Part shown: in pieces, positions 1 to 64,000 of the stretch
How positions within the stretch are numbered: position 1 is the stretch's first letter
How the letters are laid out: each line of letters begins with the position of its first letter
DNA from: Herbinix sp.
GTDB taxonomy: Bacteria; Bacillota; Clostridia; Lachnospirales; Lachnospiraceae
Assembly: GCA_029256105.1 (NCBI GenBank)
Contig: JAQSYO010000006.1
Coordinates: 124,001 to 188,000, forward strand
Direction of reading: 5' to 3'
Length of the DNA: 64,000 nt
Position numbers and translations under genes: made by a program
The notes under the pieces: model-generated
What the model saw: only the letters and a program-made list of their open reading frames with translations
What the model was told of the DNA's origin: nothing
Databases searched by the model: none

Positions 1-1308
1 ATCATATTCCGTTCCAGGTAGTTTATCACCCCCCGGCTCCCCCCAGATGTTGTCATCCTTTTTTAACTCCTTCGCAATCATCACTAGATAGTACTGCCCC
101 TTTTCTTTCGTAATAGCAATCAAACCATAACATCCCTGCAATGCACAGATACCGGCATAATCACCATCTTTTAGTGCACTGCCATCCACCGTAACAATAG
201 CCTCACAAGAAGGACCCATCATACGCTGTGTTAAAGTATTTACAGCTAACCCAACATTCGAGCTTAATTTACCGCTACGAAGGCGCAAAGCACCTGGTCT
301 TTTCGTCACAGACCATAAATTATTATTAGGAATATGATTCCACTGCCAAACCTTTTTTAAATGTACTTTTCCATCCTCCTCTGGATTGTAATGAAAGTTA
401 TCACTATCAAAGATTGGCTCATAGTTATAATCCGGACGTGTACTCTTATTATCAATTCGGTCAGGTACATTACCATCAACTCCGTATATCGGGAAATCAT
501 TTTCCCATCGTACGGGAACCAGAACCGGAATACGACCAATTGCTCCATGATCCTGAAACAGCATAGCATACCAATTACCATCCGGAGTATCTACTATTCC
601 ACCTTGTGCAATACCTAGGTTATGATAGTTCATATCTGCATCAAGTACATCCTTACCGCTAAATTCACCTTCTAAGGAGTCAGAAACGTAACACGCTTCC
701 ACTCGTCGCTTTGATCCATAAGCAAGCCAATGAATCAAGAATAAATAGTATTTTCCATTTATTTTATAAAAATGAGCACCCTCGTAGCCGAGACTTACAT
801 TTCCACGATCCGTCACAATAATGCGATGTAACCCACCTTGCTTTGGGCCGGAAAGATCTGACTTTAATTCTGTTAGATAAATTTGTGTGTTACCATAAAC
901 AATATATACTCTGTCATCTTCATCAAATAAAATTGAGCAATCATGATAAAAGCCCTCGATATACTGCTTCTTCCACGGTCCCATAATATCAACTGCCCGA
1001 TATAAATAGGTCTTTCCGGTATCATTTGCTACAAAACATACATAAAACGTTCCATTATTATAGCGGAGGCTTGCTGCCCACATACCTTTGCCATAGATAC
1101 TTTGTTCTTCCTCAAGTTTTTGTCCAGGAGTATCTTCTAATTCATCATAAACATAGGTAACCACTTCCCAGTTGATCAGATCATAAGAACGTAAAATTAC
1201 TCCTCCCGGCATAAAATGCATCGTTGTACTTATCATATAATAGGTATCTTCAACTCTAATTACATCCGGATCCGGAAAGTCTGCATATATTATTGGATTG
1301 TTTTTCAT
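1..1308 (-). CDS. GH43 family glycoside hydrolase (partial, 3' end outside window)
   Basis: This reading frame starts with ATG at 1308 and stays open to the left edge, so about 436 N-terminal residues are seen. The protein begins MKNNPIIYADFPDPDVIR, the usual first blade of a GH43 five-bladed propeller with the general-base Asp in DFPDPD. Further on are YHDCSILFDEDDRVYIVYG (the pKa-modulating Asp) and YEGAHFYKINGKYYLF (the acid Glu). After the propeller the sequence continues into a beta-rich region ending near WGEPGG, consistent with a C-terminal concanavalin-like beta-xylosidase module. There is no signal peptide, so it likely acts in the cytoplasm on imported xylo- or arabino-oligosaccharides. 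The substrate cannot be told from sequence alone. Confidence 0.88.
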   Translation of the reverse strand, partial: MKNNPIIYADFPDPDVIRVEDTYYMISTTMHFMPGGVILRSYDLINWEVVTYVYDELEDTPGQKLEEEQSIYGKGMWAASLRYNNGTFYVCFVANDTGKTYLYRAVDIMGPWKKQYIEGFYHDCSILFDEDDRVYIVYGNTQIYLTELKSDLSGPKQGGLHRIIVTDRGNVSLGYEGAHFYKINGKYYLFLIHWLAYGSKRRVEACYVSDSLEGEFSGKDVLDADMNYHNLGIAQGGIVDTPDGNWYAMLFQDHGAIGRIPVLVPVRWENDFPIYGVDGNVPDRIDNKSTRPDYNYEPIFDSDNFHYNPEEDGKVHLKKVWQWNHIPNNNLWSVTKRPGALRLRSGKLSSNVGLAVNTLTQRMMGPSCEAIVTVDGSALKDGDYAGICALQGCYGLIAITKEKGQYYLVMIAKELKKDDNIWGEPGGDKLPGTEYD

Positions 1309-1667
1309 AAACAAAAGCTTCTCCCTATCGTATAAGTTATTTGAAAATTATTGAAATTGAAATTTACATGTTATATATTTCATGTTATATATTTCTTGTT
1401 TTATTTTTTTCTTTATAAACATGTTCTATATTTCACATTTTATATTGTAGAAAAGTGATTTAAAAATCCTTTACACTGATCTTAAATATAATATTTTCAT
1501 ATTTCCATAATAATTATATAACCTTGTACTAAATGGTACAATGCAATATAATCGCTTGTAATTGACATATCCTACGATTACATGGTAAAAAGGGTTCGAT
1601 ATTAAAGCGTAAATAATACTTTTCCTAAAACTTGATAGTACTAATACTACCTATCCTCTGGTTTTAT
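1309..1667. other. intergenic region with short AT-rich repeats
   Basis: This 359-base stretch is strongly AT-rich. It should contain the promoter of the leftward GH43 gene and the end of the upstream leftward gene. A 15-base unit, catgttatatatttc, occurs twice in tandem around 1366-1395. I see no convincing open reading frame, terminator or operator. Confidence 0.5.
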
Positions 1668-2486
1668 TTATAACACTTTATAAGTATTTTTTAATAATAA
1701 TGCATCCTTCTCTACTAACGGACCTTCTAAAATCACACACCCTTTCACCTTAAAATCTTTTAAGGCTTTTAAGCATCCTACATAATTGAAATCACTTTCC
1801 AATAACGGAAGATGATTTTTCTCACCTTTTTCATTATAATTTACTCCACCCATGTGAATGTGTAAATCATCCAAGGCTGTTCTCCCCAGTTCTTCCAGCA
1901 CATATTGTAGAATTTGTGCAAAATCATCATAATTTTTTAAACTACCATTTCCTCTTGCATGTATATGGGAAAAGTCAATACATAACTTACAGGATTTTAC
2001 TTCCTTACAAAGAGAAACTAATTCCTCAAGTGTCCCAAATTGTGTGCTTTTTCCGGTAGTTTCAAGTCGATAGTCTATTTCCCTAGAAGGAAGCTTTCGT
2101 AAGTTTTCCTTTATCGTATCATAAGCTTCCTGCTTTGTGTCTTTCAAATAAAAACCCGGATGAAATATTAGACTTTTCCCCTTTATTTTCGCTAATCCAT
2201 CCGTCGCTTTAATTATTCTTTCCAGAGACTGTTCTTGCTTTTCATCCTCATCTGAATTTAAATTTATATAATGTGATCCATGAGCTGACAAATAAAAATC
2301 ATTTTCTAACTTCGCTTTTAATATAATGTCCTTATTTTTATCTGTTACATTTACATTTCTCACGAAAAGTAGCTCCATAGCATCCAGACCTATTGATTTT
2401 ACATATTCAATTCCAGTTGCGTAATTAATATTTTTTAATCCGCTACTGATTGGCAATCCTGAAATCCCAAATAATAATCTATTCAT
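1668..2486 (-). CDS. endonuclease IV (Nfo)-like TIM-barrel protein
   Basis: A 272-residue single-domain protein with the AP endonuclease family 2 pattern. Metal-site segments read along the protein are SAHGSHYIN, IFHPGFYL, RLETTGK, CIDFSHIHARGN, HIHMGG, KNHLPL and ILEGP. These match the His/Glu/Asp ligands of the trinuclear zinc site of DNase IV. The usual DxH near residue 229 appears as KNH, so one Asp ligand seems replaced. DNase IV cuts DNA 5' of abasic sites in base excision repair; this divergent form may do that or be a sugar-phosphate isomerase-like relative. It is transcribed alone, with no partner on the same strand close by. Confidence 0.72.
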   Translation of the reverse strand: MNRLLFGISGLPISSGLKNINYATGIEYVKSIGLDAMELLFVRNVNVTDKNKDIILKAKLENDFYLSAHGSHYINLNSDEDEKQEQSLERIIKATDGLAKIKGKSLIFHPGFYLKDTKQEAYDTIKENLRKLPSREIDYRLETTGKSTQFGTLEELVSLCKEVKSCKLCIDFSHIHARGNGSLKNYDDFAQILQYVLEELGRTALDDLHIHMGGVNYNEKGEKNHLPLLESDFNYVGCLKALKDFKVKGCVILEGPLVEKDALLLKNTYKVL

Positions 2487-2602
2487 ATTAATTACCTTGC
2501 TCTTTCAAATAGCAATAATAGAAGTTAATTTATTGTAACCTAAGCCTCTGTTAATCATACAATGTAATATCGGCTCAACAATAGCTGTTAGCTGTTAACT
2601 AC

Positions 2603-2632
2603 GACTTCGTATAATGCATTAAGGACGAAGTC
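2603..2632. repeat. 8-bp inverted repeat upstream of the glycosyltransferase
   Basis: The arms gacttcgt (2603-2610) and acgaagtc (2625-2632) are perfectly complementary with a 14-base loop. They lie between the divergent endonuclease IV-like and glycosyltransferase genes. There is no T-run, so this is more likely an operator or leader structure than a terminator. Confidence 0.35.
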
Positions 2633-2702
2633 TATATAAGGTTTATTTCTGTATACGATCTAATATATAGGAACCATTAAATAATTAATGAGGTAAAAAC
2701 TA

Positions 2703-3824
2703 GTGAATAAATACAAGATCTGCGTTTACGCAATATGCAAAAATGAAGAACAATTTGTAGATCGCTGGATGGATGCTGTCAGTGAAGCCGATCTGGTTGT
2801 GGTTACCGATACAGGGTCAACTGACCATACGGTCGAAAAACTGCGTGCCAGAGGTGCAATCGTCTATACGGAATGCATAGTTCCCTGGCGTTTCGACGCT
2901 GCGCGTAACATCGCTATGGACCACATTCCGGATGACATTGAAATCTGCGTTTCAAACGACTTGGATGAAGTCTTTGTTCAAGGCTGGCGTCAAAAACTAG
3001 AAGCAGCCTGGCAACCTACGCACACCAGAGCACGTTACTTATTTACTTGGAGCTACAATGCAGATGGGTCTCCCAAAAAACAATTTACAATGGAAAAGAT
3101 TCATAGACGCCAAGGCTTCCGCTGGGTTCATCCGGTTCATGAGGTACTTGAATATAGAGGTGAAAATTCAGATTCAACCGTTTGGGTACCTGATTTGGTA
3201 CTCAATCATTACCCCGATGAATCAAAACCGAGAGCTCAGTATCTTCCCCTTTTAGAGCTTTCCGCCCAAGAAAACCCCCAGGATGACAGGACATCCTTCT
3301 GGCTAGGTAGAGAATATATGTATCACAATATGCACGACAAATGTATCGCCGAACTCACTCGTCATTTAAATCTCCCCTCAGCAAAATGGGATGAGGAACG
3401 CTGTGCTTCCATGCGTTTTATAGCAAAAAGTTATCAGGATCTAGGGGATTTTATGCAAGCAAGGCTATGGTTTTATAAGGCAATTGCAGAATGTCCTCAT
3501 GTACGGGAGCCTTATCTGTACATGGCTCGACTAGGTTATCTTGAAAATGATTGGCCGCTTGTATTTCTTATGACAGAAAAGGCATTGGAAATCAAAGAAA
3601 AGACTGGTAGCTATCTTCTCGAACCGGAAGCCTGGGGATACGAATTGTACGACCTTGGAGCCATTTGCTGTTATTGGCTGGAACTTTATGAAAAATCCTT
3701 CAAATATGCATTAATCGCCTGTCAAATGAAGCCTAATGATGCTAGATTAAGAGGGAATTTGGAGTTAATTGAATTGAAACTAAATAAGAAAGCCGAATCT
3801 ACAGCAATTAAAAATCAAATTTAG
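2703..3824 (+). CDS. GT2-like glycosyltransferase with C-terminal TPR-like repeats
   Basis: A 373-residue cytoplasmic protein. The N-terminal GT-A domain starts KICVYAICKNEEQFVDRWM and has the nucleotide-sugar motif VVVTDTGSTD. The metal-binding DxD position reads NDLDEVF near residue 82. The C-terminal half (about 190-365) is helical with repeated aromatic/Ala patterns (FWLGREYMY, ASMRFIAKSYQDLGD, PYLYMARLGYLENDW) resembling TPRs. The start is GTG at 2703, chosen because GAGGT at 2690-2694 sits 8 bases upstream. Similar proteins glycosylate surface polysaccharides or flagellin, but no such partner is nearby, so the acceptor is unknown. Confidence 0.8.
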   Translation: MNKYKICVYAICKNEEQFVDRWMDAVSEADLVVVTDTGSTDHTVEKLRARGAIVYTECIVPWRFDAARNIAMDHIPDDIEICVSNDLDEVFVQGWRQKLEAAWQPTHTRARYLFTWSYNADGSPKKQFTMEKIHRRQGFRWVHPVHEVLEYRGENSDSTVWVPDLVLNHYPDESKPRAQYLPLLELSAQENPQDDRTSFWLGREYMYHNMHDKCIAELTRHLNLPSAKWDEERCASMRFIAKSYQDLGDFMQARLWFYKAIAECPHVREPYLYMARLGYLENDWPLVFLMTEKALEIKEKTGSYLLEPEAWGYELYDLGAICCYWLELYEKSFKYALIACQMKPNDARLRGNLELIELKLNKKAESTAIKNQI

Positions 3825-3860
3825 ATCAACACAGTAATTTTTTTATACAGAAAGTGAGAA

Positions 3861-3901
3861 AGTGTGCCGAGGTATAGCTTATCCCTCTACCACGGTACAC
3901 T
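3861..3901. terminator. bidirectional intrinsic terminator
   Basis: An interrupted stem pairs 3861-3874 with 3888-3901 (agtgtgccg/ggta against tacc/cggtacact, one mismatch) and has T-rich flanks. It lies between the convergent glycosyltransferase gene and yaaA, so it probably serves both. Confidence 0.7.
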
Positions 3902-3905
3902 TTTC

Positions 3906-4646
3906 TTATTCCTTAATAAAAACGATGTTTTTCTTATTTGATGCTTCCGGTTTATAGCGATAGCCTAATCTATCAAAATGTTTAATTTCAGATACATCTT
4001 CAATACTTCTCTCTGCCAAGTATCGAACCATTTCTCCCCTTGCCATTTTAGCATAGGTTCCTTTCGTCGTGATTTTTCCATCCTTATATTCACCAAAAGT
4101 ACATGTTATAAACTGTACCTGATCTGTAAGATATTTTTCAATGCATTTACTATACTCATTGGAAGCCAGGTTCAATACGATATCTGTATCCTCATAAAGT
4201 TTTCTGCATAAGGTATCTCCCCAATAATCATATAAATCTTTATATCCTGAAAGCTTGATGGATGCCTGCATTTCAAGTCGGTAAGGTACAATTCCATCAA
4301 GGGGTCTCAGCATCCCATAAAATCCGGACAGAATATATAAATGCTTCTCAATATAATCCCATTGCTCCTGTTCAAATACGTGGGGAGCCATATATTGAAA
4401 TTGAATTCCTTCATAAGCCAATATTGCCGGTGTAAGCCTCTCCGTAATGCTCATATTTGAAAAATGTTTATAATTTGTCTCGGCAATCCGGTCGCCGCAT
4501 TTCCATAGGCCTTTAACTTCCTCATAGCTAAGGCCTTGTATATATTTCATTATAAAACTCGTTCTATCCAAAAAATATGGCATAGTACGTATCTCATACT
4601 CTGTGTTAACATTCATCTTTTTCGCCGGCGATATAATAACCTTCAA
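3906..4646 (-). CDS. yaaA: YaaA/UPF0246 peroxide stress response protein
   Basis: A 246-residue protein beginning (M)KVIISPAKKMN, the invariant N-terminus of the YaaA family. Further family motifs are YEGIQFQYMAP, LSGFYGMLRPLDGI, LDGIVPYRLEM and NLASNEYSKC. In Escherichia coli YaaA lowers intracellular iron damage under hydrogen peroxide stress, and the fold is DNA-binding. I chose TTG at 4646 over ATG at 4661: the family N-terminus falls exactly there, and GGAGGAG (4651-4657) would otherwise lie inside the coding region. It appears monocistronic. Confidence 0.88.
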   Translation of the reverse strand: MKVIISPAKKMNVNTEYEIRTMPYFLDRTSFIMKYIQGLSYEEVKGLWKCGDRIAETNYKHFSNMSITERLTPAILAYEGIQFQYMAPHVFEQEQWDYIEKHLYILSGFYGMLRPLDGIVPYRLEMQASIKLSGYKDLYDYWGDTLCRKLYEDTDIVLNLASNEYSKCIEKYLTDQVQFITCTFGEYKDGKITTKGTYAKMARGEMVRYLAERSIEDVSEIKHFDRLGYRYKPEASNKKNIVFIKE

Positions 4647-4867
4647 GTTACTCCTCCACATTTAAAATAGGCTTGTCCAGCCACTTTTCTGAAATTATTA
4701 ATTTTCATTTTACCATATGGGCTATGAAAAATAAACGTTAAAAGTTTTCATGATTACATTATACATATAATATTGTTACTCTCGGTACAATGAAATACAT
4801 CACAAATTGGCATAAACAATATAAATAGAAAATTTCAAATTAGATATCGCTTTATAATTATAAGGAA

Positions 4868-4913
4868 TGCACCCATAAATAAATGGTATACTCGCCACTT
4901 ACTTACGGGTGCA
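4868..4913 (-). other. wobble-paired hairpin downstream of the RNA helicase
   Basis: On the minus strand TGCACCCGTAAGTAA pairs with TTATTTATGGGTGCA through 13 Watson-Crick and two G-U pairs. On the plus strand those two positions become A-C mismatches, so the structure fits an RNA read leftward. It lies about 105 bases beyond the helicase stop codon and has no clear U-run. Confidence 0.45.
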
Positions 4914-5018
4914 CGTACAATACAAACGCACGATTTGCATTTTTGCTTATAATTATTATAAATACCTTCTATATGAAACTTTCCGTATCTTTCCCTGTAG
5001 TACTTTTAGTAAAGTTAC

Positions 5019-6344
5019 TTATTTCATTTTTGAATATTTTGATTCTTTTCTACCCTTATTTGGTGTTTTCGTAAAACTCCTTTTTTCTTTCAGCTTGCCA
5101 TCTGCAGTCATTCGTAATTTTTTCATTGGTGATGTAGACTTTTGTGATGAATCTGACTGTGAAGATTTTCGTCTTGCTTTCGTAGCAGTTATGGCAGGAA
5201 AATTATTAAGCAAAGGGTAAGGGTGGTTATCTATTTCAGTAATATGCTTTTTCATCAATTTTTCTATATCTGCAAGAAGCTCTTTCTCATCAAAATCACA
5301 AAAAGAAATTGCCACTCCACTAAATCCAGCTCGTCCTGTTCGCCCGATACGATGTACGTAAGTTTCAGGTTCTTGGGGCAGATCAAAATTGATAACATGA
5401 GATAATTCATTAATATCAATTCCCCTAGCTGCGATATCAGTAGCAATTAACACACGCAATGTTTTATTTTTAAAATTATTTAGTGCAAGTTGACGCGCAC
5501 CCTGAGACTTGTCCCCGTGAATAGCTTGAGCCTTAACATTTTCTTTTGCCAATTGACGAACGATTCGATCCGCACCATGCTTGGTTCGGGTAAAGACGAG
5601 TGCAGATTCTATTTTCTCATCTTTTAATATGTGTAGTAATAAATCTTTTTTATTTTCCTTATCTACATAATATAAATACTGTTCAATCGTATTCGTTGTT
5701 GAGGATACCGGCTTTATCTCAATTTTAGCCGGATTATTTAAAATTGTATTTGACATTCTTGCAATGGTTGGCGGCATGGTTGCAGAAAAAAGTAATGTTT
5801 GCTTTTTTTCTGGAATTTTGGCTATAATCTTTTTCACATCGTTAATGAAACCCATATCCAACATACGGTCAGCTTCATCCAATATAAATATTTTTATATG
5901 TTTCAAATTGATAAGCTTTTGATTTATTAAATCATTCAGCCTACCTGGCGTTGCCACAAGAATATCCACTCCTCGTTGTAATGTCTCTTCCTGCGGTTTT
6001 TGAGAAACCCCACCATAGATAACGCAACTTTTTAATTTTGTATATTTACCATAGGTGCAAAAGCTTTCATAAATCTGAAGAGCAAGCTCTCTGGTTGGTG
6101 TTATAATTAACGCACGAATGTTACGCTGTGTTGTCGGCGCAACTTTATCTTCGCAGAGTAGTTGCAATGTTGGTATTGCAAATGCAGCTGTTTTTCCCGT
6201 ACCGGTTTGAGCACATCCAAGTAAATCTCTCCCACTCAAAATTGTTGGGATAGCCTCTTCTTGTATCGGTGTAGGTACTTTGTAATTTTCATTTTCTAAA
6301 GCCTTTAAAATATCGGGTATAATGTTTAATTCTTTAAATTGCAT
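5019..6344 (-). CDS. DEAD-box ATP-dependent RNA helicase (RhlE/CshA-like)
   Basis: A 441-residue protein with the complete DEAD-box set: Q motif (FKELNIIP...PTPIQEEAIP), Walker A AQTGTGKT (45-52), PTRELALQ, TPGR, DEAD (156-159), SAT (187-189), then in domain 2 FTRTK, TDIAARGID and HRIGRTGR. The roughly 60-residue C-terminal tail is Lys/Ser-rich (KARRKSSQSDSSQ, KEKRSF), typical of RhlE-type helicases and likely RNA-binding. It unwinds structured RNA during ribosome assembly, mRNA decay or cold adaptation. It is transcribed alone, with an initiator tRNA about 200 bases upstream on the same strand. Confidence 0.93.
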   Translation of the reverse strand: MQFKELNIIPDILKALENENYKVPTPIQEEAIPTILSGRDLLGCAQTGTGKTAAFAIPTLQLLCEDKVAPTTQRNIRALIITPTRELALQIYESFCTYGKYTKLKSCVIYGGVSQKPQEETLQRGVDILVATPGRLNDLINQKLINLKHIKIFILDEADRMLDMGFINDVKKIIAKIPEKKQTLLFSATMPPTIARMSNTILNNPAKIEIKPVSSTTNTIEQYLYYVDKENKKDLLLHILKDEKIESALVFTRTKHGADRIVRQLAKENVKAQAIHGDKSQGARQLALNNFKNKTLRVLIATDIAARGIDINELSHVINFDLPQEPETYVHRIGRTGRAGFSGVAISFCDFDEKELLADIEKLMKKHITEIDNHPYPLLNNFPAITATKARRKSSQSDSSQKSTSPMKKLRMTADGKLKEKRSFTKTPNKGRKESKYSKMK

Positions 6345-6547
6345 CCTTACTCCTTACCACTATCACTATTTATTTTATTTAAATTCGATCATTGTTTTTT
6401 CAATACCATTGTATTATATCACAATCATCTAGGAAAATAATAAGCCATTCGATAAAGTGCTATAAGCGCTCCATCTCACGGCTATATATTATTTACAATA
6501 TTCGATTCTTTTTAATTACATTTTTGATGCACTATCTATTTTTCGAA

Positions 6548-6621
6548 TTGCGGGGACAGGATTTGAACCTATGACCTTCGGGTTATGAGCCCGACGAGCT
6601 TCCAGACTGCTCCACCCCGCG
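6548..6621 (-). tRNA. initiator tRNA-Met (CAT)
   Basis: The minus strand folds into a full cloverleaf with acceptor CGCGGGG/CCCCGCA and anticodon CAT in the loop CTCATAA. Initiator hallmarks are the mismatched C1-A72 pair and the three consecutive G-C pairs (GGG/CCC) closing the anticodon stem. The discriminator is A and CCA is not encoded. It stands alone rather than in a tRNA cluster. Confidence 0.95.
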
Positions 6622-6835
6622 ACATTTTTATGCTAATTATTGAAGTTATTGATTTATATTCAATAAATAGCGACTTAGAACCAATAAATAGGTGTTGAAC
6701 CTTAAACCTAGGTTTTATTTCCTATGTTCACAGGGTTTTAAGCATTTAACTGTATTGCTATTTTCTGTAAAATTAATCATCTTTGCAAACCAGCAAGTCG
6801 TAGTTTAACATCATACTCATATAATGTCAATCTTT

Positions 6836-6930
6836 ATTTTAAAATATACCCTTTTATTCATTATTTTAAAATATACCCTTTTATTTTTATTGATTTTAAA
6901 AGACTCTTTATTTTTATTTAAAAGACTCTT
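6836..6930. repeat. two pairs of AT-rich direct repeats
   Basis: A 23-base unit centred on aaaatataccctttta occurs at 6836-6858 and 6863-6885. It is followed by a second unit, taaaagactctt, at 6897-6908 and 6919-6930. These lie in the gene-poor 6622-7050 stretch between the tRNA gene and the AraC-VOC gene. No reading frame or operator is evident there. Confidence 0.6.
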
Positions 6931-7051
6931 TTATTTTTTTATTTGATATTTTATTAAAGTAAACTCACATTTTAAAAATATTCTCTCATTTTAAAAATAT
7001 CTACAAAATATTATTTTTTATTTAATTTCTTTACTTATAATAAGAATGATG

Positions 7052-7099
7052 AGTATAAAAGCCTTGAGTATTTTATTATTCTCTCAAGGCTTTTATACT
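7052..7099. terminator. intrinsic terminator downstream of the AraC-VOC gene
   Basis: A perfect 17-bp inverted repeat (7052-7068 with 7083-7099, 14-base loop) has a gccttgag core flanked by AAAA/TTTT. It is placed to end the leftward AraC-VOC transcript. Confidence 0.8.
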
Positions 7100-7173
7100 A
7101 CTTAATGAACTTGCTTTAAAGTAACCATTGTCTTATAACTAATCGATGGGTAGCGTTACCACCAGGTAGTGAA

Positions 7174-7980
7174 TTATACTTTTAGCTCCATCAATTCAAA
7201 AAAGGTTATAATGCTCCCATCAATGGTTGTCACGTCACAGGTCTTAGCTCCCCATGGTTGAATTTTAATTTCAGTTATTTTTTCCCATCCATTCTTTTTA
7301 ACAAAGTCATATAACTTATCGATGCCCTCAATCAGCATAAACGCAACTACATTGTTTTGACTTTCGCCATAAAACATATGGATTCCCTTAAATGGTGCTA
7401 TCTGCATATTTACCAATTCTCCCGGAACCGGTAATACGCACCCATAGGTACCAGCACCAGCTTCGTTTCTTGCATCAATCCCCGCATACCAACCCAAAAC
7501 ATCTTCAAACCATTTAGCTGTTTTATCCATATTTCTAGTATGATATACAGCTCCGTTTTCTTTTACTGTATAACCTCTTTTACTTAATTCTTGCATTGCA
7601 TCCTTCTTCCCTTCTAACGTATTTTTAATCGATATTTTGGCAAATGATTTTAATTGACTCTCCTGATTGCGCGCTATCGTAGGAGTCACCTCATGGAAAC
7701 GAGTAAAAGCGCGTGAAAAACTTTCTGATGTTTCGTAGCCATATTTAAAAGCAATATCAATCACTTTCGCTTCCGAAGCTTTCAGATCTATTCCCGCAAG
7801 TGTAAGCCTACGATTTCTTATATATTCACCAATTGTAATGTTTGATAGAATTGAGAAAATTCGTTGAAAATGACAACTTGACATATAGGCCTGACTTGCA
7901 ATGACATCGTACTTTAATTCATCCAGAATATTGTCTTCAACAAAATCTATAGCTCTTTGTACTCTCACTATCGTATCCAT
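7174..7980 (-). CDS. AraC-type HTH fused to a VOC (glyoxalase-like) domain
   Basis: A 268-residue protein. Residues 1-105 form an AraC/XylS double helix-turn-helix at the N-terminus (YDVIASQAYMSSCHFQRIFS, IDIAFKYGYETSESFSRAFTRFHEVTP). Residues 135-268 form a VOC fold (VYHTRNMDKTAKWFEDVLGWYAGI ... VVAFMLIEGIDKLYDFVKKNGW ... TCDVTTIDGSIITFFE). The usual AraC order has the sensor first. Here the VOC domain replaces the GyrI-like effector domain of SoxS/Rob-like regulators and probably binds a small ligand or drug. It is monocistronic with a strong terminator behind it. The target gene is unknown. Confidence 0.85.
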   Translation of the reverse strand: MDTIVRVQRAIDFVEDNILDELKYDVIASQAYMSSCHFQRIFSILSNITIGEYIRNRRLTLAGIDLKASEAKVIDIAFKYGYETSESFSRAFTRFHEVTPTIARNQESQLKSFAKISIKNTLEGKKDAMQELSKRGYTVKENGAVYHTRNMDKTAKWFEDVLGWYAGIDARNEAGAGTYGCVLPVPGELVNMQIAPFKGIHMFYGESQNNVVAFMLIEGIDKLYDFVKKNGWEKITEIKIQPWGAKTCDVTTIDGSIITFFELMELKV

Positions 7981-8110
7981 TCATTCACCCTCCAATCTAT
8001 TAGAAGTATATCTTAATGGCAATTTATTTTCATGATTTTATATGCTTAGTTTTGTCATATAAATAAGATATCTGTTGTATTGCTATTTATTAACATATTT
8101 TATACAGTTT

Positions 8111-8602
8111 TTACTGCCTATTATTAATTTCTTTAAGTCTTTTATAATTAATAGGTGCCGAAACTAAGTAAGACCAAAAGCAAATCCATAAATTCCAATC
8201 TTTTATTTTGGATATAGTTCTGAAATGCACCAAACCAAATCGGTTATTTATATTACCAGGGCATACATCTTTCTCTTCTCCCGCATATCGAACCCGACAC
8301 CAAACGTGTCCTGAACTGTGTTCCTTAACCACAAAACCTTCATATACTTTTTCTGGAATAATGTTTTCTGTGGCATATACTAGTTTACTTTCGATCCTCA
8401 AATTTTTAAGAATTCGATTTAGGGTACTTGCTTGATGCCAACAATAACCGTAACCTTTTTCAAACGCTTTTGATGGAAAATCAAAGGAATTAGAATAGGA
8501 ATACTTCATATGAGTGTTGACTATCCTTTGTGCAAATTCTATTAACTCAATCCCTTCTAATCCCGAGTCCTTACATTTCGCGACAGCTTCCTCAATATTC
8601 AT
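8111..8602 (-). CDS. transglutaminase-like cysteine protein
   Basis: A 163-residue protein with a papain/transglutaminase-like triad visible as C54 (GYGYCWHQASTLNRIL), H99 (SGHVWCRVRY) and D112 (KDVCPG). The Cys-containing helix followed by a His strand and an Asp is the core of bacterial transglutaminase-like domains. There is no signal peptide or membrane segment. Such domains act as proteases, peptide-N-glycanases or cross-linkers; the substrate is not evident. GAGGATT upstream supports the ATG at 8602. It is a single gene. Confidence 0.7.
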   Translation of the reverse strand: MNIEEAVAKCKDSGLEGIELIEFAQRIVNTHMKYSYSNSFDFPSKAFEKGYGYCWHQASTLNRILKNLRIESKLVYATENIIPEKVYEGFVVKEHSSGHVWCRVRYAGEEKDVCPGNINNRFGLVHFRTISKIKDWNLWICFWSYLVSAPINYKRLKEINNRQ

Positions 8603-8793
8603 TATTGAATCCTCACATTTTTTTAATTATAAGAAATTAATAATTATTTCCACTACACAGATCTCATTCTCTTTTTATAACAAAGCAATGACTTAATTTC
8701 CCATTATTATAACAAATATTATATATAAAGTCAGTAAAAAATCTTAAGTCGGAGTTTATTTAAGGAGATTCATTTGACACTAGGCATAAAAAA

Positions 8794-8817
8794 CCCCTCT
8801 CACAGAAATGAGAGGGG
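8794..8817 (-). terminator. intrinsic terminator of the formate/nitrite channel gene
   Basis: The stem cccctctca/tgagagggg (8794-8802 with 8809-8817, 6-base loop) is followed on the minus strand by a run of six T. It sits 16 bases beyond the channel gene's stop codon. Confidence 0.9.
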
Positions 8818-8833
8818 GCGCTGGTTAATGTTT

Positions 8834-9622
8834 TTATTCTTCTGGTGACTTTTCAATCTTCTCGATATCACGATAAGCTAACAAATAATTAGCTCCTGAC
8901 ACAATAATGCCTCCTCCGATAAAATTACCAATGGCTGCAACAGAAAGATGATAGAATATTTCTAATAACGTAATATTGGCTCCATTAAAGTATCCAGCAA
9001 AGAGATAATACATGTTGGCAACCACATGCTCTGTCTGACTAAGAATAAAAACCGTAATCGCCAACCATACGACTACCACTTTACTGATCTCCTCGCGGCA
9101 GCTATAGGCAAGACATACACCGGTGGACACAATAATATTACATAATATACTGCTGGCAAGAAGCTTTCCGATTGGTAAATGAACCTTATGGACAGCTTTC
9201 TCAATTACCAGTGCCATAGTCTTATCATCAAATGACCCAGCTACCCCAGTCAAATAAGCGATGAAGATGGCTCCGATCAGATTTGCAATCAGTATCAAAA
9301 ATAATATTTTTAAGATCTTATTAATCTTAGTATGTCCAGTATAAACAGCAAGCATAACCATGCTGTCACTGGTATAGAGTTCAGCCTGCATTAATAAAAT
9401 TGCGATAATACCGACAGGGAAGACTAACGCACCAAGGAAGTTACCAAGACCGGGATCCGTTAGTCCTGCTGCCAATTTCAAGTAACCGATTGCTCCAATT
9501 GAAATGTACATTCCTGCTAGAATACCCTGCACGAGGAGAATCAGGAAGGTTTTATTTGCTTTATGTTTACTTTGATATAATATGTATTCCGCAAGTGCTT
9601 TGGGTCCTGAATAGGTTTTCAT
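8834..9622 (-). CDS. formate/nitrite transporter (FNT) family channel
   Basis: A 262-residue membrane protein with six hydrophobic helices and FNT signatures: AELYTSDSMVM, NLIGAIFIAYLTG, the broken-helix segment CNIIVSTGVCLAYSCREE and SQTEHVVANMYYL, which carries the central pore His. FNT pentamers pass formate, nitrite or hydrosulfide; in a fermenter formate export/import is the most likely role, though no pyruvate formate-lyase is next door. The upstream region has an extended -10 promoter and a Crp/Fnr-type palindrome at -41.5, suggesting anaerobic or metabolic activation. It is transcribed alone and ends at a strong terminator. Confidence 0.92.
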   Translation of the reverse strand: MKTYSGPKALAEYILYQSKHKANKTFLILLVQGILAGMYISIGAIGYLKLAAGLTDPGLGNFLGALVFPVGIIAILLMQAELYTSDSMVMLAVYTGHTKINKILKILFLILIANLIGAIFIAYLTGVAGSFDDKTMALVIEKAVHKVHLPIGKLLASSILCNIIVSTGVCLAYSCREEISKVVVVWLAITVFILSQTEHVVANMYYLFAGYFNGANITLLEIFYHLSVAAIGNFIGGGIIVSGANYLLAYRDIEKIEKSPEE

Positions 9623-9634
9623 CCTGTAAATCCT

Positions 9635-9679
9635 TTCTGTAACTGTGATATAATTGTTATAGCGATATAAGTTACAGAA
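9635..9679. promoter_or_regulatory. 10-bp inverted repeat around the predicted start of transcription
   Basis: The arms ttctgtaact (9635-9644) and agttacagaa (9670-9679) are perfectly complementary with a 25-base spacer. The right arm abuts the predicted -10 box, so this could be a second operator or a leader hairpin of the formate/nitrite channel gene. Confidence 0.45.
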
Positions 9680-9684
9680 TTATA
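9679..9684 (-). promoter_or_regulatory. extended -10 promoter of the formate/nitrite channel gene
   Basis: On the minus strand TGATATAAT gives an extended -10 (TG-N-TATAAT), with the hexamer at 9679-9684. No good -35 is present at the right spacing, which is usual for class II activator-dependent promoters. Predicted transcription starts near 9672. Confidence 0.6.
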
Positions 9685-9705
9685 TCATATCTGAGCTTCA
9701 GAAAA

Positions 9706-9721
9706 TGTGATTTAAATCACA
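9706..9721. promoter_or_regulatory. Crp/Fnr-type binding site
   Basis: TGTGATTTAAATCACA is a perfect 16-bp palindrome of the TGTGA-N6-TCACA class bound by Crp and by Bacillus-type Fnr. Its centre lies about 41.5 bases upstream of the predicted start of the channel gene, the standard class II activator position. Confidence 0.75.
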
Positions 9722-9745
9722 GTCCATTAGCTATAATTTTATACG

Positions 9746-10609
9746 TTATTCCTTATAATTTGAAGAAGTAACCGTCTGGTCTCGGTACCAGCGAATGATC
9801 TTGCCTGCTATGCTATCACTTGAGGGAATCTCCGGTAAACTGTCTGCTTTATACCATGCAGCCTCCATTATTTCGCAGTTATCCACTATTAATTCACCAC
9901 TTTCATATTCGGCTGTAAAAGCCATCATCAGAGAATCCGGAAATGGCCATGGTTGGCTACTGAAATATCGTATATTCTTTACTTTAATTCCTACCTCCTC
10001 ACCAATTTCTCGTGTAACACACTGCTCCAACGTCTCCCCTGGCTCGACAAAACCTGCAATAAGACTATATAAATCTTTTTTAAAATTACGGTTATGGGCA
10101 AGTAATATCTGATCATCACGAAATACAGCCGTTATTGTTGCTGGAGAGATTCGCGGGTAAACTATATTGCCACAGTTAGGGCAGATTCTAGCTCTCTCAT
10201 CTTTTTTATCCAAGGTTTTATGTCCGCAGCAACCACAGTACTGATTCACGCTATACCAATGAAGAATGTGGTTTGCCGTACCTGCAAGCATAAACAACCC
10301 TGAATCATCCGACAGATTTGTAATTTTCATCAGATCAATAAGCTCCAGGTAATCAGGTAGCTCAGCTATTTCGTTTAATCTTTTACAATAGCAATCATGC
10401 CCGTCATACTTGCCGATATACTCCATGGTTTTATCATTTATTATTAAGTTATCTATATCATTTGCTTCTGGTATATAAAATTTATCTCCTACCTTTTTCA
10501 TCAATATTTTTTTTTCTAACAAAACAAGAACCCATGCGCTTTCTTTAGCTGCTTCTGTCGGAAGATGGGCAGGTATGTAATCATGTTGTCTAGAAATACC
10601 CATATACAA
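9746..10609 (-). CDS. nudC: NAD-capped RNA/NADH pyrophosphatase NudC
   Basis: A 287-residue protein. An N-terminal beta domain is followed by a zinc ribbon (C125-x2-C128 and C143-x2-C146). The Nudix box GFVEPGETLEQCVTREIGEEVGI spans about 186-208. The NudC-specific SQPWPFPDSLM motif that binds the nicotinamide follows. The enzyme hydrolyses NAD(H) to NMN(H) and AMP and removes NAD caps from RNA. Its 3' end is 24 bases from the Crp/Fnr-type site of the downstream channel gene, so the two genes probably have separate promoters. Length and motif order match the family. Confidence 0.93.
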   Translation of the reverse strand: MYMGISRQHDYIPAHLPTEAAKESAWVLVLLEKKILMKKVGDKFYIPEANDIDNLIINDKTMEYIGKYDGHDCYCKRLNEIAELPDYLELIDLMKITNLSDDSGLFMLAGTANHILHWYSVNQYCGCCGHKTLDKKDERARICPNCGNIVYPRISPATITAVFRDDQILLAHNRNFKKDLYSLIAGFVEPGETLEQCVTREIGEEVGIKVKNIRYFSSQPWPFPDSLMMAFTAEYESGELIVDNCEIMEAAWYKADSLPEIPSSDSIAGKIIRWYRDQTVTSSNYKE

Positions 10610-10713
10610 TCAACCCTTTCATTTTCTTTTCCTGATTTTTTCAGAAATATAGCAATCCCTAAATCTTATCATCATCCAGATATATTGTAAATGAATTATT
10701 TACATCACTTTAT

Positions 10714-11289
10714 TCATTTTGATGTTCGTCTGCGTACAAGACCAAAACCTGCCCCACAGATTCCACCTAAAATATGCGCTGCATGGGCTATTCCATCCTT
10801 TGCTCCGACACTACTCAATACTTCGCCTCCCAGATAAATAATTATAACTAATATTAGAGTAATCGGGATTTTACCTGCCTTCATACCTGCAGCTGACGAT
10901 AAGACTATCATCATAAATACGATACCGCTGGCACCCAACAATATATTATTTGGATATAAAATAACATAAAATAATCCTGATACAATTGATGTTATTGCAA
11001 TCATAATTAGGAAAGATTTTGATCCATATTTTTCTTCAAGCATAGGTCCCAATACCAGAAATAGAACCATATTCCCAGAGAAGTGACCCCAGTCCATATG
11101 GCCAAGAACATGCCCGAACAATCTGAGGTATGCCAAAGGATCCAACCAGGACGAACGGTATAGACAAAAAAACAGACTTGTAGTTAACCCACTTGTTATA
11201 TGCCCTAACAGCAGCACCATGAAGGAAGCCAAAGCAAATGTCAATGTTACTGGGGAATTGTATTGAAATTTACTAAGTACTTTTTTCAT
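10714..11289 (-). CDS. rhomboid-family intramembrane serine protease
   Basis: A 191-residue protein with about six hydrophobic helices. Rhomboid hallmarks are HFSGNM (H69, N73), the catalytic serine in LGASG (S121) and the catalytic His in AAHILGG (H172). Rhomboids cleave membrane-embedded substrates; the target here is not evident. The start at 11289 begins with a basic segment (MKKVLSKFQY) before the first helix. It lies between nudC and a small acidic protein gene, all leftward, with gaps of about 100 and 70 bases that leave operon membership open. Confidence 0.9.
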   Translation of the reverse strand: MKKVLSKFQYNSPVTLTFALASFMVLLLGHITSGLTTSLFFCLYRSSWLDPLAYLRLFGHVLGHMDWGHFSGNMVLFLVLGPMLEEKYGSKSFLIMIAITSIVSGLFYVILYPNNILLGASGIVFMMIVLSSAAGMKAGKIPITLILVIIIYLGGEVLSSVGAKDGIAHAAHILGGICGAGFGLVRRRTSK

Positions 11290-11362
11290 TTATCTTGTCC
11301 TCTTCCTTTTTTTTTGATATCACAGGTACATTGACGCATTCGGTTCATTTTTCACAGTTACT

Positions 11363-11554
11363 TTAATGATCTATTTCTTTATATTTCTGTAAGTCAATCC
11401 CTTTCTTTATAGCACGCTTAATAAGTTCTTCCTCTGATTCTTTGTCTAGTTCAAGCAAGTCCTCTAAGGCTCCATCAAAGCCGGCAAATAAGGCTGTCCC
11501 ATAGAAATTCATTAAATCTAGTCTTAATTTTTTCGTATCGATAGGTTCGTCCAT
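11363..11554 (-). CDS. small acidic protein of unknown function
   Basis: A 63-residue soluble protein starting MDEPIDTKKLRLDLMNFYG and rich in Glu and Asp (GALEDLLELDKESEEELIKRA), probably helical. The ATG at 11554 is preferred over an in-frame ATG at 11596 because the strong AAGGGGAGG (11560-11568) lies just upstream of it. I do not recognise the family. It is 73 bases upstream of the rhomboid gene on the same strand, so co-transcription is possible. Confidence 0.7.
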   Translation of the reverse strand: MDEPIDTKKLRLDLMNFYGTALFAGFDGALEDLLELDKESEEELIKRAIKKGIDLQKYKEIDH

Positions 11555-11720
11555 GTTTACCTCCCCTTGGATAAAGCTATTTACAAATGTATTCATTTTT
11601 AATTAATCTATCTACATACCTATATTGAATAATTCTTCATTTCTAGATTCAGTTCTATAGTTCTATATTACTACATTACTATATTACTTAATTTTAATGT
11701 TTTTTTATTTATATATTTTT

Positions 11721-11808
11721 CTATATTTCTATATTTCTATATTTCTATATTTCTATATTTCTATATTTCTATATTTCTATATTTCCATATTTCTATATTT
11801 CTATATTT
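11721..11808. repeat. octanucleotide tandem repeat, 11 units
   Basis: The unit ctatattt is repeated eleven times without interruption except one ccatattt. A related ctctatttat/ctatat tract continues to about 11870. The tract lies just after, and slightly overlaps, the 3' end of the MBL-fold gene. An 8-base unit changes the reading frame with each gain or loss. Confidence 0.9.
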
Positions 11809-11856
11809 GTATTCTTCTGTACCACTATATCTCTATTTATCTATATCTCTATTTAT

Positions 11857-12603
11857 CTATATCTCTATTTTCCAGCTTTGTCCGTTTTGATTAATATCCA
11901 TTATTTTCACATTACTAGCATATATACTTCTTTCTTGCTTGTATTGTCCGATAATCTCTGGTTTTTCCCAAAAATGCATCGGAAATACATATCTGACTTT
12001 TGTTGTTTTAAGAAGTTCATCCAGTCCCAAATAATACCACTCCTCTTGTCGTGGATCTAATGGTGCAAATGCTATATCAATTGGGATGTCTTTTAAAACA
12101 TTCATTTCCTTATGAAACAATGCTGTCATATTATTATTACTTTGTTTTGTCTCTTCTTTCCATACCCACAAGTTAAGGTCCCCTGCATGATATATGGTTT
12201 TTCCTTGATAACGCAACAGAAAAGCAACCCCACAATCTGTAGATTTCAGTGTTTTCAGAATTATTTTGTTGTTATTTGTATCATATAACTCGTATTCATT
12301 TGATGGCTTAACTGATACTACTTTATTTAGAAGCTCATCAGTAATGCCTAACTCAATGTAATTTCCTTTCGTCAGTTTTATATCCGAGGAAAGTATATAT
12401 TCAATTTCATGATCGTTATTATTTAATTTAAATATCTCAGGATTAAAATGATCCTGATGTTTATGACTTGCAAATACAAATATCTTCTTCTTTGTATCCA
12501 TTTCTGGTATTTCGCCTTTATAATAATCAAATAACCAATAGCATGTTTCCCACTCAATTAAGAACCCGCTATGACCTATATATGTAATCTCCATACGATC
12601 CAT
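11857..12603 (-). CDS. MBL-fold metallo-hydrolase
   Basis: A 248-residue metallo-beta-lactamase-fold protein: ITYIGHSGFLIE at the N-terminus, the metal motif ASHKHQDHF (HxHxDH), YHAGDLN as a later metal ligand and FPMHFW near the C-terminus. This arrangement resembles the UlaG/YycJ-like branch of cytoplasmic hydrolases; the substrate is unknown. Its last codons (KIEI, stop) lie inside a repetitive ctctattt tract that continues as an octamer array. ATG at 12603 and at 12594 are both possible starts; GAGG and GGAG sequences support either. Confidence 0.85.
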   Translation of the reverse strand: MDRMEITYIGHSGFLIEWETCYWLFDYYKGEIPEMDTKKKIFVFASHKHQDHFNPEIFKLNNNDHEIEYILSSDIKLTKGNYIELGITDELLNKVVSVKPSNEYELYDTNNNKIILKTLKSTDCGVAFLLRYQGKTIYHAGDLNLWVWKEETKQSNNNMTALFHKEMNVLKDIPIDIAFAPLDPRQEEWYYLGLDELLKTTKVRYVFPMHFWEKPEIIGQYKQERSIYASNVKIMDINQNGQSWKIEI

Positions 12604-12821
12604 TCTCCGTTTTCCTCTAAGATTATCTTAGATTATAAATTTCAATCTCACAGTGTTATTATACTATATTATCTTACATCAATAGAATACCTCAGTAAAA
12701 AGTGCTATAATCAAAATCTTGGGCATATGCCATTTCCCCAAATCAGATCCAAATGCCCTTATAGCTTTGAGCTTAAAGCATAATCTCTGCATTGCAAGGT
12801 GAATTGCATCCCTAGTATATA

Positions 12822-13052
12822 CTATGACTTTTGAACATTCTCTTTATTTTTATGAAAAAAGTCGGCAAAGCTTTCCAATGTAAATTCATTCAGTTGCGAT
12901 AAATCGTCACTGACCAAATTGAAGAAACAGCCCGGTATTTCACCTGCTTTCAGATTCTTTTTTATACAAGGATCACAGCCCAAATTATGGTTGTTTGGAT
13001 TTAATTTACAATTTAAATCTTTGCACGTACAAAAATGTATTTGATTTTCCAT
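12822..13052 (-). CDS. small cysteine-rich protein (DUF6485-like)
   Basis: A 76-residue protein with six Cys in the first half (FCTCKDLNCKLNP, LGCDPCIKK, IPGCFF), probably a metal-binding knuckle. The C-terminal half is an acidic helix (FTLESFADFFHKNKE). The spacing resembles the small clostridial DUF6485 proteins, but I am not certain of the assignment. The start is supported by GGGG-type purines upstream (aaaaggggtactt). It stands alone. Confidence 0.6.
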   Translation of the reverse strand: MENQIHFCTCKDLNCKLNPNNHNLGCDPCIKKNLKAGEIPGCFFNLVSDDLSQLNEFTLESFADFFHKNKENVQKS

Positions 13053-13560
13053 AGATAAGTACCCCTTTTCATAATATTAGAGCCATTCTTATAAGTTATT
13101 CTTTATAAGCTATTCTTTATAAGCTATTCTTTAAATGTCTATATCTATTTAAACACATAGCTACAAATTTATCAATTATCAACTCCCATTTCAATTACTT
13201 TATTCAATGCCGTTATCACTGATTTTTATTAGTAATTCATTATGAACTATTGTTATAACCAGTTGTAATCGTTCTGATTGATATCTGGAAATATCGTAAG
13301 GATAGGTTTTTTCAATTTTATTTTTACACTGTCCCTCTACCATCCTCTGTGTAAACTATATAATGTCTTTTAAAGGTTTCACAATTGAATTGCCCAAACG
13401 AATAATTGTCCTGATTGAACAAAATATTGCTGCTTAAGCTTGTAGAGCATTTGCGGTAATATTGTTCATTATTATTTTCTTGATAGATTAACATAGTGCA
13501 CCCTAAATACGTTAAGATGGGCTTTGAGTACAATCTGGCGAAAAGATAAGAGATAATTAT
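13053..13560. other. gene-poor stretch with short tandem repeats
   Basis: Around 13088-13130 a 14-base unit (tttataagctattc) is repeated about three times. A 69-codon frame at 13324-13533 (minus) starts with TTG and has no ribosome binding site, so I do not call it a gene. Nothing else is evident. Confidence 0.5.
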
Positions 13561-14049
13561 TTACCTCAACTCTTCAACAAAATATATTTTATGAACATTT
13601 GGAAAATAGAGAATAGACAAAGTGTTATCTCCATATTTCACCAGTTTCTGCCATAGATAAAAATCATCAAATTGCGGCTTATGTATTTCCGGTATTCTCA
13701 AATCAGTAGCAATTGCTTGTACGAACTCTTCCATATCTTTCTTCTTACTATCTTTTGAATTTCCTATAATCGATAGTAGTTCCGTTGCTGCTTTTTTTTC
13801 AGAACTCATCATTGGCAATATATTCATTTCTGTCGTTTCATAAATAGTGTAGCATCTTCCTTTTCCCTGAAAATCATGCTTATCTTGATTATGATAAATT
13901 TGTTTAAAATCTGAAGGTAGGACTATATTCCAATGTTCCTCATAAATACTTTCACTTGTAGCATAGCGATTACCTATGGTATAAAGCAAAACAGGTGTTA
14001 ATACGATCCCCAGGATTATTATAATAAAAATGACTATTTTAATTTTCAT
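13561..14049 (-). CDS. membrane-anchored protein of unknown function
   Basis: A 162-residue protein with one N-terminal hydrophobic helix (KIVIFIIIILGIVLTPVLL, about residues 4-23) and no lipobox, so it is probably a signal-anchor with an extracytoplasmic domain. The outer part contains YEEHWNIVLPSDFKQIYH and ends FPNVHKIYFVEELR. I do not recognise the family. AAAGGAG lies 10 bases before the ATG. It is downstream of the large zinc-ribbon gene on the same strand with a gap of about 150 bases. Confidence 0.65.
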   Translation of the reverse strand: MKIKIVIFIIIILGIVLTPVLLYTIGNRYATSESIYEEHWNIVLPSDFKQIYHNQDKHDFQGKGRCYTIYETTEMNILPMMSSEKKAATELLSIIGNSKDSKKKDMEEFVQAIATDLRIPEIHKPQFDDFYLWQKLVKYGDNTLSILYFPNVHKIYFVEELR

Positions 14050-14199
14050 ATTATCGAATGCTCCTTTTTCTTCTATCGAAACAAGTCTAAGTCATATGTC
14101 TATTATCGACTGTCCTCCAGTGAAGTTTTTATTAACCCTTTAACTTTTTATATGAATTAGTTTTACTTATCGCTATTTTCTAACACTCCTCCACACAAG

Positions 14200-17031
14200 T
14201 TATTCATTAAATTTAGCGTAACACTTGGGGCAAACATTGCCCCCTTTATATACATAGCCACACCGATAGCAGCATATTACATTATGTTTTTCCTTTACCA
14301 TATAGGAAATATCTCTGGATTCAGGCTTTTCTTTAAGATAAGAGACAAAGTCATTCAATACATTTGTAAATGGTTTTAATTTCTCTAATTTAAGCGAATT
14401 TGAAATTTTAACTTTCCCAGCATGACTGGTTTCTGCGTAAATTCCTGCACCGAATAATCCTTTGTCTTCAATAATTTTTTTAATCTTCATAACATCAATA
14501 ACGTCTGCCTCTACTAAACTGTTATAGAATATATGGTCCGCAGTCAATACAAATCCTTTTCCTCCATTCGCCTTGGTTGATGCATCACAAATTACAATAG
14601 GAAATTCATATCTTCCTCTACCTGCTGCATATGTATTTAGTGCCTTATTCATAATTTGAGTTTCATCATCCTCTGAATTATTCCGTATTCCTTTCCTCAC
14701 ATCATAAAAATGTATTCTGGAATTCACTGGTATTACCTCACTCATGTCTTTCGAAAGCTTATTTACCAATTGCTCACATTCATTCATCTTTATTTTCGTC
14801 AAACGCTGATCAATCTTTTCAAGGATATTCGATTTTAATTCAGGCAGGATATCTTTCGAAGATATCTCTTCATATGCCTGCAGTCCATCGTTAAATGTAA
14901 GTTCTGCCGGGTCCGGACATATCTTCTTAATAGCCGCCTCGTCCATAGCAGAAATCTTATCATAAATGTTTTCAAGAAATGAGGTTGTATTTCTTTTCTC
15001 AAAATCCTCTTTTTTCAGTTTATTATATAATTCCATAATAGAGTTTCGGTCTTTTGGATTAACACGTTTTATATAGGCAGCAATATCCTGTTTTTCAGCT
15101 TCATCTCTTATTAAATCCAAGCGTTTCTTATGTGTGCTATTATCAATTTCCTTATACTGTTCTATCATTTCTTTAAACTGTTTATACTGTGTTTTGCTTA
15201 CATTTTCCGGAACTTTCAAGATAATTGCATCCAATTCCTTTTTACCTCGTTTTTCCAGCAACTCCGCCAAGGAATGTAAAAACGATTCTTTTACACTGTC
15301 GTTACAATCTTCTTTTTTAATTTCTTCTATCACTCGTATGATATTCGCATAATTTTTTTCTTTGCAGATTGACACTCTCTGAAGCAGTTCTTCCTCTTTG
15401 CTATTATAAACAGCTTTATCAATGCCGTTATTTTTATCGTTACCATCGAAGTCCTGTTCCGCCTGATTACGAAATTTATAATCCGCCGTATTTATTACTG
15501 GTATATCAGTTTGCAAATCCTTTGGTACAAATGACTCATTGTTTTTATTTTTTTGTTGTTGGCTTAAATTGTATTCCGATGAAATATTGTAGGCTTGCTC
15601 TCTTCTTAATTCTGGCCTTTTACTATAATCCGAATTTAAGCTATTTTCCGTATTTATACCCTTTACGAGCTTAGTTCCATTTCCAGGATATATACTATTT
15701 TCAGGTTTTATACTATTTTTCAGATTTATACTATTTTCCAAACTTAGAGCGCCATCTTGTTTTATTCTATATTCTGATGCTGATTTGTCTGAGTTTCTCT
15801 TTGATTTATGCTGCTCTAATGTATCTTTAGCTGTTGCATTTTGTGCTGTTGCATTTTGCAATTTCTCTTTGTTTTTAAAGCTATCACTCTTATTTTCTAT
15901 AGCTATCGGTGGATGCTTTCTACTTATCAGTTCTTTATCTATTGCTTTGTAATATTTTTCAGAGCTCTTCAAAGGATAAAAACCAGCTTCCATTTTATCC
16001 TGAAGTACAACAATTTCTTCTTCTGACATTGAAGCAATATTACTGTAGATATCGGCTAATTGTGCCACATTTTCAGAGTTTCTCTTATTGTAATCTAATT
16101 CATACTCATTAAAATTACAATTAGATGTCCGTTCTCCCTGTTTCCCGATTAGTTCAAGATAGTCTTCATAAGCCTCGATATCATCCTCAAAATCAATGCA
16201 AAAGACATTTCCTTCTCTTAAAAGCTTTTGAGGCTTCGGAGTATATAGACAATGACACTTGCTACAGGTATATGCTCTTGACAAATAGACTCCCTTCTCA
16301 TCTGTCTCTATCAACAATTCTTTACCCTCGGGATAAATCACTAAAAAAAGCTTCTCTCTGCACACCGGACATTTTGAAGTAACCATATAAAAATTATGCC
16401 CAATACGTGACTTCCTTTTATCACTTTCCGATAGTTCTTCTCTTTCAAATGAATAATATCCGCTTGTCCAAACCATTTTATGCCATAGACCTAAATTATA
16501 TTTACTTTTTTCATTCTTATTCGTTTCTGATTTATTGCTTTCTGGTTTTTCGTTTTCCTCTTCATTTTGAAGTTTCTGCTTATTTAAAATATCCTGCATA
16601 ATATCCTCATAAGTTATTTGAACTCCACCTTTAAAAAAACGGAGATTATCTGCGGTAAGGACTGGCTCAATATCAATTTCTTTGAGTAAGTTACCAAATA
16701 ATACATTAAGCTGTGAATAATCCTTCTCTACTGTAAGTCCTTTAATTTTTCCCCATTTTCCAAAAACATATAAAGTCATATTTAATACATTTTCTAATAC
16801 TTCATTTTTTGTAATCTGTTCTATGGAATCTTCTTTCAGATGCAATTCTACCGGATTATAACCAATCATCTTATTTCCAAAATCAAAAAATAAGACGCTG
16901 TCTTTTCCCTCCAGAATCAAATTATTATTGTTTATGGCGAATACTTCTTTCCATTTAAAATCTCTGCCCATTGTATTTATCAACTTAATAAATATTACCT
17001 TTAATTCAGAATTTGCTTTTAATAAAATCAT
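14200..17031 (-). CDS. large multidomain zinc-ribbon protein of unknown function
   Basis: A 943-residue cytoplasmic protein. In order: an alpha/beta N-terminal region (1-150); a Lys/Glu/Asn-rich linker; a zinc ribbon with C221-x2-C224 and C256-x2-C259; a long low-complexity segment with repeated ENSI-type units (LENSINLKNSIKPENSIY); a helical region of charged repeats; a beta-rich domain with GKGFVLTADHIFYNS, which looks like a bacterial PH-like fold; and a terminal zinc ribbon, C921-x2-C924 and C934-x2-C937. I prefer ATG at 17031 (GAAGGAAG upstream) over TTG at 17115. It may be a scaffold or envelope-stress protein, but no function can be assigned. Confidence 0.75.
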   Translation of the reverse strand: MILLKANSELKVIFIKLINTMGRDFKWKEVFAINNNNLILEGKDSVLFFDFGNKMIGYNPVELHLKEDSIEQITKNEVLENVLNMTLYVFGKWGKIKGLTVEKDYSQLNVLFGNLLKEIDIEPVLTADNLRFFKGGVQITYEDIMQDILNKQKLQNEEENEKPESNKSETNKNEKSKYNLGLWHKMVWTSGYYSFEREELSESDKRKSRIGHNFYMVTSKCPVCREKLFLVIYPEGKELLIETDEKGVYLSRAYTCSKCHCLYTPKPQKLLREGNVFCIDFEDDIEAYEDYLELIGKQGERTSNCNFNEYELDYNKRNSENVAQLADIYSNIASMSEEEIVVLQDKMEAGFYPLKSSEKYYKAIDKELISRKHPPIAIENKSDSFKNKEKLQNATAQNATAKDTLEQHKSKRNSDKSASEYRIKQDGALSLENSINLKNSIKPENSIYPGNGTKLVKGINTENSLNSDYSKRPELRREQAYNISSEYNLSQQQKNKNNESFVPKDLQTDIPVINTADYKFRNQAEQDFDGNDKNNGIDKAVYNSKEEELLQRVSICKEKNYANIIRVIEEIKKEDCNDSVKESFLHSLAELLEKRGKKELDAIILKVPENVSKTQYKQFKEMIEQYKEIDNSTHKKRLDLIRDEAEKQDIAAYIKRVNPKDRNSIMELYNKLKKEDFEKRNTTSFLENIYDKISAMDEAAIKKICPDPAELTFNDGLQAYEEISSKDILPELKSNILEKIDQRLTKIKMNECEQLVNKLSKDMSEVIPVNSRIHFYDVRKGIRNNSEDDETQIMNKALNTYAAGRGRYEFPIVICDASTKANGGKGFVLTADHIFYNSLVEADVIDVMKIKKIIEDKGLFGAGIYAETSHAGKVKISNSLKLEKLKPFTNVLNDFVSYLKEKPESRDISYMVKEKHNVICCYRCGYVYKGGNVCPKCYAKFNE

Positions 17032-17328
17032 ATGAATAACACTTCCTTCATCTAATTGAATTAATTTAAATAGGAAAATATAAGATGATACTCTTATATC
17101 AACAATAACTGACAATTTGTCTTATATTCCAATTGTATCATATTTTTTAACCATTGGCATCCAATCTATTTCAATCTTTCCTAGTAATTAGTCCCGCTGA
17201 AGGATACCTTACGTAAAAGGATTGTATTACCGTGGTAGAATTTCAAACAACTCGTATATTTATCAATGCACTTACTCTAAAAAATCTGCATATGATATTA
17301 CTATGAGTATATGAAAGGAATTAATATA

Positions 17329-17841
17329 ATGTATAATGATCCTAACCCTGATACTGATCGACCTCATCATCACAACAGACCAAGACATCATTCAAACCCT
17401 TCGAAGCAATATTCCAGCCCGCTTATTAACGATTATGGACCAAAACCGCTTGTCGTTAATATAAATAAACTAACTCTTTTAAATAACAAATACCGTACAA
17501 CTTTATGGACAGGATGCCATATGCAAGTTACCTTAATGAGTATAAACGTTGAAGAAGATATCGGTTTAGAAATACATCCCGAGACTGATCAATTCATACG
17601 TATAGAACAAGGTGAGGGACTGGTGCTGATGGGTGATAGAAGAGATAGGCTGAATTATCAAGAAAAAGTCTGTGATGATTTTGCAATCTTAATACCTGCT
17701 GGGAAGTGGCACAATATAATAAATACAGGCTGTGTACCACTTAAACTATATTCGATTTATGCACCACCACATCATCCACATGGTACGATTCATAAGACGA
17801 AAGCTGAGGCACAAGCCGCTGAAGAGCACCACGACCACTAA
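17329..17841 (+). CDS. cupin-domain protein with His-rich termini
   Basis: A 170-residue small beta-barrel. Cupin motif 1 reads GLEIHPETDQFIRIEQGEG and motif 2 PAGKWHNIINTG, supplying His/Glu metal ligands. The N-terminus (RPHHHNRPRHH) and C-terminus (HHPHGTIHK, EEHHDH) are His-rich and may bind extra metal. Cupins of this type are often mannose-6-phosphate isomerase-like or spore-associated; the substrate is unknown. ATG at 17329 is chosen because AAAGGA at 17314-17319 lies 9 bases before it and would fall inside a frame starting at 17311. It is monocistronic and convergent with alaT. Confidence 0.85.
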   Translation: MYNDPNPDTDRPHHHNRPRHHSNPSKQYSSPLINDYGPKPLVVNINKLTLLNNKYRTTLWTGCHMQVTLMSINVEEDIGLEIHPETDQFIRIEQGEGLVLMGDRRDRLNYQEKVCDDFAILIPAGKWHNIINTGCVPLKLYSIYAPPHHPHGTIHKTKAEAQAAEEHHDH

Positions 17842-17873
17842 AATGGACCGAATCATATATTATAGAATAAATT

Positions 17874-17911
17874 AACCAGGCAATTTTACTTTTCTGTAAA
17901 ACTGCCTGGTT
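17874..17911. terminator. bidirectional intrinsic terminator
   Basis: The stem aaccaggca/tgcctggtt (17874-17882 with 17903-17911) extends inward through ttttac/gtaaaa and is followed by TAATTTT. It separates the convergent cupin and alaT genes and can serve both. Confidence 0.85.
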
Positions 17912-17990
17912 TAATTTTCGGTTTCTTTGTAAGATTTTCTTTAGGGTTTTAAAAAAATTTCTTTAAGGATTCCTTTAATCGGATATACAA

Positions 17991-19211
17991 TTACATTGTA
18001 CCTTTATACCCACTCAGGAACAATTCAAATTTATCCATAGCGACCTTAAGTTCATCAATCCTTGGGAGGTAAACGATTCTGAAATGATCCGGTTCATCCC
18101 AATGAAATCCCTTACCGTGAACCATAAGTACATGTTGTTCCTTAAGAAAATCAAGAACGAATTTCTCATCGTCAAGTATTTTGTATCTTTTCGTATCTAT
18201 TTTAGGGAAAATGTAAAATGCTGCTTTCGGTTTTACTGCCGTTATACCCGGAATACTATTGAGGCGTTCTGTTATGTATTCTCTCTGTTCATATATTCTT
18301 CCACCCCGAAGCAATAATTCATCTGCACTCTGTCGTCCCCCTAGAGCTGTCTGTATTATCTGCTGGGAAGGAACATTGGAGCAAAGACGCATTGATGAGA
18401 GCATATTAAGTCCTTCAATATAGCCTTTTGCCCTTGATTTATCACCACTTAAACACATCCAACCTGCACGAAAGCCCGCAATTCTATGTGACTTTGAAAG
18501 TCCATTAAATGTTACAACCATAAGATCAGGCGCAAGTGATGCAATTGATATATGTTCCCTCTCATCCATGACTAACCTATCATATATTTCATCCGAGAAA
18601 ATAATCAATCCTTTTTCCCTTGCAAGCACTACAATTTGTTCTAATATTTCCCTTGGATAAAGTGCTCCTGTAGGATTATTCGGATTTATTATAACAATTC
18701 CTTTTGTTTTATCCGTAATTTTCTTTCTCATATCATCAATATCAGGATTCCAATCCGACTGTTCATCGCAGATATAGTGAACTGCTTTGCCCCCTGACAA
18801 GGTAGCTGCTGCTGTCCATAAAGGATAATCCGGTGCAGGAATGAGAATTTCATCACCATCATCAAGTAATCCCTGCATAGACATTGTGATAAGCTCACTT
18901 GCACCATTCCCGGTATATATGTCTTGAATTCCAACATTCGGGATTTCTTTCAGCTGGCAATACTGCATAATAGCCTTTCTAGCTGAGAAAATGCCTTTTG
19001 AATCAGAGTAGCCTTCTGAGTTAGTCAGATTTGCCATCATATCATGAATTATCTCTGTCGGTGCCTCAAAGCCGAATGGAGCAGGATTACCAATGTTTAA
19101 TTTCATAATGCTAATGCCTTGTTCAATCATTCGATCCGCTTCATCAACAACAGGACCCCTCACATCGTAACATACATTATCCAGTTTCTTTGATTTTTCA
19201 AATGTTTTCAT
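17991..19211 (-). CDS. alaT: alanine aminotransferase (AlaT-type, class I PLP enzyme)
   Basis: A 406-residue aminotransferase opening KKLDNVCYDVRGPVVDEADRMIEQG ... KLNIGNPAPFGFEAP, characteristic of the AlaT/YfbQ group that makes alanine from pyruvate and glutamate. PLP-site motifs are NPNNPTGALYP, DEIYDRL and the Schiff-base lysine in NGLSKSHRIAGFRAGWM. GGAG lies upstream of ATG 19211. The leader is a T-box whose specifier reads GCT (Ala), which independently supports alanine as product: low charged tRNA-Ala should raise expression. It forms a single transcription unit ending at the 17.9 kb terminator. Confidence 0.93.
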   Translation of the reverse strand: MKTFEKSKKLDNVCYDVRGPVVDEADRMIEQGISIMKLNIGNPAPFGFEAPTEIIHDMMANLTNSEGYSDSKGIFSARKAIMQYCQLKEIPNVGIQDIYTGNGASELITMSMQGLLDDGDEILIPAPDYPLWTAAATLSGGKAVHYICDEQSDWNPDIDDMRKKITDKTKGIVIINPNNPTGALYPREILEQIVVLAREKGLIIFSDEIYDRLVMDEREHISIASLAPDLMVVTFNGLSKSHRIAGFRAGWMCLSGDKSRAKGYIEGLNMLSSMRLCSNVPSQQIIQTALGGRQSADELLLRGGRIYEQREYITERLNSIPGITAVKPKAAFYIFPKIDTKRYKILDDEKFVLDFLKEQHVLMVHGKGFHWDEPDHFRIVYLPRIDELKVAMDKFELFLSGYKGTM

Positions 19212-19256
19212 ATCTCATTCTCCTTCTATACTATTATTAATTCTTAACATAAAAAA

Positions 19257-19565
19257 GCCCTAAGCTAAAAAACGTTAGCTTAGGGCGAATGTATCATCCG
19301 TGTTACCACCTAAATTCAGTAAGGATACGTTGTATTCCTTATCTGCTCTCACTCAGTACTTTAAAATATGCACATCGCATATTAGAAACCTATACCGATT
19401 CTGATATAACGGTCAGATACCCGACGAAGTCTACTTATCATATAGCATATAATGTATGATGTTCGATTCGTAGCTCAGAAACTGCTTCCATATTTTTTTC
19501 ACGAGAATTTACACCATCCATTCTCTCTCTTTGCATCGAAAAATATGTACTCCTTTTCGTCATCG
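19257..19565 (-). promoter_or_regulatory. T-box riboswitch, alanine specifier (GCT)
   Basis: On the minus strand a Stem I region begins near 19565. A distal GGTGTAAATTC loop segment and the specifier GCT (19474-19472, within GAGCTACGAA) follow. The T-box core AGGTGGTAACACGG occupies 19311-19298. The leader ends in a 12-bp terminator stem, 19257-19268 with 19275-19286, followed by six T. It lies 45 bases upstream of alaT. Uncharged tRNA-Ala should pair with specifier and T-box, form the antiterminator and permit transcription. Confidence 0.92.
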
Positions 19566-19709
19566 CTTATTGAAAATAATGTTAATCCCTAAAGAGATAT
19601 TTGTCAAGAAAATATTGAAACTTTCAAGAAGTTTTTCACTTATTTATCCGTCATGGAACTATGAATCCTTCATAAACTAGTAATCTAGTTTAGTCGACAA
19701 AAGGTACTA

Positions 19710-20720
19710 TTACACTGCATATATAATATATTCGGTTGGAAGAACTGCTGACCCATAATAGCGCATGTAAAAATGATAGGAAGGGTCCGCCTCGTAAATA
19801 ATACGAGCAAGCTTCCAAATGTCCTTGTGGTTATGATATACGCTTAACGCCAACTTTGGATGATTTTCCTTTATTTTTGCTAAACAGCCTAAAAGAGCTT
19901 CCTCTTCTCCGCCTTCTATATCCATTTTTATAAAGGTTACTTTTTCCTCTATATCATCATCTATTTTTACAATTGGAACAGCAAAAGTTCCGTTTTCAGA
20001 TAGTTGGATAATAGAGGATACCATATTAGAAGAAAGATACATAGTACCGTTCCTGTTGCTTGCGCCTTTTTCTTTTATTATTACATTGTCAAGATGAAAA
20101 AGCTTAATATTTTCTTTTATATATTCTATATTTGCAGGGACTATTTCATAGCTATACATCCTCTTATAGCAGCTATTTCCATAAGTCTTTGCATAGTTAA
20201 CAAGGGTATCTCCTATATAACCCCCGATATCAACAAAAACCTCACTTTCACTGCATTTTATTATATCGAGGTCAAAATATTGGTTAAATGTTCTGTCCTG
20301 TATCTGCTCAATTTTTTTAGGATCTGACATAAGCCAGTAATAAAGTATATTAACAAGTATTCTCTTTGAACGACTGTCTTTCAGAATTTTGTAGAACCAT
20401 TCAAAATCATCCAAGTGTTCAACAAGCGCATGAGCTCTATTCTCTGCAAGCTCGTAGTCCTCTTTTTCCGGGTAATAAGTCCCCCAAAGCTTGTGTTCAT
20501 TGATGAAATTCATGGAGTTATTATATAATTGGTTGTTTGTTGCGCAAAAATGTCTTAGATTTTGCTTCACAGCCGCTATTATTTGAGTAATGTCTCTTTC
20601 TTTAATAAATTCCAATAAGCGATCAAATTCTATATCAATTTGGTTAGGTATGCATAATTCAGAAAGGCTACACAAATTGACTGCGTTATTCATTTCTGAA
20701 TTCTCTGTTTGAGTTGACAT
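19710..20720 (-). CDS. FkbM-family SAM-dependent methyltransferase
   Basis: About 336 residues. The N-terminal third is helical. The methyltransferase domain starts EVFVDIGGYIGDTLVNYAK (motif I), continues MYSYEIVPANIEYIKENI and has the FkbM signature VTFIKMDIEGGEEEALLGC near residue 250, then HPKLALSVYHNH. FkbM enzymes usually O-methylate sugars or polyketides, often in surface glycan pathways. No glycan cluster adjoins it. ATG at 20720 is preferred because AAAAGG lies about 9 bases before it; ATGs at 20741 and 20729 are possible. Confidence 0.87.
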   Translation of the reverse strand: MSTQTENSEMNNAVNLCSLSELCIPNQIDIEFDRLLEFIKERDITQIIAAVKQNLRHFCATNNQLYNNSMNFINEHKLWGTYYPEKEDYELAENRAHALVEHLDDFEWFYKILKDSRSKRILVNILYYWLMSDPKKIEQIQDRTFNQYFDLDIIKCSESEVFVDIGGYIGDTLVNYAKTYGNSCYKRMYSYEIVPANIEYIKENIKLFHLDNVIIKEKGASNRNGTMYLSSNMVSSIIQLSENGTFAVPIVKIDDDIEEKVTFIKMDIEGGEEEALLGCLAKIKENHPKLALSVYHNHKDIWKLARIIYEADPSYHFYMRYYGSAVLPTEYIIYAV

Positions 20721-20890
20721 TCCTTTCATCCTTTTTAACATTTTTTATTCTTATTATCATATGATTCTACATGTGAAGCGTGCACGTAATTATGTTTTCC
20801 ATATTTTTTGATGTGTAATTCCTATTTTTCTTTTTCCGTTGAATGGCATCCATTCTTTGTTACCATCTAAAATTAGAAATTGACGTTTCA

Positions 20891-21358
20891 TCAATCTAAC
20901 AGTGTGAGAAAAGCTTCATACCCTTCCTTTTCCATACTTTCTTTTGGAATAAATCGCAACGAAGCACTATTGATGCAATATCTTAATCCACCTAATTCAA
21001 CGGGTCCATCTTCAAAAACATGTCCAAGATGTGAATCACCTATCTTACTTCTTACCTCAGTACGCATCATACCATGAGTAAAATCCCTGACTTCTATAAT
21101 TGCACTTTCGTCAATTGGTTTTGCAAAACTAGGCCATCCACAGCCAGATTCAAATTTTGCACTTGATATAAACAGTGGTTCACCAGTAGTTATATCCACA
21201 TAGATTCCTTTTTTAAACTCATTATAATATTCATTTTGAAAAGGTGGCTCTGTCGCATTGTTCTGAGTTACCTCATACTGGATTTTCGTCAGTTTTTTTT
21301 CTAATCTGTCTTTTGGGGTTTTTGAATAGTTTTCTTTCTTCATTTTATTATTTTCCAT
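20891..21358 (-). CDS. msrB: peptide-methionine (R)-S-oxide reductase MsrB
   Basis: A 155-residue enzyme that reduces methionine-R-sulfoxide in oxidised proteins. Motifs: [42 protein letters not shown] and the catalytic Cys in [13 protein letters not shown]. The two CxxC zinc pairs of many MsrBs are absent, so this is the zinc-free form. MsrA is not fused or adjacent. The gene follows a tiny 56-codon gene on the same strand by about 50 bases and may share its transcript. Confidence 0.95.
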
Positions 21359-21409
21359 AATATGCTTCCTTCTAAGATTGACGATTTCTAATGATTTGTA
21401 GGACTGTTA

Positions 21410-21580
21410 CTATTGCATAGTATATTCAAATAATTCATATTTTAAGCGAACTCCCTCCATGATATCCGGTGGTAATATGGCGCGGGCTACTAATTTCAGA
21501 TCACCCTCCCGCTCATCTGTTCTTCGAAGGTGAGCATAATCTCCATCAATTTTTTCTACGATATATTCATAGATATTCAT
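21410..21580 (-). CDS. small DUF3006-like protein
   Basis: A 56-residue protein, MNIYEYIVEKIDGDYAHLRR ... GVRLKYELFEYTMQ. The pattern 'v(e)kIdGDYAhLrr...e...v.r..LP.di.EGv.lk' resembles DUF3006-type small beta-barrels. The start is well supported: AAAGGAGAG lies a few bases before ATG at 21580. It lies just upstream of msrB and downstream of the TraB-like gene. Function unknown. Confidence 0.65.
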   Translation of the reverse strand: MNIYEYIVEKIDGDYAHLRRTDEREGDLKLVARAILPPDIMEGVRLKYELFEYTMQ

Positions 21581-21677
21581 ATACTCTCTCCTTTCAAATT
21601 TGCCTTAATAATATTCGGTTTGCAAAAAGTTCAAGCTGATTATTACAATCTTTCTCTTTCTAATCTATGATCTCGTT

Positions 21678-22838
21678 CTATGAAAATAAATTCCTTATCA
21701 TATCTGTTCCTGCTATCAAAGTTCCGATTGTACCACCGATATTCGCCATGAATGTGACAAAAATTGTTTTTAGAAAACGATTCCTTAAAATTCCCTTTAG
21801 GCTGAGGATATCAGTAGAAATATTTTGAACATCCAACACGGTCGGTTTTTTCAAGGTTGCCTCCACCAGTCCTGCGAACCATCCGCATGCCAGCATCGGA
21901 TGTAGTGTCGTTATAGGGGCTGCAACAAACGATGTAAGGATACTAAGTGGATGTGCCAGTGATAACGCCGTAAATAATGCCGCTAAAGTACCTGTCCAGA
22001 GAATCCAAGCGGATAACTGATGAAGTCCTGTCTCAAAGTTAAGCACAAACGAATAAATAAGCATCCCTGTTATGATTGCCGGGATAATCCAACCAGCTAT
22101 CTTTGAAAATTTACTTTTTTCTGGTACTACTGAGATACTCTGGATATCCTGCGTTTGGAAGATTTCATTTTTAACTCCCGGTACATGTGCTCCACCAAGT
22201 ACTGCAACTACCTTCTTACCAGGAGCTTCTTTAATTTTAGCTGCAAGATATTGATCCCTCTCACTTATTAAAATATCGCCAATTTTAGGAAATTGCTTTC
22301 TCATTCCACTAATCGCTGACTCCAGCATATCCTCCTGTAATAACTCCTGCAAGTCCTGATTGGAGATTTCGCTATCATCATCAAAAGAAAACAGAAAACT
22401 AACTGCAAGCTTCGCTTTTTCCCAAAAGCTTAATTTACGCCATATTCTTAAAAAGGTAGTCTGAATATTACGATCGGCAAGTACTAACTCAGCTCCAACT
22501 GCCTTGGCACTCTCCATTCCCTGTAGCATCTCTCCGCCTACTGTAGTCTCCAGTTTTTTAGCCATCTTCTTTTGATAGGAGCTTAACATAAGATTGGCAG
22601 CTAGAAACCCAACCTTTTTTGATTTAATAACTTTTATGATATCCGTATCTTCCCATGCTTTGGGATTTTGTATATTTTGATACCTCTCATCATCCAACTC
22701 GATGCAAACACTATCCGGTTGCTCTTCTTCAATGACCTGTTTTACAAGCGCTACGCTTTCTTTGGAAACGTGCGCAGTTGCTATCAGTAGTATTTCCTTA
22801 TCTTGATATCTCAATTTTGTTACATTATTCTCACTCAT
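21678..22838 (-). CDS. TraB/PrgY-family membrane protein
   Basis: A 386-residue protein. The N-terminal soluble domain (about 1-240) carries the family pattern LIATAHVSKESVALVKQVIEEEQPD, CIELDDERYQ and VVAVLGGAHVPGV, where His and Glu/Asp residues form a putative metal-dependent protease site related to Tiki/GumN. The C-terminal 140 residues contain about four hydrophobic helices. In Enterococcus PrgY degrades or blocks self peptide pheromone; elsewhere the role is unknown. No pheromone system is next to it. It lies upstream of the DUF3006-like/msrB pair on the same strand. Confidence 0.85.
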   Translation of the reverse strand: MSENNVTKLRYQDKEILLIATAHVSKESVALVKQVIEEEQPDSVCIELDDERYQNIQNPKAWEDTDIIKVIKSKKVGFLAANLMLSSYQKKMAKKLETTVGGEMLQGMESAKAVGAELVLADRNIQTTFLRIWRKLSFWEKAKLAVSFLFSFDDDSEISNQDLQELLQEDMLESAISGMRKQFPKIGDILISERDQYLAAKIKEAPGKKVVAVLGGAHVPGVKNEIFQTQDIQSISVVPEKSKFSKIAGWIIPAIITGMLIYSFVLNFETGLHQLSAWILWTGTLAALFTALSLAHPLSILTSFVAAPITTLHPMLACGWFAGLVEATLKKPTVLDVQNISTDILSLKGILRNRFLKTIFVTFMANIGGTIGTLIAGTDMIRNLFS

Positions 22839-23109
22839 TGTTTCGTCTGTTCCTTTCCTTCATACGTAGTTATATCCGTCATCATAAAATCCGGATCTTC
22901 TATTTTTGAAACTTTAGTTCCATACCTTTAACCAGTTCATTTATCTCATTATATAATAAGATTCGGATAATTACAAACGTCTTCCTCACAGCCCTATTCC
23001 TATATTGGACTAAAAAACTCAATCCGCTTATCTCTATTAAATTCTACTGCAATAACCCATGGTACTCCGTCTGTTTATACAGTTCATCCTCCGGCCTATC
23101 GAAGACATA

Positions 23110-25938
23110 TTAATGCCGACTATCACCCTCGTCCTCTTCACGGAATTCCAGTATTTTGTCACTCAATTGGTTTCCAATATAATTACGACCGGTTGGCTGC
23201 CTGTCCAGATATTCTCTACGAATCTGCTCACCAATTCGGTTTACTTCTTCCTTTAAATCATTTGCAGAAAGTCGGACTGCTCCTTGTCCCATTATTATTA
23301 ACTGTTCCATAGCGTCTGAGGTTGCAACCGTAACATGGTGCTTTCGTGCAATTTCATGAGTTATCTTTTCAATATATAAATCAGCTGTTTCTGCTTCTTT
23401 TGTATATACCACATGTATATTATGGTAATCTTGTATTTCACCTACTCCGCCCTTCACTTTATATGCATCAAAAACCAGTATCAGGATACACTTTTTAAAG
23501 CCTTGATAATTGCATAGAATATCCATTAATTTATTTCTTGCCGCATCCATATTCACCTTTGCAAGTTCATTTAACTCATCCCAGGAAAAAATAATATTAT
23601 AACCATCTACCAGCAAATATTCCTTGACCGGTTCCCTTTTTGTTGTATCAGTATGCGGATTTAACTGTGGTTTTTCAACAGTGAGTGCCTTTTTCTCATA
23701 CCCAAAACTGCTCTGCGTAGCACTGCGTTTCTGATTGAGGGGTCCATATGTCCGGATAAAAATCGCTTCCAGTTCTTTATCCTCCTGCAGTGAGCCGCCA
23801 TAAGACGAACGGGGTCTTATGATAACCGACTCTTCTGTAGATTTTTTCGGTTCAGTGGAATTTTTCGGCTCCGCCAATATTTCCAATTCTTTCAGCTGCC
23901 ATCCACTATCCACGTGCATGTAATTTTGAACTTTATCCCATTCAACTACAAACCCTGCTCCATGAGAGCAAAATACTGAGTTTGTTGGATTTTCCAAATC
24001 TCCTTCGTAGTTATAACCAATCTCATTAATTACCTCCTCTGCATTATGGCAGGGTTCATATCCTTTCATTATACAACTCAATCTTCCCCTACCTCTGGTA
24101 TATGAGGTAACTTCCGTCTGATACCCACGCATCGTTGCAACTGGAGCGTATCCTGTTAGTATAGACATCTCACCATCGATTTCAGGAGGGCCGAAGTTCC
24201 CGTACATTCTCCTGATATCAGACATAGCTCTTCCTACTGATTCTGAGGGGATTTCCAGCTTAAAATCATAATAAGGCTCCAGTAGAACACTTTGGGCTTT
24301 CTTTAACCCCTGCCGCACTGCTCTGTAGGTTGCCTGCCTAAAATCTCCACCTTCAGTATGTTTCTGGTGTGCACGTCCGGCAATCAAGATGATCTTCATA
24401 TCCGTAATTGGTGAGCCAGTCAACACTCCAACATGTTCCTTTTCTTCTAAATGAGTTAAAATTAACCGTTGCCAGTTACGATCTAATACATCCTCGCTAC
24501 AGGTCGTAGAAAAGGTAAGTCCACTTCCCGGCTCTCCTGGCTCCAGCAGCAGATGCACTTCAGCATAATGCCGCAATGGTTCAAAATGTCCCATACCAAG
24601 CACTGATTCAATAATAGATTCTTTATATACAATATTTCCCGAACCAAATTCTACATGAATACCAAAACGTTCCATGATAAGACTCTTTAAGATTTCTACC
24701 TGCACTTCTCCCATCAACTGTACATGAATCTCTTTCAGCTGTTCCGACCATACAATATGCAGCTGCGGGTCTTCTTCTTCCAACTGTCGTAATTTAGAAA
24801 GCATACTATGTGCATCACACTCTTGCGGTAATAATATCTGATAGTTAAGCACTGGTTGCAGAAGCGGTATATCGGATATAGCCTCAAATCCAAGACCTTC
24901 CCCCGGGTATGTCCTGCTCAGTCCGGTAACTGCGCACGCAGTACCTGCTCCTACCTCATCCACAGTCTCATACCTAGCTCCGGAATAAATCCGTATCTGA
25001 TCAACCTTTTCATTCCAGTAAGCCGTTTCGTCATCTACCTGTCTATTGCCACCGTTTTCTGGTTGCAAATACTGATCTTCCAGCTGTAGTTTCCTGTTCT
25101 TTCCCTGCCAATTAAGGGTTATATCTTCTTCTTTGCGATTCGTTAGTAGCATTTTCACCTTTAAGCTACCACCGGTAATCTTCATATAGGTTAATCGACT
25201 ACCCTGCTCATCTCTTGTTATTTTATAAATCTTAGCACCAAACTTTTCCGGAAAACTTGGGCACTGAGTGTACTGCTCCAATCCATTAAGAAATGCCTCC
25301 ACTCCCTCCAGTTTCAGAGCAGAGCCAAAATAACATGGAAATATTCTTCTCTCTTTAATTAAACCTACCGAATCATCCGCCCCTACAGCTCCACTTTCCA
25401 TATATTTATCCAACAATGTTTCATCGCACATTGCAAGGTTTTCCATAAATACTTTCTGGTCCTGATCTGTACCAAAATCTACACACCCGTCATTCAGTCT
25501 CTTTTTTAAATCCTCTATAAGTGCTGTGCGGTCAGTTCCATTCAAATCCATCTTATTCACAAAAAGAAATGTGGGTATCCTATATCGTGCCAGAAGTCTC
25601 CACAATGTTTCTGTATGTCCCTGTATGCCATCACTACCGCTTATAACCAAAATAGCATAATCCAAGACTTGTAACGTCCGTTCCATTTCAGCAGAAAAAT
25701 CCACATGTCCGGGAGTGTCTAAAAGGGTCACTTCCATATCTTTCAACGCTAAGACTGCCTGTTTCGAAAAGATGGTAATTCCCCTGGTACGTTCCAATTC
25801 ATAAGTATCCAGGAATGCATCTTTATGGTCTACTCTACCTAATTTACGTATGCTTCCGGTCAGATACAGCATACTTTCCGCCAGAGTCGTTTTTCCCGCA
25901 TCCACATGGGCTAAAATACCGATTACCAACTTTCTCAT
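23110..25938 (-). CDS. TetM/EF-G-like translational GTPase fused to a YacP/Rae1-type NYN nuclease
   Basis: A 942-residue two-part protein. Residues 1-650 follow ribosomal-protection GTPases: AHVDAGKTTL (G1), RGITI (G2), LDTPGHVDF (G3), FVNKMDL (G4), then EF-G domains II-V (DGEMSILTGYAPVATMRGYQ). After a linker, residues 773-915 form a NYN domain with acidic catalytic positions D778 (LLVDGYNIIF), D824 (LVFDAY), D853 (ETADLYIE) and D875 (TSDAMEQ), as in YacP/Rae1, which cuts mRNA in the ribosomal A site. This joins a ribosome-binding GTPase to an A-site nuclease. Calling it a tetracycline resistance gene would go too far. Confidence 0.9.
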   Translation of the reverse strand: MRKLVIGILAHVDAGKTTLAESMLYLTGSIRKLGRVDHKDAFLDTYELERTRGITIFSKQAVLALKDMEVTLLDTPGHVDFSAEMERTLQVLDYAILVISGSDGIQGHTETLWRLLARYRIPTFLFVNKMDLNGTDRTALIEDLKKRLNDGCVDFGTDQDQKVFMENLAMCDETLLDKYMESGAVGADDSVGLIKERRIFPCYFGSALKLEGVEAFLNGLEQYTQCPSFPEKFGAKIYKITRDEQGSRLTYMKITGGSLKVKMLLTNRKEEDITLNWQGKNRKLQLEDQYLQPENGGNRQVDDETAYWNEKVDQIRIYSGARYETVDEVGAGTACAVTGLSRTYPGEGLGFEAISDIPLLQPVLNYQILLPQECDAHSMLSKLRQLEEEDPQLHIVWSEQLKEIHVQLMGEVQVEILKSLIMERFGIHVEFGSGNIVYKESIIESVLGMGHFEPLRHYAEVHLLLEPGEPGSGLTFSTTCSEDVLDRNWQRLILTHLEEKEHVGVLTGSPITDMKIILIAGRAHQKHTEGGDFRQATYRAVRQGLKKAQSVLLEPYYDFKLEIPSESVGRAMSDIRRMYGNFGPPEIDGEMSILTGYAPVATMRGYQTEVTSYTRGRGRLSCIMKGYEPCHNAEEVINEIGYNYEGDLENPTNSVFCSHGAGFVVEWDKVQNYMHVDSGWQLKELEILAEPKNSTEPKKSTEESVIIRPRSSYGGSLQEDKELEAIFIRTYGPLNQKRSATQSSFGYEKKALTVEKPQLNPHTDTTKREPVKEYLLVDGYNIIFSWDELNELAKVNMDAARNKLMDILCNYQGFKKCILILVFDAYKVKGGVGEIQDYHNIHVVYTKEAETADLYIEKITHEIARKHHVTVATSDAMEQLIIMGQGAVRLSANDLKEEVNRIGEQIRREYLDRQPTGRNYIGNQLSDKILEFREEDEGDSRH

Positions 25939-26165
25939 TAAAAATATCTCCTGTATCCTCTTGCAACTAGTTAATTTTCATATAATATCCGTCAGAAATA
26001 ACCGAGTCGAATACCCATGCTTAATCATAAATTATATGTAACCAGAACGCAAGAGAGTTCTTGAATGTATTGTTAATTCAGTTCGGACTGACTATAACCA
26101 ATTAACGCAAAGGATGTTCAATAAATTTTCAAGTATAAAAACTGTATTTTTCAGAGGCCTTCATT

Positions 26166-27062
26166 TTATGATGTAATTAAACTATTATAAATCATACCCG
26201 CAATAATGAAACAAATGCCCACTATTCCTAACATAGATGGCATTGGATCCCCTAAAATAGCGATTCCTCCCAACAAACTAAAAAAAACTTCGCCAGACTG
26301 TGTTGCCTCAATAAGTGCTAATTGCTTAGGGTTACTTTTTACTAAGTCCGTTGCTTTAAAAAAAAGTATAGTTGCTATTACACCAGAGAATAATGCTACT
26401 AATATTGATTGAGTAACTTGCATTCCACTTGGCATCCCAACTTTCACAAATGCAAATAAGGATGCTACGATCCAAAACGGCATACTACAAAGTGTCATTC
26501 CAAACACTCTTTGTATAGTAGTTATAAAACTAGGACAGATTTTCATCATTTTCCTATTACCTAATGGATACGCAAAGGCAGCTAATATGATTGGAAGTAA
26601 CGTAATTATTACTTTGTTTGTCTCTAGCTTTTCCATATTAGTCATCTGAAGCATAAATACACCAATCAAAATAATACATGAAATGCTCAAATTTTTCTTT
26701 GGAATTTTTTCGCCAAATAATGGTGTTAATAATATGCCTGCAACAATTGTAATTTGCCATGAAGAAGCAACCAACCATGATTCACCATAAATCGAAGCCA
26801 ATGATAATGGTAGATAGAATAATCCAAATCCAATTGTACTCCATAATAGCCAACTTATAATATCCTTTTTAATTGCTTGGAACATATCTTTAAAAGCATG
26901 GTTTCTCCACAAGATAACTGCAAGCATCGGCAACATAAATAGGTAGCGTAAACACGCACTCCATAACCAATATCCCCCAGACAAATTCATACTTCGATTT
27001 AAAACAAATGTAAATGCAAAGAAAAAAGATGCTAAGACACCATATAATAAAGCCTTTTTCAT
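26166..27062 (-). CDS. DMT-superfamily exporter (EmrE/EamA-like)
   Basis: A 298-residue integral membrane protein with ten hydrophobic segments in two five-helix halves. Typical features are MKKALLYGVLASFFFAFTFVLNRSM at the start and ALIEATQSGEVFFSLLGGIAILGD in the second half. This pattern belongs to the multidrug-resistance exporter branch of the DMT superfamily; the substrate is unknown. It lies about 230 bases upstream of the GTPase-NYN gene on the same strand but is probably independent. No riboswitch is recognisable in its leader. Confidence 0.82.
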   Translation of the reverse strand: MKKALLYGVLASFFFAFTFVLNRSMNLSGGYWLWSACLRYLFMLPMLAVILWRNHAFKDMFQAIKKDIISWLLWSTIGFGLFYLPLSLASIYGESWLVASSWQITIVAGILLTPLFGEKIPKKNLSISCIILIGVFMLQMTNMEKLETNKVIITLLPIILAAFAYPLGNRKMMKICPSFITTIQRVFGMTLCSMPFWIVASLFAFVKVGMPSGMQVTQSILVALFSGVIATILFFKATDLVKSNPKQLALIEATQSGEVFFSLLGGIAILGDPMPSMLGIVGICFIIAGMIYNSLITS

Positions 27063-27422
27063 CGTAATCTCCTTCTCTTATAATTATAATGGTAATTCAC
27101 TATTGTATTTCATCTATTATATTTCATCTATGTATTTCATCTATGTATTTCATTTATTATATTTAAACTAATATCATAAATTACCTCTGAACTTGTGTCA
27201 ATATTATAGGTACCTATTAATTTAACGAAATACCTACATTTAATATCTACTGAAGCAGCTATTGACATCTGAATATAATTCCAGAGAATATGTATGTGTA
27301 TTTTAATCTTGCTTTTTATCTGCGTTCGTACATTACCATACGTTTATTATGTTGGATCTTACAGAGTTTAAGAAATTAAATGAGACAGATTATGATCATG
27401 AATAGCATAAATGGTTTGGAAA
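27063..27422. other. intergenic region with tandem 'atttcatctat' units
   Basis: Around 27100-27165 an atttcatctat(g/t) motif is repeated about five times with small changes. The rest holds the promoter region of the DMT exporter gene. No reading frame is supported. Confidence 0.5.
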
Positions 27423-27464
27423 GTCAATACAAAAAGCCCTCATATAAGGGCTTTTTGTATTGAC
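27423..27464. terminator. strong terminator downstream of the holin-like gene
   Basis: A perfect 18-bp inverted repeat (27423-27440 with 27447-27464, loop catata) contains an AAAAAGCCC/GGGCTTTTT core. It lies 90 bases beyond the holin-like gene and works in either direction. Confidence 0.85.
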
Positions 27465-27553
27465 ACTGTCGTATCGTGTGCGAAGTGAGATTCGCGAATA
27501 AAAAATACATTTTGCATTATGTGAAAATAGTCAGAAAATTTCTTTCTATAAAT

Positions 27554-27850
27554 TTATCGCAACCTTTTCTTTTCTTTCTTTTTTATAAAAGTAATAAATG
27601 TTATTTTGATGGAAGAAAAGACTCCTACTGCTGCATTTCCATAAAAAAACCCCATAAAAATACCTGCGCCTAAATTTCCTTTGTGTGCGAAAAAAATTGA
27701 TATTATAAGTCCGATGAAACTTGCCACTGTTGGAATAAAAGCACGTGGTATTGGGAGAAGTAATTTTATTATTTGCGTAACTATAACAACTACAGGTACA
27801 GCAACCACTGCATCCCAAAAATTTGTATGAATGATTGGAAAATTCTCCAT
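27554..27850 (-). CDS. small holin-like membrane protein
   Basis: A 98-residue protein with three hydrophobic segments (about 12-33, 39-56 and 61-85) and a very basic tail (KKKEKKRLR). This layout resembles phage-type holins and small clostridial membrane proteins. No endolysin or phage gene lies nearby, so a lytic function is only a guess. AGGAGGT ends 4 bases before the ATG. It is a single gene with its own terminator. Confidence 0.65.
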   Translation of the reverse strand: MENFPIIHTNFWDAVVAVPVVVIVTQIIKLLLPIPRAFIPTVASFIGLIISIFFAHKGNLGAGIFMGFFYGNAAVGVFSSIKITFITFIKKKEKKRLR

Positions 27851-27971
27851 TATTACCTCCTAAATAACTGTAAATATTATTTTCAGTAATATTGTAATAT
27901 ATTATACATACTAAAATATTCAGATAAGTTTATCTTATTAGAATAGCAATAATAGCTAACATCGATTAAAA

Positions 27972-27998
27972 AAGCTGCAAACCGAGGTCCTGCAGCTT
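27972..27998 (-). terminator. intrinsic terminator of the BBE flavoprotein gene
   Basis: The stem aagctgca/tgcagctt (27972-27979 with 27991-27998) is followed on the minus strand by TTTTTT. It sits 16 bases beyond the stop codon of the flavoprotein gene. Confidence 0.85.
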
Positions 27999-28014
27999 AT
28001 AATCAAACTAAATC

Positions 28015-29379
28015 TTATTTGTTACCTCCGTGATCACAATCTGAAGCCGGAGGAATACTTTGTACGAAGTTGAAAACATTATCTGGATCATATTTTTCTT
28101 TCACTCTTCTTAGCCTTGCAAAATTATTTCCGTAATATTCCTGACCATAATTTTTTATGTTTAAATCAGGAACATTAACATATGATCCGGTTATATAGGG
28201 TTGTAGTTGTATACGAGTCCGATTAACCAGATTAATATTTTTTTGTGCTTCGCATTCATCAGTCCATGAGGCGTCCCATTCCATATAATATTTCGTTTTA
28301 CGCCAGAAAAATGCTGTATCCTGAGGAGCTACACGGTTCATCGCTCCGCCTGAGTTTAGGAAAAAGAAGTTGGATTCGCTTCCTTTTGCTTTTTCCAGGA
28401 AATTTCGGATTGCTTTAATTCCATCTGTTGGCAGAATTTGCTCAACCCATGCGGAAGACCATGTAGTAAATTGCGTATCAAACAGCGGTTCATTCGGTGC
28501 CCAGAATTCAATTGCTTCTGATAACGTAACTTCATCTATAAACACCCTTATAGGAGATCCGACATCGGTCAAAGGCGTTATTAATTTTTCCAATTCATCT
28601 TTGGGACCAAGGAATATTCCCTGAGAACTGAGCGTGCCATTTGTTTTTGTATATATCTCCAATATGCTGCCCAGCCTTTCATCAACGGATGGAGACCATC
28701 TTTGCCATTCATCAACAACTTCCTCTAATTGATTCCATGGCCAGATTATTTGATATATTCCAACTCGATAAGGAGCTGGACGTATTGTAAATGTGTAGGA
28801 GGTTATAATGCCAAAGTTACCTCCTCCACCTCCTCTAAGTGCCCAAAGTAGGTCTGAATTTTCGTTTTCGCTGACGTGTAAAACATCACCATAAGCATCA
28901 ACGATGGTGGCTGCCAGAATATTGTCGGAAATCAGTCCAGCAGTACGTTGAATAGCTGTAATTCCTCCACCGGTACTAATTCCACCGATACCAACCGTGG
29001 AACTGTCTCCAAAAGGTGCCAGAACACCTTCCTTAGCAAGCATCCTCACAAGCGGACCTACACGTATTCCTGCTTGTACTTTTGCAATTCCTTTTACCTT
29101 ATTTAGCATTACATTTCTCATTTGACTGGTATCAATTACAATTCCTCCGTCCCTCTGGGAAAAATCTCTTGCTAGAGCATGCCTGCCGCTTCGCATCCGA
29201 ATGGGTACATTATTCTCGCGTGCCCATTTAACAGCATTTGACACATCTTCTGTGTTTTGTGCAAAAACAAATACGATAGGAAATGCATTGGTGAACGGGT
29301 TCCAGTTCATACGAGCTTGTTGGTACTCAGGATCATTTGGATATACAACCATTCCTGTTAATTTTGTTTCATGATTCAT
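28015..29379 (-). CDS. FAD-linked oxidoreductase with BBE domain
   Basis: A 454-residue flavoprotein. The PCMH-type FAD domain has IRMRSGRHALARDFSQRDGGIVIDTS (the His that can bind FAD covalently), GIGGISTGGGI and RGGGGGNFGIITSY. The C-terminal BBE segment YYGNNFARLRRVKEKYDPDNVFNF closes the fold. Homologues oxidise oligosaccharides or other alcohols using oxygen. In an anaerobe the electron acceptor and substrate are unclear. No signal peptide is present. It is a single gene. Confidence 0.88.
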   Translation of the reverse strand: MNHETKLTGMVVYPNDPEYQQARMNWNPFTNAFPIVFVFAQNTEDVSNAVKWARENNVPIRMRSGRHALARDFSQRDGGIVIDTSQMRNVMLNKVKGIAKVQAGIRVGPLVRMLAKEGVLAPFGDSSTVGIGGISTGGGITAIQRTAGLISDNILAATIVDAYGDVLHVSENENSDLLWALRGGGGGNFGIITSYTFTIRPAPYRVGIYQIIWPWNQLEEVVDEWQRWSPSVDERLGSILEIYTKTNGTLSSQGIFLGPKDELEKLITPLTDVGSPIRVFIDEVTLSEAIEFWAPNEPLFDTQFTTWSSAWVEQILPTDGIKAIRNFLEKAKGSESNFFFLNSGGAMNRVAPQDTAFFWRKTKYYMEWDASWTDECEAQKNINLVNRTRIQLQPYITGSYVNVPDLNIKNYGQEYYGNNFARLRRVKEKYDPDNVFNFVQSIPPASDCDHGGNK

Positions 29380-29625
29380 TTTATCACCCTCTGTTTTAGA
29401 ATTAGCTATACATAAATTAAATATCTAATTAAATATAGCCATATATTAATATATGAGCTTTTATTTGTTTTGCGCCATATTTCGACATATTTTTCATTTT
29501 CCATCAGCTTAAGCATTGATTTCTATTTTCGTTTTGCTCCTTAATAGTTTGCTTTTATGAATTGCATTTGGTATTATAGGATTCGTAACAACATTATAAA
29601 AAGATATGAAAAAGGTGGTAACACA

Positions 29626-30675
29626 ATGGATAATCAAGAACAAAAACCTCAGCGACGTATTCGATATAAAGGAACTCATCCTAAGACTTTCAAGGAAAAA
29701 TATAAGGAACTGCAACCAGAGAAATACGCTGATGCGGTGGCAAAGGTTATTCAGAAGGGCAGTACTCCCGCTGGAATGCATCGTTCTATTTGTGTTAACG
29801 AAATATTGGAATTCTTACAAATCACTCCCGGTCAAACCGGACTAGATGCAACACTTGGTTATGGCGGACATACTTTAGAGATGCTCAAATGTTTAAAATC
29901 AGAGGGTCACCTATACGCAACTGATGTAGATTCTATTGAATTGCCACGCACTAGAGAGCGTCTAGAGCAATTGGGTTATGGCTCAGAAATTTTAACGATT
30001 AAGCAATTAAACTTTTCAAATATTGATCAAATTGCTTCCGAAGCAGGACCCTTGAATTTTGTATTAGCCGATTTGGGTGTTTCTTCTATGCAAATAGACA
30101 ATCCCGAAAGAGGTTTTTCCTTTAAGAGTGAAGGGCCATTGGACTTAAGGTTAAATCCTGAAAAAGGTCAATCTGCGGCAGCACGTTTAAAAACTATTTC
30201 ACAAATTGAATTACAAGGTATGTTGTTAGAAAATGCGGACGAGCCCAATGCTGTAGCAATCTCTCGTGCCATTATTTCCGAAATCAAAAAAGGAAAGGAC
30301 ATATCGACAACTACTCAGCTTCAACAAATTATCAAAGATGCTCTAAAATTTATTCCAGAAAGTAATAGAGATGAAGAGATTAAAAAATCCTGCAGACGAT
30401 GCTTTCAAGCATTACGAATAGATGTCAATAATGAATTTGAAGTGTTATATGAATTTTTAGAAAAGCTTCCTGCTTCCCTTGCACCGGGTGGTCGCGTAGC
30501 CATACTTTCCTTTCATTCAGGAGAAGATCGCCTCGTTAAAAAATCTTTTCAACGCTTTTTTCGTGAAGGCGTCTACCTGGAAATAGCTCCTGATGCAATT
30601 CGTCCATCGATAGAGGAATGTAATGCTAATAGTCGCGCTCGTTCTGCTAAATTGCGTTGGGCCATTAAAGCTTGA
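29626..30675 (+). CDS. RsmH-type 16S rRNA (cytosine-N4) methyltransferase paralogue
   Basis: A 349-residue protein. A basic N-terminal extension (about 1-60) precedes the RsmH/MraW core: MHRSICVNEILEFL, LDATLGYGGHTLEML (SAM motif I), FVLADLGVSSMQIDNPERGFSF, ADEPNAVAISRAI, CFQALRIDVNNEFEVL and VAILSFHSGEDRLVKKSF. RsmH methylates C1402 of 16S rRNA. The usual gene sits in mraZ-rsmH-ftsL-pbp; this copy stands alone with an extra N-terminus, so it is likely a second form. ATG at 29626 follows AAGGTGG; an upstream in-frame ATG at 29557 lacks a site. Confidence 0.87.
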   Translation: MDNQEQKPQRRIRYKGTHPKTFKEKYKELQPEKYADAVAKVIQKGSTPAGMHRSICVNEILEFLQITPGQTGLDATLGYGGHTLEMLKCLKSEGHLYATDVDSIELPRTRERLEQLGYGSEILTIKQLNFSNIDQIASEAGPLNFVLADLGVSSMQIDNPERGFSFKSEGPLDLRLNPEKGQSAAARLKTISQIELQGMLLENADEPNAVAISRAIISEIKKGKDISTTTQLQQIIKDALKFIPESNRDEEIKKSCRRCFQALRIDVNNEFEVLYEFLEKLPASLAPGGRVAILSFHSGEDRLVKKSFQRFFREGVYLEIAPDAIRPSIEECNANSRARSAKLRWAIKA

Positions 30676-30754
30676 TTTGTCATTTTGGGGTTTCATGCAC
30701 TATATCAATATTACTTAAGAAATAATACTTCAACCATATAGGTTGGACATGAAA

Positions 30755-30785
30755 AAGAAGCTATATATTTTCATATTAGCTTCTT
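30755..30785. terminator. bidirectional intrinsic terminator
   Basis: The stem aagaagcta/tagcttctt (30755-30763 with 30777-30785) has A- and T-runs on either side. It lies between the convergent rsmH-like and mmsB genes. Confidence 0.8.
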
Positions 30786-30880
30786 TTTTCATGCTACTGT
30801 TTTGATTATTTTGATAATTTGTCCCTTTTCAGGCTTTCGTTTTATACCTTTGTATCAATCGTTATGGAGTTAAAACTTTC

Positions 30881-32047
30881 TTATTTAGATTTTGATTTTG
30901 AATATACATCAAATGCAACGGCGCCAAGAAGAACAAATCCTTTGATTGCCTGTTGCCAATCAATACTAATACCCATGATGGACATACCGTTATTCAACAC
31001 GCCCATCAGCAAGCCACCTACCATTGCACCAACTACTGTACCAACACCACCAGCTGTAGAGGCACCACCAATGAAGCAAGCGGCAATAGCATCTAATTCA
31101 AAGTTAACACCTGATTTTGGTGTGGCAGAGTTCAATCTACCTGTGAATATTACACCTGCAAGTGCTGCCAAAACACCCATGTTTGCATATACCCAGAACA
31201 TTACCTTCTTTGTATTTACACCTGACAATTGTGCCGCCTTCGCATTACCACCAAAAGCATAGATATGTCTTCCCGGTATGGTCTTCATCGTAATAAAGGA
31301 ATAAATCAATACTAATAAAATGACAATAACAAGAACCATCGGAATCCCCTTGTAGGAAGCCAAAGAGAATGTAAACGCATTTAGAACAAGCAGAATACCG
31401 ACTATCTTTGGTATAAAGGTTGTTAAGGAGCTTACTTCAAAACCGTATTTTCTCTTATTCTTTCTACTGTTTAACTCCCTGACAACATAAATTACAGATG
31501 CGACAATACCCGTAAGCAGTGCCAGAATGTTTAGACCCCCCATTTTCCCAAAGTCCGGAAGAAACCCAGATGCCAAGAAAGTGTAGCCTACCGGTAATGG
31601 AGCAAGACTTGTTCCATGAAGAACTACCAACGTTAAACCTCTGAAAACTAGCATACCTGCAAGCGTTGCTATGAACGCCGGCACTCCTACATATGCAATC
31701 CAAAAGCCCTGCCAGCACCCAATGATAAGGCCAAGTAGTAGAGAAACTAATATGGTAGGTAAAATTGGTATATTCATCTTCAACATCATTATGGCTGAGA
31801 TAGCACCAACAAAACCTGCCACAGAACCGACTGACAGATCAACGTTACCACCTGTTAAAATACACAACAACATACCAATTGCTAAAATCAATATGTATGC
31901 ATTTTGAGAAATCAAATTTGAAATATTCAATGGCTTCAGTAATACGCCACCGGTAAAAATCTGAAACATTACAATTACTACTACCAATGCAATTACCATT
32001 ACATATTGGCGTATATTTCCTTTCAACAAAGCCCCCGTCTTACTCAT
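30881..32047 (-). CDS. mmsB: monosaccharide ABC transporter permease (MmsB/GguB type)
   Basis: A 388-residue inner-membrane permease with about ten helices. Family features include [20 protein letters not shown] in the first half, [19 protein letters not shown] (the ATPase-contact loop) and [31 protein letters not shown] in the second. It forms the pore of a CUT2 sugar importer for xylose, arabinose, galactose or glucose. Its start overlaps the 3' end of mmsA by 8 bases, indicating translational coupling. It is the last gene of the chvE-mmsA-mmsB unit and ends at the 30.76 kb terminator. Confidence 0.93.
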
Positions 32048-33587
32048 GATATACCTCCTGATTGCTCTGCATTATGCAATGCATTATGTTTACTTGCGAG
32101 GCTTCCTCAGCACTCAGTTCTCCAACAATTTTTCCTTCATTCATGACATATACTCTATCACTCATACCCAATATTTCGGGTAACTCTGATGATATAAGGA
32201 TAATTGTTTTTCCATTTCTTGTCAATTCGTTAATTACGGAATAAATCTCATATTTCGCACCGACATCAATACCGCGGGTCGGCTCATCCAGAATCAACAC
32301 ATCAGGATCTGAAAAAATCCATTTACTGAATACAACCTTCTGCTGATTTCCGCCGGATAAATTTCCTGTTTTTTGAAGGATACTAGAAGATTTGATTCTT
32401 AGCTTAGACCTATAATCCTCTGCAACCATAATTTCTTTATTTTCATCGATAACGATTCCTTTACTGATTTTGTGGAATGCGGTCAAGCTGATATTTCGCT
32501 TTATACTATCGATCAAAACCAGTCCGGCATTTTTTCTGTCTTCGGTAGTATAGGCAATACCATGTTTAATGGCATCCCTAACATTCCTAATGTGAATTAC
32601 TTTTCCGTCTTTGATGATAGTTCCTTCAATTTTCTTACCAAAGGTTCTTCCAAAAACACTCATGGCGAACTCTGTACGACCGGCACCCATAAGTCCTGCT
32701 ATACCGACAACTTCGCCTCTTCGTGTATTGATACTGATATTTTTCAGAACTAGTTTTGAATCATCTTTTGAATCATATGCACTCCAATTCTTAACTTCAA
32801 AACAAACCTCTCCAATTTTATGAGTTCGTTTCGGAAATCGATCGACAAGCTCACGACCAACCATACCTTTGATGATTCTGTCTTCTGTAATCTCATCAAC
32901 ACCTTTTACAAGAGTTTCTATTGTTTTACCATCACGAATTACCGTAATTACATCTGCAACTCTTGTAACTTCATTTAGCTTATGCGAAATGATAATGCTT
33001 GTAATTCCATGTTCCTTAAGTTCTAATAATAAATCAAGCAAATGCTTTGAATCTTCATCGTTCAGGGCGGCAGTCGGTTCATCAAGAATTAGTATCTTAA
33101 CATCTTTCGCAAGCGCCTTGATAATTTCAACAAGTTGTTGTTTACCCATACCGATATCCCGAATTCTAGTATCGATATTTTCATTCAATCCTACCTTTTT
33201 CATCATTTCTGAAGTTCTTGTTCGTGTCTTATCCCAGCTGATAACAGGCCCGTAATCCGTCTGCTCATTACCAAGAAAAACATTTTCTGCAATCGAAAGC
33301 TGTGGAATCAGAGCTAATTCCTGATGTATGATGGCAATGCCCTTAGCTTCACTTTCTTTTATGTTCTTAAATGCACATACCTGCCCGTCGATTACGATAT
33401 CACCTTCATACGTTCCGTAAGGATAGACACCGCTCAAGACATTCATCAAGGTCGATTTCCCTGCCCCATTTTCACCTACAAGCGCATGAATTTGTCGAGG
33501 CTTTACCTTCAGATTAACGTTATCAAGAGCTTTGACGCCAGGAAACGATTTCGATATGTTTCTCATTTCCAATGCATATTGTTCCAT
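32040..33587 (-). CDS. mmsA: monosaccharide ABC transporter ATPase (MmsA/GguA type)
   Basis: A 515-residue duplicated ATPase. The first half has Walker [10 protein letters not shown], a [10 protein letters not shown] signature region and Walker [11 protein letters not shown]. The second half has the degenerate Walker [11 protein letters not shown] usual in this family, LSGGNQQKV and [13 protein letters not shown]. It energises uptake through MmsB. ATG at 33587 follows GGAG in an AAAGGAGTG-type site. A long hairpin between chvE and this gene probably lowers its expression relative to the binding protein. Confidence 0.95.
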
Positions 33588-33724
33588 ATTTTCACTCCTT
33601 TAGCATCAGCGCTACATTCTGATTTTCGACGCTAATATGTTTTTATATATTTTAAATATGTCTGCTTTGCTGTCTCTTCTCAATTCCCTATACAAATATA
33701 TTTTTCTGCGATTTGAATTATGTA

Positions 33725-33766
33725 CTAAAATGTCGGTTAGCTTCATTCTACTAACCGACATTTTAG
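33725..33766. terminator. intercistronic hairpin between chvE and mmsA
   Basis: A perfect 16-bp stem (ctaaaatgtcggttag at 33725-33740 with 33751-33766, 10-base loop) starts 21 bases after the chvE stop. It is probably a partial terminator or 3'-stabilising structure that makes binding protein exceed membrane components. Confidence 0.75.
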
Positions 33767-33786
33767 CAATTAAAGTCTTACGAGAA

Positions 33787-34968
33787 CTATTGAATGTCTT
33801 CTGGTTTCAGATATCCAGAGTCCATAACTAATTCTTGATAGTTATCTTTTGTAACGATGAATGGTTCAAGTAAATAAGAAGGAACTATTTTAACATTATT
33901 GTTGTAAGTTTCAGTATCATTGATTTCAGGCTCTTTGCCGGAAAGAACTGCATCTACCATGTTCGCTGCAACTGCTGCAAGCTCACGTGTATCTTTTAAA
34001 ATTGTAGAATATTGGTCACCTGTAACAATTAATTTGATTGATGCAGCTTCTGCATCCTGACCTGTTACAACCGGTAAATCACCACCGGTCAAACCAAATG
34101 CTGTTAATGCTGACAGAATACCTCTAGAAATACCATCATAAGGAGCCAATACACCGTGAAGAGTTTTTCCATCTGTATAGTTAGCTGCAAGGATTGCATC
34201 CATACGTGACTGAGCAACTGCACCATCCCATCTCAATGTACCAACTTCTTCTTGAGATACTTGACCGGAAGGAATAACAACAGTACCGTCATCAATCAAT
34301 GGTTGTAATATATCCATAGCTCCTTGGAAGAAATAGAAGGAGTTCGTATCATCAGGAGAACCTGCGAACAACTCAATGTTGTAAGGGCCTTCACCCTTCA
34401 GTTTCTTCATACCATCAACTAAAGATTCAGCTTGTTGTTGTCCAACACGTCTGTTATCAAAGGTTGCATAGTAGGAAACTGCATCTGTATTAACCAATAG
34501 ACGGTCATAAGAAATCACCTTTACTCCGTCCGCTGCTGCAGCATCCAAGGTATCGGACAGTGTTGAACCATCAACTGCAGCGATAACGAGAACTTTTGCA
34601 CCTTTTGTTATCATATTTTCGATTTGAGATTTCTGTGTTGGGATATCGTCTTCTGCATATTGTAAGTCAACTGTATATCCTTTTCCTTCAAGGATATCTT
34701 TCATAGCAGCACCATCTTTAATCCAACGCTCGCTCGATTGTGTCGGCATCGAGATACCTATGTATTGACCTGCACCAGTTTGTTCCTCTGCCGGTTTTAC
34801 TGTAGGTGCCGTTGTTGCTTCTGTAGTTTCTGCCGCTTTTGTTGGCTCCGCATCCTTTGTTTCTGTCGCTGGAGTTTTTGAACCACAACCAGCTAACAGT
34901 GACCCCATCAATGCAAAAATCATAAGCAAAGATAAAACCTTTTTGATTCCCCGTCCGTTTCTTTTCAT
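33787..34968 (-). CDS. chvE: ChvE-type monosaccharide-binding lipoprotein
   Basis: A 393-residue lipoprotein: basic start (MKRNGRGIKK), hydrophobic core and lipobox LLAGC with C28 as the lipidated residue. A Thr/Ala/Glu-rich linker follows to about residue 65. The periplasmic-binding-protein fold then begins YIGISMPTQSSERWIKDG, with ISYDRLL, DDTNSFYFFQGAM and PVVTGQDAEAASIKLI, matching the ChvE/multiple-monosaccharide group. It captures sugars outside the cell for MmsAB. The promoter region shares DeoR-like direct repeats with the divergent regulator gene, suggesting sugar-responsive control. Confidence 0.93.
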   Translation of the reverse strand: MKRNGRGIKKVLSLLMIFALMGSLLAGCGSKTPATETKDAEPTKAAETTEATTAPTVKPAEEQTGAGQYIGISMPTQSSERWIKDGAAMKDILEGKGYTVDLQYAEDDIPTQKSQIENMITKGAKVLVIAAVDGSTLSDTLDAAAADGVKVISYDRLLVNTDAVSYYATFDNRRVGQQQAESLVDGMKKLKGEGPYNIELFAGSPDDTNSFYFFQGAMDILQPLIDDGTVVIPSGQVSQEEVGTLRWDGAVAQSRMDAILAANYTDGKTLHGVLAPYDGISRGILSALTAFGLTGGDLPVVTGQDAEAASIKLIVTGDQYSTILKDTRELAAVAANMVDAVLSGKEPEINDTETYNNNVKIVPSYLLEPFIVTKDNYQELVMDSGYLKPEDIQ

Positions 34969-35012
34969 AAAATCCTCCTTGTACTATCGTGAATTTTTGT
35001 TGATTTATGCTA

Positions 35013-35033
35013 AACTATAGTTTTTCTATAGTT
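35013..35033. promoter_or_regulatory. palindrome in the chvE promoter region
   Basis: AACTATAG-ttttt-CTATAGTT is a perfect 8-5-8 palindrome 45 bases upstream of the chvE start codon. It overlaps possible -10 sequences on the minus strand, so it may be an operator. Confidence 0.5.
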
Positions 35034-35082
35034 AACAACGAAGCAATAAATAAATATACGCAATTAATTTCCTTGATTAATC

Positions 35083-35118
35083 TTCGTTTATGTTTGTTTT
35101 TATTTCGTTTATGTTTGT
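35083..35118. promoter_or_regulatory. DeoR-like operator: two 15-base direct repeats
   Basis: ttcgtttatgtttgt occurs at 35083-35097 and 35104-35118, a 21-base period or two helical turns. A partial third copy, tatgtttgt, lies near 35204. T/G-rich direct repeats of the TTTCGTTT type are typical DeoR-family operators, and a DeoR-family gene starts 300 bases away. Confidence 0.65.
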
Positions 35119-35419
35119 ATGATTGAATGATATCACTTGCAATGATAAATGTCAACAATAATATTTACAATAAATCTTCTTTATTATACACATTACACAA
35201 CTATGTTTGTTATATTGCACAAATGATTTCATTAGGACAATATCCACAATAACCTTATGAAAATCATACAGCTTCTGGAACGATGCTTGCTTCCGCTATT
35301 ACCTTTGTAAAAGATAGTTATTGTTTTTTTTACTAAAATCGTGTATTATATTCAAATAAATTACCTTTTTTATTAAATTTCCTTTAACCAATGAGTATAT
35401 TAAAAGATGGGACAACGAT

Positions 35420-36193
35420 ATGTTTGCAATCGAAAGAATACGAATCATCAAAAACCACTTATTAAAAGAAAACAAAGTATCCGTTGCTAAATTAAGTGAG
35501 CTCCTTAATGTTACCGAAGTGACTATCCGCCGCGATTTGGAAAAGCTTGAAAATGAAGGCTTTCTAAAGCGTACACATGGTGGAGCTGTCATACAAGACT
35601 ATGTTGAGGAATCATTATGGGACGCGAATGAGGAAGGCAAAGATGTATTGTTGTATCAAGAAATCGCCGATACTGCTTTCCATCTAATCAACGATGGAGA
35701 TGCCATCATGCTAACAAGTGGTTCCGTAAACTCCTTTATCGCAAAGGCTTTTTCAGCACGCAACAATCTAACTGTTGTCACGAATGACTTATTAATTGCT
35801 TCTGCTTTCTCACATTCGCCCGCTAACACAGTGATTCTGCTCGGTGGTGACTTGGAAGAGAATGCCGTATATGGTCAAATGACTGTCGATAATTTAAAAA
35901 ACTTTTCGTTCGATCATATTTTTATTGAAATCAACGGACTCAGTGAAACCGTCGGTATGACAGTTTCCAGTACAAAAAAAGCCACTTTGATCCAACAGGC
36001 TGTAAAATTAGCTGATTCGGTTACTGTGGTCTGCCTCTCCAGATTCTTTGGTACCAAATCCCTTTACCGTGTCGGAAACCTGAATATCGCACATCGTGTT
36101 TTGACAGATTCAAACCTCGAAGACAAGCATAAAAACTATATATATAATAACAATATTCCATTATTCACCTCGATTGATGTTTATGAAAATTAG
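35420..36193 (+). CDS. DeoR/GlpR-family transcriptional regulator
   Basis: A 257-residue regulator. The N-terminal winged helix reads VSVAKLSELLNVTEVTIRRDLEKLENEGFLKRTHGGAV (about 20-57), the DeoR signature. The C-terminal sugar-phosphate-binding DeoRC domain includes IADTAFHLINDGDAIMLTSGS, VTNDLLIASAF and ILLGGDL. DeoR proteins are usually repressors relieved by a sugar phosphate. It is divergent from chvE and 20 bases upstream of an ABC ATPase gene, so it most likely controls this sugar-uptake locus and itself. Confidence 0.92.
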   Translation: MFAIERIRIIKNHLLKENKVSVAKLSELLNVTEVTIRRDLEKLENEGFLKRTHGGAVIQDYVEESLWDANEEGKDVLLYQEIADTAFHLINDGDAIMLTSGSVNSFIAKAFSARNNLTVVTNDLLIASAFSHSPANTVILLGGDLEENAVYGQMTVDNLKNFSFDHIFIEINGLSETVGMTVSSTKKATLIQQAVKLADSVTVVCLSRFFGTKSLYRVGNLNIAHRVLTDSNLEDKHKNYIYNNNIPLFTSIDVYEN

Positions 36194-36213
36194 CTTTTTT
36201 CAGGAGGTTTCCT

Positions 36214-37728
36214 TTGAATAGTCCATTGCTTGAATTAAAGAATATTAATCTTACGGTATCAAATTTCAAGATTAGCGATATCAGCATCTCACTATTTCCC
36301 GGAGAAGTACATATGATTATGGGTGAAAATGGTTCTGGCAAGAGTATGCTGATGCAAATGATCAGTGGTATGTTGCAACCCGATTCCGGTGAAATTTTTT
36401 TTAACGGACAGTTGGTCAAGCCCAAAAGTCTTTCCTTCTATTCCTCCAACGAACTCATTTTTATCCAACAGCACTCAATACTTTTGGAAAATCTTAGTGT
36501 TGCAGAAAATCTGTTTTTTCACAATCTACCATATAAGAATAAATTTTTACGCACCATAGATTTAGATAAGCTGAATAAACAATTTCAAGAATTGGTTAAC
36601 GAGTTAAATCTACCAATTGAAATGACGGATACAGTAAGGACCCTGGGATTAGCTCAGAGACAAATGATAGAATTCTGCAAGGCCTATATTTCCGATGCCA
36701 AAGTTGTAATTTTGGATGAACCTTCCGCCGCACTTACACCAAGTGAGCGTGAATTGCTTTATCGGATCGTCAACCACATTAAGGGAAGGGGTGCCGGCAT
36801 TTTCTATATTACGCACCGTATTGATGATTCCATGCGGATTGGTGACCGAATCTCCATCATTAAAAATGGAACATTGGCAGGAACAAAGATTATCAAGGAG
36901 ACTACGGAGGAAGAGATTGTTCATCTGCTCATTGGCACTCGTTTAAAAGAAAGATATCCCAAAATGATACTAAAAAAAGGCAAAATCCTTTTCTCTGTTT
37001 CATCCCTGGGCTTTGATGATAAACTAGCCAACATCAATTTTCAACTTAGAGAAGGCGAAATATTGGGCATTACTGGTCTTGCCGGATCGGGTAGGACGCT
37101 ACTTGCCAACTGCTTGTTCGGTGCTGCTAAATATGACGGACAAATCTATGTTAACAATAAACTGGTACAGATCCGCAGCCCGTACAAGGCAATCCGAAAC
37201 GGCATTGCTCTTATGCCAGAAAAGAGATTGGAAGATTCAATCTTTAAAGAATTGGATACAAACGAAAACGTTGCTTTTCCGTCACTGCACCGGTTTTCGA
37301 GAAACCAAATTATCAATTCCGATTTAATGAAACAGACCGTCTTAGATTACATTACCAAAATCAATCTTCCTAAGCTTCATAAAAAAAGCATTCTTGCCTA
37401 TAGCGAGGGAAGCCTTCAAAAAGCAATTTTTGCCAAGTGGCTTATGAGTCGTGCAAAGATTTTCATTTTGGATGAGCCAACGCGTGGCATTGATCTTGCC
37501 AGCAAAATTGATATCTATAACTTCATCAATGATATGACAAAGAAAAAAGCATGCATCATTTACATTTCATCCGATATTGATGAAATCATGGGAATCTGTG
37601 ACCGTGTTGCCGTTCTAGCGGATAAAACATTAGTCTGTGACGTTCCAACCAATATTATCACAGAGGAAGAAATAACCGGAATCCTGGTCCGCAGCTCGAC
37701 AAAGCCACAGTTACCTCATAACGAATAA
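36214..37728 (+). CDS. stand-alone sugar-type ABC ATPase (RbsA/MmsA paralogue)
   Basis: A 504-residue duplicated ATPase. Half one has Walker A GENGSGKSML and Walker B VILDEPSAAL, but its signature loop is LGLAQRQMIEF. Half two has GLAGSGRTLL, a signature degraded to YSEGSLQKAIFAKW and [12 protein letters not shown]. The start is TTG at 36214, with AGGAGG (36202-36207) seven bases upstream. It follows the DeoR gene in an operon and has no permease or binding protein of its own. It may be an alternative ATPase for the divergent ChvE-MmsB transporter or a regulator of it. Confidence 0.88.
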   Translation: MNSPLLELKNINLTVSNFKISDISISLFPGEVHMIMGENGSGKSMLMQMISGMLQPDSGEIFFNGQLVKPKSLSFYSSNELIFIQQHSILLENLSVAENLFFHNLPYKNKFLRTIDLDKLNKQFQELVNELNLPIEMTDTVRTLGLAQRQMIEFCKAYISDAKVVILDEPSAALTPSERELLYRIVNHIKGRGAGIFYITHRIDDSMRIGDRISIIKNGTLAGTKIIKETTEEEIVHLLIGTRLKERYPKMILKKGKILFSVSSLGFDDKLANINFQLREGEILGITGLAGSGRTLLANCLFGAAKYDGQIYVNNKLVQIRSPYKAIRNGIALMPEKRLEDSIFKELDTNENVAFPSLHRFSRNQIINSDLMKQTVLDYITKINLPKLHKKSILAYSEGSLQKAIFAKWLMSRAKIFILDEPTRGIDLASKIDIYNFINDMTKKKACIIYISSDIDEIMGICDRVAVLADKTLVCDVPTNIITEEEITGILVRSSTKPQLPHNE

Positions 37729-37850
37729 AGGAATATAAGCAGTTTACGTCATCTCGATTGATTTCCTTAACTGTTAATCCCTTGCAGTAAGGTAAAGGAT
37801 AATCCTACTAAAAAATATAAACCAATCTTAATTTTTATGAATCAAAAAAG

Positions 37851-37877
37851 CGCGTTGTTCCCTTATGGAATAACGCG
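37851..37877. terminator. bidirectional intrinsic terminator
   Basis: cgcgttgttcc pairs with ggaataacgcg (one wobble) and is flanked by A6 and T5 runs. It separates the convergent ABC ATPase and DUF3089 genes. Confidence 0.85.
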
Positions 37878-37951
37878 TTTTTAACTTTAATAAAAAACAA
37901 TATTCATGTCTTTCATAGTTTGGTATAGAAATATGAATCGTTCTCAGCAAT

Positions 37952-39070
37952 CTATTGCTGACTTAAATATAATTTAGTACGGTTGGTAGCATTTTCTCTG
38001 ATGTTGTAATAATATAATGCATAATCAAAGGAATGATAAACACCTTTGGGGAAATTATCATTTAACTTAGCAACTTCCTCCACATTTACTGTACTACATA
38101 TTACCGTTCCTCTGGAGGTATTAACTTGAGCATCTGCATAATTAGATAGTAAGGTAGTGCCCCCAGCTTCATTCGTCATAAGGGATCCGAGGTTTTCCTT
38201 GGCGGTTGCTAGTCCATTACCTCTGCTCCAATTAATTGGGTTGATTGCAATACTACCCGGTAATACTACCGGATTTTCTCCCTCAACCTCCAATCCTTCC
38301 GTATTATATGATACAATTACACCCGTATCATCCGGGCCTTCTGCAAATTTCAAATGTGGATTTTTTTCAAGATATTCATCTGTTACAGAATATCCGATTA
38401 CATATGCCACAATCATTCTGCTTAGTACCGCAGGATTTTTATACAGATAATCCGATAGTAGATATAATAGTACATTTGATCCTTGTGAATGACCGGCTAG
38501 AATAAAAGGACGACCATTATTATAATTTTTAATATAATAGTCGAAAGCAGCAATTACATCTGAACTAGGAGTGCCTCCTATTATTTTCTCGTGTTCCTCA
38601 ACCGGCAAGGAAAGGCAATAGGTAGCATCTACCTGTCTATAATAAGGCGCAAAAATATTTCCAACTGTTTCAAATGCTGTGGCTTGATTTTCAAAGGCTG
38701 ATTTTGCTCCGATTAGCATGCTTGTATTATCAATTTCACATATATTCGGTTCCCCAACTTCAGCCTTTTGCCAAACCGTAGGATATAGATAAAAAATGTC
38801 TACCTCCTTCTCACCTGATACAGGCAATGATAACCAATGTTTTTTGTTCGAATAATCAGTAGCTGTATTTTTATCTATTGCATCTACTGCATCTACTGCT
38901 TCTTCTGCTTCTTCTGCTTCTTCTGCATCTTCTTCTGCTGTAATATCTATTTTATCAGTTACATCTTCTGTATCTGCAGTATTTTCAGGATTCGTTGCAC
39001 TTGTACCGCTTGTGAAACAATAGCATAATATTATGTAAATAATAATTAATACATTTTTGTTTGCCTTCAT
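37952..39070 (-). CDS. exported DUF3089 alpha/beta-hydrolase-like protein
   Basis: A 372-residue protein. A signal-type N-terminus (NKNVLIIIYIILCYCFTSG) is followed by an acidic linker of Glu/Ala repeats (about 36-68) encoded by 9-base repeats. The DUF3089 domain has WLSLPVSGEKEVDIFYLYPTVW, FAPYYRQVDATYCL and the nucleophile motif PFILAGHSQGSNVLLYLL. It is probably an esterase or lipase-like hydrolase on the cell surface; cysteines near residue 16-18 could allow lipidation but do not form a good lipobox. It is a single gene. Confidence 0.82.
   Translation of the reverse strand: MKANKNVLIIIYIILCYCFTSGTSATNPENTADTEDVTDKIDITAEEDAEEAEEAEEAVDAVDAIDKNTATDYSNKKHWLSLPVSGEKEVDIFYLYPTVWQKAEVGEPNICEIDNTSMLIGAKSAFENQATAFETVGNIFAPYYRQVDATYCLSLPVEEHEKIIGGTPSSDVIAAFDYYIKNYNNGRPFILAGHSQGSNVLLYLLSDYLYKNPAVLSRMIVAYVIGYSVTDEYLEKNPHLKFAEGPDDTGVIVSYNTEGLEVEGENPVVLPGSIAINPINWSRGNGLATAKENLGSLMTNEAGGTTLLSNYADAQVNTSRGTVICSTVNVEEVAKLNDNFPKGVYHSFDYALYYYNIRENATNRTKLYLSQQ
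38881..38925. repeat. 9-base coding repeats in the DUF3089 linker
   Basis: Two catctactg units are followed by three cttcttctg units. Because the unit is three codons, copy number changes would only lengthen or shorten the acidic linker. Confidence 0.8.
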
Positions 39071-39546
39071 ACTAATACCACCTCCAAAATGAACTACTGT
39101 TCGAAACCTATCTCAATTGTAGGCACATACAAAACTAGCTTATCTTTTCACCAAAAGTCGTGGTCATTTAATTTTATAAGCCGTTCCATTGATCAATCGG
39201 ACATAAGCCAATGGATCATAATCTCCTACACTAGTGGCAACACTATCACCGAGAATACCAATATTATATCATAAATATTGGAAATAATATACATATCATA
39301 TTTGTACATATACATACGATAAAACCAAGTAATCTACCCTAGTTCTGCCAGTTTACCTCAAAACATAAAGCTGATTGAACTGAGTGAAGTACTCCAGCCT
39401 ATTATCGATTGCTAAATATGATGGTAATTTAAATAAATCCATATTAAAATGATAATAATTGATAATAAGATGGCAACTTTTGCGTAGAAAATATATGCTA
39501 ACCTTGGTATTATGGTATTAACTAAAAAAAGACATGGAGAATTAAA
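39071..39546. other. intergenic region between divergent DUF3089 and GH43 genes
   Basis: This 476-base stretch must hold both promoters. I see no clear operator palindrome, riboswitch or reading frame with a ribosome binding site. Confidence 0.5.
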
Positions 39547-40530
39547 ATGAAAATGAATACAGAACCGAATCAACCTTTAGTTACGCATATCTTTACTGCA
39601 GATCCGTCAGCACACGTCTTTGAGGGCAAACTGTATATTTATCCGTCCCACGATTTAGATCATAATGGACCTGATAATGATAACGGAGACCAATATAAGA
39701 TGGAAGATTATCATATCTTATCAATGGACGATTTAAACTCTCCTTGCATTGATCACGGAGAGGCTCTTCATATGAAGGATATTCCCTGGGTAGGCAATCA
39801 AATGTGGGCACCAGATGCTGCTTATAAGAATGGCTTCTATTATTTATTCTTCCCCGCAAGAGACAAGGATGGTATCTTCCGTATCGGTGTAGCAACCAGT
39901 AAGAAGCCTGCTGGTCCCTTTACTCCTGAAGCCAATTACATTCCTGGAAGTTACAGCATTGATCCCGCTGTATTCATTGACGAGGACGACAAATCCTACA
40001 TCTATTTTGGTGGTCTCTGGGGTGGTCAGTTAGAAAAATGGCAAAGTGGTAATTTTAATCCGGACGCAGAAGGGCCTAAGGGTAATAAACCTGCTCTGGG
40101 ACCTATCGTTGCTGAGTTAAGCGATGATCTTCTTTCTTTTAAGAGCACTCCACAGGAGATCTTAATTGTTGATGAAAACGGTAACCCAATTACTGCTGGA
40201 GATGAAGACAGAAGATATTTTGAAGGACCTTGGATGCACAAATATAACGGATATTATTATTTATCCTATTCTACGGGTAGCACTCATTATCTTGTTTATG
40301 CAACCAGCAAGGATCCAAAAGGTCCTTTCACCTATCAAGGCAGAATCCTTGAACCCGTTATTGGATGGACAACCCATCACTCCATCGTTTCGTTTCAGGA
40401 CAAATGGTATCTATTCTATCATGACAGTTCCTTATCCGGTGGCGTTAATCACAAGCGCTGTGTGAAATATACCGAATTGAAGTATAATACTGATGGTACA
40501 ATTCAAACAATTAAACCTTATGAGAATTAA
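39547..40530 (+). CDS. GH43 family glycoside hydrolase (xylosidase/arabinofuranosidase)
   Basis: A 327-residue cytoplasmic five-bladed propeller. Catalytic landmarks are the base Asp in FTADPSAHVFEGKLYIY, the pKa-setting Asp in YSIDPAVFIDEDDKSYIY and the acid Glu in YFEGPWMHKYNGYYYLSYST. Conserved propeller strands WAPDAAYKNGFYYLFF and HHSIVSFQDKWYLFYHD are present. The compact size without an accessory domain suits an exo-acting xylosidase or arabinofuranosidase on imported oligosaccharides. GGAG lies 9 bases before the ATG. Monosaccharides released would feed the same pools as the ChvE-MmsAB importer upstream. Confidence 0.93.
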   Translation: MKMNTEPNQPLVTHIFTADPSAHVFEGKLYIYPSHDLDHNGPDNDNGDQYKMEDYHILSMDDLNSPCIDHGEALHMKDIPWVGNQMWAPDAAYKNGFYYLFFPARDKDGIFRIGVATSKKPAGPFTPEANYIPGSYSIDPAVFIDEDDKSYIYFGGLWGGQLEKWQSGNFNPDAEGPKGNKPALGPIVAELSDDLLSFKSTPQEILIVDENGNPITAGDEDRRYFEGPWMHKYNGYYYLSYSTGSTHYLVYATSKDPKGPFTYQGRILEPVIGWTTHHSIVSFQDKWYLFYHDSSLSGGVNHKRCVKYTELKYNTDGTIQTIKPYEN

Positions 40531-40602
40531 TAAAAACTTCAATAAAGTTCACAACAAGTAATAAGGTTCTATCCAATGTTATGAGTTTTTATAATCTAAA
40601 CA

Positions 40603-40645
40603 TAAAGTAATGGGAGGGATTCAGAGAATCCCTCCCATTACTTTA
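40603..40645. terminator. bidirectional terminator with 20-bp perfect stem
   Basis: Bases 40603-40622 pair perfectly with 40626-40645 around a 3-base loop (aga). The core is tgggagggatt/aatccctccca. It separates the convergent GH43 and SDR genes. Confidence 0.9.
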
Positions 40646-40668
40646 CGCTTTGCTGATTATCGATACCC

Positions 40669-41484
40669 TTATCGAAAGAAACGTTTATAAACTGCATCCA
40701 CACCCCATTCAGGAAGTAGCTCTAGCATTGCTAAAAGTTTACCCGTACCTACTCTGTATTTCATTTTTGGATTTTTAGATTCCAATGCCTTTATTACGGT
40801 ATTTACTAGGTGGCGTGGATCGTTTTTCTGGTTTAGTTCCATTGTCATCATCGGTTTCATCTTTAGCAAAAGCTCTTTGTAGTATGTTGTTTCAGAAACC
40901 GCTTTATCAAAAAAATGATTTACTTGCTGAGTTATATTTGTTTCATAAGAACCCGGTTGAATTTTTATAACAGGAATACCTAAATATAATAACTCTCGTC
41001 GCAGGCTATCGTTATATGCTTCAACCGCATACTTAGATAGAATATAAGGTCCCGCGAAGGGTTGAGGTGTCATCCAGCCAGATTCCGAGCTACAATTGAT
41101 AATCCGTCCTTTTCCTTTATAGATCATCTCAAAAAATGTTCGGTTTATTCTCGCCATGCCGACAACATTAACATCCAGCAGTCTTTCAACCGCATTTATA
41201 CTTTCACCTTCAATCAAGGATGTAAAATAGGTCAATCCTGCGAAATTGATAATCGCATCCAGCGTACTGGTATATGTTTGTACCACTTCGTATGCGTTAT
41301 CAACGCTTTCCTGTTTAGTAATATCCACCTTGATGGGAATGATGTTCGGCAATTTTTCCAGCTGTTTCAATACTGATTCATTATTACCCGCAGCAAATAT
41401 CGTCCAATTTCCCGTTTTGGACAGCGCTGAGACACATAGAACACCTAATCCACCTGTCGCTCCAGTAAAAAAAGCATATTTCAT
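40669..41484 (-). CDS. short-chain dehydrogenase/reductase (SDR)
   Basis: A 271-residue Rossmann-fold oxidoreductase. The cofactor motif is TGATGGLG (7-14), followed by NFAG (about 80-83), a Ser in NCSSESG and the catalytic Y147-x3-K151 (YILSK). The acid-poor loop after the glycine motif leaves NAD versus NADP undecided. The C-terminal extension is typical of classical SDRs acting on lipids or steroids-like substrates, but the substrate is unknown. It is a single gene. Confidence 0.9.
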   Translation of the reverse strand: MKYAFFTGATGGLGVLCVSALSKTGNWTIFAAGNNESVLKQLEKLPNIIPIKVDITKQESVDNAYEVVQTYTSTLDAIINFAGLTYFTSLIEGESINAVERLLDVNVVGMARINRTFFEMIYKGKGRIINCSSESGWMTPQPFAGPYILSKYAVEAYNDSLRRELLYLGIPVIKIQPGSYETNITQQVNHFFDKAVSETTYYKELLLKMKPMMTMELNQKNDPRHLVNTVIKALESKNPKMKYRVGTGKLLAMLELLPEWGVDAVYKRFFR

Positions 41485-41839
41485 TATTGTCTACCCCCTT
41501 TCTTAATACAGTTGAGTGTTAATGCACTTCTTAATTATTCCTCCTTTTTTTAATAAATACGTAGTTTTCATTATTTCAAATATTATATCCAGATATGGAA
41601 ACTGCTTTCGTATAATTCTTATCTTATTACAAATATAATAGCATGTCATACTATATAAGGTAAATGCAAACTTATAAATTGCAAAACCTTTTCTTTTTGA
41701 ATAAAAAAAGAGTCTAAGTTTTAGGCGTTGAAATTGGCCAGAACTTAGTCTCTTGATTTTGAATTCGGTTTTACAATTTACTTTTATCTTAGAACTTCAA
41801 AAGATTTACTTTTATCTTAAAACTCGAAAAGATCTCCTT
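41485..41839. other. intergenic region with terminator and direct repeats
   Basis: Besides the terminator listed separately, a tttacttttatctta unit is repeated near 41778 and 41806 with aaaagat between the copies. The right part is the SDR promoter region. No gene is supported. Confidence 0.5.
41710..41752 (-). terminator. terminator of the ICMT-GH3-receptor operon
   Basis: gagtctaagtt pairs with aacttagtctc with one mismatch, and on the minus strand the stem is followed by seven T (41703-41709). It ends the leftward three-gene unit. Confidence 0.75.
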
Positions 41840-44365
41840 TTATGCAGGCTCTTCCTCGCATGCTTTTATCATATCACTCTCAACTAGCTCAACGAAGATC
41901 TGAACTAATTTGGGATCAAACTGCAGTCCGGCTTGATCTTTCAATATCTTTAATGCATCACCAACTGAGTATGGCTTCTTATATGGTCTTGAGGAAATCA
42001 TTGCATCAAAGGAATCTGCAATACATAAAATTCTAGCAGAAATAGGGATATCTTCCTTCGCAATTCTTCTAGGATATCCATTACCATCATACCGTTCATG
42101 ATGTCCGATTACTGCTGGTATCACATAATCAAGTGACGGAAGATGCCGAATGATTCCAATAGAGCTCTCTACATGCCCCTTTACTATTTGATATTCTTCA
42201 TCCGTTAATTTTGCCGGTTTATTAAGCACATGCTCCGGTATACCAATTTTTCCAATATCATGCAACAAAGCGGCTTCACGTACAATTTCAACACAGTCAT
42301 CATTCATGCCAAACGCATATGCAAGTTCTGTCGCATAATATGCTACATTTCTTGAGTGATTAAAAGTGTAATGATCCTTTGTATCAATAGCCGCAGTAAG
42401 TGCATAAATTGTTGATGCATATTCTGAATAGATATTTTCGCGATGTTTATGGAAATCTATAATATTTCTTTCAACCTTCTGCTCCCTACCGGTATAAACC
42501 ATTATTGCATTCTTACCATTATGTTTTACGGTATAAATTGCCATGTCTGCATTCTCGATTAATTGTTTTACATTACTCGCAGCATATGGTATGGAACATA
42601 TACCTCCACTTACCGTTAACATCTTTAGTGCATAATCGGATTCTCGTTTGTTCATATTAAGAATTTGTTTTCTAATAACTTCAGCCAGATTTCTTGCAGA
42701 GAATATATCATATGCCGGAAGAATAATTGCAAATTCTTTACCGCTATACCTGGCCACATAGCCATTATTACCAACACTTGCATTGATAATTTGTGCCACA
42801 TTCTGAAGAGCAACATCCCCTTCCTTATTACCATATAATTGATTGTATAATTTAAAATCATCAATATTTAGAATAATCAAGGCTAAGGAATCATCTTTAA
42901 ATTTATCATACTCCTGTTGCAGTATTTCATAAAAATACTTGCGATTGAGAAGTCCGGTCAACTCATCAATACGCGCTTCCAGATATACCTTTTCAAATAA
43001 TTTGGAGTTTTTAACTGCAATTGATCCAATCGAATTAATTGAATCTAAAAAGCTAATATCTTTAAAAGTAAAATTTGCTTTCTTCTCCTTTTCAGCGAGA
43101 AGAATAATTCCTATCATACCGCTATCATCTTTTAGAGGAACCACACATTCGATATCTAATTCCTGTAGCTGTTTTTTCTCGTTTTCCCACATAGACTTAT
43201 AAGCAATGGTTCTTTTAAAATCTTTCATTAAAAGACACTCATTGCTATTTTCCAAACATGTTACAAAGGGATTATCTATTTTAATTGTAAATCTATTTAA
43301 GTCAAGTGGGTTAGTACAATGTACTATTTCATAACAGGTGTTATTTTTATTAGGGATGCAGATAAACACTTTTTTAACTGCTATTGTATTATGGATTACT
43401 TCTGCAAGTTCCTCCAATATCTCTTTCACATTCAGACTTTTGGAAATATTTAAGCTGAATTCTTTGAGACTCTCAGCTTGCACTACTTCATCGTTAACAA
43501 ATACCATATCAATAAAGCGCTTCATTATAAAATAAATGAAGAAAATAAAGAAGCTGAAGACGAAGGTAATAACCAGAATTGTCTGCTCCGTAGAAAGAGA
43601 ATAATTATTAACAATTAATCGTTCTAGCGGATTTATTAAATTGGTAAAAATAGCAACGGACAATCCTGCTGTAATAGCATAACAGCTTCCTCTCGACAAA
43701 AGTAACTTTAATCGAAATAAGTTTCTCTTATACAAAGCAAAAAACATAAAAAACGCATTGAAAACACTAGCCAGGATATCCGTAGGAAACCCCTTAAAGT
43801 ATGGGATCAAGATACAAATATGTCCAACGAAAAGAATGATAATACCTATGATAATTGGCATGAATTGCTTTTTTGTCAATGTATTTTTCTTGCTGTAACT
43901 AAGTAAGAAATACAGCATATTCAAAAATACTAAAACGAATATAGCAAAAAGAATTGCTACCGGCCATGTATAATGATATACAAATACTGTTTCACCATTT
44001 TGTTTTATCGGCTCCGGAGGAGCTAAAAAGAATCCTGTAAGAACATTGATGATATTAACTGCAATCAAAATCACTAACCAGATTTTCTTTACAAATACAT
44101 TCCGATACTCTGCGAATTCACATACAAAATTAATAAATGAATATGGTAGCATAGTCAATCCTAGGATAGAAACATTATACCAAAAGTCTACCGATGGCGG
44201 CAGTTGCCTTCTCATACAGTAGGCTCCACCGGTCCATAAAATTAGCACAACTAGTATAAAAAGGAAAGAATTAATGATACGATTCTTTTTCGCTGCAATT
44301 AAAGCAAGGAATAAGAGTGAATAGCATAACAATGCAATAACTGGTACATATGCAAAATTACCCAT
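41840..44365 (-). CDS. multi-TM receptor with GAF-like, degenerate GGDEF and HD-GYP domains
   Basis: About 841 residues. Residues 1-290 contain eight or nine hydrophobic helices of the histidine-kinase 7TM-sensor type. A GAF-like region follows, then a GGDEF fold whose active-site loop reads ARYSGKEF instead of GG(D/E)EF, so cyclase activity is unlikely. The C-terminal HD-GYP domain is intact: HSRNVAYYATELA, LLHDIGKIGIPEHVLNKP, GHHERYDGNGYP and ADSFDAMISSRPYKK. It should degrade c-di-GMP in response to a membrane-sensed signal. ATG at 44365 overlaps the GH3 stop as TAATG; ATG at 44374 is also possible. Confidence 0.9.
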   Translation of the reverse strand: MGNFAYVPVIALLCYSLLFLALIAAKKNRIINSFLFILVVLILWTGGAYCMRRQLPPSVDFWYNVSILGLTMLPYSFINFVCEFAEYRNVFVKKIWLVILIAVNIINVLTGFFLAPPEPIKQNGETVFVYHYTWPVAILFAIFVLVFLNMLYFLLSYSKKNTLTKKQFMPIIIGIIILFVGHICILIPYFKGFPTDILASVFNAFFMFFALYKRNLFRLKLLLSRGSCYAITAGLSVAIFTNLINPLERLIVNNYSLSTEQTILVITFVFSFFIFFIYFIMKRFIDMVFVNDEVVQAESLKEFSLNISKSLNVKEILEELAEVIHNTIAVKKVFICIPNKNNTCYEIVHCTNPLDLNRFTIKIDNPFVTCLENSNECLLMKDFKRTIAYKSMWENEKKQLQELDIECVVPLKDDSGMIGIILLAEKEKKANFTFKDISFLDSINSIGSIAVKNSKLFEKVYLEARIDELTGLLNRKYFYEILQQEYDKFKDDSLALIILNIDDFKLYNQLYGNKEGDVALQNVAQIINASVGNNGYVARYSGKEFAIILPAYDIFSARNLAEVIRKQILNMNKRESDYALKMLTVSGGICSIPYAASNVKQLIENADMAIYTVKHNGKNAIMVYTGREQKVERNIIDFHKHRENIYSEYASTIYALTAAIDTKDHYTFNHSRNVAYYATELAYAFGMNDDCVEIVREAALLHDIGKIGIPEHVLNKPAKLTDEEYQIVKGHVESSIGIIRHLPSLDYVIPAVIGHHERYDGNGYPRRIAKEDIPISARILCIADSFDAMISSRPYKKPYSVGDALKILKDQAGLQFDPKLVQIFVELVESDMIKACEEEPA

Positions 44366-46011
44366 TATAAACATCTCCCTCCTACTAGCTTATAATCTAT
44401 ATTCTCAAAACGTAGTAATTCCATAACTTCAAAGTTCGTTGGATTAATATGACTCAATTTTTTATTCTTCTGTTTTTCATATCCACTAAATGTACCACAT
44501 TTCAAAATTGTAATATCCAAAGGATCCATCCCAAGGATACGTTTCAAATCTTTATAGTCTTGATCAATATACTTAAAATAAATTGATAAATGCTCCTTCA
44601 AAATATCCTTACTCATTCCCGTATTGATTAGAGAATCACTTTTCATTTCAACATACATGTGCATGAAAGGACGATTTTGCTTGTTGAATTCTTTAACCGC
44701 AATCCAATTTTCAATAGGTAATCCAGATAAGTCTACAACTTCTTGAATAGAATGTTCCGTAATACGGGTAAAACCTGCAATATCAATAATTGTTGGAATA
44801 CGATCGATATATTTAAATCGTGGGATTTTTGTCTGATCCTCACTATTCTCTAGTCCAATACACAGGTATACATCTCCAACGCGGTATCTGACAAAGGAAC
44901 CACCTTTTAATACGGAAATCACTAACTCATATTTCTCTCCGGGTACAACCTCATTCATCAGATAAGTGTTTGGTTGATATGTAGAATCATTCAAACTTTT
45001 ATACATCTCTGCTTCCGGAATGAATTCATAGAAGCAAGAATCCGGGAAGAAGTACATTCCATTCCGTGTCCAAGTTTCTGTACCAATCAGTGTGGGTTCC
45101 GTACCTGCGAATATTTCCATGGGACGTATTCCCCATAAATCTTCCAAGGTATCTTTATAACAATTATTATCTGTTCCAGCGCACATAAAACCTTTTAGTT
45201 TAAATAAATCCTTTGGTTTAAGTTCTCTGTTCTCTTTTTTGCATCGATACTTTGCGATAGCAAACTTCAGAAGTATCTTGGGTGAGTAACTTAGCCAACT
45301 ATCCTTTTTCGTATTACCACCGGATTTTGAGGAACCTTTCCCGAAGGAAGAAAAGCTTAAACTAATGAAGCAGGTAACGCTTCCCAAACCAAAAAACAAA
45401 TCAATTCCTTTTTTCAATCCCATTTTAAAGCCTAATTTATTCCGTTCGCTAAACGACATTTTAATTGCTTCTTTTACCGTCGGTAAATATTCAATTCCGA
45501 TTTCTTCATTTAATACCAATGGTAGAAGACCCGTCGCATAAGGAAGTGGTGCCAGACCATAAAGCATCTTATCCGTTGCCCGAACATTAAAAGAACCCTT
45601 TTTCGGGCTTGTTGCAAGCATAAGGCATGCAATTGTATTATTACGGTATGTATCCATCATACTTTTCGTATAAGGAGCAACCTTAATCGGATGTTTGCCT
45701 CCTTCCCATGTAGTCTGTATCCATATAATGGGAAGATCAGGCAGCATTTCTCCTTTTTTCTGGAGTAAAACATCCGCATAATTTTCATATGTAGTCAAGG
45801 GAACCATATGACGAAATTCTTCAACTGTTTTTGGTTTCTTTCCTTTTAATATCTTCTTACCAAGCTCACATTCACTCCAAAGTGAAATCTGCTCAGACAT
45901 TAAACGATATTGTATATTCATATAAGAATCTATATCTAGATCCAGAAATCCACAATACTCTTGCCAAATCATATCATGTTGTTTTTTCTTCAATTTCTCT
46001 TCAAATTTCAT
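44365..46011 (-). CDS. GH3 auxin-responsive-promoter family acyl-acid amido synthetase
   Basis: A 548-residue ANL-superfamily adenylate-forming enzyme of the GH3 type: MVPLTTYENYADVL, IWIQTTWEGGKHPIKVAPYTKSM, IFAGTEPTLIGTETW, YELVISVLKGGSFVRYRVGDVY and FTRITEHSIQEVV. Plant GH3 proteins adenylate a carboxylic acid such as indole acetate or jasmonate and join it to an amino acid. The bacterial substrates are unknown. It ends inside TAATG shared with the receptor gene and begins 18 bases after the ICMT-like gene, so the three form one coupled operon. Confidence 0.88.
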   Translation of the reverse strand: MKFEEKLKKKQHDMIWQEYCGFLDLDIDSYMNIQYRLMSEQISLWSECELGKKILKGKKPKTVEEFRHMVPLTTYENYADVLLQKKGEMLPDLPIIWIQTTWEGGKHPIKVAPYTKSMMDTYRNNTIACLMLATSPKKGSFNVRATDKMLYGLAPLPYATGLLPLVLNEEIGIEYLPTVKEAIKMSFSERNKLGFKMGLKKGIDLFFGLGSVTCFISLSFSSFGKGSSKSGGNTKKDSWLSYSPKILLKFAIAKYRCKKENRELKPKDLFKLKGFMCAGTDNNCYKDTLEDLWGIRPMEIFAGTEPTLIGTETWTRNGMYFFPDSCFYEFIPEAEMYKSLNDSTYQPNTYLMNEVVPGEKYELVISVLKGGSFVRYRVGDVYLCIGLENSEDQTKIPRFKYIDRIPTIIDIAGFTRITEHSIQEVVDLSGLPIENWIAVKEFNKQNRPFMHMYVEMKSDSLINTGMSKDILKEHLSIYFKYIDQDYKDLKRILGMDPLDITILKCGTFSGYEKQKNKKLSHINPTNFEVMELLRFENIDYKLVGGRCL

Positions 46012-46029
46012 CTCATCGTACCTCCCTTC

Positions 46030-46593
46030 CTACTTTAATGTTTGTAGACAACGCTTTATACTTTTATTATTTGGAATCAAAAACGGAGTAACTTTTTTAT
46101 ATTCAGCATAATTTACAAAAATTTTCATAAAAGTCCAATTATCTTGAAAGATAACATAGAATACGTTCAAAAGGCTAAAAATGACTGCCGCAATAAGAAG
46201 TAGCGGTAGCTGAAGTGTTATACCAAAAAATGCATAAAAACCAATAAACCAAAGAACTCCCGGATGTCTACATAAAGCATAAACTCCACTTTGACAAACT
46301 TTTGGCGAGCCTTCCGTCTCAATATACGTATTTTTAAATGGCAACGCGAAGAATAAGGTATATATTAGCAGACTAAAAAACAGAGCAGTAAACACTCCGA
46401 ATATTCCCATTCTTACTATATTAATCTGAATCAAATCCAACGAGGTAATAATAATTCCACCGGTGGCCACTACAATCAAAAAAAATCCAATAAAAAAAAA
46501 GCAATTTAATATTTTTCGTTTAAAAACTATGCTATTTATGTCATATATAACAAAGAATATATAAGCTAAAAAGCCCAAAAAAATGTATGTCAT
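46030..46593 (-). CDS. ICMT/PEMT-like membrane methyltransferase
   Basis: A 187-residue membrane protein with about five hydrophobic helices. The C-terminal signature is GVYALCRHPGVLWFIGFYAFFG, where the RHP motif binds SAM. A later segment reads YVIFQDNWTFMKIFVNYAEYKKVTPFLIP, matching the isoprenylcysteine carboxyl methyltransferase/phospholipid N-methyltransferase fold. It methylates a lipophilic acid, amine or phospholipid. It is the first gene of the operon with the GH3 synthetase and the HD-GYP receptor, so its substrate may be the GH3 product or precursor. Confidence 0.82.
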   Translation of the reverse strand: MTYIFLGFLAYIFFVIYDINSIVFKRKILNCFFFIGFFLIVVATGGIIITSLDLIQINIVRMGIFGVFTALFFSLLIYTLFFALPFKNTYIETEGSPKVCQSGVYALCRHPGVLWFIGFYAFFGITLQLPLLLIAAVIFSLLNVFYVIFQDNWTFMKIFVNYAEYKKVTPFLIPNNKSIKRCLQTLK

Positions 46594-46921
46594 TCGTATA
46601 TTTCCCCCACTTTAGTGTCCAAATCTGATATTAACACATTTTCTTTCTTTTTCCAATATTTATTTTACATATTTTTGAATTAATTGAATAATAATGAAAT
46701 ACTTTTTTCTATAATTATTCAAAATATCATTTATTTCGATTACTACTTCATCACTGAGTGATAAAAACCGCATAATTTCACTTTTATAAGAATGAATGGA
46801 AGACTTTTTTCTTTCTATTCATCTACTTATATCTTCGAAAAAGTTATAAAAGTATGAATATTATCATAATTCCATCATAAATGTCAGCTCTTTCGAATAA
46901 TGTTATAAAGGAGGGATTTAT
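46594..46921. other. divergent promoter region between ICMT-like gene and tspO
   Basis: This 328-base AT-rich region should hold both promoters. AAAGGAGGG just before 46922 is the tspO ribosome binding site. I see no clear palindrome. Confidence 0.5.
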
Positions 46922-47392
46922 ATGAACTCAAAAAAGCTAGGACCACTAATTATATCTATATTAATACCGATTGCACTTGGCATGTTTGCCAGTCTGCTCA
47001 CTAAAAATACTGTAACGATATATTCGCAACTAATCAAACCGCCACTTAATCCACCAGCTTTTATTTTTCCAATTGTTTGGACAATTCTCTATATTCTAAT
47101 GGGCATATCCTCCTATTTAATATACTCCTCTAATTCACCGCTGAAGACTAGGGCCTTAAATATATACGGTGCCCAGTTAATCTTTAATTTCTTTTGGAGT
47201 ATTATATTTTTTGGATTTAATATGTATTTATTAGCTTTTATCTGGCTTGTTGTGCTTATTCTACTAATTATATGGATGATCGTTATTTTCTATAGAATTA
47301 GTCCAATTGCAGCCTATCTTCAAATTCCTTACTTACTTTGGTGCCTATTCGCCGCATACCTTAATTTTATGGTTTATTATTTAAACCGGTAA
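46922..47392 (+). CDS. tspO: TspO/MBR family membrane protein
   Basis: A 156-residue protein with five helices and the TspO pattern LIKPPLNPPAFIFPIVWTILYILMGISSYLIY, then a Trp/Asn-rich segment (AQLIFNFFWSIIFFG) and a final helix LLWCLFAAYLNF. TspO binds porphyrins and is linked to tetrapyrrole handling and stress responses. A strong AAAGGAGGG precedes the ATG. It is a single gene, convergent with a lipoprotein gene across a terminator. Confidence 0.92.
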   Translation: MNSKKLGPLIISILIPIALGMFASLLTKNTVTIYSQLIKPPLNPPAFIFPIVWTILYILMGISSYLIYSSNSPLKTRALNIYGAQLIFNFFWSIIFFGFNMYLLAFIWLVVLILLIIWMIVIFYRISPIAAYLQIPYLLWCLFAAYLNFMVYYLNR

Positions 47393-47483
47393 TTACTAAG
47401 GGTTTTTATATAAAAATTCAAATGAGGAGTATTGCTTCATTCTCGTCATCAAGCGGATGCGATTATTACCTAATCGCCAATAT

Positions 47484-47529
47484 AAAAGGACAGCCAACCC
47501 ACATATTAACTGTGTTTGACTGTCCTTTT
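47484..47529. terminator. bidirectional intrinsic terminator
   Basis: aaaaggacag (47484-47493) pairs with ctgtcctttt (47520-47529), with partial pairing inside (ccaaccca/tgtgtttga), followed by T-runs both ways. It separates tspO from the convergent lipoprotein gene. Confidence 0.8.
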
Positions 47530-47536
47530 TACTAAA

Positions 47537-48274
47537 TTAATCCAGTAGCTTATACATTAGAATGCTTTCGATCTTTTCATTTTTGATATGAAATTTCATT
47601 CCATCAACATAATTTACCGGTAGATATTGAAAATCATCCTCTTCATTGGCTGCTCCATTCCCAATCAAATTTCCTTCCGGATATGCTTCCTTCAGTTTTT
47701 CAACACTGTCTCCGACTTTTATATTTCGTATTGTGGAATAGCCTGTGTCAGTAATTTTAATTTGAAAAATATAAAACTTCTCGTCTTCAGTTGTATTTAT
47801 GGTTTTTATCTCAAGCCCTGGAAATTTGTATTGCTTTTCCGTGAAGCCGATAAGTGTATCCATATTTAACCCATCATCTAAAGAATAGGTGTGCGATTTG
47901 ATTTCGTCCGCTTTGCCCAGAATACCTTCCAACTTTTCATCATCAACAATATCAGAAATAGCAACTGTATTGTCGTTATAAACAAATGCCAACTCTTTTA
48001 GAATAACATTTCCGCTCTTTGGAATAGTACCCTCCTTTATTACATCGGTATCGGTATTATTGTCAACTGTATTATCATCTGATATATCGGTTGATGTATC
48101 CGTTGTATCATCTTCAGCTTCCTTATCAGTTGCCGGAGCAGATGTTGGAGCAGATGTTGGAGCACTTGTTGGAGCAGTTGACGAACCAACCGGATTTTTC
48201 TCGCACCCCGCCAGAACTGCTATACTTAATATCATAATTACAATTATTGTTCCTAATTTTCTTTTTGCTTTCAT
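47537..48274 (-). CDS. lipoprotein of unknown function
   Basis: A 245-residue protein with signal sequence and lipobox VLAGC (lipidated C24). A linker follows with four-residue APTS repeats (12-base DNA units) and an Asp/Thr-rich stretch to about residue 78. The folded part includes NVILKELAFVYNDNTVAISDIVDDEKLEGILGK and IRNIKVGDSVEKLKEAYPEG, the latter resembling a repeat found in other secreted clostridial proteins. It lies 92 bases downstream of the two-component kinase gene on the same strand and may belong to its operon or regulon. Confidence 0.8.
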   Translation of the reverse strand: MKAKRKLGTIIVIMILSIAVLAGCEKNPVGSSTAPTSAPTSAPTSAPATDKEAEDDTTDTSTDISDDNTVDNNTDTDVIKEGTIPKSGNVILKELAFVYNDNTVAISDIVDDEKLEGILGKADEIKSHTYSLDDGLNMDTLIGFTEKQYKFPGLEIKTINTTEDEKFYIFQIKITDTGYSTIRNIKVGDSVEKLKEAYPEGNLIGNGAANEEDDFQYLPVNYVDGMKFHIKNEKIESILMYKLLD

Positions 48275-48366
48275 AATTATACCTCCTAAGATTTATTTTG
48301 TTTATGAGGTCATTATACATAAAATTTCTTTTTTAGTAATAACAGACTTGTATCATTCTTGTAACT

Positions 48367-49767
48367 TCACGTTATTGGAAGAATTAATGAAACTGTAGTT
48401 CCCACCTCTATTTCACTTTCGAACACCAAATGCCCATTAAATTTCTCAACAATCTCTTTACAAATTGGAAGTCCCAGACCTGAACCCTTCGCAAAATTTG
48501 AATTCTTAGCTCTGTAAAATCTCTCCTGAACCCGCGTAATGTCACTCTGGTCGACTCCAATACCCTGATCACTTATTTTGATAACTGCTTCCGTTTGCAT
48601 AGCAAAAGTTTCAACCCTTATATGACTTTTTGCATTAGAATACTTTATAGCATTATCTAAAACATTCGCAATTGCGTGTGACATTAATATTTTATTTACA
48701 TTGGCAAAAACCGCTTTCTCCAGATTTACCTCCAATATTATTTCATTTTTATCGGCTTTTGATTTCATCTCTAAAACCACACTACCCGTTAATTCGGATA
48801 AATCCGTTTTCTCGGTGTTAAGATTTGCTTGATCTGCTTTGTCAAATCGAGATAGCATCAATAACTCATTAATGAGCATTGTAAGACGATCTGATTCATT
48901 TACAAGATGAAAATATATCATTTGTAAATCCTCATCCTCATTTTCGCCTTCGTATAAATATTGAGAAAAGCCTCGGATTGCAGCCAGCGGTGTTTTCAGC
49001 TCATGAGAAACATTGGAAACAAATTGCTTCTGATACTGTATATAGTCGTTTAATTGAATGCCCATCTGATTTAGTCCCGCAGCAAGCATTCCCAGCTCAT
49101 CTTTCCTATTCAATTTAACCTGCTCGAATTGCTGTTTTGAAAACCTTTCCGTAGCACCAAGAAGATATTTAATTGGTTTTGTAGTTTTACGGGCAATATA
49201 CAAGCTTGAAAGCGTTATAAGAATAATAAATCCTCCTGCGCCAATAAACATTATATACCGTATCTTATCCATGATATCATAAAAATAAGAGATGTTTTCA
49301 ACAAGCTCGAATACATAGACATTTTGATAATATTGGTCTTGAATCGGGATTGCAAAATAAATCAATTTATTATCCGTAACTGTATAAGAATAATTTCCTT
49401 TAAGGGCATTTTCAATATTTCCCTTAAAAATCAAAGGCTTCCCGTTACTAATTTTAATTCCATCCACCGCTAATCCCTGAATTCTCAGGTCACTATCATA
49501 TATTCGCACTTCCTTAGCAGAAGATTTTAAAGCCTCCAGAGCACTTTTCGACACATCGGATGCAAGTCCCTTAGAAGTTGATTTTTCATGTTTTGTAAGT
49601 ATTTCACGAAATGTTAACTCGCACATATCCGCCTTTTCCATCATTTGTTTTTCTATTGTCACAAAACTATAGTAATCTATGGCTTTATTCACGGTGATAA
49701 TAATAATGGTAAAGGATAATACAGAGAAAAATAAATAATTTAAAAGAAGCTTAGTTGCATATTTCAA
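48367..49767 (-). CDS. sensor histidine kinase
   Basis: A 466-residue kinase. An N-terminal helix (about 8-28), an extracellular domain (29-168) and a second helix (170-191) lead into a HAMP domain (KPIKYLLGATERFSKQQF) and the H-box FVSNVSHELKTPLAAIRGF with phospho-acceptor H255. ATPase boxes are VLDNAIKYS (N), ISDQGIGV (G1) and GSGLGLPICKEI (G2). It senses an extracytoplasmic cue, possibly cell-wall stress, and phosphorylates the regulator encoded just upstream. The ATG overlaps the regulator's stop by 4 bases. Confidence 0.95.
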   Translation of the reverse strand: MKYATKLLLNYLFFSVLSFTIIIITVNKAIDYYSFVTIEKQMMEKADMCELTFREILTKHEKSTSKGLASDVSKSALEALKSSAKEVRIYDSDLRIQGLAVDGIKISNGKPLIFKGNIENALKGNYSYTVTDNKLIYFAIPIQDQYYQNVYVFELVENISYFYDIMDKIRYIMFIGAGGFIILITLSSLYIARKTTKPIKYLLGATERFSKQQFEQVKLNRKDELGMLAAGLNQMGIQLNDYIQYQKQFVSNVSHELKTPLAAIRGFSQYLYEGENEDEDLQMIYFHLVNESDRLTMLINELLMLSRFDKADQANLNTEKTDLSELTGSVVLEMKSKADKNEIILEVNLEKAVFANVNKILMSHAIANVLDNAIKYSNAKSHIRVETFAMQTEAVIKISDQGIGVDQSDITRVQERFYRAKNSNFAKGSGLGLPICKEIVEKFNGHLVFESEIEVGTTVSLILPIT

Positions 49768-50462
49768 ACAGATTCACCTCCAAGCTGGTAACCAAATCCG
49801 TAGATGGTCTTTACATACTTCGGGCTTTCCGCATCATCCTCCAACTTCTTCCTAAGTCGCATTATTGTCATATCAACGCAACGGCTGTCACCTAAATAAT
49901 CATACCCCCATACAATATCAAGGAGTTCATCTCTTGTGAAAATTTTTTTTGGTTTTTTCAACAGGGTTTCAAGAATTTTAAATTCATTTGCTGTCAATAA
50001 AACCCTAGTTCCATTTTTAAGTACCATTCTTGTTTCCAAATCAAATTCCAGTTCCCCATATGATATTTGATCCACTTCACCATTGTTTGTTAGATTGTTA
50101 TGTTCATATCTTCTTAGTACAACCTTTATCCTAGCTATGAGTTCTCTATTATCAAAAGGCTTTGTAATGTAATCTTCTGCTCCAAGCTCGAGCCCTAATA
50201 CCTTATCAATAATTTCATTCTTTGCAGATAACATGATGACAGGAATTACATATTTTTTTTCAATTTCCTTGCATAGATCATAGCCTGAGTAGTCAGGCAG
50301 CATTAAATCCAGTAAAATGAGATCCGGTTGAAAGGAATCAATCTCAATAAGACCAGTCCTACCATTCTCTGCTGTTTTCACTTGATAATTTTCTCTTTTG
50401 AGAACTAACTCAAGTAAATCTCTAATTGCCAATTCATCATCAATCACGAGAATCTTTTTCAC
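49764..50462 (-). CDS. OmpR/PhoB-type response regulator
   Basis: A 232-residue regulator. The receiver domain starts KKILVIDDE with acidic D8/D9, phospho-acceptor D52 (LILLDLMLPD) and IMLSAKNE. The C-terminal winged helix ends LGDSRCVDMTIMRLRKKLED ... YVKTIYGFGYQL. The start is GTG at 50462, with AGGAGGTGG nine bases upstream; frames extending to 50549 would add residues before the receiver and put that site inside the gene. It is the first gene of the kinase operon. Confidence 0.94.
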   Translation of the reverse strand: MKKILVIDDELAIRDLLELVLKRENYQVKTAENGRTGLIEIDSFQPDLILLDLMLPDYSGYDLCKEIEKKYVIPVIMLSAKNEIIDKVLGLELGAEDYITKPFDNRELIARIKVVLRRYEHNNLTNNGEVDQISYGELEFDLETRMVLKNGTRVLLTANEFKILETLLKKPKKIFTRDELLDIVWGYDYLGDSRCVDMTIMRLRKKLEDDAESPKYVKTIYGFGYQLGGESV

Positions 50463-50824
50463 TTGAAACCACCTCCTATCTATCAGTAATAGCTTATCGT
50501 TTACAAAATACCAGATTAAAATTAATATTTTCCTTATCATACCCTGCACGTTTCTATCTATACCATGTTGAAGGTTTGTTATTTTATTAAAGACAGTAAA
50601 AATAAACTAGTTATAGTCGAACCCTATTTTCACATTCTAAGCCTCAATTTTTCATCCATACTTTCGATTCCATGTGAGCCTCTACCTATATTATACTACA
50701 TAACGCAAGTATATTTCTCACTCTCGTTCTGATTTTATATTACTATATATTCAAAATCAACTCCGGATAAAGTAACTCATCATACACTCCTCAAGCCTGT
50801 TTTGTACTAAAAGAACTGTCCAAA

Positions 50825-50848
50825 TCATATTCTTATAAAAGAATATGA
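50825..50848. promoter_or_regulatory. 10-bp palindrome upstream of the PQQ-dehydrogenase-like gene
   Basis: tcatattctt (50825-50834) and aagaatatga (50839-50848) pair perfectly around four bases, just before the ribosome binding site at about 50857. It may be an operator or a leader hairpin. The rest of 50463-50824 is AT-rich promoter DNA without a visible gene. Confidence 0.45.
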
Positions 50849-50871
50849 AGATATAGGGAGGGTGAAGTTAG

Positions 50872-52287
50872 TTGATTAAGGTTAAAGTTAGCTTACGGCC
50901 AATTGTAAGTAATATAAATTTACCCACCGTTTTGAAAACAACCCTTCTTCCGGGTGACAGGGTAGAAAGTTTATTTATTGCCACCCTAGTAGGAGAGATC
51001 TTTTACATAGGAAATGGAGTTATCAGGACTTTTTTAGATATCCGCTCACAAATTTTAAAATTAGGTGTTTCAAGTGGTGGATATGATGAACGGGGTTTGA
51101 TTGGATTAGCGTTCCATCCCGAATTTTATTATAACGGTCAATTTTATCTTCATTATTCCGTAGCTGGAACACAAGGTACAGGTGCTCTTTCACAAGCATA
51201 TCATCCTAATCCATGTGACCCTAGAGCTTCAAGCCTTAAGTGGGTTAATAGAGAAACTCAATACGATCATATTGACACAGTTGAGGAATGGATTGTGCAA
51301 TCGAATGGTCAACCCCTAAAACAGCGAACTTTACTTAATATAAGAAGGCCATTTTCAAATCATAATGGTGTCAATAGCTTGAATTTCTCGCCAGAAACAG
51401 AAAAACTTATCTTAACAACTGGTGATGGTGGATTTGGATACGATCCATTTAATTTAAGCCAGGATGATATGGAAATTGCCGGTAAAATAATTGAAATCGA
51501 TGTATCAAAGAATACACTTATCGATAACCCGCCCGTCGTAACACGTTTTAATGAACTTCCCTTCCCTATTCAGGAAACCCTCACTGTAATTGCCAAGGGG
51601 GTTCGTAATATAACTGGCATTTCATTTCAAAGGTTTTATGACCGCTATATCAAATATGTGGGAAATGTCGGGCAGGATCTGGTAGAGTCGATTTATTCTT
51701 TTATTCATTATAAACCAATACCGGTTACTCAGCTTATTCAAAATTCTTTCCTAGAATCTGAACCTGACCAAGATGGATTTATTAATTTTGGTTGGCGAGG
51801 TTGGGAAGGTTCTTTTCCTACTTCGATTATAAGGGACTGCTCAACAAACTCGTCTTTGAATGAGAAAACATCTGCTTATTATGATGAAGCAGTAAAAACC
51901 TCAGTGCTTCGTCTTCCGCCTTTAACTTGTTATTATCATATGGACCCCCGCCCTGATAAGTTTGGAGGTACTGCACTTACAGGAGTCCAACCATATATGG
52001 GAAATGGAATCCCCGATTTAACGGGAAGCGTAGTATTTACCGATTTTGCTAGAAATGAAGAAGCCAAGCCTCCAGTTAGAGGGGTTTTAGCTTATACCAG
52101 AGTAAGAGCAGACTGTAAATTAAGTGATTTTAGTGTTATTGAAACAGATTATAATTTTGGGTCCCAATCAGCTTTCTATGTAAGTTTGGGAACGAATTTG
52201 AATCAAACTAGTCTTTATTTGGGGGTTTATGGATCTAGAAATGTAACTGATTTTAACCAAGGTACTATTTTTGAAATTATTCCATGA
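50872..52287 (+). CDS. PQQ-dependent sugar dehydrogenase-like beta-propeller
   Basis: A 471-residue six-bladed propeller of the soluble glucose/sorbosone dehydrogenase (GSDH) type: RGLIGLAFHPEFYYNGQFYLHY, SNHNGVNSLNFSPETEKLILTTGDGGFGYDP, GKIIEIDV and FINFGWRGWEGSFP. These correspond to the cofactor and calcium-binding blades. There is no signal peptide, unusual for a PQQ enzyme, and no PQQ genes are seen, so it may use another ligand or be structural. The start is TTG at 50872, with AGGGAGGG about ten bases before it. Confidence 0.82.
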   Translation: MIKVKVSLRPIVSNINLPTVLKTTLLPGDRVESLFIATLVGEIFYIGNGVIRTFLDIRSQILKLGVSSGGYDERGLIGLAFHPEFYYNGQFYLHYSVAGTQGTGALSQAYHPNPCDPRASSLKWVNRETQYDHIDTVEEWIVQSNGQPLKQRTLLNIRRPFSNHNGVNSLNFSPETEKLILTTGDGGFGYDPFNLSQDDMEIAGKIIEIDVSKNTLIDNPPVVTRFNELPFPIQETLTVIAKGVRNITGISFQRFYDRYIKYVGNVGQDLVESIYSFIHYKPIPVTQLIQNSFLESEPDQDGFINFGWRGWEGSFPTSIIRDCSTNSSLNEKTSAYYDEAVKTSVLRLPPLTCYYHMDPRPDKFGGTALTGVQPYMGNGIPDLTGSVVFTDFARNEEAKPPVRGVLAYTRVRADCKLSDFSVIETDYNFGSQSAFYVSLGTNLNQTSLYLGVYGSRNVTDFNQGTIFEIIP

Positions 52288-52657
52288 TTCATTTCCGATA
52301 ACTATTGGGTTATTCCTGCATTCACACTTAATTTTATATAACACTTTATTCCCTCACTTTCAAGATGATTTAATAACTAAATTTTACACTTACGAAAATA
52401 GCTCTACAATAACGTTACTTGTAGTGTCTATAACGTATTTTTAATTTCCACTAACAATTGTTTAAGCTTTCTTGATCTTCATCCATTCCTCCAATAATAA
52501 AAGTGTATACAACGGAAGCAGAAGTGTATTTTAATTTTGCGACATATTTTTGAAACAATGTCTGAATAGTGTATATAAAGATTATAACTTCTTTGCTATC
52601 ATCTTATAATATAACGTCATATTACTACCGAATAAAAAATTATAAGGAGATATACAA
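52288..52657. other. intergenic region upstream of the GH130 gene
   Basis: AT-rich DNA that must contain the GH130 promoter. TATAAT-like sequences (cttataatataac near 52603-52615) and AAGGAG at the ribosome binding site are visible. No gene or clear operator is seen. Confidence 0.45.
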
Positions 52658-53866
52658 ATGAAGCCAGAAATTATAACATCCTCAGCACCAGTCCTTTCCC
52701 CTATGCCAGGAGTTTCATGGGCAGATACAATGATTCTAAATCCTGCCATTATCAAGGATCCCAAATCAGCTACGCTACATATGTTATTTAGAGCCACTGG
52801 TCCATACCCAGATAAAAAATTAGCTGAGGATTGTTCAAATCCATACCCAATATTCTTAGGTTACGCGAAAAGCGAAGATAACGGAACTACTTGGGATGCT
52901 GATTTTTCAAGACCTGCTCTAGCACCTTTCGTTGAATATGATATAGATAAGCTTTATATCCTAGATGATGAGGGAAACAAAGTAATTAACTATTCGAATG
53001 GCTGTGTTGAAGATCCAAGGATATTTGAAGTGGAAGGACAGCTATATGTCTCTGCTGCAAGCCGTATGTTTCCTCCTGGACCTTACTGGTCAGAAACCTC
53101 AGCTGAACAAAGAAGTAACATACCTGAATGGTCAAGGTCAGCGAATAATCCTTTTGGAAAATCTGCATTTACGAATGATACGACAACTGTATTGTTTAAA
53201 TTGAATTTAGATAAACTCAAAAATAAGGATTATGATCATGCGTTCACCTATGTTTGTAATTTGACAAATTCATGTGTTGATGATAATCGAGATGTATTCC
53301 TCTTTTCTGAGAAAATGATGATTGATGGCAAGCTACAATATGTCATGATGCACAGACCACACAATCCTGAACTATTTGACCCGAATACGCATTACAAAAC
53401 GCCTTCAATTTTCCTCGCTGCTGCAGAAAACATAAAGGACTTTGCAACAAATAAGGCTACTCACAAATTTTTAGCTGGAAGTTTATTTGATTGGGAAGAG
53501 GAAAGAATTGGCGGAAGTTGGCCCCCAATTAAGCTGGGGAATGGCGAATGGATCTTTCAATACCATGGAAAAACTTGGCCAGGTTATGGCTATTCCCAAT
53601 CCTTTATCATTCTCAGAGAGAAGGAAAATGATTTTCCTGAAGTAATCCATCGTTGTCCAGAACGATTAATGTATGTTAAGAAGGACTGGGAAATGCCGGA
53701 TAAGTTCCCCTGTCCATGTCTATTTACGACAGCAGGTATTGTAGTAGATGATACACTGATTATGTCCTATGGGGCAGCTGATCAGTATGCAGGAATTGCT
53801 TGGGCAAACTTCAACGAAGTTGTTACTTATGTAAGGCAATTTGATGCACAAGGAAATAAACAGTAA
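52658..53866 (+). CDS. GH130-like glycoside phosphorylase/hydrolase
   Basis: A 402-residue five-bladed propeller. GH130-type landmarks are DTMILNPAIIKDP, CVEDPRIFEVEGQLYVSAA (catalytic Asp region), ERIGGSWPPIKLGNGEWIFQYHG and FTTAGIVVDDTLIMSYGAADQYAGIAW near the C-terminus. GH130 enzymes phosphorolyse or hydrolyse beta-mannosides; the exact linkage cannot be read here. No signal peptide, so it acts on imported sugars. AAGGAG lies 9 bases before the ATG. The downstream, oppositely oriented AraC regulator is a plausible controller. Confidence 0.78.
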   Translation: MKPEIITSSAPVLSPMPGVSWADTMILNPAIIKDPKSATLHMLFRATGPYPDKKLAEDCSNPYPIFLGYAKSEDNGTTWDADFSRPALAPFVEYDIDKLYILDDEGNKVINYSNGCVEDPRIFEVEGQLYVSAASRMFPPGPYWSETSAEQRSNIPEWSRSANNPFGKSAFTNDTTTVLFKLNLDKLKNKDYDHAFTYVCNLTNSCVDDNRDVFLFSEKMMIDGKLQYVMMHRPHNPELFDPNTHYKTPSIFLAAAENIKDFATNKATHKFLAGSLFDWEEERIGGSWPPIKLGNGEWIFQYHGKTWPGYGYSQSFIILREKENDFPEVIHRCPERLMYVKKDWEMPDKFPCPCLFTTAGIVVDDTLIMSYGAADQYAGIAWANFNEVVTYVRQFDAQGNKQ

Positions 53867-53893
53867 TACAAAAGTAATAAAACCGTAATACAT

Positions 53894-53939
53894 AAGCCGT
53901 TGGTCAGACTGAAGTGTACTTCAGACAATCCAACGGCTT
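53894..53939. terminator. bidirectional terminator with inner hairpin
   Basis: aagccgttgg (53894-53903) pairs with ccaacggctt (53930-53939). Within the loop ctgaagt/acttcag (53909-53924) forms a second hairpin. T-rich DNA follows. It lies between the convergent GH130 and AraC genes. Confidence 0.85.
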
Positions 53940-53955
53940 TTTCTATATACCTTCT

Positions 53956-54852
53956 TCAAGCTTGATGGATAGACCTAAATTTATTAGGTGAAATATCATA
54001 GTATTTACTAAATACCCTGCTAAAATAGCTTAAACTGGTAAACCCAATCTTTTCGGAAATCTCTTTTAGGGGTAGCTGCGAGTTGATTAATAAATTTTTA
54101 GCTTCCTCCAATCTCTCATAGGTAAGCTTCTCCTTAAAGGACATCTCATAGTATTCCTGCATAATTCGATTAAGTTGCCTTACCGTGACACCAATTTGGG
54201 AAGCCAATTCGTGAGGTGATAAGGAAGCTTCATAGTTTCTAAAATAATCATCTACCAAAAGTCTTCTGGAATCATTTATTATTTTATGTGGTACCTCATA
54301 ACCCGACTTTTTATTCATTGATAATGTTCTTACAACATTTAATATAATTTGTGTTGCAAGTGTTTGAATATATGTGTAATGACCCAAAAAGTTGCTTTCT
54401 ATTTCACCTATGAGTTTAGTAAATAAATCAATACTGAAGTATTCATCATTTCCAAACCAGAACTTTGTATTTACCAGCGTATTATATATATTATCTACTT
54501 CACTTTGCATATAGTTATCTATTTTCTTTTTGCTGCTCTTGAGATGCTTAACCTCTAAGTTTATGCAGTATTCTGACATTGGCTCTATCTCATCCGCCTT
54601 TTGCTCATGGTATACATCCGGACCGGTTACATAAAATACACCTGGAGTTATCACATAAGTTTTGTCTAAAACTCGCAAGGTACCTTTGCCATCCGGTATA
54701 AAATGTAACTCAAAGCCACTGTGTGCATGGTTTTTATAATACCAAGAGGGACGAGGTGGTTCATAAGAGATATTAAGAATATTAATAATTATGCTACCTA
54801 TCTGAATCTTAATATCCATTTCCATACCTGAGAACCATTTGCTTTTATCCAT
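53956..54852 (-). CDS. AraC-family transcriptional regulator with cupin sensor
   Basis: A 298-residue regulator. The N-terminal cupin-like sensor contains HAHSGFELHFIPDGKGTLRV and YVITPGVFYVTGPDVYHEQ. The C-terminal double helix-turn-helix reads LSPHELASQIGVTVRQLNRIMQEYY and LPLKEISEKIGFTSLSYFSRVFSKYYDISPNKFR. Regulators of this build sense sugars. Its position next to GH130 suggests control of that gene, although no operator can be named. Confidence 0.9.
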   Translation of the reverse strand: MDKSKWFSGMEMDIKIQIGSIIINILNISYEPPRPSWYYKNHAHSGFELHFIPDGKGTLRVLDKTYVITPGVFYVTGPDVYHEQKADEIEPMSEYCINLEVKHLKSSKKKIDNYMQSEVDNIYNTLVNTKFWFGNDEYFSIDLFTKLIGEIESNFLGHYTYIQTLATQIILNVVRTLSMNKKSGYEVPHKIINDSRRLLVDDYFRNYEASLSPHELASQIGVTVRQLNRIMQEYYEMSFKEKLTYERLEEAKNLLINSQLPLKEISEKIGFTSLSYFSRVFSKYYDISPNKFRSIHQA

Positions 54853-54971
54853 GTTACACCACCTTATGATTTAAGTTCTATTATATAAATTTACGCAAAT
54901 ACTAATAATTATGTTTAGGATGGAATAAACTATCACCATCTTCGTCGATATAGGTTTCAAATAAAGCACGC

Positions 54972-55937
54972 TTATGGGCAGTATAAGCATAATCTATCTT
55001 GTAAGCCTTCTAAGACTTCTTCTGGCACTTCCCTGACCTTGATATCTCCACCTAGGAATAGTAGCCAATTTATTACTTCTGTTAATTCTTCAGGCTTAGT
55101 AACATTGATAAAAGTCTTTAGAATGGCTGTGGTTTGGTAAGGATTCGTATAGGAAATTGAAATCTTTAAAGGATGGTATTTTTTGAACTGAGCAATCGCT
55201 TTTGGACCCAGATCAAGGATTAGGTTGATTACTTCTTCCTTACTACTTAGTTTTTCTAAAATCTTTTTCTTACTTAATCTTTTTTTTGACGGGTAGGGTA
55301 TGACATCGGTGAGATCGTCGACAGAAAAAATCCGCTTCTTTTCTTCATTTAAATCAAAGCCTTCAATTAGCCAAAGGCTTTTTTCACGATAAAGGTGTAA
55401 GAGATAAATTGGATGATCAGACTTTATTCCCTTCTCTTCTTTAATGGTAAGCAATAAATAGCTATCCAAAAGAAGGATTTGGATGAGTTTTTCTAACATG
55501 GGATGTGGGAGGTCTGAAAGATCAAGCAGGTCGGGATTATTGGGGTTAGTCCCTTCAAAAATCAAGATTTGATTTAAAAAAACAAGGTCATCTTGTTGGT
55601 TTTCTGAAATGAGTCCTAGTAATTTTTCTGCTAATGACTGACGACTCTTTAGATAGGGAAGTTGTTGATTTCTTGTGGCCATAAAAGCAATAAAAAGTGC
55701 TTTGAGTTCATGATCAGTAAATCGAACATTGGGCAGTACAGAATTATGCATGACAAAATAGCCCCCATCCCTTCCAACTTCAGCGACAAGCGGTACCCCC
55801 ATGGCCTCAATTTCTCTGATATCTCTAATCGCTGTAGACCGAGAAATGTTAAATTCCAGCATGAGCTCAGTAATTGTAAAGTGGGCACGATTATTGATAT
55901 ACCGCATGATTATATTAATCCGTTCAACTTTTTTCAT
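54972..55937 (-). CDS. HTH-WYL domain transcriptional regulator (YafY-like)
   Basis: A 321-residue regulator. An N-terminal HTH (FTITELMLEFNISRSTAIRDIREIEAMGVPLVAEVGRDGGYFV) is followed by a WYL-type sensor (IYLLHLYREKSLWLIEGFDLNEEKKRIFSVDDLTDV) and a C-terminal WCX-like extension. WYL domains bind nucleotides or small ligands. AGGAG precedes the ATG at 55937. It is divergent from a GyrI-like gene about 110 bases away, as in many regulator/effector-binding-protein pairs of Bacilli. Confidence 0.9.
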   Translation of the reverse strand: MKKVERINIIMRYINNRAHFTITELMLEFNISRSTAIRDIREIEAMGVPLVAEVGRDGGYFVMHNSVLPNVRFTDHELKALFIAFMATRNQQLPYLKSRQSLAEKLLGLISENQQDDLVFLNQILIFEGTNPNNPDLLDLSDLPHPMLEKLIQILLLDSYLLLTIKEEKGIKSDHPIYLLHLYREKSLWLIEGFDLNEEKKRIFSVDDLTDVIPYPSKKRLSKKKILEKLSSKEEVINLILDLGPKAIAQFKKYHPLKISISYTNPYQTTAILKTFINVTKPEELTEVINWLLFLGGDIKVREVPEEVLEGLQDRLCLYCP

Positions 55938-56046
55938 TGGGACTCCTAAACAGTATCATTTTTTGACATGATTTAAGGTTATTATAAACACATCAGATGA
56001 AGAAGACAAGTCATTTGATTAATATAAATGAAGGAAGGTTTTAAAT

Positions 56047-56526
56047 ATGGCAAATTATATAATAGAACAAAAAGATAGCTTTACCGTTATAGGTTTTGGA
56101 GCTGAACTTAAGAGCAATTACACAGACTTTACTGGTTTAAATAAGGAAAAGTCAGACTTTTGGCAGGCAGTCAGTCAGGATGGAAGGCTTGTCACTTTAA
56201 AGGCCCTAGCCACAAATGATTACGTTTTTGCTGTGAACGAAGCAGTGAATAACAAGATGATGCATTATGCAGGCGTCATGACAGAGGCATCAGCACCAGA
56301 AGAAGCAAGAGTTATCCAATTTCCGAAAGGGAATTACCTAGTTGTGAAAGGGGAAGATAAGACGGCTGAAGAGTTGAATAATAAGCTTTCTGGTCTTGCC
56401 TTTGGTCAAGCGTTGCCTGAAGCAAAGAATTTTGCCTATGTTGGCGGGCCGAATGCAGTGGTTGAAATGGGGCAACATAACGGCTTAGTATTTGGAGAAA
56501 TGTGGATTCCGGTTGTACGAAAATAA
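56047..56526 (+). CDS. GyrI-like (effector-binding) domain protein
   Basis: A 159-residue stand-alone GyrI-like/AraC effector-binding fold: MANYIIEQKDSFTVIGFGAEL, FWQAVSQDGRLVTL, YAGVMTEASAPEEARVIQFPKGNYLVVKGE and a final strand FGEMWIPVVRK. Such domains bind small hydrophobic compounds or drugs. It is divergent from the WYL regulator and followed 22 bases later by a gene of unknown function, so the three probably act as one module. AGGAAGG lies upstream of the ATG. Confidence 0.85.
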   Translation: MANYIIEQKDSFTVIGFGAELKSNYTDFTGLNKEKSDFWQAVSQDGRLVTLKALATNDYVFAVNEAVNNKMMHYAGVMTEASAPEEARVIQFPKGNYLVVKGEDKTAEELNNKLSGLAFGQALPEAKNFAYVGGPNAVVEMGQHNGLVFGEMWIPVVRK

Positions 56527-56548
56527 AGAGATAAAAGGAGGGATGAAT

Positions 56549-57013
56549 ATGTCCTATATCGTTGATTTTACAAATGTGTCTACCGTTGGATTAGAGTCTT
56601 CACCTGTAGTAGAAGCGCTTGCCGGTTTACGTGCTAATGAGGCCCGTTACTTTATGAACAAATACAAGCATGAATTTACAGTTATACCGGCAAGCGAAAG
56701 TAAAGAGACCCTTGAATACGCGAACCGAATTTTGAAGGTGGAACGTGGTATCGAGTTTGCAGCCAAACCTTTAGAAACATCGCAATTTCAAGTAGAAAAT
56801 ATCAAATTTGCCTACGTCTTTTATGAGGATGGTCTAGTGATTAACGTCATGTATACGGTTGATGACCCTAAGAAGCGCGCCGTTGGTTTGAAGCTTTCTG
56901 AGGGGATGGAAATTCCAAAGGAGTTAGAAACGAAGTTTAAGTTTGCTAGACAGAAGTCTAAACTAGCTGGGACAATTCGGGGTTCGTTTTTTGTAATTAA
57001 AGGAGAATATTAA
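56549..57013 (+). CDS. conserved hypothetical protein
   Basis: A 154-residue soluble protein starting MSYIVDFTNVSTVGLESSPVVEALAGLR and ending LAGTIRGSFFVIKGEY. I do not recognise the family. ATG at 56549 is chosen because AAAGGAGGG (56534-56542) lies at the right distance; ATG at 56543 is too close to it and one at 56492 would overlap the GyrI-like gene. It is probably co-transcribed with the GyrI-like gene. No membrane segment, metal motif or obvious catalytic residues are seen. Confidence 0.7.
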   Translation: MSYIVDFTNVSTVGLESSPVVEALAGLRANEARYFMNKYKHEFTVIPASESKETLEYANRILKVERGIEFAAKPLETSQFQVENIKFAYVFYEDGLVINVMYTVDDPKKRAVGLKLSEGMEIPKELETKFKFARQKSKLAGTIRGSFFVIKGEY

Positions 57014-57093
57014 AGTCAATAGTTTTTTAGGAATTAACCCGTATTTTTGATATCACTTTAAAAGAGACAAATATATTAGAAGGCTTGAATTAT

Positions 57094-59049
57094 TCATGGA
57101 GATGAATAATTCAAGTCTTCTATTGTTCTAATGCTGGCTCCAGAAGGTAGTGCCCCCATAACAACTTTTTCCCAAGGTGCTCCTAATACGGAATCTAGAA
57201 TAACGATTGCTCCTTTGTCTTCCCGTGTTCTAATTAATCTCCCACATCCTTGCTTTAATTTAAGCCCCATTTCAGGATAATCTACTGCGATGACTGGATC
57301 TAATCCTCGTTCCCTTGCCTCTTTTCGTTGCATTTCAGTGAAAGGATCTTGTGAAGGAAAAGGTAACTGCCAAACGACAAGCATTGTTAGTGCGTCACCA
57401 GGCACGTCGATTCCTTCCCAAAAATTAGTACCAATCAATACCGATGTTTCCATCTCTCTAAACTTTCGAACAAGATAACCTCTATCCCCTTCATCTTCAC
57501 ATAAAACCTCGAAAGGTAACTGGTACCCCCTTAATTTCCTTCTGATTTTTCGAACTTCCTGCAGTGAATTTGTAAGCACTAGAGCTCGTCCCCCATTTTG
57601 ATTTAGTAAAGATATTAATTTTTCAATACCTTGGGTATAGCTATCTTTAATCCTATTTGATGGATGGGTCAAATAGACAACAACTTGTTTTTCTAAATCA
57701 AAGGGACTTCCCACCGTAGATTTGGATGGCTTTTTTAACCCTAGTGTTCGTATAAAATAGCTAAAATCGCCTTCGTTACTTAAGGTTGCAGAGGTAAACA
57801 CCACCGGTAATCCCTTCTCGAATAAATTCTGATTCAACCTTTCATTTAGATTTCTAGGAACAACCAAAAAGCTACCATCCCGATGATCAACCCAAGTGAT
57901 CGCATCTGTACTTTTATTTCTGCAGAATCTGTCTAATGCACTTATGGCTCTTTCAATTTGACCTTCATATGCTTGTATTTGACTTATTGATAAAGACTCA
58001 AAATATAGTTCTTGTTCAATTTGAATCTCAAGAAGAAGATGATCTAATGACTTTTGAAAGGTATTCGCTGCTTTCAATAAGGTATCGTTGATCCGCAGAG
58101 ATAGTCGTTCAGAACGTTCATCTGCTATGACAGAGCTTTCCAGATATGCAAAAAAATCACCAGCAGCTTGTTCCATGGCAAGCGTTGTTGAACTTAATGA
58201 AACCCTAGCTCCCTGTATTTCTTCAAGAGAGAGGATCATACTATCTATCTCTTCCTTATTAATTTGTTGGCCAGCCTGCATGGCGGCGGGAAGCAATATC
58301 TTATGTCCCTCATCGAAAATGACAGCTGAATAACTTGGTAGTATAGGCAATTTCCCATTCGCAATTCTATCCTCTCGTGTCCATAAGTCATGAAAAAAGA
58401 TATCATGATCTACAATAATTAAATCTTTCGAAGGTCTATAATGCTCTCTTGCCTTAACAAGTTTGCAAAAGCCACGGTTCAAACAGATATCACAAGCCAT
58501 TGATTCATTCCACCCAATCAACTTCCAGACACGGTCCGGTATGGTCGGTATTTCTGAACGTTCCCCCATATTTGTTTTCGTTATCCACTGATTAATCTCC
58601 TTCGACATCGTGTTAAAATCTTCATCATTTTCATTTACTCGAACATCACAGATATACTGACGAGGATCTTTTGCCATTCGTGCATCTATCTCTAATCCAA
58701 GAAGCCTAGAAAGCTTTCTAATATCTCCCTCGTCTCCGGCAAGTTGTTCTTGAAGTGCTGTGGTGGCACAAGCAATTACTACAGGCTTCCCACTAAAGCG
58801 AGCATAGGCAATTGCTGAAAGTAAATATGCAAATGTTTTACCTGTACCAAGTCCTGCTTCCGCTAAGTGGATTTCTTTATTACAAATCGCGTCAGCAAGT
58901 TGAAACGCCGTATATATTTGTTCCTCCCTAACTTCATATCCGTGTTCCGGAAGGATATCATAAAAAACATCACCTATCCAATTACCTAAATTTACTTGAA
59001 ATTCTTCTTTACTTTTATAATCAAAGGGTTCCTTAATCCTCGCACACAT
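57094..59049 (-). CDS. dinG: DinG/XPD-type ATP-dependent DNA helicase with Fe-S cysteines
   Basis: A 651-residue superfamily 2 helicase. Walker A is GLGTGKT (66-72) and the Walker B box is SAVIFDEGHKIL. Four cysteines between them (C134, C186, C189, C195) match the iron-sulfur cluster that XPD/DinG enzymes use to split duplexes. C-terminal motifs include VVFTSATLSN, VLIGTNFWEGIDVPGD and LKQGCGRLIRTREDKGAIVILD. It unwinds DNA 5' to 3' during repair or replication-transcription conflict. AGGAGGG precedes the ATG at the proper spacing. There is no fused exonuclease. Confidence 0.9.
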   Translation of the reverse strand: MCARIKEPFDYKSKEEFQVNLGNWIGDVFYDILPEHGYEVREEQIYTAFQLADAICNKEIHLAEAGLGTGKTFAYLLSAIAYARFSGKPVVIACATTALQEQLAGDEGDIRKLSRLLGLEIDARMAKDPRQYICDVRVNENDEDFNTMSKEINQWITKTNMGERSEIPTIPDRVWKLIGWNESMACDICLNRGFCKLVKAREHYRPSKDLIIVDHDIFFHDLWTREDRIANGKLPILPSYSAVIFDEGHKILLPAAMQAGQQINKEEIDSMILSLEEIQGARVSLSSTTLAMEQAAGDFFAYLESSVIADERSERLSLRINDTLLKAANTFQKSLDHLLLEIQIEQELYFESLSISQIQAYEGQIERAISALDRFCRNKSTDAITWVDHRDGSFLVVPRNLNERLNQNLFEKGLPVVFTSATLSNEGDFSYFIRTLGLKKPSKSTVGSPFDLEKQVVVYLTHPSNRIKDSYTQGIEKLISLLNQNGGRALVLTNSLQEVRKIRRKLRGYQLPFEVLCEDEGDRGYLVRKFREMETSVLIGTNFWEGIDVPGDALTMLVVWQLPFPSQDPFTEMQRKEARERGLDPVIAVDYPEMGLKLKQGCGRLIRTREDKGAIVILDSVLGAPWEKVVMGALPSGASIRTIEDLNYSSP

Positions 59050-59081
59050 GTTTCTTTCCCTCCTAGATTGCTATGCATATT

Positions 59082-59259
59082 TTATCTAAAATCCATTATT
59101 AATAAATGTCCACCTACCTTTAGAACATCACATAATTTGGATTTTAGTGTTAACAAAATATTCACGAATAACAACTGATGATACCTTTGCAATTTGGACT
59201 CTTTCAGAGGTGTCATATATCTTAGCTATCATTTCAAACTTATCCGTATTTCCCATCAT
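59082..59259 (-). pseudogene. decayed class I SAM-methyltransferase with internal deletion
   Basis: The frame from ATG 59259 encodes NTDKFEMIAKIYDTSERVQI, a typical methyltransferase N-terminus, and stops at 59128 after 43 codons. Immediately downstream, in another frame, DVLKVGGHLLIMDF is encoded before a stop at 59082-59084. That is the late motif of the same family ('LKPGGHLLIxDF'). The SAM-binding middle (DxGxGxG) is missing, so most of the gene has been lost by deletion. GGAG lies near the original start. Confidence 0.7.
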
Positions 59260-59443
59260 TACCACTCCATCTAACTTAATAAAAGTACCTAAATCTTATA
59301 ATAATATAAAAAATAGAATTATATTCTATCAAAGCATTCGTATTTAGTCCACATTTATATTATTCTTTATGAAATAACAAAACCTCAGTATGCAATGATA
59401 ACACTTTGTTTTTTTGCTATAGAAAGCATCAGGAAATAAAAGA

Positions 59444-59472
59444 GGCTATGCTTTCTATAAAGAAAACATAGC
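59444..59472 (-). terminator. terminator of the DUF1398 gene
   Basis: ggctatg (59444-59450) pairs with catagcc (59466-59472), extended inside by cttt/aaag-type pairs. The minus strand continues TCTTTTATTT. It lies 27 bases past the stop codon. Confidence 0.75.
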
Positions 59473-59498
59473 CCTTATGTTTCTGCCTAAACGTAGCT

Positions 59499-59891
59499 TT
59501 AGACGGAAGGTATTGTTTCAACAATTACTGCATTCTCTTGTAAATCATAGTAACTACATGTCATCTTCTCTAAATCTGATATCCATTTATAGACACCAGC
59601 TTGAGCTATCTCATTGCAAAATGTCGCAAAATCAGACTCACCAATTTGATTTCTCTTCAATGCTGCTAAAGCTGTCTCCTGGCAAGAAAAATCACCGATT
59701 TTAACATTTACGGGACTACTCTGACTTTCAATTTGGTCACCATTTTTGTTTACATATAGTATCTGTCCTGTTCTTAAATCATAAGTATTAGTCACCATAC
59801 CCATTAATCGAAACTCTCTTATAAGTTTTGGGAAGTCTGGACCCGTATATTTCTTATGAGCCTCGTGTATTGCTTGTAAAGTAAACTCCAT
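59499..59891 (-). CDS. DUF1398 family protein
   Basis: A 130-residue soluble protein: MEFTLQAIHEAHKKYTGPDFPKLIREFRLMGMVTNTYDL, then FSCQETALAALKRNQIGESDFATFCNEIAQAGVYKWISDL and YYDLQENAVIVETIP. This is the pattern of DUF1398, sometimes labelled phage envelope protein without experimental basis; its function is unknown. No phage genes are nearby. GGGAG lies before the ATG. It is a single gene. Confidence 0.8.
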   Translation of the reverse strand: MEFTLQAIHEAHKKYTGPDFPKLIREFRLMGMVTNTYDLRTGQILYVNKNGDQIESQSSPVNVKIGDFSCQETALAALKRNQIGESDFATFCNEIAQAGVYKWISDLEKMTCSYYDLQENAVIVETIPSV

Positions 59892-60207
59892 TTAATCATC
59901 TCCCTTTAATTCAATCAAAATAGTATACTTCCGTCCTCATTAATCCTATCCTGAACCTCATTTGCATTTAAAGATACAAAAAAGCACCCTGATAATCATT
60001 CTTGGAGGAGTGAATCTCACATACTACATATCACATTTTCTCTTAATTTAATTATTTCTGATTACTCCTTAGAATAATATATAGAATAACGCACCAGGCT
60101 TGACAACAGTATGTCATATTTTAAAATAATCAATTATACCTTATAGCCAAGAGCGTAGTCCCTTGTCTATCTGATATCCATATTCCGTATTAGAACCTTA
60201 AATCAGT
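59892..60207. other. intergenic region without recognisable features
   Basis: About 316 bases between the DUF1398 gene and the YdeI-like gene. It should contain the DUF1398 promoter. I see no gene, hairpin or repeat worth naming. Confidence 0.5.
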
Positions 60208-60779
60208 TTAATAATCCAATAGCCTACCGCTATCATGCCAATCCCCGTACATTTGATTGTCTCTTGTATTCTTTATAAATTTTTCTAATCGGTGCGTATA
60301 TAACTCCATATCTTTATGTTCCCTTTGAATTGTGTCAATTCGTATGCGTCTATATAATTCAGGAAACCCCATAAAATTGTCATAAACCTGAGGATCTTCT
60401 TTTAATCGCTGATCGATCAATGGATCAATTACAAATGCTTCTCGCTTCATTTCTGGCAGTACCTTTCTTCCCGCATCCGTCATAAGTTCTAATTTCTCCA
60501 AACGTCGTACCCGTTCCTTATTTAATTCCGTCCAAGATGTTTTTTGTGCTCGCGGAGATAGTCGTTGTGCCAATTGTTCTTCCGATATTTTTTTTTAATT
60601 CCATCAATCCATCCAAAGCACAACGCTTCTTCAACAGCATCCAGATATAATATCGTATCAGGTTTCGAAGTTATACTCACGAGAATCCAACAATACCCTT
60701 CATTTAAGTGATTTTCCTTTAACCACTCCCGCAACATTTCTCTAGTATTCAGGTATAATAAATTATCTATTTTCATCAT
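60208..60779 (-). pseudogene. YdeI/OmpD-associated family protein, interrupted by a frameshift at an A9 tract
   Basis: The upstream part (ATG 60779, GAGGAG before it) encodes EMLREWLKENHLNEGYCWIL and EEALCFGWIDGIKK. The downstream part, in another frame, continues ISEEQLAQRLSPRAQKTSWTELNKERVRRLEKL. Joined, they give a typical YdeI-family protein of about 190 residues. The frames meet at nine A (60596-60588 on the minus strand); ten would restore the frame. It is either a recent one-base loss, a sequencing error, or a gene rescued by slippage. YdeI-like proteins are linked to peptide or bacteriocin tolerance. Confidence 0.8.
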
Positions 60780-60948
60780 CAGCTCTCCTCAATATACATA
60801 TTCTAAACCAGTTAATTCACTATCCTTCTAGTTAAACATTAAATCAGAGTTGCCTTCAAAAGTAAATACTTTTCACGCAACTCTGGAAATATAACATATG
60901 TAACAGTAACCATTTATCCGGTAACTTATTAATACTTAAAAATTGTTA

Positions 60949-60977
60949 TTGACACAGCAAAGCTCATCCTATATAAT
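60949..60977 (+). promoter_or_regulatory. consensus promoter of the rrf2 gene
   Basis: TTGACA (60949-60954) and TATAAT (60972-60977) are both perfect and are separated by exactly 17 bases. The predicted start of transcription is near 60984, just before the operator-like TACAGTCTGTA. Confidence 0.85.
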
Positions 60978-60987
60978 TATAGACAAA

Positions 60988-60998
60988 TACAGTCTGTA
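60988..60998. promoter_or_regulatory. putative Rrf2 operator, copy 1
   Basis: TACAGTCTGTA, a near-perfect palindrome, lies just after the predicted transcription start of the rrf2 gene. An identical copy lies before the neighbouring methyltransferase gene, so Rrf2 self-repression is likely. Confidence 0.7.
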
Positions 60999-61019
60999 AT
61001 GTCTTTATGGAGGATTGCT

Positions 61020-61400
61020 ATGAAGTATACGAAAGCAACGAATTATGCTTTACATTTAATGGCCTATTTCGTTCAGCAAGAAGGCAAAGACAATTTAAGT
61101 CTTCAGCCTTTGGCTAGTCACATGAATATATCACCTACCTACCTGTCCAAGATACTAACTCAATTAGTCAAGGCGGACCTTATTCAGTCTACACCTGGAG
61201 TAAATGGAGGTTATAGTCTTAGAAAACCTAAGACTGAAATTAGTTTTTATGACGTCATTCAAGCAATTGAAGGTAGCGGAGCGTTATTCTCTTGTGAAAT
61301 GTACGAGAATCGTGCTTGCCACATAGAAATGGTTATGAGAGACGCCGAAGAAAAAATGGTGAACCACCTTAAAGAAAAACGTATTTATGACATTGTATAA
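61020..61400 (+). CDS. Rrf2-family transcriptional regulator
   Basis: A 126-residue regulator: MKYTKATNYALHLMAYF, the winged helix LSLQPLASHMNISPTYLSKILTQLVKADLIQSTPGVNGGYSLRKP, then YDVIQAIEGSGALFSCEMYENRACHIEMVM. Only two Cys (SCEMYENRAC) lie in the sensor loop instead of the three that hold Fe-S in IscR/NsrR, so a cluster is unlikely and thiol sensing is possible. ATG at 61020 follows GGAGG. A perfect promoter and an operator-like motif precede it; the methyltransferase downstream shares that motif. Confidence 0.93.
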   Translation: MKYTKATNYALHLMAYFVQQEGKDNLSLQPLASHMNISPTYLSKILTQLVKADLIQSTPGVNGGYSLRKPKTEISFYDVIQAIEGSGALFSCEMYENRACHIEMVMRDAEEKMVNHLKEKRIYDIV

Positions 61401-61459
61401 AAATGAGTTAGAAAAATAAACAGTTAAACTGCTCATTTTTTGGAGTAATTATAGATATT

Positions 61460-61470
61460 TACAGTCTGTA
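61460..61470. promoter_or_regulatory. putative Rrf2 operator, copy 2
   Basis: An identical TACAGTCTGTA lies 27 bases before the methyltransferase start codon. It sits in a wider context shared with copy 1 (AATTATAGA upstream of both). Confidence 0.7.
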
Positions 61471-61496
61471 TTATATATTATAGGAGGTGTCTAATT

Positions 61497-62129
61497 ATGA
61501 ATCACATGCATCATTATAACCATCCGGATCAAAATTTTTCAAACAAAATTGCCTTTTTAGATAGCAAGCAAAGGGAGCGTCTCATTCCACCGGAAGCACT
61601 TATTAGCCAAATGCCAATTCAAAAAAATCATACTTTACTCGATGTTGGTGCTGGCTCAGGTTTTTTTACAATTCCTATGGCTGAAAGTACATCTAGCAAA
61701 GTGTACGCTATGGATCCTGATCGACGTATGCTCAGCGTTATAGAAGAAAAGGCTATGGAAAAAGGACTTACTAATATTGAACTGATACCAGATTATATTG
61801 AAAACTTAAGCATTCAAAATAACAGTATTGATTTTGTTATGGCATCTTTAATACTTCACGAAGTAAGTTCACTGACAAAAGCACTCTCAACTATATTTGA
61901 GGTATTAAAAGCAGGAGGTCACTTGTTATGTATGGAGTATGAAAAGGATGACTTGATAATTGAAGGACCACCAATGTCCATTCGTATTGGCTCAGAGGAA
62001 CTCGAAAGAGTATTGTTATTAAGTGGTTTTGACATTGTGAAAAAGACTAATATTAATGACGCCATATATACTATCTTAGCAGTTAAAAAGGAGAATCCCC
62101 ACCTAGTTTCCGATTTTCCAAAAACTTAA
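61497..62129 (+). CDS. class I SAM-dependent methyltransferase
   Basis: A 210-residue methyltransferase: motif I LLDVGAGSGFFTIPMAE, acidic motif II KVYAMDPDRRMLSVI, motif IV IDFVMASLILHEV and late motif VLKAGGHLLCMEYE. The N-terminus is His-rich (MNHMHHYNH), which may bind metal. AGGAGGTG, a perfect site, precedes the ATG. It shares an operator with the rrf2 gene just upstream and is likely controlled by it; the substrate is unknown, though thiol or metalloid methylation would fit the regulator type. Confidence 0.9.
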   Translation: MNHMHHYNHPDQNFSNKIAFLDSKQRERLIPPEALISQMPIQKNHTLLDVGAGSGFFTIPMAESTSSKVYAMDPDRRMLSVIEEKAMEKGLTNIELIPDYIENLSIQNNSIDFVMASLILHEVSSLTKALSTIFEVLKAGGHLLCMEYEKDDLIIEGPPMSIRIGSEELERVLLLSGFDIVKKTNINDAIYTILAVKKENPHLVSDFPKT

Positions 62130-62141
62130 TCTGTGGGGATT
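62094..62141 (-). terminator. terminator of the cotJ operon, overlapping the methyltransferase 3' end
   Basis: AATCCCCAC (62094-62102) pairs perfectly with GTGGGGATT (62133-62141). On the minus strand the stem is followed by CTCCTTTTTAA. It starts 8 bases beyond the cotJC stop and lies partly inside the convergent gene. Confidence 0.6.
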
Positions 62142-62148
62142 ATCATAG

Positions 62149-62766
62149 TTATAATTTGCCGTGGAACATTTCTTTATCAAATTCTGGGTTAAAATAGTAG
62201 AAGTTTTTACTGTCCAATTTATCCTTTGTCTTCTCCAAGGCTTCTCCAAATCTTTGGAAGTGGACGATTTCTCTGCTCCTGAGAAACTTTAATGGTTCTT
62301 GGATTTCAGGGTCAGGAATCATTCGAAGTAAATTGTCATATACGGTTCTAGCTTTTTGTTCTGCAGCAAGATTTTCTGTCAGATCGGTTATAGCATCTCC
62401 TTTGGACTGAAATTCAATAGCTGTAAAGGGTAGCGATGATGCTGCCTGAGGCCACAGGGCCGTGGTATGATCAATATAATAAGCGTCAAATCCAGCTTCT
62501 TTTGCCTGTTCAATCGTTAGATTCTTAGTCAGCTGATATACCATGGCACAGATGATCTCCATATGCGCCAATTCCTCCGTACCAATGTCCGTTAACAAAC
62601 CTCCAACTTCTTTTATAGGCATGGTATAACGCTGTGACAAATACCGCATAGATGCGGACAATTCTCCATCCGGCCCTCCATACTGACTGATAATGAGTCG
62701 CGCTGACTTCGGACAGGTCGTAGTTATTTTCACCGGATATTGTAGTCGTTTTTCATAAATCCACAT
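62149..62766 (-). CDS. cotJC: CotJC spore coat protein, manganese-catalase family
   Basis: A 205-residue protein, MWIYEKRLQYPVKI ... SQYGGPDGELSASMRYLSQRYTMP, then DIGTEELAHMEIICAMVYQLT with the Glu and His ligands of the dimanganese site, LAAEQKARTVYDNLLRMIPDPEI and SREIVHFQRFGEAL. CotJC joins CotJA/CotJB in the spore coat and may remove hydrogen peroxide. Its ATG directly abuts the stop codon of the fused cotJAB gene, indicating coupling. Length matches the family. Confidence 0.95.
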   Translation of the reverse strand: MWIYEKRLQYPVKITTTCPKSARLIISQYGGPDGELSASMRYLSQRYTMPIKEVGGLLTDIGTEELAHMEIICAMVYQLTKNLTIEQAKEAGFDAYYIDHTTALWPQAASSLPFTAIEFQSKGDAITDLTENLAAEQKARTVYDNLLRMIPDPEIQEPLKFLRSREIVHFQRFGEALEKTKDKLDSKNFYYFNPEFDKEMFHGKL

Positions 62767-63228
62767 TTAAACACACGCTCCTTCCCAAGGCATCGGCCCA
62801 TCTTGCCAACAGAAGCTTACCTCATCTTCCTTCATACAGTATGGCAGGCAAAGTCTTGTAAGTGGGTAAAATTCCTGCGCAAACTGTTTTCTAAGTTCCG
62901 CATATTCCTTTATTTTTTGATGATACAGTTGGATTGCCTGTGCATCCTTATCATGGGTATCCAGATAAAGTGTCAGATCATCTAAAAAAAAACTAATTTG
63001 ATTGATCTTCGTCATTAGCTGTTCCCTGTCGGTCTGCTCCTTCGTCTTTTTTGCTACTTCTGTCTTGGATGCAATCGGATTCTTACTTTCCAACACCGAG
63101 TTTGCCGCAAAAAACGGTTTGTTCAGATCATAGAAAATAGTACCGATATTTAAAGCTTCTTCCTCACTGTACAATTTGCCCCATTCCTGAATCGGTATAT
63201 TTGCAATCGCCAAATAATTTTCAGACAT
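62767..63228 (-). CDS. fused CotJA-CotJB spore coat protein
   Basis: A 153-residue protein. The N-terminal part (1-45; YLAIANIPIQEWGKLYSEEEALNIGTIFYDLNKPF) matches CotJA. After a Lys/Thr-rich linker the C-terminal part (about 65-153; REQLMTKINQISFFLDDLTLYLDTHDKDAQAI ... MPWEGACV) matches CotJB. In Bacillus and most clostridia these are two genes. ATG at 63228 is chosen because AAGGAG lies 7 bases upstream, and in-frame ATG 63267 has no site. With cotJC it forms a two-gene sporulation operon, expected to be controlled by sigma-E, although I could not find a clear sigma-E promoter. Confidence 0.88.
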   Translation of the reverse strand: MSENYLAIANIPIQEWGKLYSEEEALNIGTIFYDLNKPFFAANSVLESKNPIASKTEVAKKTKEQTDREQLMTKINQISFFLDDLTLYLDTHDKDAQAIQLYHQKIKEYAELRKQFAQEFYPLTRLCLPYCMKEDEVSFCWQDGPMPWEGACV

Positions 63229-63465
63229 AATAAACTCCTTTCTTGTAAATACTACATTTGTAATCAAATACTTCTTTTAAAATATTATTTTACATACTTA
63301 GTATCTGCAAATAAGGAGTTTTTATAGTGGAAATCGCTGCATTTTATGCTTGTTCAAGACGTTAGTAAATCCATTTTTATGATACTACTATCTCCATTGA
63401 GGATACAAAAAATTGAGGATAGTGATAATGGGAATATGGCGGCAGGGACGTTTTATTTTTAAATT

Positions 63466-64000
63466 TTACTTCACAGATACATATTCGTTTCCTTCTATAT
63501 AAAACCTCCAAGGATAATCTTTGGCTTCCTCAGCATAGTCAATTCCCACGCGTTTTGTTTCTATTATGTTAAATTTCTCGCTTATACCTTCCTCAAAATA
63601 CATGATATCGCCACACAAATCCATACCGTTGAAGCTTCTGTTTATTGATAGTGCACCACATAATTTCCCAGGGCCGTTTGTTAAGCCCTTACATTGACTT
63701 TTTGTCAACTGCTCGTATGATTTTCCAAATCTCCTTTGTGCCATCCACTCAGTTCCTTCCAAAGGTTCAACGGCTCTTACTAAAACTGCCTGCGGGATTC
63801 CCCGTTCTCTTGTTATTACATTGAAACAGTGATACATTCCGTAGATCATAAACACATAGGAACACCCCGGTTCTCCATACATGACCTCTACTCTGGGTGT
63901 CCTTTTTCCGCCATAAGAATGTGCTGCTTTATCTTCGATGCCCATATATGCCTCTGCTTCGACAATCTTAACCTTAATTCTTTGCCCGTCTATTTCGTGT
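63466..64000 (-). CDS. 3-methyladenine DNA glycosylase (MPG/AAG type), partial
   Basis: The frame remains open to the right edge, so the N-terminus is missing; about 178 residues are seen. Motifs: KIVEAEAYMGIEDKAAHSYGGKRTPR (with the catalytic Glu), YVFMIYGMYHCFNVITRERGIPQAVLVRAVEP, CKGLTNGPGKLCGALSI and a final KDYPWRFYIEGNEYVS. These are typical of the alkyladenine glycosylase family, which removes alkylated bases in base excision repair. The ATG at 63945 is internal, since codons upstream match the family. Confidence 0.93.
   Translation of the reverse strand, partial: HEIDGQRIKVKIVEAEAYMGIEDKAAHSYGGKRTPRVEVMYGEPGCSYVFMIYGMYHCFNVITRERGIPQAVLVRAVEPLEGTEWMAQRRFGKSYEQLTKSQCKGLTNGPGKLCGALSINRSFNGMDLCGDIMYFEEGISEKFNIIETKRVGIDYAEEAKDYPWRFYIEGNEYVSVK

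Follow-up and report, generated by a model that had tools for sequence, protein, structure and literature searches.

We analysed a stretch of 64,000 nucleotides of Herbinix sp. (Lachnospiraceae; contig JAQSYO010000006.1), hereafter the window, in which three neighbouring genes on the minus strand encode a putative membrane methyltransferase, a GH3-fold enzyme and a multi-domain receptor. The genes and their main features are the following.

46030..46593, minus strand: gene 1, small integral-membrane methyltransferase, ICMT/PEMT-like, with an RHP...QD motif, 187 aa (ORF; AlphaFold2 model, pLDDT 94)
44365..46011, minus strand: gene 2, GH3-fold acid:amine ligase-like enzyme, 548 aa (ORF, Pfam, AlphaFold2 model with pLDDT 85.3, Foldseek)
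45682..45714, minus strand: motif I region of the GH3 protein, residues 100-110, TTWEGGKHPIK, rebuilt compared to SSGTSxGxxK (alignment)
41840..44365, minus strand: gene 3, receptor with the order 7TM - GAF - degenerate GGDEF - HD-GYP (ORF, Pfam, start of relatives)
43709..44338, minus strand: HisKA_7TM-type membrane sensor, residues 13-222 of the 844-aa ORF (Pfam; PF16927 in 28 of 30 relatives)
42509..42973, minus strand: GGDEF domain, with N for the metal-binding Asp and SGKEF for GG[DE]EF (Pfam, alignment)
41906..42391, minus strand: HD-GYP (HD_5) domain, complete in the HD-GYP residues that were checked (Pfam, alignment)

The methyltransferase and GH3 genes are separated by 18 bases, and the listed ORFs of the GH3 protein and the receptor (41840-44374) overlap by 10 bases. 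Counted from the first ATG (44374) the receptor has 844 aa, and counted from the start common to relatives 841 aa. At this latter start (44365, MGNF..., common to the loci L041 and L042) the GH3 stop codon and the receptor start codon have one base in common in TAATG, preceded by AGGAGGGAG. The original prediction of three leftward genes with gaps of 18 and -1 bases matches these minus-strand ORFs, the -1 being the TAATG overlap. The three genes are presumably transcribed as a single mRNA. A promoter scan returned sites no more numerous than in shuffled sequences and is uninformative.

Conservation and surroundings of the three-gene unit

Loci in relatives were chosen by their GH3 gene alone, so that the neighbouring genes were not selected for, and 80 of the 222 listed relatives were kept in the sample. 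The receptor adjoins the GH3 gene on the same strand in all 86 loci found in this way and the methyltransferase in 84 of them, the GH3 gene of the other two lying at most 96 bases from a contig end. Two loci have spacings outside the windows used (L041, with a split GH3 frame, and L096, with an ORF start called too early). A phylum-wide search yielded 12 loci, five of which (L168-L172) duplicate the DNA of L053, L094, L098, L104 and L112; in the seven that were counted (L173-L179) the receptor adjoins in every case and the methyltransferase in six, the exception being a contig that begins inside the GH3 gene. Of 291 genomes sampled from the class, seven contain each of the proteins, and these are the same seven for all three, the window's own genome among them; methyltransferase scores are at least 198 bits in these seven and at most 38.3 bits in the rest. 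Pairwise distances co-vary over 83 rows (r = 0.94 for GH3 and receptor, 0.84 for methyltransferase and receptor, 0.77 for methyltransferase and GH3; permutation maxima at most 0.27), which plain common descent also predicts. The adjacency counts and the identical genome sets rule out chance adjacency, and the three genes are one conserved unit. The check proposed beforehand, a search of other genomes for the ICMT-GH3-HD-GYP order, thus found that order in relatives, and the objection that no relative would share it falls away.

The neighbour search revealed no fourth constant gene, the next commonest families being present in 11 and 10 of 82 loci, which rules out a larger conserved cluster. 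Two further genes of the window, an SDR gene downstream of the operon and a TspO gene upstream of it, were unmatched within 9 kb of the three genes in any of the 86 other loci (phmmer, E 1e-4), and no exporter, signal-processing or hydrolase gene was constant beside the three genes in the neighbour search. A product soluble in the membrane might do without an exporter. By name, carriers include the gut bacteria Hungatella, Coprococcus and Eubacterium ramulus as well as Acetobacterium-labelled groundwater, Fusibacter and Sinanaerobacter records. A plasmid search gave no match at E 1e-10; a single IMG/VR contig (L180) contains the full set of three.

Upstream of the operon, a DegV gene (PF02645) is the same-strand neighbour in 9 of 84 loci, with a gap of at most 51 bases in seven; DegV does not take this position in the remaining 75, and 12 of the 84 hold fewer than 1000 upstream bases. 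These DegV proteins are relatives of solved fatty-acid-binding FakB proteins and fall into three sequence types that are 20-27% identical to one another. The Fisher test for enrichment (p = 1.5e-7) assumes independent loci, although the nine cases share ancestry in part, and the upstream genes themselves are still among its 729 background genes; it is safer to say that the three types are spread over three parts of the tree, where well-supported branches force four label changes or more. A c-di-GMP-I riboswitch lies directly upstream of the operon in a Parasporobacterium locus (L043), the only operon-adjacent match of a covariance model among 87 sources; L062 adds one indirect case, and other matches (twice in L042, once in L098) lie several kb from the operon. 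An Rfam search, run on the window and 39 loci, placed no riboswitch before the window operon. With one direct and one indirect case, riboswitch control was rejected as a general feature.

Predicted properties of the three proteins

The window's GH3 protein matches Pfam GH3_M with 48.3 bits (cut-off 23.6), while the GH3 N-terminal domain scores just below the cut-off in the window (22.7 against 23.6) and above it in the genome search (25.1); both domains are matched in 39 of 39 relatives at E 0.01 or better. In a Foldseek search its AlphaFold2 model retrieved an acyl-CoA ligase with the best E-value (4r1m, E 8.8e-21) and plant GH3 structures from E 3.7e-19 onwards, so by its predicted structure the protein has the adenylating fold. 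Since long outgroup branches may have produced false joins in the GH3 tree, only the near-relative groupings and the split between the window's family and 15 other GH3 rows, from which it is separate, were used. Motif I holds the ATP phosphates. Its form in GH3 enzymes is SSGTSxGxxK (PMC12493201, in its account of the motifs), and it is rebuilt in all 92 readable members, with W in place of the Gly in 88 and the Thr/Ser replaced by charged E, K or R in all; it reads TTW[EK]GG....K in the clade and TSG[KR][TFAS].....K in deep members. Motif II (YGSSE) is kept as G-T-E (Thr304 and Glu305 in 93/93, Gly303 in 92/93), RYRxGD of motif III (GLYRYRLGD) is present in 93/93, and across 39 diverse rows roughly a hundred columns do not vary. 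Of the active-site residues whose absence on alignment was to count against the original reading, those of motifs II and III are thus present; the rebuilding of motif I in every readable member means that ordinary GH3 chemistry, adenylation included, is not assured.

For the methyltransferase no Pfam family reached its cut-off: PEMT scored 15.6 bits, and ICMT (PF04140) 10.8 bits against a cut-off of 24. Taken singly at E 0.01, 13 of 45 members matched PEMT and 4 of 45 matched ICMT, while RHP is present in all 89 readable rows. The structural model had no match at E 0.001; Ma-ICMT (4a2n) ranked first with a probability of 0.97 but a weak E-value of 0.28. The label ICMT-like is therefore limited to the RHP motif and a tentative resemblance in fold. 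Given its matches, the protein may lean to PEMT as much as to ICMT, and both N- and O-methylation are possible.

The receptor exceeds the Pfam cut-offs for HD_5 (143.2 bits, cut-off 27.2), GGDEF (133.2 bits) and HisKA_7TM (44.4 bits), the last in agreement with the multi-helix 7TM sensor that had been predicted; GAF remains below its cut-off in the window (12.2 bits), but 16 of 30 relatives match it at E 0.01. The broken GGDEF loop and the intact HD-GYP domain are likewise as first described. The window's GGDEF domain has N503 and SGKEF, and lacks the metal-binding Asp and the GG[DE]EF of diguanylate cyclases. Among 91 readable sequences the two metal-ligand positions hold N or S with K in 81 and D with D or E in 10, and mixed pairs were absent, so judged from the alignment both predicted ligands are lost together in the main clade. 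The HD-GYP residues (HD, H, HH, GYP) are present in all 89 readable sequences, with K in 88; of the four unreadable rows three run off the contig, and the fourth, the deep member L176, has an intact GGDEF domain and no HD-GYP domain, so that lowering of c-di-GMP is not universal in the family. In the sensor Arg55 is conserved in 87 of 90 readable sequences and could hold a carboxylate.

Known systems and possible functions

In Burkholderia, the DSF synthase RpfF and the c-di-GMP phosphodiesterase receptor RpfR are described (PMC6361424; review PMC8846402) with, as in the window, a synthase-type gene adjoining a one-component receptor that has a GGDEF and a phosphodiesterase domain; a synthase-type gene adjoins a c-di-GMP receptor in 86 of our 86 loci. 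There a fatty signal acts on c-di-GMP, as it would here only under our proposal. By the same accounts RpfF has thioesterase activity and RpfR is PAS-GGDEF-EAL, whereas the window operon combines a GH3-fold enzyme, a membrane methyltransferase and a 7TM-GAF-GGDEF-HD-GYP receptor. PhcB/PhcS, of methyl 3-hydroxymyristate quorum sensing in Ralstonia, likewise join a methyltransferase for a lipid methyl-ester signal and a sensor in one operon, but PhcS is a histidine kinase and the phc operon as given there has no GH3 enzyme (PMC8578825). In the planctomycete trimethylornithine lipid pathway OlsH/OlsG/OlsI, OlsH is a GH3 enzyme, in an operon with a methyltransferase, that makes N-acyl ornithine from a free fatty acid without CoA or ACP; in contrast to our family, OlsH keeps motif I as TSGTTQGATK, the operon holds the acyltransferase OlsI, and no receptor is named in that account (PMC12493201). 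Assignment of the window protein to OlsH-type ornithine lipid synthesis was rejected (NCBIfam NF052613, 12.3 bits against a cut-off of 620). With plant GH3 acyl-acid amido synthetases the window protein shares the fold and motifs II and III; it differs in its rebuilt motif I and its bacterial operon with a receptor, and is 14-17% identical over the structural alignments listed.

Our leading reading, to which we give a probability of roughly 45%, is that one unit of Clostridia and further members of the phylum makes and senses a small lipid-like molecule, whose presence is reported as a drop in c-di-GMP. The GH3-fold enzyme would activate a free, probably fatty, carboxylic acid and couple it to an amine, for instance an amino acid, and the membrane methyltransferase would then cap this amphiphile, most simply on the carboxylate, by ICMT-type chemistry on an amino acid that bears a lipid, or, less likely, on nitrogen. 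The 7TM receptor, presumably translated from the same mRNA, would bind the product or a precursor in the membrane and switch its HD-GYP phosphodiesterase, and in the main clade the non-catalytic GGDEF domain would serve as a regulatory guanine-nucleotide site with Lys replacing the metal. An acyl-amino product is plausible because of the DegV/FakB-like neighbours and the OlsH precedent. We infer each chemical step, the identity of the ligand, its role as a signal and the nucleotide role of the GGDEF domain; adjacency does not in itself prove that the receptor senses the product.

Alternatively, the GH3 enzyme and the methyltransferase might build a structural methylated aminolipid, the 7TM receptor monitoring the state of the membrane rather than a secreted signal. 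The methyltransferase in the same operon as OlsH, the PEMT matches of part of our methyltransferases and the DegV/FakB proteins, described as serving membrane lipid synthesis in Gram-positives, agree with such remodelling, but a c-di-GMP receptor in every locus would in our judgement be odd beside genes for a structural lipid, the neighbour search showed no additional constant gene, for instance an O-acyltransferase like OlsI, and the OlsH model scores far below its cut-off; we consider remodelling possible but somewhat unlikely. Still less likely, in our opinion, is a receptor that responds to an acid from outside the cell (fatty, aromatic or bile-type) which the two enzymes conjugate and cap, and so inactivate. 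Plant GH3 enzymes are described as inactivating auxin, some neighbours resemble fatty-acid-binding proteins, many carriers are gut bacteria by name and Arg55 could hold such an acid; against this, carriers from groundwater, Fusibacter and Sinanaerobacter leave no obvious single host-derived acid, and neither an exporter nor a hydrolase is constant nearby.

The rebuilt motif I could also mean that the GH3-like protein no longer adenylates, and uses another acyl donor (e.g. acyl phosphate) or acts as a binding partner that regulates the receptor. We regard such a loss as improbable, as Thr-Glu of motif II and RYRxGD of motif III are invariant, deep members retain TSG[KR], a graded change rather than decay, and the many invariant columns speak against it as well.

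In its most specific form, the proposal of a signal that is made and sensed would describe a widespread system of Clostridia, common gut species among them, whose autoinducer is an N-acyl amino acid with a methyl cap, or a similar lipid amide. The methyltransferase and a GH3-type ligase whose ATP motif has been rebuilt would make it, the dedicated 7TM receptor would respond to it by lowering c-di-GMP through HD-GYP, and the main-clade GGDEF domain would gauge GTP without a metal, Lys standing where Mg2+ was. So detailed a version is speculative and rather unlikely to hold in full; if true, the signal would be weighed against the guanine-nucleotide state of the cell.

A candidate signal and receptor in Clostridia

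Our literature searches on the three-gene operon turned up no description of it, and for most bacterial GH3 enzymes we know of no established product. The rebuilt GH3 motif I, the paired loss of GGDEF metal ligands, the upstream DegV genes and the Parasporobacterium riboswitch are new. The operon looks like an undescribed set of genes by which many anaerobic Clostridia, gut species included, would make and sense a fatty signal. It thus offers a candidate small-molecule signal and receptor for a major gut and anaerobic group, would tie bacterial GH3 enzymes to a specific receptor, and provides a clean example of a GGDEF domain that, by paired loss of its metal ligands, moved from catalysis to possible nucleotide sensing. 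N-acyl amino acids from gut Clostridia are mentioned as described in the ornithine lipid study (PMC12493201), and the operon would give genetic access to these compounds should its product prove to be one of them or a methyl ester of one.

Layout and conservation of the three-gene unit

The ORF listing of the window gives three genes on the minus strand:

46030-46593, minus strand: gene 1, methyltransferase, 187 aa
44365-46011, minus strand: gene 2, GH3 protein, 548 aa
41840-44374, minus strand: gene 3, receptor, 844 aa as longest ORF

Genes 1 and 2 are separated by 18 bases, and the stop codon of gene 2 and the start codon of gene 3 share one base (TAATG), in agreement with the leftward genes and gaps of 18 and -1 bases of the original prediction. 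A ribosome-binding-like AGGAGGGAG lies immediately 5' of this junction. Comparison of starts, using the receptor start common to the related loci L041 and L042, places the window start of gene 3 at 44365, which gives a protein of 841 aa. Elsewhere in the window, a TspO/MBR gene (46922-47392) is divergent from the operon, and none of the other 86 loci has a match to it in the operon's vicinity. At 48367-50549 a histidine kinase (HAMP-HisKA-HATPase) overlaps by 4 bases a gene reading like a putative response regulator and is followed downstream by a small ORF that is lipoprotein-like by eye (47537-48274), and a T-box leader of 100.1 bits lies at 19278-19572 on the minus strand.

A search with the GH3_M family model matched 19 of 291 genomes across the class, and comparison with the window protein divided the GH3 loci into distant proteins scoring at most 52 bits and a close set scoring 530-882 bits. 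Scanning contigs with an alignment of that close set yielded 222 relatives, of which the best 80 were kept; carriers among these best 80 of the 222 include Sinanaerobacter, Parasporobacterium, a record labelled Acetobacterium, Coprococcus comes, Eubacterium ramulus, Hungatella, [Clostridium] citroniae, [Clostridium] clostridioforme, Gemmiger and Fusibacter. The Fusobacteria label of one record (L094) is doubtful, because identical DNA (L169) comes from a genome of the window's own phylum.

In the loci L036-L121, which were chosen by GH3 alone and include some close kin, a same-strand receptor follows GH3 in 86 of 86 and a same-strand methyltransferase precedes it in 84; in the remaining two (L082 and L105) GH3 begins at most 96 bases from the contig end. 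The median gaps, measured between longest ORFs, amount to 1 and -2.5 bases; L041, with its split GH3 frame, and L096, with an ORF that begins too early, lie outside the spacing windows used. GH3 was found in 13 of the 398 genomes of a phylum sample, from which 12 loci were taken; five are the same DNA as earlier loci, and in the seven counted as new the receptor adjoins in all and the methyltransferase in six, the exception (L177) beginning inside GH3. The close GH3 set, the methyltransferase and the 7TM region are shared by exactly the same seven of the 291 genomes, the window's included, and the methyltransferase scores at least 198 bits there and at best 38.3 elsewhere. Pairwise distances of the three proteins are correlated (r from 0.77 to 0.94 over 83 rows; maxima in permutations 0.27 or less), as would be expected of co-inherited genes, and a neighbour search in the 82 usable loci of the 86 revealed no constant gene beyond the three, the most frequent other families occurring in 11 and 10 loci. 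The three genes thus form a conserved unit, and the predicted order is indeed found in other genomes. Its presence in the window's genus is patchy, since only the window's own genome and G012 have the gene among 34 genomes (G000 to G033).

Broken frames were also seen: in L041 (5739-7335, G012) the GH3 frame lies in two parts towards the C-terminal end, by assembly error or decay, and in L059, L064, L118 and L179 the receptor frame is in two pieces, by draft error, frameshift or as separate proteins. One contig from a viral collection (L180, 4461-9214) carries all three genes.

The two predicted enzymes

Gene 1 stays under every Pfam cut-off (PEMT 15.6 bits, ICMT 10.8 bits), and its members tested singly at E 0.01 matched PEMT in 13 of 45 cases and ICMT in 4. 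The model of METHYLTRANSFERASE is confident (pLDDT 94.0); the structure search found no fold match at E 0.001, and Ma-ICMT ranks first with a probability of 0.97 but a weak E of 0.28, above steroid reductases, eukaryotic ICMT and some unrelated chains. All 89 readable rows carry RHP, and of 90 rows 87 have Gln150 and 85 have Asp151. Gene 1 is therefore probably a membrane methyltransferase of the ICMT/PEMT-like superfamily, O- or N-acting; the predicted ICMT likeness shows in its RHP, may extend to the fold, and does not reach the family models.

Gene 2 exceeds the Pfam cut-off for GH3_M, and profile comparison of window-type GH3 with 15 other GH3 proteins gave a probability of 99.7. The closest folds to its AlphaFold2 model (pLDDT 85.3) are acyl-CoA ligases, at a best E of 8.8e-21, and structures of plant GH3 enzymes, starting at 3.7e-19; query TM-scores lie between 0.45 and 0.66 among the 50 matches listed. 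Of the active-site residues on which the original prediction depended, the Thr304-Glu305 pair of motif II and RYRxGD of motif III never vary (93/93), but motif I is non-canonical in all 92 readable rows. The canonical form is SSGTSxGxxK, according to PMC12493201, whereas most members read TTW[EK]GG....K (T100 92/92, W102 88/92, K110 92/92) and the deep-branching L174, L175, L176 and L178 read TSG[KR][TFAS].....K; a charged residue fills the fourth position throughout (92/92). This change is a fixed remodelling, not decay, and it is the main reason not to class gene 2 as an ordinary GH3 amido synthetase.

The receptor and its c-di-GMP context

The window receptor exceeds the Pfam cut-offs for HisKA_7TM, GGDEF and HD_5; GAF stays under its cut-off in the window, and at E 0.01 the domain is recognised in 16 of 30 relatives. 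All 89 readable sequences have the HD-GYP residues, apart from K709, which is found in 88; of the four remaining sequences three end at a contig edge and L176 has no HD-GYP. The metal-Asp position and the third position of GGDEF, which we take from PleD to be metal-binding sites, are paired as N,K in 74 of 91 sequences, S,K in seven and D with D or E in ten (L037-L040 and L173-L178), with no mixed pairs among the 91. Both are thus changed in 81 of 91. In the window, the prediction of a broken GGDEF beside an intact HD-GYP held. This paired change suggests that the domain, probably an active cyclase in deep members, has become non-catalytic in the main clade. Asn511 and Asp520, presumably corresponding to the guanine contacts of PleD, are kept in 92 of 92, and the main-clade domain would bind guanine nucleotide with Lys replacing the metal. 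In the deep-branching operon L176 (7488-9467, G368) the receptor keeps the N-terminal region, GAF and an intact GGDEF, and as HD-GYP is absent it could make c-di-GMP rather than degrade it.

The window's genome has 23 GGDEF matches, 10 HD_5 matches and six c-di-GMP-I riboswitches, indicating a c-di-GMP network; all six riboswitches lie on contigs other than the window's. In Parasporobacterium paucivorans (L043) a c-di-GMP-I riboswitch scoring 60.6 bits against a cut-off of 35 ends 69 bases 5' of the methyltransferase start. A hairpin comes next, with a T run some ten bases further on; as the folding z-score is only -1.1, we claim no clear terminator. In L062 (5216-7997) such a riboswitch precedes a gene matching solute-binding and 5'-nucleotidase C-terminal domains and then the operon, making possible a longer c-di-GMP-controlled transcript that reaches the operon. 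No other operon-adjacent riboswitch was found over the 87 sources searched.

A possible fatty-acid link and the possible role of the product

A same-strand DegV-family gene lies upstream of the methyltransferase in 9 of 84 loci (L052, L054, L056, L063, L084, L096, L100, L113 and L114), in seven of them with a gap of at most 51 bases; at least 1000 upstream bases are present in 72 of the 84. Ten loci have a same-strand ORF of at least 100 aa within 60 bases upstream, seven being DegV genes and the others those of L058 (FBPase_2) and L060 (ArsC-like) and a 125-aa ORF of L056. Elsewhere in the neighbourhoods three more DegV genes occur among 729 non-core genes (Fisher p 1.5e-7, which ignores kinship). 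The DegV proteins are of three types (20-27% identity between types) sitting in three parts of the GH3 tree, with five label changes, at least four of them forced. PF02645 matched all five proteins tested, and the nearest solved chain to that of L114 is 3nyi, a 'fat acid-binding protein', with FakB1 chains lower in the ranking. Since FakB proteins are described as binding fatty acids, these neighbours point to a fatty acid as the likely substrate.

ICMT acts on a lipid-bearing amino-acid carboxylate, and an N-acyl amino acid is similar to such a substrate. PMC12493201 describes OlsH, a GH3-like bacterial enzyme that needs neither CoA nor ACP to link an amino acid to a free fatty acid and that, like the GH3 protein here, is encoded in an operon with a methyltransferase.

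The single parts and the synthase-receptor layout are already known. Among the matches listed (titles and abstract starts) in the open-licence full-text PMC literature, we found no description of the operon; the literature searched does not describe the combination of genes, how widely it occurs or the two sites that are remodelled (GH3 motif I and GGDEF).

Genes 1 and 2 might instead serve structural lipid remodelling or the inactivation of a lipophilic acid, and gene content does not discriminate between either role and the making of a signal. The simplest account is that a small lipid-like molecule is made by genes 1 and 2 and read by gene 3, for which RpfF/RpfR (PMC6361424) and PhcB/PhcS (PMC8578825) offer precedents, both for a synthase encoded beside its receptor and for a lipid signal that is a methyl ester.
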